From Acidimicrobiaceae bacterium (GTDB lineage: Bacteria; Actinomycetota; Acidimicrobiia; Acidimicrobiales; Bog-793): a DNA stretch of 46,598 nucleotides. Both the position numbers and the translations under genes were made by a program. The stretch lies in the NCBI GenBank assembly GCA_003136185.1, contig PLDN01000129.1, positions 1-46,598 on the forward strand. The letters are read 5' to 3'. The notes beneath the pieces were generated by a model. That model was not told the DNA's origin, made no database searches, and worked only from the letters and a program-made list of their open reading frames with translations. Below, piece after piece: positions 1-46,598 of this stretch. Position 1 is the stretch's first letter, and each line of letters begins with the position of its first letter.

Positions 1-1
1 C

Positions 2-322
2 GCGTATTACCAGCGTCTGCTCGGGAGGGAAGTCGAACAGGACGAGCCAGGCTGGATGAAGATGAAGTCACCCGACGGCGGAGCCGGATTGTCATTCCAG
101 CCCGAAGAAGCTCATCTGTCACCTGTGTGGCCAGCGGACCCAGGCGACCAGCAGATGATGGTGCACCTTGACTTCGAGGTTGACGATCTCGATGTTGCGG
201 GGGCTCATGCGATCGCTGCTGGTGCGGTGCTGGCCACCTACCAGCCCGAAGACGACGTGCGGGTCTACATCGACCCTGCTGGTCATCCGTTCTGCTTGTT
301 TCTTGCGGAAGGCCCGGTTTAG
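2..322 (+). CDS. VOC/glyoxalase-like family protein, 5' end truncated by window edge
   Basis: Frame 2 is open from base 2 (AYYQRLLGREVEQDEPGWMKMK...); C-term 'DDVRVYIDPAGHPFCLF' is typical of VOC proteins. Confidence 0.75.
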   Translation, partial: AYYQRLLGREVEQDEPGWMKMKSPDGGAGLSFQPEEAHLSPVWPADPGDQQMMVHLDFEVDDLDVAGAHAIAAGAVLATYQPEDDVRVYIDPAGHPFCLFLAEGPV

Positions 323-981
323 CGCGCGTGTCCCTCGCGCCCCTCGGGTGTCTCGTCATCGGGCAGTGGCGCCACGAGAGGTGGTGACTCAGCCAGATCA
401 TCACCGCTGTCGGGGGTATCTGAGCCGCCTGCGGGTCCCCCACCGCCAAACACTCCGGAGCTGACACCGGGGACCTCGACACGGAGGCCGTAGCCGATAG
501 GGAGACCTGTCAGGAGGCGTGCCCCCATGGTCTGGTGGCCCGCCATTCCGCTCGGAGCGATCACTTCGCCGGGCACAGGGGCGTTGCCCTCCAGGCGCCC
601 TCGGCCGAGCGAATGCAACGCGCCGAGTATGTCGTGCTCGCTCGGCGACGGCAGCTCGCCTTCTGGCGACAGATCTTCCTCGTCGATCCTCGAGAGCCGA
701 TCGGCAACCTTGTCGGGGAAGTCAGTGTCCCAGTGAGAACCGGAGCGCCGGATCGTCCGCCGGCCATCGAGGGTCAGCTCGAGAGCATGGTTTGTCCAGT
801 CGATCAGTCCGGCGTCGACCAACAGCGCGAGCGACTCCGCGAAGGTGCCTGCCGTGACGCTCGAGCCGAAGAGACCCTCGAACGAGACGACGACCTGCTC
901 GAGTGGGGCAAGCTCGCCGCCGTTCGCCCGCTCGACGGCGAGGAGTGCCGCCGCCTCGTAGCGGCCGAAGAGCGATTCCAT
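319..981 (-). CDS. hypothetical protein with acidic/Gly-Pro-rich C-terminal tail
   Basis: 220 aa ORF with coherent N-terminal domain; stop overlaps the VOC gene stop (TTAG). Confidence 0.65.
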   Translation of the reverse strand: MESLFGRYEAAALLAVERANGGELAPLEQVVVSFEGLFGSSVTAGTFAESLALLVDAGLIDWTNHALELTLDGRRTIRRSGSHWDTDFPDKVADRLSRIDEEDLSPEGELPSPSEHDILGALHSLGRGRLEGNAPVPGEVIAPSGMAGHQTMGARLLTGLPIGYGLRVEVPGVSSGVFGGGGPAGGSDTPDSGDDLAESPPLVAPLPDDETPEGREGHAR

Positions 982-1001
982 CGCCCCATCGTGCCTTGTT
1001 G

Positions 1002-2033
1002 TCAGCTCGAGTGCCCGTCGAGGCCGCGCGCGAGTGCCCTCGCGAGGTTTAGGGCGCCCTCGATTGGGGGTCGTCTAGAAAGCCGGATTGCAGGCCGGGC
1101 TCCGTCTCCCTCAGCGCCGAGCCGAGACTCGATGGCGGCGATGGTTGCCTCGCCGAGAGCGGTGTGATTTACGACGAGTCCGCCGGCGATCACCACCGGC
1201 ACCGGCGGCGGGTGGTGCAACAGCCGGGCGACGTCTGCTACGAGCTTCGCGAGCGCGTCGGCTGCGGCGAGGAGGAGCACCTCGGCAGCCGGATCTTTCG
1301 AATCGAGGACGGCGGGGGCGAGCGCTGCCCATCGAGCCGGCTCGGGCTCCTCGTGGAATCGCTGAATCAGGTCGAGCGTGCGATCCTCTCCGGTCCCGCT
1401 GAACAGCGTCTCGCCGAGCGCACCGGCCGGCAGCCCGACGTCGTGTCGCCGACACAACTCACGAACCGCTTCCCGCACCACCCAGTACCCGCCGCCATCG
1501 TCGCCGAGGAGGTACCCCCAGCCGCCCGCTCGCTGTTCGGACTCGCCCAGCACACCGATCGCCGTCGATCCCGTGCCGGCGATCAGAGCTATCCCGGAAT
1601 CGAGCCCCTCAGCGGCAAGCGCCAACCTTGAGTCATTGACGACGACTATGCGCTCAAGGGCCGGCGGACGGACAATCCCAGAGAAACGCTCGACGATCCA
1701 CCCCACCACCTCCGCCGCCCCGCTCCCGGCTGTGCCGATGCAGACGGCGTCAAGACGCGGTGCCGCCGGCGCCGCTGCAGCCGGCGCCGGCGCTGCAGCC
1801 GGTGCCGCTGCTGGTGCGGTGGCGGCCACCGGTGCCGGTGATGGCGCCATCTCGAGCCCCAACTCGTCGAGCAGAGCGCCGATGACCGACTCCACCTGCA
1901 GACGGCTTGCCGCCGTAAGACTGGCGCTCGGCGCGGTGGCTTGGCGGATGACGGTGCCGTCGCCGCGCGCGAGCCATGCGCGAGTGGTCGAGCCGCCGAT
2001 ATCGAGGCCGAGCAGGGAGGCGTCGGTGCTCAA
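1002..2033 (-). CDS. N-acetylglucosamine kinase, BadF/BadG/BcrA/BcrD ATPase family
   Basis: N-term 'LLGLDIGGSTTRAWLA', 'IALIAGTGSTAIGV', 'GGWGYLLGDDGGGYW'; overlaps nagA start; contains Ala/Pro-rich insertion. Confidence 0.85.
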   Translation of the reverse strand: MSTDASLLGLDIGGSTTRAWLARGDGTVIRQATAPSASLTAASRLQVESVIGALLDELGLEMAPSPAPVAATAPAAAPAAAPAPAAAAPAAPRLDAVCIGTAGSGAAEVVGWIVERFSGIVRPPALERIVVVNDSRLALAAEGLDSGIALIAGTGSTAIGVLGESEQRAGGWGYLLGDDGGGYWVVREAVRELCRRHDVGLPAGALGETLFSGTGEDRTLDLIQRFHEEPEPARWAALAPAVLDSKDPAAEVLLLAAADALAKLVADVARLLHHPPPVPVVIAGGLVVNHTALGEATIAAIESRLGAEGDGARPAIRLSRRPPIEGALNLARALARGLDGHSS

Positions 2034-3394
2034 GTGAGCAAACCGCTCGGGTCGTGCACGACTAGGCCGCCGACGATCGTCGCGGCAACTGTGAGATCCG
2101 GCTCCAGGATCACGAGGTCGGCAGGACTGCCCGGAGCGAGCTGGCCGAGCCCGCGTTGCACGAGTCGCCCGGGGGTGAGCGTCGCCGCCCGCAGCGCATC
2201 GGGGAGTGTCAGCCCGACTTCGGTGACGAGGTTGCGCACTGCCTGGTCAATCGTGAGCATGCTCCCTGCCAGCGTCGTCGGGTCGTCAGCGAGCTCGACT
2301 CGTCTCCCCGACACGGTGACGTCGAGTGTCCCGAGACGGTGGCGCCCGGCGCCGAGGCCTGCCGCCGGAGTCGAGTCGCTGACGGCGACGATGCGATCCG
2401 GCGCGAGACGGGCGATGATCTCGATGACTGCAGGGTGAACGTGCTCGAGATCAGCGATGAGCTCGAGCGTGACGTCCTCGCGCCGCAGCGCCGCACCGAT
2501 CACGCCCGGCCGGCGGTGGTGGAGCGGGGGCATCGCATTGAACAGGTGAGTGAGATGGCGCGCGCCGGCGTCGAAAGCCCGCTCGGCCGTCTCGAAGTCG
2601 GCGTCCGTGTGGCCGAGCGCCACAATGATCCCGGCAGCAATGGCGTGCTCGATCAGATCGAAGGCTCCCGGGAGCTCTGGCGCGAGAGTGATGAGCTTGA
2701 GCGAGCCGTCCGCCGCGTCGATCAGACGGTCGAGCTCGGCGAGGTCCGGGGAGCGCAGCTCGCCTGGGTCCTGAGCGCCCGTTCGGGCTCGGGCAATGAA
2801 CGGGCCCTCCAGATGAGCCCCGACGACCCGGGCGCTCTTTCGCCCGCCGACGCCGGGGCGCCCGAGGCCTTCGCCGTTCGCTCGCACCGAGCGGGTCATG
2901 CGCGCGATCCCTTGGACCGTCATGAGAAGCCGTTCCGGGGAGTCAGAGACGGTCGTCGCCAGCAACGAAGTCGTGCCGTGAGTGGCGTGGAAGCGGGCGA
3001 TCCGCTCGAGCGACTCGCAAACCTCGTCAGGGTCCTCGCCGTTCACCTGGGCGCCGTCCCCACCGTGGACGTGGACGTCGACGTAGCCGGCGGCGATGGT
3101 CCGGTTGCCGAGATCGATCACCCGCAGATCCACCTCTGCTGTCCCCCCCACCGCCCCCGCCGCCCCCGCCGCCGTAGGCGGTTGAGATTGTTGTCCCCCT
3201 GGGGCAGAAGTCTCAACCACCGAAGTTGCCGGAACCGGAGCGTCGGCCGCGCCCCCGAGCGCAGTCACGATCCCGAGCGATTGCTCGACCTCGACGAACC
3301 CCGGCTCGAAGACCTTGTCACCGGTGACGACGCACGCGGCGCGCAACATCAGCGGCGGCCGGGCCGCCTCGCGCTCGCCTCGCTGCCCGCTCAT
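2030..3394 (-). CDS. nagA: N-acetylglucosamine-6-phosphate deacetylase
   Basis: 'GYVDVHVHGGDG', 'HLEGPFI', 'GHTDADF', 'LTHLFNAMPPLHHRRPGVIGAAL', 'VSDSTPAAG' motifs. Confidence 0.92.
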   Translation of the reverse strand: MSGQRGEREAARPPLMLRAACVVTGDKVFEPGFVEVEQSLGIVTALGGAADAPVPATSVVETSAPGGQQSQPPTAAGAAGAVGGTAEVDLRVIDLGNRTIAAGYVDVHVHGGDGAQVNGEDPDEVCESLERIARFHATHGTTSLLATTVSDSPERLLMTVQGIARMTRSVRANGEGLGRPGVGGRKSARVVGAHLEGPFIARARTGAQDPGELRSPDLAELDRLIDAADGSLKLITLAPELPGAFDLIEHAIAAGIIVALGHTDADFETAERAFDAGARHLTHLFNAMPPLHHRRPGVIGAALRREDVTLELIADLEHVHPAVIEIIARLAPDRIVAVSDSTPAAGLGAGRHRLGTLDVTVSGRRVELADDPTTLAGSMLTIDQAVRNLVTEVGLTLPDALRAATLTPGRLVQRGLGQLAPGSPADLVILEPDLTVAATIVGGLVVHDPSGLLT

Positions 3395-4413
3395 GTGACA
3401 GTGACTTTGGTCAGCCCCTTCGGCTGGTCGGGATCGAGGCCGAGCTCAGTCGCGAGGCGGAAAGCGATCTGCTGACCCCGGACCACGGCGAGCACCGGGG
3501 CGAGCGCCTCGGGCGCCGACCCGTCCCAACCGCAGACGGCGCCAGGGACCGGACCGAGCAACTTCACGTCAGCGCCGCGACCCGACAGGTCGCCACAGAG
3601 CTCGAGAACGTCGGCCGCGGCCGGGCCGGGATGCGCGAGAGCGAGCACTCGGATGCCCGTCGAGGCGAGGGCGATCGGCCCGTGCCGCAGGTCGGCCGCC
3701 GAGAAGGCGCTTGCCAAAAGGGCCGAGGTCTCCTGCAGCTTGAGAGCGGTCTCGGCGGCGGCGCCCGAAAGTGGTCCGCGTGCCACCGTGGCAAGCCGCA
3801 CCGCGTCAGTGAGCCAGGAGGCGAGGGAGGCGATGGGCTCCGTTTCGCCGAGGACAGAAGCGACCTGTGAGGCGAGAGCGTCCCAAGCCCGCTCGCTCAC
3901 TTCGAGCCCGACCGAGGCGGCCAACATGGCGAACGCGACGAGCTCCGCCGTGACCGTCTTCGTGGCAGGAACAGCGCGTTCCTCGCCGGCTCCGAGCGCG
4001 ACCACCGCATCGGCAATCTCGGCGAGCGGGCTCGACTCGTCGTTCGTGATGGCGATCGTCCGCGCACCTCGCCGCGCCGCATGCTCGAGAACCGTTGCGA
4101 TCTCAGGCGTTCGGCCCGACTGGCTGACGGCGACCACGACATAGCCCTCGAAGTCGACGTCTGCTCCGTACAACGTGTGGATGCTCGGGGAGGCCGAGGC
4201 GACCGGCCGCCCGGTGGCCATCTCGAGCAGGTAGCGCCCCGTCGTCGCCGCGTGGTCGGACGAACCCCTTGCGACCACCACGGTCCCCGCGAGCGGCTTG
4301 GCGAAGAGCGGGCCGACCCGGTCCATGATCGCCTTTCGCCGCCCGACAAGAGCAGCGAGCCGGGTGGGTTGCTCGGCCATCTCGGCCGCCATGAGAGTCC
4401 CCCGCTCGGTCAT
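3391..4413 (-). CDS. SIS-domain protein (GlmS isomerase-domain/AgaS-like, probable glucosamine-6-phosphate deaminase)
   Basis: 'ARGSSDHAATTGRYLLE', 'VAVSQSGRTPEIA', 'AITNDESSPLAEIAD', 'ALKLQETSALLASAFSAADLRHGPIAL'. ORF is open to 4659, but start reset to ATG at 4413 (MTERGTL...) because upstream residues are the shadow of recO. Confidence 0.85.
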   Translation of the reverse strand: MTERGTLMAAEMAEQPTRLAALVGRRKAIMDRVGPLFAKPLAGTVVVARGSSDHAATTGRYLLEMATGRPVASASPSIHTLYGADVDFEGYVVVAVSQSGRTPEIATVLEHAARRGARTIAITNDESSPLAEIADAVVALGAGEERAVPATKTVTAELVAFAMLAASVGLEVSERAWDALASQVASVLGETEPIASLASWLTDAVRLATVARGPLSGAAAETALKLQETSALLASAFSAADLRHGPIALASTGIRVLALAHPGPAAADVLELCGDLSGRGADVKLLGPVPGAVCGWDGSAPEALAPVLAVVRGQQIAFRLATELGLDPDQPKGLTKVTVT

Positions 4414-4471
4414 TGGAAAGAAACTTACCAGTTCTCCCAACTCCCTCCCCACTCCCACGCCGGCCGGCTGA

Positions 4472-5191
4472 TCACTGAGGGCCGGGCGCGAGGTGGGCCG
4501 ATCGGAGCTGCCGATCGAGGTGGTACTCCATCGTGAGCGTGGCGATCCGCTCGACCTCGGCGGTCGCCCGGCTCGGGGGTGCGGCGAGCGCCTGGCGGAG
4601 CTGGCCCCCGACGATCTGGCGCACGAGCTCGACCGTCTCGGGGGCAACTGGCTGGCCACTCCGGCATGACCGGCAGAGGAATCCGCCGGCGTGCTCGTCG
4701 AAGGCCACGAGTGGAGCGTCCTCGCTGCAGGAGGCGCAGGAGTCGACTATCGGTCCCACGCCCTCGAGATCGAGCAACCGGAAGAGAAACGCACCGAGCA
4801 ACACCGGCCCCGTGCCCTCGGCCAAGGTACGGAGGGCGCCGGTCAAGGTCTTGAACAGCCCGGGCATCGGCTGGCGCTCTACGGCAACGAGATCGACCGC
4901 TTCGAGCATCGTGAACGCGGCCGGCATCCGGTCGAGGTCCTCCCGGATCGCCTTGAAGTGGTCGATCACCTGGACCTGTTGCACGACGTCGAGCTCGCGG
5001 CCTTTCCAGCACATCATCGTCACGTGGGTGATCGGCTCGAGCTGGCCGGCGAGCTTGCTCTTCGGCTTGCGGATTCCCTTCGCGACGGCCCGCACCTTGC
5101 CGTGGTCGGGCGTGACGAAGGTGACTATCCGGTCGGCCTCGCCGAGCTTCATCGTGCGCAGCACGACCCCTTCGTCCCTGAACGTTGCCAC
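4472..5191 (-). CDS. recO: DNA repair protein RecO
   Basis: 'DEGVVLRTMKLGEADRIVTFVTPDHGKVRAVAKGIRK' N-term and C-X2-C...C-X2-C zinc motif. Confidence 0.93.
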   Translation of the reverse strand: MATFRDEGVVLRTMKLGEADRIVTFVTPDHGKVRAVAKGIRKPKSKLAGQLEPITHVTMMCWKGRELDVVQQVQVIDHFKAIREDLDRMPAAFTMLEAVDLVAVERQPMPGLFKTLTGALRTLAEGTGPVLLGAFLFRLLDLEGVGPIVDSCASCSEDAPLVAFDEHAGGFLCRSCRSGQPVAPETVELVRQIVGGQLRQALAAPPSRATAEVERIATLTMEYHLDRQLRSAHLAPGPQ

Positions 5192-5233
5192 AGGGGCAAC
5201 GCTAGGGCGTCCCGGCAGCTGCGCCGGGCGTTG

Positions 5234-5491
5234 TCAGCGCCGGCGGCCGTGCATCTGACCGCCGACGAAGATGAGAGCGATACCGATGACAACGGTCACC
5301 ACGATGGCGAATGCTCCCGGATCGCCGGCCATGGCGACGAAGAGGAGAAACCCAACAGCGATCAGCCCGAGTCCCACTCCCGAGATCACGCCGATGTGGT
5401 CCCAGAGGTGCCACGCCTCGACCTCGACCTCGGGGGAGGGCTCGGCTTCGGGGGAGGGCTCGTCGGTGGGTTGCGGCTCGTCGCCGCTCAA
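5234..5491 (-). CDS. small membrane protein, two predicted TM helices
   Basis: 85 aa; acidic N-term then two hydrophobic stretches; overlaps uppS by 4 bp. Confidence 0.65.
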   Translation of the reverse strand: MSGDEPQPTDEPSPEAEPSPEVEVEAWHLWDHIGVISGVGLGLIAVGFLLFVAMAGDPGAFAIVVTVVIGIALIFVGGQMHGRRR

Positions 5492-6237
5492 CGCTTGACG
5501 CCCCCGTAGCGACGTTCGCGGCGCTGGTACTCGCGGATCGCGTCGAACAGGTTGTCGCGGCGGAAGTCTGGCCAGAGGACGTCGGTGAAGTACAGCTCGG
5601 AGTAGGCGACCTGCCAGAGCAAGAAGTTCGACATCCGGAACTCGCCGGAGGTGCGGACGACGAGATCCGGATCGGGCAGGTCCGGCCAGTACAAGCGGGA
5701 GTGGATGGTCTTTTCGTCGATCTTGCGTGCCTCGATCCCTTCGGCGACGATCGACCGGACGGCGTCGACGATCTCAGCCTGCCCGCCATAGTTGAAGCAG
5801 ATTGTGAGCGTCATGCGCCGGTTCTTCGCCGTGAGTGACATGGAGTCGTCCATGTGGCGAAGGATGCGTTTCGGAACGCGCCAGTCACGCCGCCCGGCGA
5901 AACGGATCCGCACTCCCTTGGAGTGCAAGTCGTCCCGGTGCCCCGACAGGATGCGCTCGTTGAAGTTCATGAGGTAGCGCACTTCGTCAGGAGGTCTCCG
6001 CCAGTTCTCGGTGGAGAAGGCGAACATCGTGAGGCACTTCACGCCTACTTCCAGCGCGCCCTCGACCGCGTCGAACATCGCCTCCTCGCCGGCGGCATGG
6101 CCCTCGGTCCGTGCCAGCCCGCGCGCCCGAGCCCAGCGACCGTTGCCGTCCATGACGCACGCGATATGCCGCGGGACGCGATCGAGGTCGATTCCGTCGG
6201 CGGTCACGGGATGCGAACATAGTCCTCGGCCCGGCAT
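5488..6237 (-). CDS. uppS: isoprenyl transferase / undecaprenyl diphosphate synthase
   Basis: 'HIACVMDGNGRWARARGLARTEGHAAG', 'FAFSTENWRRP', 'DLVVRTSGEFRMSNFLLWQVAYSELYF'. Confidence 0.95.
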   Translation of the reverse strand: MPGRGLCSHPVTADGIDLDRVPRHIACVMDGNGRWARARGLARTEGHAAGEEAMFDAVEGALEVGVKCLTMFAFSTENWRRPPDEVRYLMNFNERILSGHRDDLHSKGVRIRFAGRRDWRVPKRILRHMDDSMSLTAKNRRMTLTICFNYGGQAEIVDAVRSIVAEGIEARKIDEKTIHSRLYWPDLPDPDLVVRTSGEFRMSNFLLWQVAYSELYFTDVLWPDFRRDNLFDAIREYQRRERRYGGVKR

Positions 6238-6261
6238 TGCCCCTGTCTGGCCCGCGACCGA

Positions 6262-6345
6262 GGGGCGCCGGGACGCTGGCGAGGCGCCGGAGCGCCGGGG
6301 CGCCGGGACGCTGTTGATGCGCCGGAGCGCCGGGACGCTGGGGCT
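6262..6345. repeat. GC-rich intergenic repeats: GCGCCGGGACGCTG three times, with interspersed GCGCCGGAGCGCCGG
   Basis: Copies at 6265-6278, 6300-6313 and 6327-6340 read directly. Confidence 0.7.
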
Positions 6346-7034
6346 CAGCCTTGCGACAGCCGCGAGCGCTCAGCCTCGACCCATGCCTCGGCGGCCGTGG
6401 CTGCCTCCGGCATCCGGCCCTCCGACACGAGAGGCCAAAGAAGTCCGTCGACCAGTGCGTCCCAGTCCGCGTCCTCGGACGAGAGGCCGGCTGTCCGCAG
6501 GCTGGAGCGGCAACGTCCGACCAACGTGGCGAGCTCACCGACTTCCGGAGGCAGGACGCCGGCGATCTGGCGCTTGATCCAGCCTGCGAGGTACGGGCTG
6601 AGGCCGCCGGTCGACACGGCGACCGAGACAGGTCCTACGCGGGTGACAGCCGGGACGAGGTACTCGCAAGCCTCCGGGTCATCAGCCGCGTTCACCAACA
6701 CACCACGTTCCCGAGCGTCCACGTAGACCTGCCGGTCGACGGCCGGCACCCCTGTGGCAGCGACGACGAGACGGCAGCCGTCGAGGTCAGCCGCCTCGTA
6801 GCAACGCCGCTCGATCTTCACGCCGAGCAGTTCGAGGCCAGGGGAGATCTCCGGCGCGACCACCGTGACGAGGGCCCCGCAGGCAGCGAGCGACTCAGCC
6901 TTGTGCGTGCCGACGGGTCCACCGCCGACAACGAGGCAGCGTTGGCCGTCGAGCCGCAGCGCGAGATGGAACAAGGGGGGCTCGGCGTCGGAGAGGGGTT
7001 CACTGCCGGAGATGGGTTGAAGCTTGTCACTCAT
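6345..7034 (-). CDS. precorrin-2 dehydrogenase / sirohydrochlorin ferrochelatase-type (SirC/CysG N-terminal domain)
   Basis: 'RCLVVGGGPVGTHKAESLAACGALVTVVAPE', 'VNAADDPEACEYLVPAVTRVGPVSVAVSTGGLSPYLAGWIKRQI'; no methyltransferase domain. Confidence 0.9.
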   Translation of the reverse strand: MSDKLQPISGSEPLSDAEPPLFHLALRLDGQRCLVVGGGPVGTHKAESLAACGALVTVVAPEISPGLELLGVKIERRCYEAADLDGCRLVVAATGVPAVDRQVYVDARERGVLVNAADDPEACEYLVPAVTRVGPVSVAVSTGGLSPYLAGWIKRQIAGVLPPEVGELATLVGRCRSSLRTAGLSSEDADWDALVDGLLWPLVSEGRMPEAATAAEAWVEAERSRLSQG

Positions 7035-7077
7035 GATCTGAGCCGATCGACGGTGGCATCCGGCGGGAATACCCGCA

Positions 7078-7105
7078 AAACCTGATCGGTTTAGTCAGGT
7101 ATAGT
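7078..7105 (+). promoter_or_regulatory. candidate Rrf2/IscR-type operator overlapping a TATAGT -10-like element
   Basis: Inverted repeat ACCTGA-N9-TCAGGT (7080-7100); AAACCTGATCGGTTTAGTCAGGTAT matches 21/25 positions of the recalled IscR type-1 consensus ATASYYGACTRWWWYAGTCRRSTAT. Confidence 0.5.
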
Positions 7106-7176
7106 AGTCCGTGCAAGACGCTCGACCGGGGGGCTATCCGGCGAAAGCGTTGCACCGACCCTGAGGGGGAGGATAA

Positions 7177-7881
7177 TTGGCCAGGAATGAGGGCACTGCA
7201 GTGATCGGCAAAGCGCATCCGGGCACGTCCGAGCTGGACGAGATCTCGGCCAAGCTCGAGGCTCTTTCTCCGCGCGAGGCGGCCGAGTCGGCGATCAAGT
7301 GGACGCTCGAAGAGTACGGGGACGACGTCATCGTGGCGAGCTCGTTCCAGGACGTCGTCCTGGTCGATCTCGTGCAGAAGGCCAAACCCGGGCTCGAGAT
7401 CGTCTTCCTCGACACCGAGTTCCATTTCCCTGAGACGCTTGCCTTCGTGGAGCGGCTCCGCAAGATCTGGGACCTGAACCTGACGGTCACCCATCCGGAC
7501 GTGGCGATGGACGAGTTCGTCTGTGGCACTCCGCGATGTTGCGAAGTCCGCAAAGTGGAGCCCCTCGCGAAGGCGATCGCCGGCCGCCAGGCCTGGATCA
7601 CCGGAGTGAAGCGGGTCGACACGCCCGAGCGGACCGGTGCACCGATCGTCACCTGGGACGCCAACCGGGAGATGGTCAAGGTGAACCCGCTCGTGACATG
7701 GACCGACGCCGACATCGACGAGTACCTCGCCGAGACGGGCCTCCCCCTCCATCCGCTCACCTACGTCGGCTACGTGTCGATCGGCTGCGCGCCGACGACT
7801 CAGCCGGTAGCCGAGGGCCAGAACCCTCGGGAGGGCCGCTGGCCCGGCATGGACAAGACGGAGTGCGGGCTTCACATCTGA
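7177..7881 (+). CDS. cysH: phosphoadenylyl/adenylyl-sulfate reductase with one canonical Fe-S cysteine replaced
   Basis: TTG start after GAGGGGGAGG; 'CCEVRKVEPL', 'VKVNPL..WTDADI', 'SIGCAPTTQPVAEGQNPREGRWPGMDKTECGLHI'. Confidence 0.92.
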   Translation: MARNEGTAVIGKAHPGTSELDEISAKLEALSPREAAESAIKWTLEEYGDDVIVASSFQDVVLVDLVQKAKPGLEIVFLDTEFHFPETLAFVERLRKIWDLNLTVTHPDVAMDEFVCGTPRCCEVRKVEPLAKAIAGRQAWITGVKRVDTPERTGAPIVTWDANREMVKVNPLVTWTDADIDEYLAETGLPLHPLTYVGYVSIGCAPTTQPVAEGQNPREGRWPGMDKTECGLHI

Positions 7882-7893
7882 GCCGGCACGACC

Positions 7894-7947
7894 GCCAACC
7901 GCACAACCCGCGCCAACCGCACAACCCGCGCCAACCGCACAACCCGC
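7894..7947. repeat. three perfect tandem copies of an 18-bp unit GCCAACCGCACAACCCGC
   Basis: Read directly: 7894-7911, 7912-7929, 7930-7947. Confidence 0.95.
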
Positions 7948-8058
7948 CCCACTCGCTTCTCCAGCTCGCCAACGAAGCTCGTAGCCGGAGTCTCCAGACG
8001 ACAAACCCAGACCGCACCTTGATCGGACTGCCGAGCGCAGTGAGGAGAGACCCACCGG

Positions 8059-9774
8059 ATGGAATTCCTGCAGCCCTTCCGCAAGGGGGCGCAGCTCAAC
8101 CAAATCGAGCGGTGGAAGCTCGATCGGCACCCGTTCGAGGTGGCCGACGCCGTCCGGACGCGCTACTCCGTCGAGGGCCCAGCTGCCATAGCGGAGGTCC
8201 CGGGCGAGGTCGAGCGCCTGAAGTGGGTCGGCATTTACCCACAGCGACAGGGCGGCGACGCGTTCATGCTGCGGGTCAAGGTGCCGGCTGGCCGGATGAC
8301 CGCCCACCAGGTCACGACGCTCGGCGAGATCATCGAGCGGTACGCCGACGGGCCCGAGGACCATGCGATCTGGGGCAACCGCTACGGCGACATCACCACC
8401 CGCCAGGACGTCCAGCTCCACTGGGTCCACATCGCGGACGTACCAGCTATATGGGATCTGCTCGAGGCCGCCGGCTTGACGAGCGTGCAGGCGTGCGGCG
8501 ATTCCGCTCGTAACGTCCTCTCGTGCCCAGTCTCGGGCGTCGACCGCGACGAGGTCTTCGATGCCTCGGAAATCGCCCGAGAGGTCTCCGACTTCTTCAC
8601 CGGCAACCGGGAATTCGCCAACCTGCCGCGCAAGTTCAAGCTCTCGATCACCGGCTGCCGGGACGACTGCGCACAGGCCGAGATCAACGACGTCGGCATG
8701 TGGCCTGCTCGTCTCGACGACGGCACTCTCGGCCTCAACCTCCTTGTCGGCGGCGGCCTGTCCGACGGCCCGCGGATGGCAAGCGACCTCGACGTCTTCC
8801 TGCTGCCTAACCAGGCGCTCGAGGTCTCCCGTGCGATCGCGCAGGTCTTCGGCGAGCTCGGCAACCGAGAGAACCGCGGGACCGCACGCATGCGCTACCT
8901 CGTCCAAGAGCTCGGGCCCGAGGGCTTTAGGGAGGAGCTCGCCGAGCGGACGGCCTTCGAGCTGCGCCCGGCGGGCGAGAGCCTCACCCGGCGTTACCGC
9001 GGCGACCACGTCGGCGTGCATGTCGAGCACCGTCCCGGCCATTCATACGTCGGGTGCTCGGTGACCGTCGGCCGCATGCCCGGGACCGACTTCATCGAGC
9101 TCGGACGATTGGCCGAGACCTACGGCGACGGCGAGGTCCGTCTCGCTACCGACCAGAATTTCGTCATCACCGGCGTGCCCGAAGATCGCGTCGACGACCT
9201 GCTGGCCGAGGATCTTTTGCAACGCCGGTCACCGTTCCCTGCTCCCTTCGAGCGAGGAGTGGTCGCGTGCACCGGGAGTGAGTTCTGCCGCTTCGCGATC
9301 GTCGAGACAAAGGTTCGCGCGGTCGAGTGGGCGCGGGAGATGGACAGGCGGTATGCCGATCGTTTCGGCGGGGGTGCGGGCGTGACCACCCGGCCGCTTG
9401 GCGAGGTCGTCCGCATGCACTTCTCGGGGTGTCCAGCATCGTGCGCCCAGCCGCAGATCGCCGACATCGGCTTTCGCGGCGAGACGGCGCACGTCGGCGA
9501 CGAGATCGTCGAGGCCGTCGACATCGGCGTCGGCGGCAGCCTCGGCACAGATGCCGGCTTCGGCGACTGGGTTGAGGGCGCCATGCCGGTTGACGACGTG
9601 GCCGACGCGCTCGGCAGGGTCGTCGAGCGGTACCTCGGTGAGAGGGCCGCGGGCGAACGTTTCTATGAGTGGGCGAGGCGGACGCCTGCCGATCAGGTCC
9701 ACGTCACTCTCAGCCCGGGACACCATCACGCAGGTAACGGAGCGAGTGCTTTGCGGAAGGAGCAAGACCGATGA
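8059..9774 (+). CDS. nitrite/sulfite reductase family protein (siroheme, 4Fe-4S); sulfite reductase by context
   Basis: 'ACTGSEFCRFAIVETK' and 'HFSGCPASCAQPQIADIGFRG' siroheme/4Fe-4S motifs; neighbours cysH and siroheme gene. Confidence 0.92.
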   Translation: MEFLQPFRKGAQLNQIERWKLDRHPFEVADAVRTRYSVEGPAAIAEVPGEVERLKWVGIYPQRQGGDAFMLRVKVPAGRMTAHQVTTLGEIIERYADGPEDHAIWGNRYGDITTRQDVQLHWVHIADVPAIWDLLEAAGLTSVQACGDSARNVLSCPVSGVDRDEVFDASEIAREVSDFFTGNREFANLPRKFKLSITGCRDDCAQAEINDVGMWPARLDDGTLGLNLLVGGGLSDGPRMASDLDVFLLPNQALEVSRAIAQVFGELGNRENRGTARMRYLVQELGPEGFREELAERTAFELRPAGESLTRRYRGDHVGVHVEHRPGHSYVGCSVTVGRMPGTDFIELGRLAETYGDGEVRLATDQNFVITGVPEDRVDDLLAEDLLQRRSPFPAPFERGVVACTGSEFCRFAIVETKVRAVEWAREMDRRYADRFGGGAGVTTRPLGEVVRMHFSGCPASCAQPQIADIGFRGETAHVGDEIVEAVDIGVGGSLGTDAGFGDWVEGAMPVDDVADALGRVVERYLGERAAGERFYEWARRTPADQVHVTLSPGHHHAGNGASALRKEQDR

Positions 9775-11204
9775 CGCTGTCACCCCCACGCCAGCGCGCG
9801 GAGATGAGCGGCATCTCCGAGGCGCCCGGCAAGGTCTGGTTCTGGGAGCTCGCCGCGGCGGTGATCGACGCGGACCGATGTGTGCAGTGCGGCGCTTGCG
9901 TGGCGGCGTGCCCGACCGACTCGATCGGCATCGGGTCCGACAACCTGCCCAAGCTCGTGAAGATGTGCACGGGCTGCTCGTTGTGCTGGGACTTCTGCCC
10001 CCGGGGCGGGATGCGGTACGAGGCGACTTGGTGGCCCGCTGAGGAATCGGCGGTCACGGCCGAGGCATCGGCGACCTGGGAGACGGTCGCCTCCTCGTCG
10101 GCCGTGCCCGCCTTCGCCGGGTCGGCGACGCCTGCGGATGTGGCTGGCTCCTCCTCGGCCGTGCCCGCCTCCGGGCGGCCGGCCTCCGTGCAAGTGACGC
10201 TTTCTCAAAGGCGCGGGGCTGGGGTTGCTGCGGGCGACAGGGGTGCCGTATCTGCAGTGGATGACTGGAGGATTACGGGTGCTGATCCTGCTCCTGGGCT
10301 TGGGCTCGTGCGCGAGGCGATCGCCGCTCGTGTGCTCCCCACCAGTAAGCTGGGAACCGATTGCGCCCAGGACGGGGGCGTTGTGACCGCGATCCTCCTA
10401 GCTTCCCTCGCAGCCGGGGAGATCGACGGCGCCGTCGTGGCGAGGGAGGACCCTGACCATCCGTGGAAAGGTGTTCCTCACCTCGCCACGACTGCTGTCG
10501 AAATTCGCGAGGCCGCTGGGAGCTTCTACAACCAGACGATGGCGCTCGGAAGCATCGATCTGGCGGCCGCCGGCCTTTCGCCGGACGCGCGTATCGCTCT
10601 CGTCGGCACACCCTGCGAGATCCAAGGCCTCAAAGCGCTCCAGTCCCGCCAGTGGCGCCGTGGCTCCAGAGCCGTCGACAACGTGGTGCTCACGATCGCT
10701 CTGCTCTGCACGAAGAGCTTCGACTACTCGAAGCTCATGTTGCGCGAGCTGCGCGACGAGCGGCACGTCGATCTGGCAGAGGTCGGCAAAGTCGATGTCA
10801 TCCACGGCCGGATGATCGTCGAGGACCAAGCCGGGCAGCGGATCGTGGACGAGCCCGTGAAGGACTTCCATGGGGCCGCTCTGAAGGGCTGCGACGAGTG
10901 CGCAGACTTTCTCGGGCGTGCAGCGGACATCTCCGTCGGCAGCGTCGGATCGGGCGCGGGGTACTCGAGCGTGCTCGTCCGCACTCAAGTGGGTCTGCAA
11001 GCGATCGACCTCGTTCGGCCCGAGCTCGAGATCGTGGACATCGAGGCTCCCGAAGCGCTCGATCGCCTCGACCGTCTCGACAAGAAGATCGCCAGCACGA
11101 CACTCCACCGGCCGTTCCAGCCAGAAGGCCCGCTCTTCGTCGACTTCGCGGAGCACCTCGCGTTTTACGGCGGCACGGACCGGGCGCCCGTCTGGCAGGA
11201 CTGA
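9771..11204 (+). CDS. ferredoxin-domain + coenzyme F420 hydrogenase/dehydrogenase beta-subunit (FrhB/FpoF/FqoF) family protein
   Basis: Two 4Fe-4S motifs 'CVQCGACVAACP' and 'CTGCSLCWDFCP'; 'QDGGVVTAILLASLAAGEIDGAVVA', 'VGTPCEIQGLKAL', 'CDECADFLGRAADISVGSVGS'; ATGA overlap with the sulfite reductase stop. Confidence 0.88.
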   Translation: MTLSPPRQRAEMSGISEAPGKVWFWELAAAVIDADRCVQCGACVAACPTDSIGIGSDNLPKLVKMCTGCSLCWDFCPRGGMRYEATWWPAEESAVTAEASATWETVASSSAVPAFAGSATPADVAGSSSAVPASGRPASVQVTLSQRRGAGVAAGDRGAVSAVDDWRITGADPAPGLGLVREAIAARVLPTSKLGTDCAQDGGVVTAILLASLAAGEIDGAVVAREDPDHPWKGVPHLATTAVEIREAAGSFYNQTMALGSIDLAAAGLSPDARIALVGTPCEIQGLKALQSRQWRRGSRAVDNVVLTIALLCTKSFDYSKLMLRELRDERHVDLAEVGKVDVIHGRMIVEDQAGQRIVDEPVKDFHGAALKGCDECADFLGRAADISVGSVGSGAGYSSVLVRTQVGLQAIDLVRPELEIVDIEAPEALDRLDRLDKKIASTTLHRPFQPEGPLFVDFAEHLAFYGGTDRAPVWQD

Positions 11205-11539
11205 TGAGCCCGGAGCCGGCGGCGGCCGACATAGACGGGCTCGCTTCACTCGTCCCGCTAGACGAGCCGGAGCGACTGCTCGCGTCGCTCCGCAGGCGTG
11301 CGGGCTCGCAACCCGATCGGATTCGTGACATAGCGCCTCGCGAGCTTGCGGCGTACGCATGGAAGCAACAGCAGTGGCGTGAGCCTCTCGAGGCCGCCGG
11401 GCTCGGCCAGCTGCACCTCCGGCACGCCTTCGCCACCGCCAAATGGGAGATCTGGCTCTGGATCCGCGGCAACCGGGTCTGGGACCAGCTGAGCGACCAC
11501 CTCGTGGGTCGGGTGATCCGCCGGGCGGGCTCGGCCTAG
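11204..11539 (+). CDS. small protein of unknown function, fourth gene of the sulfur operon
   Basis: 111 aa (MSPEPAAADIDGLASLV...), ATG at 11204 overlaps TGA of the FrhB-like gene (TGATG). Confidence 0.75.
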   Translation: MSPEPAAADIDGLASLVPLDEPERLLASLRRRAGSQPDRIRDIAPRELAAYAWKQQQWREPLEAAGLGQLHLRHAFATAKWEIWLWIRGNRVWDQLSDHLVGRVIRRAGSA

Positions 11540-12768
11540 GATCGGAGCGAGACCCGCCGGCCAGCCAGCCACAGAGCCAGCGGGGACAGGCCATAGGACC
11601 AGGCGAACGCCCCCTCGTGGTCCGCATCCCAGGCGACGAGGTCCGCTCGCAACCCGGGCGCGATCCGCCCACGGTCTGCCAGGCGCAACGACCGAGCGCC
11701 ACCCGCCGTCGCCGCACGGAGCGCCTCGGCAACCGACAACCCGAGCTCGGCGACCGCCAAGGCCACGACGAAGCTCATCGAGGTCGTGCCGCACGTGCCC
11801 GGATTGTGATCGCTCCCGAGCGCGATCGTCACCCCCGCCTCCATCATCCGGCGTGCCGGCGGCTTGTGACCCATGGCGAGGGCGGTGATGGGAGCGAGCG
11901 TTGCGACCACGCCGCCCTCGGCGAGCGCCCGGATACCCGCCTCGTCCACCCGCAACAGATGGTCGGCCGAAGCGCAGCCGATCTCCCCAGCCAGCTCGGC
12001 GCCTCCTGTGCACGCGAGCTCGTCGGCGTGGATCCGCGGGATCAGCCCGGCGGCCTTGGCCGCCTCGAGCATTAACCGCGACTGTGCAACGGTGAAGTAC
12101 CCCTCGTCGCAGAACACGTCGGCATGCCGCGCGCCGGCCGCCTTCGCCGCCTTGCACCAGCGGGCGACCTCGTGTGAGTACCCGTCGGCGTCGCCCTCCC
12201 ACTCGGGTCCGACGTCGTGGCCCGCGAGCCACGTCACTTCTACCCCGGCACCCTCCCGACCCGGTCCCGCCCACTCGCTGAGCAACCGGACGTCCGCTAA
12301 CTCACCGGGCTCGTTGAGGTGGTAGCCCGTCTTCGCCTCCACGGTCGTGGTCCCACCCGCCAGCCAAGCCCGCAGCCGGCGGTCGAGCCCTTCGGCGAGC
12401 ACGTCGGTCGGGGCCGCGCGTGTCGCGGTGACCGTCGACGTGATGCCCCCGCCGGCCGCGGCGATCTCGGCGTAAGAGGCGCCCGCTGATCGGAGCGCGA
12501 TCTCGGCGAAACGGTTCCCCGCGTAGACCGGATGCGTGTGCGCGTCGACGAGACCCGGTGTCACGAGAGCGCCACCCAGGTCGACCTCGTCGTCGGGAGT
12601 CAGCAGGTTATCGATCCCGGACTCGGCACCGACCCAGGCGATCGTCCCGCCGGCCGGAGCCCCGTCCTCGATCGTCCCGGAATCGATGGTCAGAGCGGCG
12701 TCGTCCAAAGCCTCGCCGTCCGCCGTGAACAGGCGGCCGATTCCTCTGACGAGAGTGATGCGGCTCAC
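11536..12768 (-). CDS. hutI: imidazolonepropionase
   Basis: 'GLVDAHTHPVYAGNRFAEIALRSAGASYAEIAAAGGGI', 'LGSDHNPGTCGTTSMSFVVALA'; GTG start. Confidence 0.93.
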   Translation of the reverse strand: MSRITLVRGIGRLFTADGEALDDAALTIDSGTIEDGAPAGGTIAWVGAESGIDNLLTPDDEVDLGGALVTPGLVDAHTHPVYAGNRFAEIALRSAGASYAEIAAAGGGITSTVTATRAAPTDVLAEGLDRRLRAWLAGGTTTVEAKTGYHLNEPGELADVRLLSEWAGPGREGAGVEVTWLAGHDVGPEWEGDADGYSHEVARWCKAAKAAGARHADVFCDEGYFTVAQSRLMLEAAKAAGLIPRIHADELACTGGAELAGEIGCASADHLLRVDEAGIRALAEGGVVATLAPITALAMGHKPPARRMMEAGVTIALGSDHNPGTCGTTSMSFVVALAVAELGLSVAEALRAATAGGARSLRLADRGRIAPGLRADLVAWDADHEGAFAWSYGLSPLALWLAGRRVSLRS

Positions 12769-12797
12769 TTCACCGGACTCCTCACTTCACCGGACTC
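12764..12797. repeat. perfect 17-bp tandem duplication CTCACTTCACCGGACTC at a stop/start junction
   Basis: 12764-12780 identical to 12781-12797. Confidence 0.95.
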
Positions 12798-14654
12798 TAC
12801 GATCCTCGCAGCGTTCCAGATCTCCCCGTTGCCGATGCGCCGGCCTGACCCGAAGAGCTGGTTGTAGACGCGCGTAAGTTGCTTCGAGCCTGGATACCCA
12901 TCGATCACCACTGCCTCGGTCACGTGGTATTTCGCGAAGGCGCCACCTATCTGACGTCTTTGCGCCGCCGACAGCACGACTGTCGGGGAGGTCTCTGCGG
13001 CCTTGGCGGTGATGTAGACGAGAACCGTCGGTAGCGGGCCGACGACTCCCGTCTTCGAGCCCGCCTGCGGATGCCAGGCGTACCCGTCGTAGTCGGCGTA
13101 CGGGAAACCGGCGATCGCCTGCCAGGCCATCGGAGTCCCGGCGAACGGCCCGCTGCCCGGCAGGATGAGCGCGATAGACGGCCGCCCGTCGCTCAGCGCA
13201 GGGATGGACCGGAGGACGGCGGGCACGCTCACGTCCACGTACCCCGCAAAGGGCACGCGTCCCCCGATGAACATCGGCACCGCCATGAGGACGCCGGCGG
13301 CGCCCGCGATGAGCCCCTCGACCCGCCCGCTCGCCTGGCCGTGCGCGGCTCGCCACGCCGTTAGCACGCCTTCGAGCGTGATCGAGGCGAGCAGTGCGAG
13401 AAGGAGGTTGGTGAGGATCGAGATGCGGAGCCAGCCGACGTTTCGAAGGAGAGGGAAGGCGGAGACCAGGTACCACGCCGGGGCGTGCCATCCGAAAGCG
13501 TGGCTCGTTCCTGTCGGGCGGGTCGCGGCGCCCCACGAGCACACGATGCACCACAAGGCAGCGCCCCAGAGCAAAAGGATCGCCCGGTGGCGCCTGGCGA
13601 AGGCGAGGGCCCCGAGGGCGAGGAGCACGATTACCGGCCCGACGAACGCCAGATCGAAACGATGCAACAGCGGCGTCCCAGGCGGCGCGACCAGGAACCC
13701 GTGCCCTGTCGTCCCGGACGGCCACACGAGTGAGGAGAGGGTGGCACCGGGCGCGACGGCCGCGTTGACGTAGGAGACGTGGTCCGGGCCGGTGACGTAG
13801 AAAGCGATGGGGTAGGCGAGCAGCGCGCCGGCGGTGAGGATGGCCGTTGCCGACGCCGCGAGTGCGAACCTCGCATGCGACGCGATCTGGCGCCAGTTGG
13901 CCGCCGCCGCCACTGCGACGGCGGGCACGCCGACGACGACGCAGTCGAGGAGGATCTCGGGGCTCGAGAAGAACTGCGCCACCGCCAGGAGGCCGAGCAC
14001 GAGGCCGAGTCGCAGCGGGCTCCCGGTCTGGCGAAAGCAGATCCGGTCGATGAGGTAGAGCGCTAGCGGTGGGAAGAACATCCAGGTGAGGTTGAAGTGA
14101 CCGATCCGGTCTGCCTGGAGGACAGCGGGGGAGAAGCCGTAGACGAGCCCACCGACGAACGCCACCGCTCGGCGCATTTCGTAGCGGCGCAGGACGAAGT
14201 AGAGCGAGCCGGCCGAGATGACGGGAGCGGCGATGCAGGCGACGTTGAAGGAGGTGAGCGGCGACGACAGTTCCGTGATGGGGGCGAGGATGAGGGCTTC
14301 GAGGAAGAAGTTCGTGTTCGTGAGCAGGTTGAAGCCGTGTGGGGCGAGCATGTAAGTGCTGACGAACGGGTTCGTGTGGTGGCCGATGGCGAATGGGAGC
14401 CAGCCCATGAACCACACGCCTTGCCCGACGTCGCCGAGGTTGAGCCGGTACATGTGGGTCGTGACGCCGGCTTCGAGGAGGTGCTGCCAGCAGAAGAGAG
14501 AAGCGAGCGTGTAGAGGGCGACGACTATTAGGCCTGCGGTCAGGGTGCTCGAGTGTTTGCTCTCGACCTCGGTGCCGTCGGTCACCTCAGCCCCGCACCG
14601 ACCTTCGCGCCTACCGATCCGCGATTCCGGGGCGCACGGGGATTCCGGGGCCAA
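12765..14654 (-). CDS. large polytopic membrane protein, GT-C/glycosyltransferase-like (start uncertain, GTG at 14585 possible)
   Basis: Multiple hydrophobic segments; clear homology by eye to 36017..37807 (Y/F..FSP.VL, W...PFA/PHALG motifs, SVPAV.RS). Confidence 0.75.
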   Translation of the reverse strand: MAPESPCAPESRIGRREGRCGAEVTDGTEVESKHSSTLTAGLIVVALYTLASLFCWQHLLEAGVTTHMYRLNLGDVGQGVWFMGWLPFAIGHHTNPFVSTYMLAPHGFNLLTNTNFFLEALILAPITELSSPLTSFNVACIAAPVISAGSLYFVLRRYEMRRAVAFVGGLVYGFSPAVLQADRIGHFNLTWMFFPPLALYLIDRICFRQTGSPLRLGLVLGLLAVAQFFSSPEILLDCVVVGVPAVAVAAAANWRQIASHARFALAASATAILTAGALLAYPIAFYVTGPDHVSYVNAAVAPGATLSSLVWPSGTTGHGFLVAPPGTPLLHRFDLAFVGPVIVLLALGALAFARRHRAILLLWGAALWCIVCSWGAATRPTGTSHAFGWHAPAWYLVSAFPLLRNVGWLRISILTNLLLALLASITLEGVLTAWRAAHGQASGRVEGLIAGAAGVLMAVPMFIGGRVPFAGYVDVSVPAVLRSIPALSDGRPSIALILPGSGPFAGTPMAWQAIAGFPYADYDGYAWHPQAGSKTGVVGPLPTVLVYITAKAAETSPTVVLSAAQRRQIGGAFAKYHVTEAVVIDGYPGSKQLTRVYNQLFGSGRRIGNGEIWNAARIVESGEVRSPVK

Positions 14655-14701
14655 GGAATTGGCGAAAGGACTACGAGACGGTCGTTTCGGTAATTCTTTG
14701 G
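14651..14701. repeat. inverted repeat/hairpin between hutF and the membrane-protein gene
   Basis: CCAAGGAATT (14651-14660) pairs 9/10 with AATTCTTTGG (14692-14701); inner CGAAA/TTTCG also pairs. Confidence 0.6.
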
Positions 14702-14729
14702 ACGGCGAGATCGGGAGTGAGCCACCACT

Positions 14730-16091
14730 TCACGGCCGATCGAGCAGTCGGGTGATCGCCTGGGAGAGGCGCTCTGCAACCGCGCGGCGAGGCCCGAGCG
14801 TGACGTGCTCGCCCCCTTCGACGACCCGGCGCCCCGCCACCGTGACTTCGTCGACGTCCGCCGGCGAGGCGCCGAACAGCACACGAGCGAGGAGAGCCTC
14901 GTCGGGCGGCGCGCCACTCCCGCTTCCAGCGCCCCCCGCCGCTCCCGCTCCCGCTGCTCCCGCCCCCGTCCCGGCCCCGGCTAACGCAGGCGACTCGTCC
15001 ACCCGCACAGTCACCCAGTCATCGAGTGGCTCCTCACCCCAGCCGAGCGAGTGGGCGCCGCCGGAGCTCCCGGCCTCGATGAGCGAGGCGATGCTCATGA
15101 TCCCGCGGCGTTCCTGGGTAAGGCGCTGGTGGGTCTCTAACGACCGGGTCTCTTCGAAGGGGTCGATCACGGCGTGCGAGTCACTGCCGACGCATAGCAC
15201 CGCACCGGATTCGGCCAGATCCGAGAACGGTCCGCCGCCGTCGCCGAGGTCCCGCTCGGTCGTGGGGCAGGCGCAGATGCCGCACCGGGCGAGCCCATAC
15301 CGGGTGACGTCCCGTGCCGTCAGATGGGTGGCGTGCACGGCGGTCGTCCGGTCGGAGAGTGCGCCGACAGACGCCAGCAGATCAGTCGGTGTCATCTGCG
15401 TCTCGGCCAGGCACTCCTCGTTCTCCTTGCGCTGCTCGGAGACGTGCACGTGAAGCGGTGCGCCTTCTTCGGCCGCCCAGGCCACGACCGAGCCCATCGC
15501 CGAGCGGGGGACGGCCCGGACGCTGTGGATAGCGGCGGCGAGCCGGGCCGGGACCGCCGCGGGTGTCCTCCCGAACCGCCCCGACTCCGACGCGGCTGTC
15601 ACCCTACGGCTCCAGGTATCCCCGTCACCATCGGAGAAACGCAGCTGCACCCCCTCCACCGCCGCCCCGCCCACGCCAGCCTGCAGGTAGCAAGTGTCGA
15701 GGAGCGTCAACCTGATCCCGGCGGCCTCCGCCGCGTCGACGATGGCCCAGCTCATCTCGTTCGGGTCGGCGTAAGGCACGCCGCCCGGACCGTGATGGAG
15801 GTAGTGGAACTCGCCGACGGCCGTCCAGCCCGCTAGGACCATCTCGGCGTAGACGCAGGTCGCGAGATCGCGATAGGAGTCAGGGTCGAGGCGCTCGGCG
15901 ACGGCGTACATCATCTGCCGCCACGTCCAGAAGTTTCCCGACCCGGTCTCACTCGCTCCCCGCAAGACGCGGTGGAACGCATGCGAGTGTGCGTTCACGA
16001 AGCCGGGAAGGCGGACGGTGCCCGCCGCCTCGCCCGCCAGCCCGGCCGCCGGCTTGCCCGCCGGCTTGCCCGCCGGCCCGCCGAGACTCAC
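14730..16091 (-). CDS. hutF: formimidoylglutamate deiminase
   Basis: 'LPGFVNAHSHAFHRVLRG', 'MVLAGWTAVGEFHYLHHGPGG', 'LHVHVSEQRKENEECL', 'VGSDSHAVIDPFEETRSLE'; N-terminus unusually short and low complexity. Confidence 0.88.
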   Translation of the reverse strand: MSLGGPAGKPAGKPAAGLAGEAAGTVRLPGFVNAHSHAFHRVLRGASETGSGNFWTWRQMMYAVAERLDPDSYRDLATCVYAEMVLAGWTAVGEFHYLHHGPGGVPYADPNEMSWAIVDAAEAAGIRLTLLDTCYLQAGVGGAAVEGVQLRFSDGDGDTWSRRVTAASESGRFGRTPAAVPARLAAAIHSVRAVPRSAMGSVVAWAAEEGAPLHVHVSEQRKENEECLAETQMTPTDLLASVGALSDRTTAVHATHLTARDVTRYGLARCGICACPTTERDLGDGGGPFSDLAESGAVLCVGSDSHAVIDPFEETRSLETHQRLTQERRGIMSIASLIEAGSSGGAHSLGWGEEPLDDWVTVRVDESPALAGAGTGAGAAGAGAAGGAGSGSGAPPDEALLARVLFGASPADVDEVTVAGRRVVEGGEHVTLGPRRAVAERLSQAITRLLDRP

Positions 16092-16095
16092 CGGC

Positions 16096-17793
16096 TCACC
16101 AGCCCTCCGGCCGTGCGAGACCCTCGGAGGGCAGCCAAACCCCTCGCTCGACGGCCGCCTCTCGGGCTGTCGGATAACCGGCGTCTGCGTGGCGCATCAC
16201 ACCGGTGCCCGGGTCGTTCGTCAGCACGCGCCGGAGCCGCTCGGCCGCGAGGGGTGTGCCGTCGGCCACTACGACGACGCCGGAGTGGATGGAGCGTCCG
16301 ATCCCGACGCCTCCACCGTGATGGACCGACACCCACGATGCCCCGGACGACGTGTTGAGCAGCGCGTTCAGGATCGGCCAGTCGGCGATGGCGTCCGACC
16401 CGTCCGCCATGGCCTCGGTCTCGCGGTAGGGCGAGGCGACCGAACCCGAGTCGAGGTGGTCGCGCCCGATGACGATCGGCGCCGAGACCGTGCCGGCCGC
16501 GACGAGGTCGTTGAAAGCGAGACCTGCGCGGTGCCTCTCGCCGTAACCGAGCCAGCAGATGCGTGCCGGCAGCCCCTGATAGGTCACCTTGTCCTCCGCC
16601 ATCCGTATCCACCGAAGCAGGTCCTCGGCCTCTGGGAAGGCGGAGATCACCGCCCGGTCGGTTGCGCCGATGTCGGACGGGTCTCCCGAGAGCGCCGCCC
16701 AGCGGAAAGGGCCCTTGCCCTCGCAGAAGAGCGGCCTGATGTAGGCCGGGACAAAACCCGGATATGCGAACGCCCGCTCGTAACCCTCCGCCTGCGCCTC
16801 GGCGCGGATGCCGTTGCCATAGTCGAAGACCTCGGCGCCCTTGTCCAAGAAGGCGACCATCCCGGCCACGTGCGCGGTCATCGAGGTCCGCGCACGCCGC
16901 AAGTACTCGTCGAGGTCACGCTCACGAAGCTCGGCGGCCTCCTCGAGGGACAGCCCGGCGGGGATGTAGGTCGTCGGATCGTGAGCCGAGGTCTGGTCGG
17001 TCACGATGTCGATCGGAACGTCTGACGAAGCAAGAGCCGGGACCAGCTCGGCCGCGTTGCCGATCAACGCGATCGACAGCGGTTGCCGATCAGCGGCCGC
17101 AGCCAATGCGAGCGCGACCGCCTCCGCCAGCGAGTCGGAGACGACATCGACGTAGCGAGTCTCTAGCCGGCGCTCGGCTCTAGAGCGGTCTACCTCGATG
17201 CAGATCGCCACGCCGCCGTTCATGGTCACGGCGAGTGGCTGCGCCCCTCCCATTCCTCCGAGCCCTGCGGTGAGGACGATGCGGCCAGCGAGCGTCCCGC
17301 CGTAGCGGGCGACGCCGATGGCGGCGAAAGTCTCGTAAGTCCCCTGCAGGATTCCCTGAGTGCCGATGTAGATCCAAGAGCCGGCAGTCATCTGGCCGTA
17401 CATGGTGAGGCCCATGCCCTCCAGGCGGCGGAACTCGGCGGGCGTGGCCCAGTCCGGGACGAGCAGCGAGTTCGCGATGAGCACGCGTGGCGCCCATTCG
17501 TGGGTCTGGAAGACACCGACCGGCTTGCCGGACTGGACGAGCAAGGTCTCGTCGTCACGAAGGTCGCGCAAGGTCTCGACGATCTTGTCGAAGGCCTCCC
17601 AGCTGCGGGCGGCCCGCCCGGACCCGCCGTAGACGACGAGGTCGTCTGGCCGCTCGGCCACTTCCGGGTCGAGGTTGTTCATGAGCATCCGGAGCGCCGC
17701 TTCCTGCGACCAGCCCCGGCAGCTCAGCTCCGAGCCTCGGGGCGCCCGCACCACTCGGGCACCGTGATCGCTCGGCCGGGGACCGGTCGTCAT
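16096..17793 (-). CDS. hutU: urocanate hydratase
   Basis: '[31 protein letters not shown]', '[25 protein letters not shown]', '[18 protein letters not shown]'. Confidence 0.97.
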
Positions 17794-19394
17794 TCGAGTG
17801 CTCCTATCTCTTGTTCGACTGCCGCCAGCAACTCCCCCGAACGGACGAGCTCGATGGCGGCGTCTACGTCGGGCTTCAGCTCACGATCCTCGTCGAGGTG
17901 GGCCACGCGCTGCCGCAGTGCGCTGAGCGCTGCCTGCGTTCCCGGCGCGGACCGTAGCGGGGCCCGCAGCTCGCAGGCCTGGCCGGCGGCGAGTACCTCG
18001 AAGGCGATGACCACTTCGGCATTCGTCACGCACTCGCGCGCGTGCCGTGCGGCGATCATGCCCATGCTGACGTGGTCCTCCTGGCCGGCCGAGGACGTGA
18101 TCGAGTCCACGGCAGCCGGGTGGGCCAACGACTTCGACTCCGACACGAGCGACGCGGCGGTGTATTGGCAGACCATGAAGCCCGAGTTGACTCCGGCCTC
18201 TCCCACGAGAAACGGAGCCAACCCATTCGAAGTTTTCGGATCGAGCAGGCGGTACAGTCGCCGCTCCGAGATCGACGCCAGGCCTACGAGGGCGGCGGCT
18301 AGCGAGTCACATGCATGCGCGACCGGCTGACCGTGGAAGTTCCCACAGGAGAGGATCTCGTCGTCGTCGGGGAGGACGATTGGGTTGTCCGAGACGGACG
18401 CCAGCTCGATCTCGAGGGTCCGGATGGTCTGGGAGAGCACGTCCCGTAGAGCCCCGTGCACTTGCGGAGCGCATCGGATCGAGTACGCGTCCTGCACGAT
18501 GTGATGGCCTTCGCGGTGGGAGGCGAGGATTTCGCTGCCGGCGACGAGACGCACCAAGTTGCGGGCGGCAGCCTGTTGACCGGGGTGCGGCCGAAGACCG
18601 ACGACGCGCGGATCGAACGCCTGGTCCGTACCGAGAATTGCTTCGATCGTGAGAGCCGCCGCGATGTCCGCCGCCTTGGCCAACTTGCGAGCCCGATCGG
18701 CCGCGAGCGCGCCGACGGCGGTCATCCCCTGGGTCCCGTTTATAAGTGCGAGGCCTTCTTTCGCCTCGAGGACGAGCGGCTCGAGCCCACTCGCAGCGAG
18801 CGCCTCGCGGGCGGGCACAGGTGTCGCCGATCCAGGCACCCGGACCATGCCTTCGCCGATCGCAGCGAGCGCGAGGTGTGCGAGCGGCGCAAGGTCGCCC
18901 GATGCCCCGAGTGATCCTTGCTCGGGCACGACCGGAAGGATCTGATGTTCGAGCAGCTCGACGAAACGGTCCGCCACCTCCACCCTCACACCCGAGTACC
19001 CGAGAGCGAGGACATGCGCACGTAGCGCGAGCATGGCGCGGACCTCAGAGGGACTGAGCTCGTTGCCGACAGCGACCGCGTGAGAGCGGATGAGACCTCG
19101 CTGGAGCGCGGAAGAGTGGTCTGCCGACAGTCGCACGTCGGCCAAGCTGCCGAAACCCGTCGTGACGCCATAGACGACCTCGCCAGAGGCGAGCGCCCGC
19201 TCGACGACCGCACGGGAGGCTCGCACCCTCGGCGCGACGCCTTCGCCGAAGCGAGCCGGCGCACCGCCGGCAATAGCTACGACGTCGTCTATCGAGAGCG
19301 AACCACCGAGCTCCACTGAGCCGTCACCGGCGAGAGGAGACCGGCCATCGCCATTGATGGCAGCCTCGGGCACGGCGCCGATTCTGTCAGGCAC
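17790..19394 (-). CDS. hutH: histidine ammonia-lyase
   Basis: MIO motif '[17 protein letters not shown]'; '[12 protein letters not shown]'; '[15 protein letters not shown]'; GTG start. Confidence 0.96.
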
Positions 19395-19400
19395 AGAGGC

Positions 19401-19478
19401 TTTCGGGGGTCACGACGGACGTTTCGGGTTTCAGGAGGGGCCAATCGGGTTTCACGCGGGGCCTTCGGGGTTCAAGGC
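19401..19478. repeat. degenerate 21-bp direct repeats (about 3.7 copies) immediately upstream of hutH
   Basis: TTTCGGGGGTCACGACGGACG / TTTCGGGTTTCAGGAGGGGCC / AATCGGGTTTCACGCGGGGCC / TTCGGGGTTCAAGGC. Confidence 0.75.
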
Positions 19479-20365
19479 TTAGTCGCCCGGAGCGAGTACA
19501 TCATCGGAATGTTCGGAATCTCCGGCGGCGTGATCCAGACGCGTGGCGCCGACTCGACGAGGAAAGGAAACCGCCCGAAACCGCACTCGGGGAACTCGTG
19601 CAGGAACTCGAGCCTCAGGCCGGCGTCGATCACGGACGTGACCACCTCCGAGAGCGGATGGGGCCACTCAACGGTCTTCGTGTTCTCCAGCCGGGCCTCC
19701 GGATCCGCGTAGTCACGGTCGTCGTCCCAGACATGCGGGCCCTCGTTGAAGTAGGGATGTTCGATGGTGAGGTCGTTGTCGGCAAACATCGAAGTGAGCG
19801 GATGGAACTCCGACAGGTAGAGCACCCCGCCGGGCCGGAGCAGGTCGGCGATGACCTCCGCCCACGCTCGCAGGTCCGGCAGCCAGTTGATCGCACCCTT
19901 GCCGGTGTAGACGACGTCGTAGGTCTCGCCGAGTGCCTCCCGAGCCTCGTAGACGTTCGCCTCTACGAAACGGGCCCCGATCCCCAGCTCAGCCGCCAGC
20001 TCGCGGGCGGCGTCGAGCGCTGGAGCGGAAAAGTCGAGGCCGGTCACCCGGGCGCCCATGCGGGCGAGGCCGAGCGTGTCCATGCCGAAGTGGCATTGGA
20101 GGTGGACGAGGTCCTTGCCTGAGATGTCAGGGAGCTCCGCGAGCTCGAAGTCGTGCAGGGTCTCGATGCCAGCTTTGAACTCGTCAACCCGATAGAAACG
20201 CGACCTGACATGGATCGGCGTCAGCTCGTCCCAGGTGGCGCGGTTGAACTCGAGCCACCTCTCGGCCTCGGGTCTGTTCTCCGAATCAGGACTGGTCTCC
20301 GAGTCGGGACTGGTCTCCGAATCAGGACTGGTCTCCGAGTCGGGACTGGGTTGACGCTCCGGCAT
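19472..20365 (-). CDS. class I SAM-dependent methyltransferase
   Basis: 'DLVHLQCHFGMDTLGLARMGARVTGLDFSAPALDAARELA'; ORF is open to 20542 but ATG at 20365 (MPERQPSPDSE) is more plausible. Confidence 0.85.
   Translation of the reverse strand: MPERQPSPDSETSPDSETSPDSETSPDSENRPEAERWLEFNRATWDELTPIHVRSRFYRVDEFKAGIETLHDFELAELPDISGKDLVHLQCHFGMDTLGLARMGARVTGLDFSAPALDAARELAAELGIGARFVEANVYEAREALGETYDVVYTGKGAINWLPDLRAWAEVIADLLRPGGVLYLSEFHPLTSMFADNDLTIEHPYFNEGPHVWDDDRDYADPEARLENTKTVEWPHPLSEVVTSVIDAGLRLEFLHEFPECGFGRFPFLVESAPRVWITPPEIPNIPMMYSLRATKP
20278..20349. repeat. 4 x 18-bp (2 x perfect 36-bp) coding tandem repeat encoding SPDSE(T/N) units near methyltransferase N-terminus
   Basis: TCTCCGAATCAGGACTGG/TCTCCGAGTCGGGACTGG alternating. 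Confidence 0.95.
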
Positions 20366-20508
20366 CCGCGAGACTCTACGAGGTGAGCGAGCATTCGCTC
20401 GGAAAGCGGGGATCCGGGCTTCACTACCAAACGGACACGTACGGGCTACGAGCCGAGGCCTCGGGGCAGCTATAGCCAACCGGGCCGCCCTCGCCCAGCT
20501 CGCCGACC

Positions 20509-21063
20509 ATGCAGGGCTCCGAGCTCGCCTACCGGCCAGCACTGCGGGCCGAGGAGCGGCAGCTCCATCCGCAGGCTCTGGTCCTCGAGATGGGTTACTG
20601 GGACGAGCTCGACTGGAGGCAGGGTGGCCGGCAAGTGAACCTCGGCGACCCGTCGTTCGACCGAGAGGTCGCGCAACGCATGCGGGCGTTCGTCAAGGCA
20701 GTTGAGATGCCACACATTCCGATCGTGCTGTTGAGCGTTCCTTTGGTCGACCCTCTGCCCTGGCCGGACGGCTCGCCGGCTCCGCAGGCTTCACCCACTC
20801 GGCACCGGATCATCAACGCGCTGCTGCAGTCGCTCGCGAAGGAGTACCCACGCACGGTGCACTACTTCGACATCTCCCCGTGGGTGACGCCTGGCGGTCG
20901 TTTCGACGCGTATGTCGACGGCGGGATCTGCCGGAACTCAGACGGCGTGCACCTCTACGTCGGTGCGTTCCCCAATCTCACTCCGACATATTGCGGGGAG
21001 CACCTGCAGGAGGCCTTCCTCGCCTACATCCGCGAGCTCGTGCTCGGGGGCGACCACGGGTAG
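20509..21063 (+). pseudogene. orphan C-terminal fragment of an SGNH-type acyltransferase domain
   Basis: 'LHPQALVLEMGYWDELDW...FDISPWVTPGGRFDAYVDGGICRNSDGVHL' resembles the distal half of SGNH domains; N-terminal GDS block and membrane domain absent; in-frame TAG at 20473. Confidence 0.5.
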
Positions 21064-21108
21064 GAGCAGCCTTGGCGGCCCACCGCCCGGACCGGCCGAC
21101 CGGCCGAC

Positions 21109-21139
21109 AGCCGACTAGTCGACGGCCGACTAGTCGGCT
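21109..21139. terminator. perfect 12-bp inverted repeat between convergent genes; possible bidirectional terminator
   Basis: AGCCGACTAGTC-GACGGCC-GACTAGTCGGCT; overlaps the stop of the lipoprotein gene; no obvious U-tract. Confidence 0.4.
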
Positions 21140-22655
21140 AGGGAGATGCGACCGGCTCGGCGACCGTCGTGAACGAGTGGAGCACCGTCTTCGCGACCTG
21201 GCCCGAGCCGGACAAACCGATCCAGACCAGCCGCGGGTGCTCGAGGCCGCCACCCGTCACCTGCACCTCGAGGACGCCCATCTGCGGCACGCCGTACGGG
21301 CAGACCGTGAAGTGGTCGACGGTCAGGCAGGAGGTCGAGAGCTCTCCCCGTCCGGAGTCGGCCTTCCACGGGTGAAGGTCCATCCGCAGGCCGTTGCCGG
21401 AACTCCCGAAGAGAGCCGTCGCCGTCGGCTGTTCGAAGGGGCACGGTGGGTAGAGGTTCTTCTGGTCCGAGTCGAAGAGGATCTGGCCGGCGGGGAGCGA
21501 CGCGACTGCGGTCGAGCACACCGGCTCGTTGCTGATGTCGGTGTAGCTCGTCTTCCATGACTTCGGGACCCACACGCCGAGGCCGTGCCAGCTGACGAGA
21601 TGCCAGTCTGATCCTGGCTTGGCGACCTGCCCGGTGCCGAGCGCCGTGAGGCGAGGCGCGAAGCGGAGGGTGCCTGCGATCTCGGGGGCGAGGGGGCCCT
21701 GAGTGACGACTTCTTCCAGCAATCCTGGGACGTACAACGTCACCCCTGTTGCGCTCACCGGGCCGACGATGACCTCGACCCCGTGTATCTCGACAGGAGG
21801 CCTGTCTGCGTACTTCGGCGGCACCTGCGTGATGTCTCGGAGATAAGCGATGTTTGGCGGCCCCGACTTGGTACCGCAGCCCGAGAGCGGTGCGGCCCCG
21901 CCGAGCACGAGCTCACCAGGCGGCGCCGGGTCGACGCATTCACCACTGCCGGGGATCTGGACCCACCATTTGCCCGGGACCGAGAGCTGCACGTCGCCGA
22001 AGGGCACAGCGACGAGATGCTTGAGCGTCGAGCTCGTGAACGGCCCGACCGTCACGTGAAACGGGTCCGACGCCGGGCCACCGCAGCTCACCTCGGTAGT
22101 CGGGACGTCGAAGATGAAGAAGGTTTTGTGAATGCCGACGAGGTGCACCAGGGCCGATGGGAAACTGGCACAAAGGTTTCCGCCACCCCACAGCCAGATC
22201 TTCGGCACGGTGACCGTCGTAGTAGCGGTGGCGGGCAGACCTGGCGTGAGCGTGACAACCCGGGCAAGACCGGTCGTGGCGTTGACGTAGGTAGGCGTGG
22301 CGCCCGTCGGACGATTCACATGCAGCGCCTGCTCGAGGCTCGGCCAGCTCGTCAGCTCACAAGTGTGCGTCGTTCGAACCGTGATCGTGTCGTAGAAGAC
22401 GGTCTTGGACTTCGGGGTGCCGTGGGTGGCAGAAGACATCGAGACCCTGAGCCAAGAGGCCAGGCAGGCCGGAGCGCTCTTCGACGACGCGAGAGATAGC
22501 TTTGGCAGGGGCGTGCTGGTCAGATGTGCGACTGCCGACTTGAAGGGAAGTCGGCGTGCTGCCGCCGGAGACGAGCAGCCCGCAGCGCCGACCGTGAGTG
22601 CCGCCACGGCGGCGGTCGTGGCCAACCAAGTCTTCGGTCTCTTCACGTGTCCCAT
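21138..22655 (-). CDS. putative secreted lipoprotein of unknown function
   Basis: Signal peptide with lipobox 'LTVGAAGCSS'; 505 aa. Confidence 0.75.
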   Translation of the reverse strand: MGHVKRPKTWLATTAAVAALTVGAAGCSSPAAARRLPFKSAVAHLTSTPLPKLSLASSKSAPACLASWLRVSMSSATHGTPKSKTVFYDTITVRTTHTCELTSWPSLEQALHVNRPTGATPTYVNATTGLARVVTLTPGLPATATTTVTVPKIWLWGGGNLCASFPSALVHLVGIHKTFFIFDVPTTEVSCGGPASDPFHVTVGPFTSSTLKHLVAVPFGDVQLSVPGKWWVQIPGSGECVDPAPPGELVLGGAAPLSGCGTKSGPPNIAYLRDITQVPPKYADRPPVEIHGVEVIVGPVSATGVTLYVPGLLEEVVTQGPLAPEIAGTLRFAPRLTALGTGQVAKPGSDWHLVSWHGLGVWVPKSWKTSYTDISNEPVCSTAVASLPAGQILFDSDQKNLYPPCPFEQPTATALFGSSGNGLRMDLHPWKADSGRGELSTSCLTVDHFTVCPYGVPQMGVLEVQVTGGGLEHPRLVWIGLSGSGQVAKTVLHSFTTVAEPVASP

Positions 22656-22697
22656 GCAGACAAGAAGCCTACGACCGCTCGAGTCGCGTACTTGTTC

Positions 22698-23006
22698 TCA
22701 CCCTGGTTTCATCGAATTGAGGATCTTTCGGGCGGTCTGGCCGCTGCCGCTCAGGCCGATGCGGACGAGCATGGCATGGGGGAGTGAGCCGCCCGAGACC
22801 CGCAAGTCGAGCACGTCGAAGCCGGGAGTCGCATAGGGACAGACCTGCAGCTTCACGTACGCCCTCGCGAACGCCTCGTCAGTAGCGTCGGCCGCCGCGC
22901 CGAGGTCGCCGCAGTAGGCCACGAGTGCCGCAAGGACCTGCCGGTGGGCGGAGCCGTACCAGCTCACGTAGCGCCCGTCGCTCTCATCGCCCCGGCCAGC
23001 CGTCAT
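22698..23006 (-). pseudogene. chimeric remnant: ECF sigma-factor region-2-like N-term joined to lipoprotein-like C-term
   Basis: 'YVSWYGSAHRQVLAALVAYCGDLGAAADATDEAFARAYV' followed by 'VCPYATPGFDVLDLRVSGGSLPHAMLVRIGLSGSGQTARKIL', matching the C-term of 21138..22655. Confidence 0.6.
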
Positions 23007-23066
23007 CTCATGGTTATAAGCCCCGAGAGGGCGTTTCGCGTTGGGCCGCCGGCCCGGCAGGCTGGC

Positions 23067-23888
23067 TCAGGCTCGCCCGGCAGTGAAGAGCGCCACTTCT
23101 GTCGTGATTCGGAAGTCGCCGGTGTCGGCGATCACAGCGCTGACGGCCGCGGACAGGCGGGCGATCATGTCGGCCCCCCGCTCGGCGGTGACTTTGGCGG
23201 CCGTCGTCGACGAGGCATGGCGCAAGAGCGGCCCCGGGTCGGTGAGGACGACCTCGCTCGCGAGGATCGTCAGGTCGACCTCGTCGAAGGCATCGGTCAG
23301 CATCGCCCCCAAGGTGGCTGGCGGAAGGCGTGTGTTCAGAAACCCAAGATCCCTCAAGTCACCATCGATCCCCTCCTCCTCGAGGAGCGGGATCCAGAGA
23401 TCCCTCGCCTGCGCCAGGTGCCGCGGACCCCCGACGGCGGCCACCAGCCGACCGCCCCTCCGGAGGACGCGTCGCGCCTCACGCACGCCGAGCGCCGGCT
23501 CGGGCACGTGATACAGCATGTGCATCATCAGCACGGCGTCGACGCTCGCGCGGGCGATGGGTAGGCGCTGCGCGTCGGCTACGACGAGGCCCGCCGGTTG
23601 CGAGGTGACCCCCCGGAGCATCCCGATCGAGAGGTCCGCGCCGACAACGGCGCCCCCTTGCGAGACGAGCGCTGCGAGATAGGTCCCGTATCCGCAGCCC
23701 ACGTCGAGGACGCGCCCACTCGCGGCATCCCCGAGAGCGTGCAGCACGGCCGCGGCAAGGTTGATCCGCGGCTGTTGGAATTCGTACAGCGAGGCCCGGT
23801 CCGCCAGCAGCCGCCCGTCGGCGTACGCAACCGATTTCAGATATTCGCGATCAGCGCGACGCTCCATGACCACGACATCCTGCCTCAC
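23067..23888 (-). CDS. class I SAM-dependent methyltransferase
   Basis: 'GRVLDVGCGYGTYLAALVSQGGAVVGADLSIGML', 'MMHMLYHVPEPALGVREARRVLRRGGRLV'. Confidence 0.88.
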   Translation of the reverse strand: MRQDVVVMERRADREYLKSVAYADGRLLADRASLYEFQQPRINLAAAVLHALGDAASGRVLDVGCGYGTYLAALVSQGGAVVGADLSIGMLRGVTSQPAGLVVADAQRLPIARASVDAVLMMHMLYHVPEPALGVREARRVLRRGGRLVAAVGGPRHLAQARDLWIPLLEEEGIDGDLRDLGFLNTRLPPATLGAMLTDAFDEVDLTILASEVVLTDPGPLLRHASSTTAAKVTAERGADMIARLSAAVSAVIADTGDFRITTEVALFTAGRA

Positions 23889-23934
23889 GCCTCCACACGA
23901 CGAGCGTGCGACCCAGTGACCGGCTGAGCCTCCC

Positions 23935-23971
23935 GGACCGCGGGTCGCGACTAGCGCCGTCCCCGCGGTCC
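23935..23971. terminator. perfect 9-bp inverted repeat downstream of the S53 protease gene
   Basis: GGACCGCGG (23935-23943) and CCGCGGTCC (23963-23971). Confidence 0.35.
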
Positions 23972-24010
23972 GACAGGCTTCGAACCGAGCTTGCTATTGC
24001 TGGAGTGGCC

Positions 24011-27000
24011 TCAGGTCGGGGTCACGTTGGCCGTGGCAGGAAGACCCTTCCCGAGCGCCGACTTTGCCACCACGGTGACCACGTAGTCCTTGTGGGCCAC
24101 CAGCCCAGTGAGGGTGGCGGACAACTTGGTCGTAGTAGCCGACACCGTCTTCTCATTCTTCGATGTCGCCGTGACGACGTATCCCGTGATCTTGTCGCCG
24201 CCCGTGGTGACGGGCGCCTTCCAAGATGCAGAGGCTGAGTCTTTCCCGGCAGTGACCTTCAGGTCCTGCGGCGCACTCGGCGAGCTCTTCTTATAAGTGA
24301 AGGTGGCGGCGCTCGTAGTAGCGCTCGTCGGATTACCGGAAAGCGTGATGGTCGTGATCGTGATGTTCACCTTTTGCGCCTTCGTCGACGGCGGGGCAAC
24401 GACTTCGATCGGGCCGCTCGGCGAGAAGAATGGTGCGGACACGATCGTTGCCGATAGCGAGCCGAAGTGGACGCTCACGAGGTTGTCGTCAAGCTGGGCC
24501 TTGATGGTGACCAGCGTGCCGCCATGCTCGGGTCCACTGCTGGGGGAGCTCGAGTCCACGATGGGTCGACCAGGTTCGACATAGTCGTAGGCGTCATGCT
24601 TCGGATTGGGCGCGCTACATCCGGTCACGCTGCAGACCAAGACGTCAGTCGGGATGTCGAAGAACTGCGGTGGGGTCACCGTGATCGACGTGTCGCTGTT
24701 GATCGTGAAGTTCGACGTAGTCGAGTACACGAAGTCAGTGTCCCCTTGCCCGATGAAGACGATCTGGTCGGCGTCGTCGAAGCCATGGCCCGTAATCGTC
24801 AACGGAGCCGGATCGGGCTGTGACCCGATATGGGTCGAGAGGCCGCTCACCGTCGGCACGCCGGCAAAGCTGAACGACGGGGCCGTCGCGGTCCCGCCAC
24901 CGGTCACGACAGATAGCGTGCTCGGGTCCGGCTCGACGGTGATGGCCGAGATGTTGTCGTCGCCGAGTGCGGATTCCACGATCTGTGTGGGCGTGATGCT
25001 CAGGACGTTGAAGTCCTCCACGTAGTTCGTGAATCCGCCAGGCGGGACGCCGACGTTGACCCAGTACAGGTCGAGCAGGTTGAAGCCGGTCCCGGTGATC
25101 GTGATCGGTGTGCCTCCGGTCTCGCTCGCGTAGCCCGGCGACACGCTTGTTACGGTTGGAACCGGTGCGTAGTCGTACTCGGTCGGGGCCTGTATGACCT
25201 CACAGCCGCATCCAGCCGGCGGTACGAACGCTCCATCTGCTCCGAAGGTGATCGCTCCCTCGTACGCCGGGTAGATCGTGCTCGTCGCGCTGGCGCCGTT
25301 GCCGTTGCTCACGACGACCTGGACTTGGCAGACTCCCGGCGTGTCGTTCGCACAGGTCGCGGTGGCATCTGACGGGACAGTCACGGTCAGCTCGTCGTCG
25401 CTGAGGGTGGTCTCCGAGGTGCCGGCAACGTCACCGAACGTGACACCAGTGACGCCGCTGCCCTCATCGAATCCACTTCCGACGATGTGCACGATGTTGC
25501 CGCCGGCTGCTGGACCATCCACCGTAGAGACGTAGTCGACGATCGGCTTGGGCGAGACCAACGTCCCACCGGTGTAGTGGAACACGCTCGCTGAACCGGG
25601 AGAGCTCGACTCCTCCGGCCCCGGCGACGACGGCGTCGTGACGGTCACGACATCGCTGCCGCCTTCACCGGCGAACGAGCCCGCCGGGCTCGTGTATGCC
25701 GGCACGTCGACCGTCACGGCCGTCGAGGTCCAACCGGTAACGGTTGCAGCCACGTCGCCGAAGAAGACGGCGCCTTGGCTGCCACCGAAGTTCGAGCCGC
25801 TGATCACCGCAGTCCCGCCGCCGCCTATCGGGCCGGCGGACGGAGCGATCCCGGTGACCGCAGGCGTGGCGCCCGACGTCACGAGTCCGCACAGCTGGTT
25901 AACGAGTCCCTCGCTGTCCGAGTTCGTGATCCGGGGCGTGCCGAGTCCGGATGCGAGGTCGTAGCCGGTCCCAGCCGGGTACGTCGTTCCGTCGCCGACA
26001 CCGAGGTTGTCGTTGTTGCCGACGGTGATGTCGTTAAAGGCGCTCGAGTAGTGCGTTCCGTCACCCACCGCGTAGAGCAGAGGGCTCACGAAACCAAGAG
26101 TGTCCGCACCGCACTCGCTGGACGCGTTCATCTCTGCGGTCATAGCCGCCCACAACGGTGTGGACGACGACGTGCCGCCGATCTGCGTCCATCCATCCCC
26201 GCCCACACCTGCGAAGAAGATCGTGATACCGCTCTGCGGGTCGGCGAGAGCGGACACGTCAGGCATCTCTCGACATAGTGTCCCCGCAGGAAGCGTGGTC
26301 TCTTGGCCCGCCAGGTGGTAGTTGTCGGCAGTCCCCGTCGGGTCGTTGCTGCAGGCTTGGGTGGCAGAAGTCGATTGGTCCGTGATGGACCCGGCCTGCC
26401 ATGACGGCATGGCCCAGGTCTCGGAGATCCCGCCGCCGCCGCCACCGCCGTTGTTCCCGTTGTTCCAGACCGTCTCATCAGGCGGGTCGTTGGAGGTGAG
26501 GAACGTCGTGCCGCCAACTGAGACGACGTAGGGCTGGCTGGCGGGGTCCAAGACCGACAGGTCCGGGGACACCGCCGTCGCGTCGTGGGATGCGCAGCTG
26601 TCCGATCCGTCGTCGCCGGCTGCCGAGAAGACGGACTGACCCTGGGCCGCGGTCTGCTCGAAGATGTTGTTCTCTGCCTCTTGATCGCCTGGCGCACCCG
26701 TTTGGAGCCCCGCCTCGCACACCCCCCAGCTGGAGGAAATCTCACTAGCGTTGTCAGCGATTGCGATTTCGTTCCAGGTGTCGAGCGGACCGAACGCGTT
26801 GTCCATGTTCGGACCTGAGAAGACGTCGATGTTGGCACTCGGCGCGATGGCGGAGACGTCCTCGACGTCGAGGGCCGCTTCGCCCGATCCTTCGCCGGTG
26901 CCCGGACCGCCGTCGACCGGTGTGACTGTGACTGTTCCGGCGTGACCTGACGGGAAGTAGCAGCTGTCGAAAGATGCGATGTCGCTCGAGAAGAACGGCT

Positions 27001-27904
27001 CGAGCTCGTAAATGTCGACCGTTTGGCCACTTCCGAGGTCGTGGGCGCTGTAGAGCCCGTCGAGGCCGTAAGCGCTCGCCAACTGCTGGTCGGTGGTCGC
27101 GCCCGTCGTCTCTGGGCCTTGTGCGTCGGCGCACGCCACTGGGCCACCGTTTGACGTGTGCGGTGCGCGAGCACCGGGCACGGCGTGGCCGGTGCCCTTC
27201 ACGTGCTCGAGGGTGTTCGTCTCGTGCACGAGGTTGTCGAGACCGAGGACAGCTTGAACGTTGTGAGCGATGGAACTCGGCAGCCTGACGCTCGAAGTCG
27301 TGGCTTGACCGATTCCGCCCTTTGCGAGGCTCACCCGCTCGAGACCTGTGTGGAAGGCCGCCTCAACACGGCTGGCGGTGCCCCGGAAGCCGACGAGGAG
27401 CCCGTTCGACGACACGCCCGTGACCTTCAGGCCTTCGTTCCGCAGTTCATTGCGGACTGCGGCGATGGTGGCCTTCGTCGGGCCGAAACGTGCGGCGTAC
27501 TGCCCCTTAGCGAGGTAGTGGTGGTACAGCAGGGAGTGCGAGTTGGTGACATCACTGATGAACTGGGTGATGGCAGCCTGGCTCCGAGGCTTCAGAGCGA
27601 GACCTCCAGAGATCTCTTCGGTTGCCCGGACGGCACCGATGGCGTGTGCGCCGAGCGGCAGCAGGCGGGGCGCGGCTTGGATCGCGACGAGGTGGTCGAC
27701 CTGGGCAGGCCGGACCGACGCGGACGCGAGCGCGTTGCCACCGGCTGCAGCGGCAAGACCCGCGACGAGAGTCGAGGCCACTGCCGAGCCGGCTAAGCGA
27801 CGAGCCCTCCGTCCCCGAGCTGTTCCTGTCGATCTCGCTCGCAGGAAACCCGCGCTGGAAATCGCCTTTCCATGTCCCATTCGGACGTCGTTGTCCATCG
27901 GCAC
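24011..27904 (-). CDS. secreted S53-family serine-carboxyl protease (sedolisin/kumamolisin) with prodomain, IPT/TIG repeats and Fn3 domain
   Basis: Signal-like N-term, prodomain, 'GEGSGEAALDVEDVSAIAP' (Glu/Asp), 'GGTSSSTPLWAAMTAEMN' (Ser), repeated 'PxVxxVSPxxGxxxGGTxVxIxGxGF' IPT motifs, Fn3-like C-term. Confidence 0.9.
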   Translation of the reverse strand: MPMDNDVRMGHGKAISSAGFLRARSTGTARGRRARRLAGSAVASTLVAGLAAAAGGNALASASVRPAQVDHLVAIQAAPRLLPLGAHAIGAVRATEEISGGLALKPRSQAAITQFISDVTNSHSLLYHHYLAKGQYAARFGPTKATIAAVRNELRNEGLKVTGVSSNGLLVGFRGTASRVEAAFHTGLERVSLAKGGIGQATTSSVRLPSSIAHNVQAVLGLDNLVHETNTLEHVKGTGHAVPGARAPHTSNGGPVACADAQGPETTGATTDQQLASAYGLDGLYSAHDLGSGQTVDIYELEPFFSSDIASFDSCYFPSGHAGTVTVTPVDGGPGTGEGSGEAALDVEDVSAIAPSANIDVFSGPNMDNAFGPLDTWNEIAIADNASEISSSWGVCEAGLQTGAPGDQEAENNIFEQTAAQGQSVFSAAGDDGSDSCASHDATAVSPDLSVLDPASQPYVVSVGGTTFLTSNDPPDETVWNNGNNGGGGGGGISETWAMPSWQAGSITDQSTSATQACSNDPTGTADNYHLAGQETTLPAGTLCREMPDVSALADPQSGITIFFAGVGGDGWTQIGGTSSSTPLWAAMTAEMNASSECGADTLGFVSPLLYAVGDGTHYSSAFNDITVGNNDNLGVGDGTTYPAGTGYDLASGLGTPRITNSDSEGLVNQLCGLVTSGATPAVTGIAPSAGPIGGGGTAVISGSNFGGSQGAVFFGDVAATVTGWTSTAVTVDVPAYTSPAGSFAGEGGSDVVTVTTPSSPGPEESSSPGSASVFHYTGGTLVSPKPIVDYVSTVDGPAAGGNIVHIVGSGFDEGSGVTGVTFGDVAGTSETTLSDDELTVTVPSDATATCANDTPGVCQVQVVVSNGNGASATSTIYPAYEGAITFGADGAFVPPAGCGCEVIQAPTEYDYAPVPTVTSVSPGYASETGGTPITITGTGFNLLDLYWVNVGVPPGGFTNYVEDFNVLSITPTQIVESALGDDNISAITVEPDPSTLSVVTGGGTATAPSFSFAGVPTVSGLSTHIGSQPDPAPLTITGHGFDDADQIVFIGQGDTDFVYSTTSNFTINSDTSITVTPPQFFDIPTDVLVCSVTGCSAPNPKHDAYDYVEPGRPIVDSSSPSSGPEHGGTLVTIKAQLDDNLVSVHFGSLSATIVSAPFFSPSGPIEVVAPPSTKAQKVNITITTITLSGNPTSATTSAATFTYKKSSPSAPQDLKVTAGKDSASASWKAPVTTGGDKITGYVVTATSKNEKTVSATTTKLSATLTGLVAHKDYVVTVVAKSALGKGLPATANVTPT

Positions 27905-28123
27905 GATGCTCTCCCCGGGGTAGTCGTGGCTCTCGGACGCGGCGGTGCAGAAGACACCGGCGGCCGCACAGCGGTCTACCAGGGCATCCGCGCGCCGTCA
28001 ATGGGGAAAGACCGGCTGCCCCCTGATCGCTCGGTCGCTGACGGTTCGGAAGCGGTCGTGGCTCCTCGCCATGACGATCGAGTCCGGCATGGGTGATACA
28101 GCCGTCTCGTACCATCGCAAGTC

Positions 28124-31100
28124 ATGGCCGGTCGGATGGAGCTCGTGCGTCCTGGCGCCGACGCAACCGAGGCGCTCGTCGCTTCGATCCGCCGCGCGCA
28201 GGCAGAAGATGCGCTGGCGCCCGTGTCGGTTGTGGTCAGGGCGCCGGTCGTCTCGTTCGATCTACGTCGCCGCCTAGCCGAACGAGGCGCCTTCGCCGGG
28301 ACTCGCTTCACGCCGTTCAGCCGGCTGATCGAGTTGCTCGGCCCGCCCGACGAGAGCCCTGGCGGGGAAGAGCGTCGCCCACTCACCCAGGCCGCCCTCG
28401 GTGCGGCAATCCGGGTGGCACTCCGCTCGACCCCCGGCGTGCTCGCCGGTGTCGTCGATCACCCGGCGACGGAGGAGAGCCTCGTGCGGACGTACCGCCT
28501 GCTGCGCCCCCTCGAGCCGGCCGATCGAAAACACATCGCGTCCATGAGCTCGCGAGCAGCCGATGTCGTGAGGATCATCGAGGCTGCGCGGGACGCGCTC
28601 GAGACCGGCTGGTACGACCTCGAAGACCTGGCCCGAACCGCGGCGGTGAGAATCGAGCAGGGAGAGGTCGATCTAAAGGACGTCGGCCCGGTCGTACTTC
28701 ATCTGCCCGATCCCCTCGGATCCGCACAGGTCTCCCTGCTCGAAGTCCTTTCTCGGCATACCGATGTGACCGTCCTTGCGGGGATTGTTGGAGACGAGGC
28801 GGCGGACCGTGCCTCACACGCTCTTGTCGAGTTGTTAGCCAGTCGTGGTTACGAGCTCGCGGCTGTGCCTGACGGGAACGCGAAGGCGCCGGAGCCGCTG
28901 AAACCGTGCATCAGCAGGGTTGTCGGGCTTCCTGACATCGAAGAAGAGATTCGCATGGCCGTGAGGTTGCTCGTGGTCCACGCCGAGCAAGGTAAACCGC
29001 TCGGTCGCACCGCCGTAGCTTTCCCGGGCTCGCGGGCACAAAGCGTCTACCTCGGCGTCATCGAAGAGATGCTCGCCGCTGCAGGCATTCCCTGGACGGG
29101 TCCCGCGATGGCCACCCTTGCAGACACCGGTCCAGGCAAGGTCGTGATCGGTCTGGTGCGGATGCTCGTCACCGACGAGGCGTCCTTCGAGCGCTCGAGC
29201 GTCATCGGCTGGCTCTCGTCGCCTTCCCTGACTCCGGTTTGCGGGCTCTTTGCTCGACTCGCCTCTCTCTCCCAAGGCGACGCGTCCCGCGACGCGCTCC
29301 CGGTTGGCGCCTTCGATCGCTGCTCACGTGCAGCCGGCGTCGTGAGTGGGAGCGACGAGTGGGCGGCAAGGCTCGGTGCCTTCGCGCGACGGAGAGCCGA
29401 GCGGTCAGCGAGCGGAGCCTCGGTGTCGGGCGCGACGGCCGACGACTTGAAGCGAGTCGTTTCCAGGCTCGCCAAGCTCGGCAGCGAGCTTCGCCGTGCC
29501 CAGAGTTGGGGAGAAGTTGCAGCGTGGGCGGTCAAGGCCGTCGAGATGGTGGTCGAGCCCGGTGACGACCAGGACCGGCTGAGCGACGCAGTCGGCGAGC
29601 TTGCACACCTCGGGCCTCTCGAAGAGCTTTACTCGTCGGCTGCAGTCGCAAACGGTGCTGGGCTCGGTGGACCCGGCGCGCTCAGTGGACCCGGGCGCGG
29701 TGGACCGAGCCGATGGGAGATGCAGCTCGTATCGGCTTTCGGCTCCGCCCTCAGCAGCCCAGCAGGCAGCCACGGTCGCTTCGGCGCGGGCCCTGTCGTC
29801 GGGTCGATCACCGCGCTTGCAGGGATCGAGACCGATCTCCTGATCGTCGTCGGTGTCGGCGAAGGCGTGCTGCCGGCTCGCACGCCCGACGATCCACTGG
29901 TGACCGAGATCGAGCGGGAGGCCGTCCGCGCCCTCACGGAACGCGAACGCGTGGAGGACCGCGATCGCCGCACCACCCTGACCCTGTTGGCGGGAGCGCA
30001 GACCTCGGTCGCCACTTACCCCCGCGTTGCGAGGGGAGCGAGCCGACCGGCTTATCCGTCGCGCTGGTTGGCAGGCGACCTGTTCACCGGAGTCCGGGAG
30101 GAGGTCGCGTCATTCTCCGCCGCGGTGGCATCGGTCGCCGCGGGCGCCCTTCCCGCGGCCGACACGAGCGATCTCGAACTAGCGCTCATCAGAAGGGGCC
30201 TCGATGCGGGAGGACGGGTTAGGGACCTCGTCGTTGCCGAGCTCGGCGACCTCGCCCGGCGTCTCTCGGCGGAGCAAGAGCGGGGCGGCCTCGGCATCAG
30301 CCGGTTCGGGGGTCGAGTCGGACCGCTCCAGCAAGGCACGGCCGTTTTCACCGAAGTCATGTCGGCGACGCGCATGGAGAGCCTCGCGAGCTGCCCGCTG
30401 CAATTCATGCTCGCGCGCCTTGCTCATGTCGAGATCCTCGAGGCGCCCGATCGCCGCCACATGATCGAAGCAAAGGACCGGGGATCGCTCATCCACTCCG
30501 TGCTGGAGGACTTCGTCGAAGCGACCGTCATCGGCAATGACAGTTTCGACGGATGGGACGACGACGAGAGTCTCGGGACCCTGCGTGAGATCGCGGAGCG
30601 TCATTTCGAGGAGTACGAGAGCCAGGGGCTCACGGGGAAGGCCGTCTACTGGCGGATGGCGAAGGCGAGGACGCTCTCGGACCTAGAGCGCTTTGTTGCA
30701 ATCGAGTCCCGCCGCCTGCGGACGAGCGGAGGGACTCCGGTAGCAACCGAGATGGCGTTCGGCTTCGGCGACGCCCCACCGGTCGTCATCGACGCCCGGG
30801 GCCGCGGCATGACCTTCCGGGGCAAGATCGACCGGATCGACGTGGAACCGGGTCCGGTCGTACGCGTCATCGACTACAAGTCCGGCAAGTCCAACTACTT
30901 CGCCGGGATCGAGAAGGACCCCCTCGACGGCGGGCGCCACCTGCAGCTGCCCATTTACGCGAAGGCGGCCCGGCCTGTCGTCCCAGACGAGGGGGCGTCG
31001 GTGATCGCCGAGTTCCGCTTCTGTTCGTCCGAGGGAGGATTCAAGACCGTCCCGGTCGAGCTCACGCCCGCGCTCGATGCTGAGCTCGACCGCGTCCTTG

Positions 31101-31303
31101 GCATCCTCGGCGACACGATCGAACGAGGGAACTTCCCGCCGAGGCCCGGCAACGGTGACGAACGGCAGCCGGCGAACTGCCGCCGTTGCGACTACGAGTC
31201 GATCTGCCGGCTCGATCGAGTGGCACTGTGGCAGCGGGCCACGGAAGACGAGACGATGAGCGAGTACGTCGAGCTCGTCGCTCGGCAGAAGGCGGCATCG
31301 TGA
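28124..31303 (+). CDS. AddB/RexB-like PD-(D/E)XK exonuclease subunit with Fe-S cysteine set
   Basis: 'KIDRIDVEPGPVVRVIDYKSGKSNYF' nuclease motif, 'SCPLQFML' plus 'CRRCDYESIC' (C-X2-C-X5-C); no N-terminal Walker A seen. Confidence 0.85.
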   Translation: MAGRMELVRPGADATEALVASIRRAQAEDALAPVSVVVRAPVVSFDLRRRLAERGAFAGTRFTPFSRLIELLGPPDESPGGEERRPLTQAALGAAIRVALRSTPGVLAGVVDHPATEESLVRTYRLLRPLEPADRKHIASMSSRAADVVRIIEAARDALETGWYDLEDLARTAAVRIEQGEVDLKDVGPVVLHLPDPLGSAQVSLLEVLSRHTDVTVLAGIVGDEAADRASHALVELLASRGYELAAVPDGNAKAPEPLKPCISRVVGLPDIEEEIRMAVRLLVVHAEQGKPLGRTAVAFPGSRAQSVYLGVIEEMLAAAGIPWTGPAMATLADTGPGKVVIGLVRMLVTDEASFERSSVIGWLSSPSLTPVCGLFARLASLSQGDASRDALPVGAFDRCSRAAGVVSGSDEWAARLGAFARRRAERSASGASVSGATADDLKRVVSRLAKLGSELRRAQSWGEVAAWAVKAVEMVVEPGDDQDRLSDAVGELAHLGPLEELYSSAAVANGAGLGGPGALSGPGRGGPSRWEMQLVSAFGSALSSPAGSHGRFGAGPVVGSITALAGIETDLLIVVGVGEGVLPARTPDDPLVTEIEREAVRALTERERVEDRDRRTTLTLLAGAQTSVATYPRVARGASRPAYPSRWLAGDLFTGVREEVASFSAAVASVAAGALPAADTSDLELALIRRGLDAGGRVRDLVVAELGDLARRLSAEQERGGLGISRFGGRVGPLQQGTAVFTEVMSATRMESLASCPLQFMLARLAHVEILEAPDRRHMIEAKDRGSLIHSVLEDFVEATVIGNDSFDGWDDDESLGTLREIAERHFEEYESQGLTGKAVYWRMAKARTLSDLERFVAIESRRLRTSGGTPVATEMAFGFGDAPPVVIDARGRGMTFRGKIDRIDVEPGPVVRVIDYKSGKSNYFAGIEKDPLDGGRHLQLPIYAKAARPVVPDEGASVIAEFRFCSSEGGFKTVPVELTPALDAELDRVLGILGDTIERGNFPPRPGNGDERQPANCRRCDYESICRLDRVALWQRATEDETMSEYVELVARQKAAS

Positions 31304-34300
31304 CGAGCCTTCCGGTGCTGGTCGACGCGGCGGCCCGGCTGTCGATAGCAGCTGATCTCGACGCCACGCTGTTCGTCGAGGCGGGCGCAGGCTCGGGCAA
31401 GACGACAGAGCTCGTCAATCGGATCGTCGGCCTGGTCGCCACTGGCCGGGCGAAGATCACCGGGATCGCGGCCATCACGTTCACCGAGGCGGCGGCGGCG
31501 GAGCTGCGGATACGGGTCCGCCACGGCCTCGAGGCGTCCGAGGGTTCTCCGGATACGCCCCCCGACCGTCGGCAGCGTTGTGCGGAGGCGCTCGGGCGCA
31601 TCGACGAGGCACCGATCTCGACGATCCACGGCTTTTGCCAGCGGATCCTGGCGGCGCACCCGATCGAGGCCGGGCTGCCGCCTCGTTTTGAGGTGCTCGA
31701 CGAGGTCTCCGAGAGCATCGAGTGGCAACGGCGGTGGTCGGCTGAGCTCGACCTCCTCGCGACCAACGAGGAGATGGCAGAGCTGCTGTCACTTGGATGG
31801 ATGCTCGACGTCCACGAACGCCGGGTCGAGGCGCTCGCCAAGGCCGTCGATCAGGAGTGGCACCGGTGCCGCGCCTCAATGCCCGACTTGCGGGCGACCC
31901 TGAACGAGATCGAGCGAGTGGCTGTGCAGGGAATAGACGAGCTGCAGCGCCTGATTGCGACAGCCACGGCCGCGCGTTCCATCTGCACCTCCGCCAAGGA
32001 CCGGCTCCTCGTCCGTCTCGATCAACTCGCCGACCACAGCGACCGAGTCGCCTTGGCGAGAACATGGTCGGAAGCCGTGCCGCTACTCGTGGCGGACGCT
32101 TCACTGTTCGGGAACCCGGGAAAGCTCGGTCAGAGGGATGCGTGGGGAGGTGAGGCCGTAAAGGTGCGTCAGCTTGTCGGAGCGGTGGCGTTCACATACG
32201 AGGCGCTAATCCAACGGCTGTTCGATCTCGTCGTGGGGGCCCTCGCTCACTACTTCGAGGCGCGGGCGCACGTGGCGGCGATGGAGCGGCGAAGACGCGG
32301 ACTCCTGACCTTCCACGACCTGCTCGTGCTCGCCCGCGACGTCCTTTTTGACAGCCCAGGGGTTCTCGTCGACGTCCAGGCTCGCTACAAGTACCTCCTC
32401 ATCGACGAGTTCCAGGACACCGACCCCCTGCAGCTCGAGATCGCCCGGCTGATTGGCTCGCAAGCCGCGGCAGGCGCCGGGCCGGGAGCAGGTGGGCGCA
32501 AGTGGGCGGCTGGGAAGTGCTTCTTCGTGGGCGATCCGAAGCAGTCGATCTACCGTTTCCGGGGCGCCGACCTTGCCGCCTACGAGGTGGCACGTGAAGA
32601 GATCGTCGGTCAGGCGGCCACGCTGCTCACGTCGAACTTCCGCTCCGCGCCGGCGATCATCGACTTCGTGAACAAGTGCTTCGAGGAGCTTCTCGGGCGC
32701 CGCTTCCAGTCCCTCAACGCCGCACGGTCCGTTATGGCGGCTTCTGACTCCGCCGCGCCGTCCGCGTCCGGGGCTCTCGATGCGCCAGCCACCTCTCCGG
32801 TATCCGTCATCGGCGGGGAGATCCCCGACCGCCCGCTGCGCCGGGAACAGCGCCGGCTCGAGTCCGAGGACTGTTGCAGGGCGATCGAGATCGCCGTGCG
32901 TAGCGAGCGTTGGACGGTCGAGGACACCTCGACAGGTGCCACGAGACCGGCCCAGCTCCGCGACGTTGCGATCCTCGTGCCTCGCCGGACGGGGCTTGCG
33001 GAGCTCGAGGCGGCCCTCGATCAGCACGACATTGGGTACCGGGTCGAGAGCGCCTCGCTGATCTTCAAGAGCCAGGAGGTACGTGACGTCCTGGCTCTCG
33101 CCCGGGCGATCGACGAGCCGGGTGATCAGGCGGCGCTTGTCGCAACCCTGCGATCGCCGGCGTACTCGATCGGGGACGACGAGATCGTGGCTTTCGCCGG
33201 GGCGAACGGTGCCTGGACGATCGAGCGGCCCCCCCATCCGGAGGCCGTGGCGGCATCACCCCGGGTGGCAGACGCCCTTTCCGACATAGCCCGTCTGCGA
33301 TCGACCCTCGCGACGCTGGGACCGATCGGGGCGCTCGCCAATGCCGTGCGGGAACGCCGTTTGCTCCAGGTCGCCTCTGACCGCCCTCATGCCCGTGAGG
33401 CTTGGAGGCGGATCCGCTATCTGGTCGACCGAGCGAGGGTTTTCGTGGACGCGAGCGGAGGCGGCTTGACTGAGTTCGCCGACTGGATCGACCGTCAGGT
33501 GCAAAGCGGGCTCCGTTCGTCGGAGTCCGTCGTGCCCGACGCCGACGAGGACGTAGTGCGGATTATGACTGTGCACGGTGCGAAGGGACTCGAGTTCCCG
33601 ATCACGATCCTGTGCGGCTTCGGTACTAGTGACGAGACTTCGGGCGAATACGACACGATCCTGCGGCATCCGTCGGGCGGCACCGAGGTTCATTTCACCA
33701 AGTGCCTCCGTACCTCGGGTTACGAGGGGCTGGACGACGCCGAGCGCATCCTCGAGGCAGAGGAGGCCACCCGCCTTCTCTACGTCGCCACGACGAGAGC
33801 CCGTGATCACCTCGTGATCTGCGGCCACCACGTGACGCATGGCAAGCAGACCCTTGGCGAGCGTCTCCTCGAGGTGGCCAGCAGTATCGCGGGATCGTGG
33901 CGCCTGCTCCCGTCGGCTGCCGATGACGAGTCGGACGCGGCCGTGGTTGCGAGCGGCGGGACCGCACGAAGCCTCAGTCCGGACCAGAGCGCGAGTCCCA
34001 CCGCCGGCTCTCGTAGCCTTGCGGGCATCGCTTCCATCACGACGTTGCCGGACTACGAGGCGTGGCGGGCCGACCGGATCCGGAACATCGAGCGTGCCAG
34101 CAGGCAGGCGAACGTGCGGGCGACCGAGGTCGGCACGCTGGCGCCCAGCGAGGCCGACGCCGACGCCGACGCGGACGCGGACGCCGCCGAGACGAGTCCC
34201 GAAGACGACAACGTTCTCCCCATCGGCAGGGCCAGGCTGCGCCGGGGCCACGGCGGGACCCAGGTCGGCCGGGCGGTCCACGCAACGCTCCAGTCGATCT

Positions 34301-34833
34301 CGTTGGCAGACGCCGTCGCCCTCGGTGCGATTGACGCTCCATCGGACCCCGGTGCGGCTGACCGCCTGCGGGCGATCGCCGAAGCGCAAGCCAGGGCCGA
34401 GCGCGTGGGCGACCGTGCGCACGACGTCGCCCGCCTCGCCCGGGCGGCGCTGACGAGCCCAGTCGTCCGCACGGCGTTCCGGAGCGGGACTGCCAGGCGC
34501 GAGACGTACGTGAGCACGTCGGTGGGGGGGATGGTCGTCGATGGTTACGTCGATCTTTGCTTCACGGAGGCTGACGGATCTCTCGTCGTGATCGACTACA
34601 AGACGGACTCGGTGCGCAACGCCGCAGAGGCGCGTGAGCGGGCCGAGCGCTACGAGCTCCAGGCCGCCACCTATGCGCTGGCGCTGAGCGAGGCGACCCG
34701 TCGCCCGGTCGCGAGATGCGTCCTCGTCTGGCTCTCGCCGCCCGCCCTGCCGATCGAGCACGAGCTATCAGGTCAGGCGCTCGCCGATCGCATCGCCGCT
34801 GTGCGCGAGATCGTCGGGGCGCTCTCGTCGTGA
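31300..34833 (+). CDS. AddA-like UvrD/Rep-family ATP-dependent helicase-nuclease
   Basis: Walker A 'EAGAGSGKTTELVNRIVGLV', 'LLIDEFQDTDPLQLEI', 'VGDPKQSIYRFRGAD', 'TVHGAKGLEFPI', 'LLYVATTRARDHLVI', nuclease 'VVIDYKTDSV'; GTG start overlaps upstream TGA. Confidence 0.92.
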   Translation: MTSLPVLVDAAARLSIAADLDATLFVEAGAGSGKTTELVNRIVGLVATGRAKITGIAAITFTEAAAAELRIRVRHGLEASEGSPDTPPDRRQRCAEALGRIDEAPISTIHGFCQRILAAHPIEAGLPPRFEVLDEVSESIEWQRRWSAELDLLATNEEMAELLSLGWMLDVHERRVEALAKAVDQEWHRCRASMPDLRATLNEIERVAVQGIDELQRLIATATAARSICTSAKDRLLVRLDQLADHSDRVALARTWSEAVPLLVADASLFGNPGKLGQRDAWGGEAVKVRQLVGAVAFTYEALIQRLFDLVVGALAHYFEARAHVAAMERRRRGLLTFHDLLVLARDVLFDSPGVLVDVQARYKYLLIDEFQDTDPLQLEIARLIGSQAAAGAGPGAGGRKWAAGKCFFVGDPKQSIYRFRGADLAAYEVAREEIVGQAATLLTSNFRSAPAIIDFVNKCFEELLGRRFQSLNAARSVMAASDSAAPSASGALDAPATSPVSVIGGEIPDRPLRREQRRLESEDCCRAIEIAVRSERWTVEDTSTGATRPAQLRDVAILVPRRTGLAELEAALDQHDIGYRVESASLIFKSQEVRDVLALARAIDEPGDQAALVATLRSPAYSIGDDEIVAFAGANGAWTIERPPHPEAVAASPRVADALSDIARLRSTLATLGPIGALANAVRERRLLQVASDRPHAREAWRRIRYLVDRARVFVDASGGGLTEFADWIDRQVQSGLRSSESVVPDADEDVVRIMTVHGAKGLEFPITILCGFGTSDETSGEYDTILRHPSGGTEVHFTKCLRTSGYEGLDDAERILEAEEATRLLYVATTRARDHLVICGHHVTHGKQTLGERLLEVASSIAGSWRLLPSAADDESDAAVVASGGTARSLSPDQSASPTAGSRSLAGIASITTLPDYEAWRADRIRNIERASRQANVRATEVGTLAPSEADADADADADAAETSPEDDNVLPIGRARLRRGHGGTQVGRAVHATLQSISLADAVALGAIDAPSDPGAADRLRAIAEAQARAERVGDRAHDVARLARAALTSPVVRTAFRSGTARRETYVSTSVGGMVVDGYVDLCFTEADGSLVVIDYKTDSVRNAAEARERAERYELQAATYALALSEATRRPVARCVLVWLSPPALPIEHELSGQALADRIAAVREIVGALSS

Positions 34834-35987
34834 TCAAGTACCTCGGCTCTAAACGCCGCCTCGTCCCCACCCTCGCCGCCATGGCCACCTCCGTCGGTGG
34901 TTCCAGTCACTCGAGTCGCCCGTCCGCCCTCGACCTGTTCTCGGGCACCGCCCGGGTAGCGATGGCGCTGAAGCATGCGGGCATGCGGGTCACCGCCGTC
35001 GACTCGGCCACCTACGCGCACGTGCTGGCGGAAACGTACGTCGCAACCGACGCGTGCCTGGTCGACATTGAGGAGCTGGCTGAAGTGCTCGCCTCGCTCG
35101 ATCGCCTACCGGGGCGGGCCGGCTACGTGACGGACGTCTTCTGCGAGCAGTCGCGCTACTTCCACCCTGACAACGGGCGCCGCATCGACGCCATCCGCGA
35201 CGCAATCGAAGAGGATTGGGCGGCCTCGCCCCTCTACTCGGTGCTCTTGACGAGCCTGCTCGAGGCGGCCGACAGGGTGGACTCGACGACCGGCCTGCAG
35301 ATGGCCTATCTGAAGCAGTGGGCGCCCCGTGCGCTCCGCCCGCTCGAGCTGCGCGTGCCGGCACTCGTCGCCGGCCCCGGCGAGGCGGTTCTCGGCGACG
35401 CCTCGGTCCTGGCGGGGACGTTGGGCGCCTACGATCTCGCCTATCTGGACCCGCCTTACAACCAGCACCGCTACTTCGGGAACTACCATGTCTGGGAGAC
35501 GCTCGTGCGCTGGGACGCCCCTGAGCACTACGGCGTCGCCTGCAAGCGGGTCGACTGCCGCGACGACGAGACTGCCAGCCGGTTCAATCGCCGCCGTGAC
35601 ATGCCGGTAGCTCTTGCCTCGGTCATCGCCGAGGTCGATTCGTCGCTCTTGCTCGTTTCCTACAACAACGAGTCATGGCTGAGCGCGGAGGATCTGGTGG
35701 GAATGTGCAGGGAGCGCCTGGAGCGGCGGTCGGTCGTATCGAGCGATCCGGCGGTGGCGATACTCGGCCTCGACCAGCCTCGCTACGTGGGCGCCCGCAT
35801 CGGGATCCACAACCCGGCTGGGGAGAAGGTCGGCACGGTCTCGCACGTGCGCAATACTGAGCTCATCGTGGCGGCAGGACCGACCGACCTCGTCCGGAGA
35901 GCCGTCGAGGCTGGGCTAGTGGCAGCAGCGGCGTCTGGCCTGAGTGCTTCCGAGGTCCCGGTGGCGGCCGCCATGCTGCTCGACTGA
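34830..35987 (+). CDS. D12-class adenine-specific DNA methyltransferase
   Basis: 'VIKYLGSKRRL', 'ALDLFSGTARVAMALKHAG', 'DLAYLDPPYNQHRYFGNYHVWETL' (DPPY); GTGA overlap with AddA-like gene. Confidence 0.88.
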   Translation: MIKYLGSKRRLVPTLAAMATSVGGSSHSSRPSALDLFSGTARVAMALKHAGMRVTAVDSATYAHVLAETYVATDACLVDIEELAEVLASLDRLPGRAGYVTDVFCEQSRYFHPDNGRRIDAIRDAIEEDWAASPLYSVLLTSLLEAADRVDSTTGLQMAYLKQWAPRALRPLELRVPALVAGPGEAVLGDASVLAGTLGAYDLAYLDPPYNQHRYFGNYHVWETLVRWDAPEHYGVACKRVDCRDDETASRFNRRRDMPVALASVIAEVDSSLLLVSYNNESWLSAEDLVGMCRERLERRSVVSSDPAVAILGLDQPRYVGARIGIHNPAGEKVGTVSHVRNTELIVAAGPTDLVRRAVEAGLVAAAASGLSASEVPVAAAMLLD

Positions 35988-36020
35988 GCGCGCCGCGACG
36001 CCGCGCCTTTGGAGGCTCAG
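35984..36020. terminator. possible bidirectional terminator between convergent genes
   Basis: CTGAGC (35984-35989) / GCTCAG (36015-36020) flanking GC-rich GCGCG...CGCGC; no U-tract. Confidence 0.3.
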
Positions 36021-37807
36021 CTCCCGAGCGCCGGGGGCCGCAAGTGCAGCCACACCCAGGCACCGTCGATCTGCACCGGCTCGCGGCCGAGTACCTCTGT
36101 CAGTATCTGAGCCAGGTATCGGGGCCGCTTGCCCGTGTTGAGCACCACGATGTCGGAGACCTTCCACGAGTCGATCTCGGCGCGGACCGATTGTGCGCGA
36201 GCGAGCGGGATCGACGGGCCGAGGAGTCCGATCTGGGCATCCTCGAACAGGATCGTCACCGGGCTCGCCGGCAGGCTCCCGACCGGGTTCGGTCCGCCCG
36301 ATGGGACGAAGCCGTATCCCGCCACCATGTCGTACGGCCAGCCGGTGACCGCCTGCCAGATCATTGGGTCGGCGACGAACCCGTTCATCACGGGATAACC
36401 GAGGAGTATCGAACCTCGCGGCAGATGCGTGATCGCTGCCGAGCGGTAGACGGCTGGGACCGAGATCTGTCGGGTGGGGTACGGCACTTGCGCCCCCAAC
36501 ATCGGCGACGCGAGCGCGACGACCCCTATCCCCCCGGCCATGATCGCCGCGCCTGCTCGCCCGTTGTGAGGCAGTCGTGCGGACGGTGGCCGGGCGGCCA
36601 ACCAGTCACGCAGGGCACCGAGCACGATCGCCAACGCGAGGCCGACCATCAGGTCGACGACGATCATGAATCTCACCGGTAGCAAATTCTCGAGAAACGG
36701 AACCCTCGTGATCAACCTGTCCGGCAACGGGATCCCGGTCCCGAGATGCGGGGTCAGGTGCAGCGAGCGGCCGGCGGCGAACACGAGGGCGATTGCAGCG
36801 AGGACGACGGCCAGGCGAAGAATGCTGCTCTTCACTCGCCAGACCCCGATGGCGATGAGCCCAAGAACCGGAAGCCCTACGTACGCGGCCCACACATGGG
36901 GGAATATCCCTCCTCCTCCCTTGGGCCAGACGAAGGCCTTCAGCCACACGAAGTAAAGCTCAGGAGAGGTGAAGATTGACCCCTTGTACCGGCCCGGCCC
37001 GAAGAAGAGCACATCTGCGGGCCATGCCAGAAGGACTCCCGACATGAGAGCGGCGAAGCCGAGGCCCGTAAGCACACGTCGCCACCTCGCCCGGATCTGA
37101 TCGCGATGCACCGCTGCGAGGATCACGACGCCGATGCCTCCCAGCAGGACCACGCTCGCGAGCACTTCGAGCGACGTCAGCGCCTGTGCCACGAGCACGA
37201 GCCCGAGGAGGACGCCCCGCCAGATCGGCGAGCCGCGCTGAGAGACCACGAGGTCGTCGAGGAGCAAAAGGACGAGCGGCGGGAAGACAAGGGTCGTGAC
37301 GTGCAAGTGGCCGTCGATGAGATCGTTCAGGACGAAGGGGGAGAAGCCGTAGAAGAGCCCGCCGAGCCACGCGCCGAACCCGAAGCTCGTGTAGCGGCGG
37401 AACACGAGGTACGCGACGAACGCGCTCGTGGCCGGTGCAAGGACAACGAGCACGTTGAAAGCGACGATCGGTCCGAAGATGATGGTGACAGGCGAGGCGA
37501 CGAGGGCGGGGAACAGGATGCTCGAGTTCGCCACCAGGTTGATCCCCGCCGGAGCGAACATCGCGTGGCTGAGGAAGGGATCGAGCCCGGACCCGAGCGC
37601 GTGCGGTACCCACGCGAGGAACCAGATCTGCTGGGCAGGGTCACCCCAGCCTGTGGAGGTGATCGTGTGCGCGACGCCACCGGTCCACACGTGCCACCAG
37701 GCAAAGAGACCGACTGCAAGGAATGCGCAGGCAGCGGCCAGCAGCGACCCAGCGCGTCTCACGACGGACAACCGTACCGGTAGATCACGCGGCCTATCGC
37801 TAATCAC
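36017..37807 (-). CDS. large polytopic membrane protein, GT-C/glycosyltransferase-like, paralog of 12765..14654
   Basis: Many TM segments; parallel motifs along the full length with 12765..14654. Confidence 0.8.
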   Translation of the reverse strand: MISDRPRDLPVRLSVVRRAGSLLAAACAFLAVGLFAWWHVWTGGVAHTITSTGWGDPAQQIWFLAWVPHALGSGLDPFLSHAMFAPAGINLVANSSILFPALVASPVTIIFGPIVAFNVLVVLAPATSAFVAYLVFRRYTSFGFGAWLGGLFYGFSPFVLNDLIDGHLHVTTLVFPPLVLLLLDDLVVSQRGSPIWRGVLLGLVLVAQALTSLEVLASVVLLGGIGVVILAAVHRDQIRARWRRVLTGLGFAALMSGVLLAWPADVLFFGPGRYKGSIFTSPELYFVWLKAFVWPKGGGGIFPHVWAAYVGLPVLGLIAIGVWRVKSSILRLAVVLAAIALVFAAGRSLHLTPHLGTGIPLPDRLITRVPFLENLLPVRFMIVVDLMVGLALAIVLGALRDWLAARPPSARLPHNGRAGAAIMAGGIGVVALASPMLGAQVPYPTRQISVPAVYRSAAITHLPRGSILLGYPVMNGFVADPMIWQAVTGWPYDMVAGYGFVPSGGPNPVGSLPASPVTILFEDAQIGLLGPSIPLARAQSVRAEIDSWKVSDIVVLNTGKRPRYLAQILTEVLGREPVQIDGAWVWLHLRPPALGS

Positions 37808-37824
37808 TCGGCTACGGTCGAGCC

Positions 37825-39939
37825 GTGGGCAGGCAAGAGGGGGGTTCCCACTCCGGGGAGGAGCGACCCAGCGAGACGGCCGTGACCGGTCGCTACCTGC
37901 CGGGCCTTGACGGCCTTCGCGCGCTCGCGATCTTCGGGGTGTTCGCGTACCACCTCGGCTTCGGGTGGGCCTCGGGCGGGTACTTGGGCGTCGACTTGTT
38001 CTTCGTGCTCTCTGGCTTCTTGATTACGAGCCTGTTGGTCGAGGAGGGGCTGGAGCACGGGAGCATCACTTTCAATCGTTTCTGGGGTCGGCGAGCCCGG
38101 CGGTTGCTGCCCGGTCTGCTCGTAATGCTCGTCGCGGTCGTGGTGTTCGTTGCTCTCGCGAGCGGCGGCCTGCCGATCGACTGGCACGAGCTGAGGGACC
38201 AGGCTCTCGCCACTGTCGCCTACGTCGCGAACTGGCAGCTGTTGTTCTCCCACCAGTCCTACTTCGACCGCTTCGCCGTGCAGTCGCCGTTCAAGCACAC
38301 CTGGTCTCTCGGGATCGAGGAGCAGTTCTACCTGGTCTGGCCGCTCGTGATCGCGGCGTTGTTGCGCCTCACGGGAGCGGTGACGCGGGGCCGATCGAGC
38401 TGGCGTCGTGCCGGCCTCGTCCTCACGGTCGGTGGCGCCCTTGCCTCCGCGTCGTGGATGGCCTGGCTATGGACGCACGGAGCCGGCGTCGACCGCGTCT
38501 ACTACGGGACCGACACGCGTGCCTTCGACCTCCTCGTCGGCGCTGCCGTTGCGATGTGTGCTGCCGGCCTGCCGCAGCCCTCTGTGCGGGCTCGCCGGTT
38601 GTTGCACGTCGCGGCCGTCGGTGCTCTTGCCGTGCTCGCCGCGTGCTGGGTGACGGGAGGCCTGCCGGACACGAATCCGCGGCCATGGATGTTCGAAGGT
38701 GGCTTGCTGTTGTGTGCCGTGGCAGCCGGCGTACTCGTCGCCGATGTACGCCTCATCGAGCGGGGCCCGGTTGCGAGGGCTTTAGCCGTCGCCCCGATCA
38801 GGTACCTCGGCAAGATCTCGTACGGTTTATACCTCTGGCACTGGCCCGTGATCGTTGAGCTCACGCCTGCGCGTGCTCACGTGAGCGGCCTGGCGCTCGC
38901 CGGTCTGCAGGTGGTCGTGGCCCTCGGGCTTGCGGTTGCCAGCTTCCACGTGATCGAGCAACCGATACGCCACGGATGGCCGGCGTTGAGAGCGAATTGG
39001 CAGCGCGTGGCGCTCGTGCCGGTGTCGATGGTGGCTACTGCAGCCGCTGTGATGTTCGCAACCGTCCCACCGGCGGTGGCCACCGCGTCGTCAGGGCATG
39101 TCGTTGTCGTCACCCAGACGAAGCGGGACCAGGTCCCCGGCGCGGGCGGAGTCGTCGGCAAGCCGATCCTCCTCGGGTATGCCGTGTCGCACAAGCACCC
39201 GTTGCGGATCTTGCTCCTCGGCGACTCGGTCATGCTCTCGGAGTCGCCTGCCGTCGAGGCCCTCTTCGACTCGACCCATGCGGCGGTGGTGGAGAACCAC
39301 TCGCAATGGGGTTTCGGGCTCACGACGCTCAAGGGTTGGCAGTCCCAGGTCTCGCAGTGGATCGCCCAGGCCAAGCCCCAGGTCGTAGTCGCCATGTGGA
39401 GTTGGGACAACGCTGCCCTTGCTGCTCACCCGGCGGCGTACACGGCCGAGCTCGAATCGTTTGTACGCCTCTTGCTCAAGCCCGGCAGTGGGGTGAAGGG
39501 CGTGATCTTCCAGCAGTTCCCCGCTCCGGGGACGGACCTTGTGAAGACGACCAACCAGCCTGACTACCCCGCCAGGGTGGCGAGCCTCATCAACCGATTC
39601 GACCGTCTCGCCGTCTCGCTGACCAAAGTCTTCCCGGGGCGGGTCATGTATGTACCGATCGGTAACGCAGTCCTTCTTGGCGGGCACTTCGCCACATGGC
39701 TGCCGCCCGAGGGCCGACCCGATGCCCGGAAGAACTTGTGGTTACGGGTCCGCCAGGTCGACAACGTCCACTTCTGCCCCGCCGGCGCCGCCCGCTACGC
39801 CGCCGCACTCCTGGCCGACCTCACGCCGATGTACCACCTCCCGCACCCGTCGGCGACGTGGCTGAAAGGGTCGTGGGTCCACAACTACCTCGCGTACCGC
39901 TACCCAGATGCCGGCGTCTGCCCCGACGACCACCCTTAG
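37825..39939 (+). CDS. acyltransferase-3 family (OafA/YrhL-like) with C-terminal SGNH domain
   Basis: 'RYLPGLDGLRALAIFGVFAYHLGF', 'GVDLFFVLSGFLITSLL', 'FWGRRARRLLPGL', 'HTWSLGIEEQFYLVWP', then 'LLLGDSVMLSESPAV' and 'VHFCPAGAARYA'. Confidence 0.92.
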   Translation: MGRQEGGSHSGEERPSETAVTGRYLPGLDGLRALAIFGVFAYHLGFGWASGGYLGVDLFFVLSGFLITSLLVEEGLEHGSITFNRFWGRRARRLLPGLLVMLVAVVVFVALASGGLPIDWHELRDQALATVAYVANWQLLFSHQSYFDRFAVQSPFKHTWSLGIEEQFYLVWPLVIAALLRLTGAVTRGRSSWRRAGLVLTVGGALASASWMAWLWTHGAGVDRVYYGTDTRAFDLLVGAAVAMCAAGLPQPSVRARRLLHVAAVGALAVLAACWVTGGLPDTNPRPWMFEGGLLLCAVAAGVLVADVRLIERGPVARALAVAPIRYLGKISYGLYLWHWPVIVELTPARAHVSGLALAGLQVVVALGLAVASFHVIEQPIRHGWPALRANWQRVALVPVSMVATAAAVMFATVPPAVATASSGHVVVVTQTKRDQVPGAGGVVGKPILLGYAVSHKHPLRILLLGDSVMLSESPAVEALFDSTHAAVVENHSQWGFGLTTLKGWQSQVSQWIAQAKPQVVVAMWSWDNAALAAHPAAYTAELESFVRLLLKPGSGVKGVIFQQFPAPGTDLVKTTNQPDYPARVASLINRFDRLAVSLTKVFPGRVMYVPIGNAVLLGGHFATWLPPEGRPDARKNLWLRVRQVDNVHFCPAGAARYAAALLADLTPMYHLPHPSATWLKGSWVHNYLAYRYPDAGVCPDDHP

Positions 39940-39988
39940 GAGCCAGCGCCCTTAGGCCGGCGCCTTTAGGCCGGCGCCCTTAGGCGTG
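39931..39988. repeat. 14-bp tandem repeats CGCC(C/T)TTAGGCCGG (three copies plus a degenerate one carrying the stop codon)
   Basis: Copies at 39947-39960, 39961-39974, 39975-39988; partial CACCCTTAGGAGCCAG at 39931. Confidence 0.8.
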
Positions 39989-40027
39989 GGCCGGTCCGCT
40001 GGGCAGCTGGTACCGTTCTCCGCCAGT

Positions 40028-41506
40028 ATGGAGCCTCGCATCGGCATCCTCGTGGTTGCGTACAACGCGGCCGCCACGCTGGCAGAAGTGCTCGACAGGA
40101 TCCCACCGGCCGTGCGCTCGCGTGTGGCCGACGTGCTCGTCTTCGACGATCACAGCGCGGATCCCACCTACCTCGTCGGGCTCGGTTACAAGTCGGTCAC
40201 GGCCGACCTCCCGCTGACCGTGATACGCCATCCTCGCAACCTCGGGTACGGCGGCAACCAGAAGGCCGGATACCGCTGGGCGATCGACCACGGGCTCGAC
40301 ATCATCGTCCTGTTACACGGAGACGGTCAGTACGCCCCTGAGCGGATCGACGACGTAATCGCGCCTCTCGTGAACGACGAGGCCGACGCCGTGCTCGGCT
40401 CGCGCATGCTCGATGCCGGGGCTGCCCGGCGTGGCGGCATGCCGCTCTACAAGTACCTCGGGAACCGGATCCTCACGAAGGTCGAGAACGTCTCGGTCGG
40501 GACATCACTTTCCGAATGGCATTCGGGATATCGGGCCTATCGCGTGTCGTCCCTGGGCGGTATACCTTTTGAGAGAAACTCCGATGGTTTCGACTTCGAC
40601 ACCGAAATCATCATCCAGCTCGTAGAGGCGGAGCAGCGCATCATCGAAGTGCCGATCCCGACTTACTACGGGGACGAGATCTGTTACGTGAACGGACTGC
40701 GGTACGCCGGCGACGTGACGAAGGACGCGATGCGCTACCGCGCCCACAAGATGGGGTTCGGCTCGGGCGAATTGGCGTTCGCGAGCGAGGCGTACGAGTT
40801 CAAGGAGGGCGAGGAGACCTCGCACGCGATCCTCGAGCGCTGGCTGGCCGACACGCCGCCCTCGAAGGTGCTCGATCTCGGTTGCTCGAGCGGCGAGCTC
40901 GCGACGAGGCTGCGCAAGCTCGGCCATCACGTCACGGGCGTCGATTCGATCGAGCATCCGGGCGTGACCGAGGCAGTCGACGAGTTCGTGCTGGGCGATC
41001 TCTCGCAGGGACTGCCCGCCACCGTCACCGGTCCGTTCGACGTCGTGCTGGCGGCCGACGTGCTCGAGCACGTCCCACATCCGCACGAGGTCCTTTCCAA
41101 TATCCGGCGAGTGCTCGCTCCGGGCGGTCGGGTCATGGTGAGTGTTCCGAACTTCGTCCACTGGTACCCGCGGCTGCGTGTCCTGTTCGGCTGGTTCGAC
41201 TATGACCGGAGGGGGATACTTGACGCGGGGCATTTGCGTTTCTTTACATGGAAGAGCCTCGAGCGCCTGACCCGCCGGGAGGGATTCACGGTCGTCCGTC
41301 ACCGGCCTGTCGGGCTGCCGATCGAAGTGTTCGATCGAGGTGGGGGCGCGGGAAAGCTCTCGTACCGCGCGAAGCGGGCCGTGTCCGCTCTCGACCGGTC
41401 TCTCGTGAAGGTACGGCCGAACCTGTTCGCCTACCAGTACGTGCTCGAGCTGGCGCCGGCGGCGGAGCTCCCGGCCGCGGACGAGTTGGCAGCGCCCGAC
41501 CGCTGA
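40028..41506 (+). CDS. bifunctional family-2 glycosyltransferase / class I SAM-methyltransferase
   Basis: GT2 'IGILVVAYNAAATLAEVLDRIP', 'HGDGQYAPE', 'GSRMLDAGAARRGGMPLYKYLGNRILTKVEN', then 'KVLDLGCSSGELATRLRKLGHHVTGVD'. Confidence 0.9.
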   Translation: MEPRIGILVVAYNAAATLAEVLDRIPPAVRSRVADVLVFDDHSADPTYLVGLGYKSVTADLPLTVIRHPRNLGYGGNQKAGYRWAIDHGLDIIVLLHGDGQYAPERIDDVIAPLVNDEADAVLGSRMLDAGAARRGGMPLYKYLGNRILTKVENVSVGTSLSEWHSGYRAYRVSSLGGIPFERNSDGFDFDTEIIIQLVEAEQRIIEVPIPTYYGDEICYVNGLRYAGDVTKDAMRYRAHKMGFGSGELAFASEAYEFKEGEETSHAILERWLADTPPSKVLDLGCSSGELATRLRKLGHHVTGVDSIEHPGVTEAVDEFVLGDLSQGLPATVTGPFDVVLAADVLEHVPHPHEVLSNIRRVLAPGGRVMVSVPNFVHWYPRLRVLFGWFDYDRRGILDAGHLRFFTWKSLERLTRREGFTVVRHRPVGLPIEVFDRGGGAGKLSYRAKRAVSALDRSLVKVRPNLFAYQYVLELAPAAELPAADELAAPDR

Positions 41507-41509
41507 GCG

Positions 41510-43813
41510 TCACGGAATGTTCGGGAGGCGCCGCGCGATGAAGTTGCAGATAGGTGTCCTGACTTCGCGCTGGACGACCTTCGATGGGTAGCGGGTAGCG
41601 ACGGGGCCGCCGAGCGGGTTAGTGCCGACATAGATCGGCTGGTTCGAGCGCACGAAGTAGCCGAGCTCGAACTCGGTGTTGCCGTCGACGGTGACCGTCA
41701 CCTCGTGCACGAGTGGATCTAGGACAGCGTCGACGAGGTGAGTGCCCGGGGTCTCTGAGAACGTCGAGCCGAGCACAAACTTCTGTCCCGGTGCCTGAAA
41801 GTAGTAACCGAACTGGTACTCGCCGTTGCTGGGCGATCGCAGGGCGAGGTACGCGCCTGCATTCGGCTTGCCGTTCACGAGGATCGGCCACCAGTGCGAT
41901 GAGGCACGACGCGGGAAGCGAAGCTGTAGTCGGTAGTGGCCGCCCACCTCCGACCTCTCGACGGCGTCCCAGCCACTTCCCACCCCTGCCGATTCGTACA
42001 GCGCCGTGCAGCTGCCGACTATCGCGAGCGCGCCCGCCGGTGCCGGAGGGGGGAGGCTGCTCACCCGGACGACGTGCTGAGCCGGGTTTCCGAACAACGA
42101 CTCGTCCAGGTGCTGTTGGAAAGCGACGAAACCGGCCCGCACCGAAAGCGGCACAGCCGGCCGCAACTCTCGCTGATAGACGAGGGAAAGCCCGAAGTTC
42201 GACCAGAGGCCCGCGACGGCGACGAGCGTTAACCCAAGAGCGGGGGCGAACCGCCACAGCGGTCTCGTCTTCCGGAAAAAGCGCACGGTGAGGTGCACGC
42301 CCGCCAGGGCACCGAGAATGATCAGCGGCGTGAAATCCGCCAGGTAGCGGTTGGCGATGAATGCGATCGTGAGCACGCCGGCGGTTCCTACGAGAGCGCC
42401 GAGGATCGGGATCCGGAGCGCGCGTTCGGTGGCGGCGGGGCTCGCGAGTGGCGCCGGGGCAAGGCCTGGCTCCGTTGCTGCGCCGGCGGTTGGAGCCGCT
42501 GCGGCGGCTGCGGCTGACTCGGGCGTCGGCGCTCCCGCCATTGCTCGGCGCCTGCGGGCTGGCAGGAAGACGCCGACGATGCCGATGAGCCCTGTGAGCG
42601 CGAGAGCCGGCATCGTTGCCGGGATGCTCGAGGCCCAGTCGCGATCGTCGTAACGGACGTGGCCGATCAGGCGGGCAGCGTCGGGGAACATGACCCATGG
42701 GAAGAGCCGGGTGAACTTGATCGCGTCTGGGCCGAAGTAGGCGACGAGTGCCGTTGGGATGTACTTGAGGCCGAACAGGCTGCCGCCGTTAGCCTTGAGA
42801 ACGGCCCGGCGATGCGCGCTGATCATGGTGTCGACCTGCTTGTCGAGAGGCAGGCTGAACAAGGTGCCGAACTTGATTTCGTTGATGATCGCGTAGCTGA
42901 CAATCGGAACGAGCACGCACGCGAGAAGGAGCGCGCCGACCCTGAGCGACGGGATCGGTAAGGCGGCCGGGGTTGGAGGCGCGGGCTGGGTGGCGGTCGG
43001 GTCCTGTGCGGTGGTCGCGGTCGCTCCCGGCGCGGTGACGGTGGCCGGCCGAAGCCCGAGCCCGAGCCACGAGGCGACATGGTGCCCGCCGAGCTGGCGC
43101 GGGGCCGAAGCAAGGATCCACACGAACGCCGTCAGGCCGAGCGCTGCCACCGGGCCTGCGCCGACCGAGCCCCGGGTGAGGATGGACAGCGTCGCGAACA
43201 GGCCCGCAAAGATGGCAGAGAGCGGTCTTCCTTTCACCAAGAAACCCACGAGGAAGTCGAACGAACCGAGTGCCAGCGCGGCACCCCAGATCTCGGCCTC
43301 GTGGTAGACGAACGGGTCACTTGCAAGGAAGAACAGGTTCGATCCGACGCCGACCATCACCATGACGGCCGCGGCGATAAGAGTCTCGGTGCGCGAGACA
43401 GGCCGGTCGCCCGCGACGAGACCACGGATCTTCCACCCGAGTCGCGCTGTGAAGAAGAGAGCCACGACGAAGGCGAGCAGCATCGAGACCTCGGTGAGCC
43501 GCCCGTCGAAACGGTGGGTGAGCAACAGCACAGGCATCCGCAGGACCGCTGGGACAGGCCCGTAGTACATGTATGCCTCGTGGTGCTCGATGATTCCTTC
43601 GATCGCCAGCACCTTCGGCGGCATGTTCCAATGACCGGCGAGCAGAGCGCGAGCCTGGACGTCGTAGAAATCCGTGTTGAGTCCGCTCTGGAAGAAGTTC
43701 CACGTACCGTCTGTGATCATCCACGCAAAAGTGGCAATGGCGAGGCCCGAGCCGGCGACACAGCCGCTGTAGTAGCGCCGGCGGGACCGGCGCGGATCGA
43801 GATCGGTCGTCAT
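41510..43813 (-). CDS. large membrane protein of unknown function with soluble C-terminal domain
   Basis: Many TM segments followed by a non-hydrophobic C-term of about 200 aa. Confidence 0.75.
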   Translation of the reverse strand: MTTDLDPRRSRRRYYSGCVAGSGLAIATFAWMITDGTWNFFQSGLNTDFYDVQARALLAGHWNMPPKVLAIEGIIEHHEAYMYYGPVPAVLRMPVLLLTHRFDGRLTEVSMLLAFVVALFFTARLGWKIRGLVAGDRPVSRTETLIAAAVMVMVGVGSNLFFLASDPFVYHEAEIWGAALALGSFDFLVGFLVKGRPLSAIFAGLFATLSILTRGSVGAGPVAALGLTAFVWILASAPRQLGGHHVASWLGLGLRPATVTAPGATATTAQDPTATQPAPPTPAALPIPSLRVGALLLACVLVPIVSYAIINEIKFGTLFSLPLDKQVDTMISAHRRAVLKANGGSLFGLKYIPTALVAYFGPDAIKFTRLFPWVMFPDAARLIGHVRYDDRDWASSIPATMPALALTGLIGIVGVFLPARRRRAMAGAPTPESAAAAAAAPTAGAATEPGLAPAPLASPAATERALRIPILGALVGTAGVLTIAFIANRYLADFTPLIILGALAGVHLTVRFFRKTRPLWRFAPALGLTLVAVAGLWSNFGLSLVYQRELRPAVPLSVRAGFVAFQQHLDESLFGNPAQHVVRVSSLPPPAPAGALAIVGSCTALYESAGVGSGWDAVERSEVGGHYRLQLRFPRRASSHWWPILVNGKPNAGAYLALRSPSNGEYQFGYYFQAPGQKFVLGSTFSETPGTHLVDAVLDPLVHEVTVTVDGNTEFELGYFVRSNQPIYVGTNPLGGPVATRYPSKVVQREVRTPICNFIARRLPNIP

Positions 43814-43814
43814 G

Positions 43815-45536
43815 TCAGCGCGTCCCGGCCGGGTGCCAGCGCGCGACCGCGGTGCCGTGCGGGCCGAGACTCAGCTCGAGCACGGCTCCCTGAGCCGGAG
43901 CGAGATACGCCGGGCCGAGCGCGGTGTCTGCAGTGCCAGCCACCCTCGCCGGGTACCCCTCGGTCGTGAGCAGGTAAGCGACGGACTGATCGATCGCGCC
44001 ATGCAGGATCGCGACGCCACCAACCATCTCGACCGCGAATGGCCGGAGCGACCCGCTGTTGCTCTCAGCAGCGACCACGGCGGTCGCATTGGGCAGCACC
44101 CGGTGGGCGAACTGGATGGGCGTCCACCCGAGGAGCGACAGCGGGCTCGAGGCAAGCGGGCGCTCCAGCAGCCCGAGCTCGGTGCCCGAGACAGCGAGGA
44201 CAACAGCGACGAGACCGGTCACCCACGCGGGAATGCGCCGATCGCGCCGTCGCGAGGTCTCGTCAGCTGGCGCGGCGGAGTGCCGCGCCCGCTCGACGAC
44301 CCCGGCGATCACCGACCAGATCGCGATCGCATAGGTCGCGAGTATCGCCATTCCGACCGGCCACAGCGGGAAGTACAGGTAGTAGTCGAGATATGCTGCC
44401 TGTTGGATGGCCACCGAGCCGAGGGTCCATGCGACCGCGAAGCCGGCAACCGTCGCTATCGCTGCCAATGCCGCCAGCCCGCGCCGGTCCGCGAACCACG
44501 CGCTGATGGCGATCGCCCCGCACAAGCAGAGCGACGTCAGGCCCCAACTCGACGAATGATCGTAGATCAGGGACTCGAACGACTGATATCTCGAAACAGT
44601 GCTGATGATCGGCACGTGCACCCACCACGAGGGCGGCAGGCTCGTTGCCGCCGCGATACCGCGCAGCCCCACTCGGATGCCGAGAGCTCGTCCTTCGTGA
44701 TCGAGGTTGCTAGCGAGCGCGCTCCAGTTGCCAGGGTGGCCGGTCAGTTGCTGTACAAGGGGCGCGAGGAAGCATGCGACGCCTACGCCGACGGCAACGC
44801 CGAGCGGCCAGAGCGGAAAGCGCTTGAGCTCGGCGACGCCGAGCAAGATGCCGGTCGCGAGCGCGCCCGCGACCGGCACGACGAATGACATATGGCACTG
44901 GGCGGCGAGGCTGGCGGTTCCGACGGCCACCGGTAACCAGCCGAAGCGCCCGCGGGCGACGGCGAGCGCGCCGGTCAGTGTCGCGGCGAAGGCGTAGACA
45001 CCGATCGAAGGGTTCCAGGCGAGGTTCACCGTCGACTGGATGAGAGTGCCGGTCATTATGGCGAGGCCGAGGGCCGTGAGCGCGCCCGCAATCTGGCCGC
45101 CCGCGGCCCAGGCTGCCTCTATAGCGACGGCGGCAAGCACCGCTATCACCACCACCGAGCCCCACAAGAGGCCATGCAGCGGGTCGATGTGAACGGGGAT
45201 CGCGAGCAAGAAGTACTGGAGCGGCCCGAGGTCGAACGAGGTGTGCCCACCGCCGGTGGAGATCTGAGTGAATTGTCCGTCGAGGGGCACGGGCCCCGAG
45301 AACACGCTCCACGAGCGCCACGCAATGACAGCGTCGTCGCTCGTCGGCAGCCAACCCTTTGAGATCTGCAGCGCGGCGACGACGATGATGGGCACCTCCG
45401 CCACGAGGTGAGCTACGACTCGGAGAACGACGCGAGCCGTAGCCCTGGCGGGCCGCCGAGGCTCATCAAGAAATGACCGAAACGAAACGGGGACGGTCGT
45501 ATCGGTAACCTCTCGGCTCGGGCGGTCGGGGGTCAT
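43815..45536 (-). CDS. polytopic membrane protein of unknown function (tandem paralog A)
   Basis: Many TM segments; shares 'HPGNxxALxxNLxHxGxxxGIxxGL' with next ORF. Confidence 0.75.
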   Translation of the reverse strand: MTPDRPSREVTDTTVPVSFRSFLDEPRRPARATARVVLRVVAHLVAEVPIIVVAALQISKGWLPTSDDAVIAWRSWSVFSGPVPLDGQFTQISTGGGHTSFDLGPLQYFLLAIPVHIDPLHGLLWGSVVVIAVLAAVAIEAAWAAGGQIAGALTALGLAIMTGTLIQSTVNLAWNPSIGVYAFAATLTGALAVARGRFGWLPVAVGTASLAAQCHMSFVVPVAGALATGILLGVAELKRFPLWPLGVAVGVGVACFLAPLVQQLTGHPGNWSALASNLDHEGRALGIRVGLRGIAAATSLPPSWWVHVPIISTVSRYQSFESLIYDHSSSWGLTSLCLCGAIAISAWFADRRGLAALAAIATVAGFAVAWTLGSVAIQQAAYLDYYLYFPLWPVGMAILATYAIAIWSVIAGVVERARHSAAPADETSRRRDRRIPAWVTGLVAVVLAVSGTELGLLERPLASSPLSLLGWTPIQFAHRVLPNATAVVAAESNSGSLRPFAVEMVGGVAILHGAIDQSVAYLLTTEGYPARVAGTADTALGPAYLAPAQGAVLELSLGPHGTAVARWHPAGTR

Positions 45537-46598
45537 CGCTCTGACACCCAGGCGAGAATGGACATCGGGAAGGTGCGCGCGACCTCACGGACTTTCCAGC
45601 GGCCGTGCCCGAGATCGATCAGCTCGTAGACGGTGGCACGGCTAGGTGGCGAGGCGTCCGAGCCGAGGTGGGGTCCCATCGGAGGGAGCACGCGTGCGTC
45701 GACGCCGGAGACCTTGAGCTCGTAGCCGACGGCCTCGGTGAGCGCCCACGTGGGAAGGCCGTTCGGCAGCAGGTGATCGGCAGGTTCGACGACCAACGGG
45801 CCGTGAGCGCCGGAGCGCTCGATGGTTGTCGCGATCGGGCCCACCGCACGAGCCACCTCCCATCCCCCGATGATCGCGTCCGAATGCGGCAGGTCCGGAA
45901 CAAGCGAGGTGACCGACCAGGCCCCGGCCGCCGCTAGGCCGGCGACGGCCATGACGCCTGCGCCCCGCGCAACGCGGGCCACCCCGTCGGTCGAGCGCGC
46001 CTTCGCGAGACCACGACAAAGCTCCACGATCCCCCATACGATCGCCGCATCGAGCACCATCCCGACGGGCCACAACGCAACGTCGCCGTAGGTCAAGATC
46101 GCTGTCTGGGAAGTCGCGATCGAGCCCATCGTCCAGGCGAGAGCGAGGCCCGAGATCGAAGCGATACACGCCAGGCCGCCGAGACCCGTCCGCCGCGTGA
46201 GCAGGGCGACCACGCCGATCACGAGCGAGACGATGATGAGAACCAGGCCGGTCGCTGACGACCCGATCAAAAGCGCCGACATGAACCGCTCGTCCGGCGC
46301 GAGCGTCCCGATCGGGGGCACCGGGTGAGTCCAGGCTGGCCAGATGCCGGCGGCCCGCCCGATCGCTTGCAGCCCGCTCGAGATGCCGCGGCTCTGGCCC
46401 TGGTGGGCGAGGTTGCGCAGGAGCGCCGTCACGTTGCCCGGATGGTCGGCCAGCTGCTCGATAGCGGTCGGTAGCAGGCTCAACACGCCAACGACCACGC
46501 CGGCAGCCAGGCTCACAAGCGAGGGCCGCCAGACTGCCGCCCCCGCTCCGGCCGCCCGCCCCGCCCCGCCCGTCGCCCCCGCCGGCTGGGCCGGCGGC
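45533..46598 (-). CDS. polytopic membrane protein (tandem paralog B), 5' end outside window
   Basis: Frame open past the GTG at 46516 to the window edge through Gly/Ala-rich codons; 'HPGNVTALLRNLAHQGQSRGISSGLQAIG' parallels paralog A. Confidence 0.72.
   Translation of the reverse strand, partial: PPAQPAGATGGAGRAAGAGAAVWRPSLVSLAAGVVVGVLSLLPTAIEQLADHPGNVTALLRNLAHQGQSRGISSGLQAIGRAAGIWPAWTHPVPPIGTLAPDERFMSALLIGSSATGLVLIIVSLVIGVVALLTRRTGLGGLACIASISGLALAWTMGSIATSQTAILTYGDVALWPVGMVLDAAIVWGIVELCRGLAKARSTDGVARVARGAGVMAVAGLAAAGAWSVTSLVPDLPHSDAIIGGWEVARAVGPIATTIERSGAHGPLVVEPADHLLPNGLPTWALTEAVGYELKVSGVDARVLPPMGPHLGSDASPPSRATVYELIDLGHGRWKVREVARTFPMSILAWVSER

Follow-up and report, generated by a model that had tools for sequence, protein, structure and literature searches.

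Which electron carrier feeds sulfite reduction when the gene for a siroheme-dependent reductase overlaps the gene for a ferredoxin-FrhB protein? The question is raised by a stretch of 46,598 nt (the window; positions 1-46,598 of the forward strand of contig PLDN01000129.1, assembly GCA_003136185.1) from an Acidimicrobiaceae bacterium (GTDB lineage Bacteria; Actinomycetota; Acidimicrobiia; Acidimicrobiales; Bog-793). In a preliminary description the operon concerned was put forward as a candidate split version of the methanogen enzyme Fsr, by which assimilatory sulfite reduction may be fed with F420H2. Our analysis makes it likely that the operon encodes a bacterial aFsr, that is, a two-protein F420H2-dependent assimilatory sulfite reductase, and F420 is probably the electron source from which the host, a soil-type actinobacterium, forms the sulfide needed for cysteine.

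Organization of the operon

The four ORFs described earlier were all recovered, on the forward strand. The first, cysH (7177..7881), encodes a (P)APS reductase, which makes sulfite (PAPS_reduct, 5e-37, Pfam; NF002537, 226.6 bits, above the cut-off), and its TTG start is preceded by a purine-rich stretch. It is followed by the gene for a siroheme-[4Fe-4S] sulfite reductase of the NirA/SirA type of 571 aa (aFsr-alpha; 8059..9774; NIR_SIR, 8.3e-57 and NIR_SIR_ferr, 1e-35, Pfam) and that for a ferredoxin-FrhB protein of 477 aa, the putative electron-input subunit (aFsr-beta; 9771..11204). In the latter, FrhB_FdhB_C (1e-31) and FrhB_FdhB_N (6e-18) were both found above the Pfam cut-offs, together with two Fer4 motifs. 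The reductase stop and the start of the FrhB gene share the sequence ATGA (9771..9774, forward strand), by which the translation of the two subunits would be coupled. The fourth ORF (11204..11539), for a protein of 111 aa without Cys, is overlapped as well, its ATG at 11204 sharing one base with the preceding TGA (TGATG).

Divergent from the operon lies a gene for a precorrin-2 dehydrogenase of the CysG N-terminal type (6345..7034, reverse strand; TIGR01470, 2.6e-40), involved in siroheme synthesis, and in 29 of 80 loci a homologue lies close to the operon. On the other side the operon is met by convergent histidine-degradation-like genes (11536-19394, reverse strand: two amidohydrolases, a urocanase and an aromatic amino acid lyase). 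Further along the reverse strand (24011-27904) there is an ORF of 1297 aa with pro-kumamolisin activation, TIG and fibronectin III domains, likely a secreted protease.

The sulfite reductase subunit

The sequence of aFsr-alpha falls in the NirA/SirA group and matches Fsr at only 1e-6. Its predicted model (pLDDT 83.5) superimposes on the structures 1zj8 and 3b0l (M. tuberculosis NirA/SirA and tobacco nitrite reductase) with TM scores of 0.81-0.84, and on Fsr with a TM score of about 0.36. Fsr (PDB 7NP8, 7NPA) is a single polypeptide, the C-terminal half of which resembles Dsr, has a single repeat and carries a ferredoxin domain as an insertion, whereas the window encodes two proteins, with a two-repeat reductase of the NirA/SirA type and a long linker. 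Since the sulfite half is not that of Fsr, the operon represents a bacterial aFsr and not a split Fsr; the two separate proteins of the preliminary description stand, but not their identity as the two halves of Fsr.

Residues R115, R151, K192, K194, C404, C410, C458 and C462 are invariant in an alignment of 80 rows from actinobacteria, 76 of them distinct, and six from haloarchaea, so that in every row the siroheme-[4Fe-4S] site keeps its four Cys and the substrate site its Arg/Arg/Lys/Lys set. The fold and the siroheme-[4Fe-4S] site are shared with M. tuberculosis SirA/NirA (1ZJ8) and plant nitrite reductase, but these enzymes lack an FrhB partner, and the plant enzyme has an Asn in place of the second Lys. 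Free ferredoxin is the electron donor of both. The sulfite-type pocket PRKFK was found in all aFsr-alpha sequences checked and its second Lys was never replaced, whereas two haloarchaeal reductases that are encoded beside nasA have PRKFN, as in plant nitrite reductase; the neighbour in the window is cysH. Given the consistent Lys, the database annotation 'ferredoxin--nitrite reductase' is probably wrong for the aFsr-alpha clade, and relatives of the enzyme are hidden under it. According to family searches, aFsr-alpha is the sole siroheme reductase of the window's genome, which also encodes CysD. Four additional Cys residues in the N-terminal half (C146, C156, C200 and C204) were considered as ligands of a second cluster special to aFsr, but they are not special to it, as most ordinary Acidimicrobiia reductases share them.

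The ferredoxin-FrhB subunit

Three parts can be discerned in aFsr-beta, all encoded on the forward strand: a ferredoxin domain with two full CX2CX2CX3CP motifs (residues 30-79; 9858..10007; Pfam), a low-complexity linker that varies among relatives in the alignment (residues 85-180; 10023..10310), and an FrhB domain (10362..11030; Pfam, and Foldseek matches to F420 enzymes) with a predicted FAD/F420 site and one [4Fe-4S] cluster (C282, C313, C374 and C377). The first ferredoxin motif was present in 93 of 93 homologues and the second in 90 of 93. The four ligands in the FrhB domain were invariant (45 sequences), and the internal cluster motif PC-Xn-C-Xn-CX2C is present, with a Cys spacing of 30/60 or 32/60 in 88 of the 93 homologues. 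The distance between the second ferredoxin motif and the FrhB motif ranges from 37 to 128 aa, and is 122 aa in the window. This long and variable linker suggests that the ferredoxin domain is tethered and mobile; in the structure model, the ferredoxin half is of too low confidence to be relied on (pLDDT < 50).

The nearest solved relatives of aFsr-beta, namely ACDS zeta (8RIU), Fsr, FwdI (8RJA) and FrhB, are all F420 enzymes. The best matches in a profile search were 8riu_B (5e-50), Fsr (1e-49 to 3e-46) and FrhB (8e-41); FrhB, Fsr and the F420 modules were recovered at 1e-38 or better, and HCAR was absent at 1e-10. In a Foldseek search HCAR (5dqr) did match, at 7e-14, among the weakest matches with the FrhB fold. 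By these sequence and fold neighbours aFsr-beta is placed with the F420 enzymes and is predicted to hold an F420 pocket. Its likeness to methanogen Fsr comprises the ferredoxin domain, the FrhB domain and the non-canonical cluster PC-Xn-C-Xn-CX2C; the second ferredoxin motif differs, in that Fsr lacks one Cys and has a Glu ligand on cluster 3 (PMC10229431), where the window has four Cys. For ACDS zeta and FwdI of Ca. Ethanoperedens F420 coupling has been measured (PMC11493965). These are stand-alone ferredoxin-FrhB subunits docked on another redox enzyme, as aFsr-beta would be, but their partners are CO dehydrogenase and formylmethanofuran dehydrogenase, and the electrons flow towards F420.

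A second ferredoxin-FrhB paralogue is encoded elsewhere in the same genome (contig C94; L042:8005-9132) and is widespread across the class (L013-L035). The nearest solved relatives of this paralogue are F420 modules as well.

Linkage, distribution and descent

Close homologues of the reductase and of the FrhB protein were scored in a class sample of 296 genomes. The aFsr-type reductase clade and the FrhB clade occurred in the identical seven genomes (7/7 versus 0/289); the other class genomes with a match had a distant reductase (~40% identity) and only an FrhB paralogue of ~33% identity. To this we added a survey of loci with one genome per species, in which 242 relatives were found, the best 80 of which were examined. 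A survey of this kind had been called for in the preliminary description, and the pair did recur, its hosts being Acidimicrobiales and Rubrobacter (R. taiwanensis, an isolate, among them): a reductase gene lay directly upstream of the FrhB gene in 75 of the best 80 loci of the 242. Three of the others end at a contig edge, and two (L068 and L116) have unrelated sequence upstream of the FrhB gene and no adjoining reductase. The ATGA overlap that had been noted for the window, with the start codon precisely 4 nt ahead of where the reductase stop ends, recurs in 64 of the 88 pairs examined, or in at least 62 of 84 if the duplicate contigs (L038/L118, L039/L066, L040/L089 and L041/L101) are counted once. 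Homologues of the small ORF were present in 72 of the 80 loci. Considering this recurrence, neither the overlap nor the fourth ORF is due to chance.

The alpha and beta gene trees, both quick and with long branches, agree in that the same groups appear in both: Rubrobacter, to which R. taiwanensis (L124) belongs, forms a single group, and the haloarchaea fall outside the actinobacteria. In the beta tree, actinobacteria and haloarchaea are together opposite the paralogue across a branch with 100% support, and in the alpha tree they fall in one group with 90% SH-aLRT support. GenBank titles would add Saccharibacteria, Acidobacteriota and Chloroflexi to the hosts, but these were not accepted: the contig titled Candidatus Saccharibacteria (L101) is the same as G099:C43, which is from the window's own order, and the public title looks wrong.

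CysH and the small third protein

The reductase-FrhB pair is accompanied by cysH in 60 of the 80 loci. The CysH of the window keeps the CC and the first Cys of the cluster motif of APS reductases, and the last Cys is a Thr (GCAPTT). Among the cysH genes of loci L036-L125, this Thr variant (GCAPTT/GCASTT) was found in most Acidimicrobiales, while Rubrobacter (L084, L110 and L124) keeps the Cys (GCEPCT). Possibly the cluster of the variant has a non-Cys ligand, or the cluster has been lost.

The small third protein has a conserved core, WLW-G-R-W...GR..RR, with conserved Trp, Arg and Gly residues and no conserved Cys. No relative was found in Pfam or the PDB. It was present in three of the 247 class genomes searched, all three carriers of aFsr, and is best described as a putative accessory or subunit dedicated to this operon. 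It was not found in some carriers (the L040 and L041 lineages), and thus is not strictly required. An identity as ferredoxin or CysX was rejected as there is no conserved Cys, and a match to TraX (NCBIfam, 9e-6), far below the cut-off, was taken as chance.

Supply of F420

The preliminary description had named a lack of F420 biosynthesis as grounds for abandoning the proposed donor. Family searches recovered FbiC and CofD, and also Fno, above the cut-off in the window's genome. Over the carrier genomes, FbiC was above the cut-off in 23 of 28 and CofD in 25 of 27; in one carrier (G314), which may be incomplete, neither was. Co-occurrence with F420 synthesis was nevertheless discarded as proof of F420 use: FbiC was found in 88 of 100 class genomes sampled, and given this 88% background the presence of the genes meets a requirement and does not prove use.

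Proposed function and alternatives

The operon is best explained by F420H2-driven sulfite reduction, considering that the assimilatory reductase has a putatively co-translated FrhB-type partner and that F420 synthesis and Fno are encoded in the genome. The earlier proposal of assimilatory sulfite reduction fed by F420H2 thus remains likely as to the donor, and is not supported as to the Fsr nature of the sulfite half. In the proposed scheme CysH would provide sulfite, and Fno would reduce F420 to F420H2 with NADPH. We infer that aFsr-alpha and aFsr-beta form a complex, that F420H2 is the donor and sulfite the main substrate, and that the ferredoxin domain moves on its long variable linker; the small third protein would act as an accessory or subunit. 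A more far-reaching version, of which we are doubtful, would have a three-protein F420H2:sulfite oxidoreductase with a linker-swung ferredoxin domain and an undescribed small subunit; this enzyme would be the principal means by which a large actinobacterial clade assimilates sulfur, and would have been exchanged as one unit between bacteria and haloarchaea.

The donor might instead be reduced ferredoxin or yet another carrier, with an FrhB domain that no longer uses F420 and, gated by its flavin, relays electrons to the sulfite reductase. Plant HCAR, which shares the FrhB fold of aFsr-beta, takes electrons from ferredoxin, and ferredoxin is the usual partner of NirA/SirA proteins. The sequence and structure of aFsr-beta are, however, far nearer to the F420 enzymes than to HCAR, and with a ferredoxin domain of its own it needs no further input from ferredoxin, which renders this explanation unlikely. 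Still less probable is that the FrhB protein is merely co-transcribed with the reductase and serves another partner, such as the free ferredoxin pool; the presence of a second FrhB paralogue in the genome would fit such a role, but throughout Acidimicrobiales, Rubrobacter and haloarchaea the two genes form an exclusive pair that overlaps and is inherited together, and other Acidimicrobiia have a distant sulfite reductase without aFsr-beta.

As to the substrate, haloarchaeal relatives go by the name of ferredoxin--nitrite reductase in the databases, and nitrite is a substrate of both Fsr and its ANME group II relative (PMC10229431, PMC9295563). F420H2-dependent nitrite reduction as the main function is nonetheless very improbable in view of the second Lys of PRKFK, an Asn in the nasA-linked haloarchaeal enzymes, of cysH in the operon, and of a CysD-encoding genome in which no siroheme reductase other than aFsr-alpha was found.

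If F420H2-driven sulfite reduction by aFsr is correct, F420 would become part of core sulfur assimilation in many actinobacteria of soil and freshwater, while its role in bacteria has so far been discussed mostly for secondary and xenobiotic reactions. Siroheme sulfite reductases would then have a further source of electrons, in addition to free ferredoxin and the NADPH flavoprotein. In addition, the operon points to an uncharacterised accessory protein.

Relation to the aFsr predicted in haloarchaea

The idea of a two-subunit F420-fed sulfite reductase is not new. Susanti & Mukhopadhyay predicted such an enzyme in haloarchaea in 2012, on basis of gene arrangement, and named it aFsr, for a putative F420H2-dependent assimilatory sulfite reductase; their tree included Rxyl_0964 of Rubrobacter xylanophilus and a Thermobaculum protein (PMC3448663). 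It was still listed as putative in 2022 (PMC9295563), a 2021 review of F420 places Fsr in methanogens only and mentions neither aFsr nor Rubrobacter (PMC8498797), and no report of an aFsr assay was found in the open-licence papers searched. The culturable R. taiwanensis offers a host in which the 2012 prediction can be checked.

The window is a new bacterial member of this predicted class, as judged from gene adjacency and the orthology of both subunits. The haloarchaeal aFsr likewise consists of two adjacent genes, for an aSiR-type alpha subunit and a beta subunit of the Fsr-N/FrhB type with two N-terminal ferredoxin motifs, and pairs on haloarchaeal plasmids, also adjacent or overlapping, are 48-55% (beta) and 41-50% (alpha) identical to those of the window. 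Unlike the haloarchaeal version, that of the window lies behind cysH and comes with a conserved third protein, for which no gene is annotated directly downstream of the haloarchaeal pairs. What is new relative to the literature we found is the breadth in actinobacteria, the strict linkage, the cysH context and the third conserved, operon-specific protein. Two of the haloarchaeal pairs have a rhodanese domain fused to alpha; reductase-rhodanese-like fusions precede the FrhB gene in Natronococcus and Halomontanus (L159:4526-8164 and L160:4323-8215), with nos genes behind the pair in Natronococcus.
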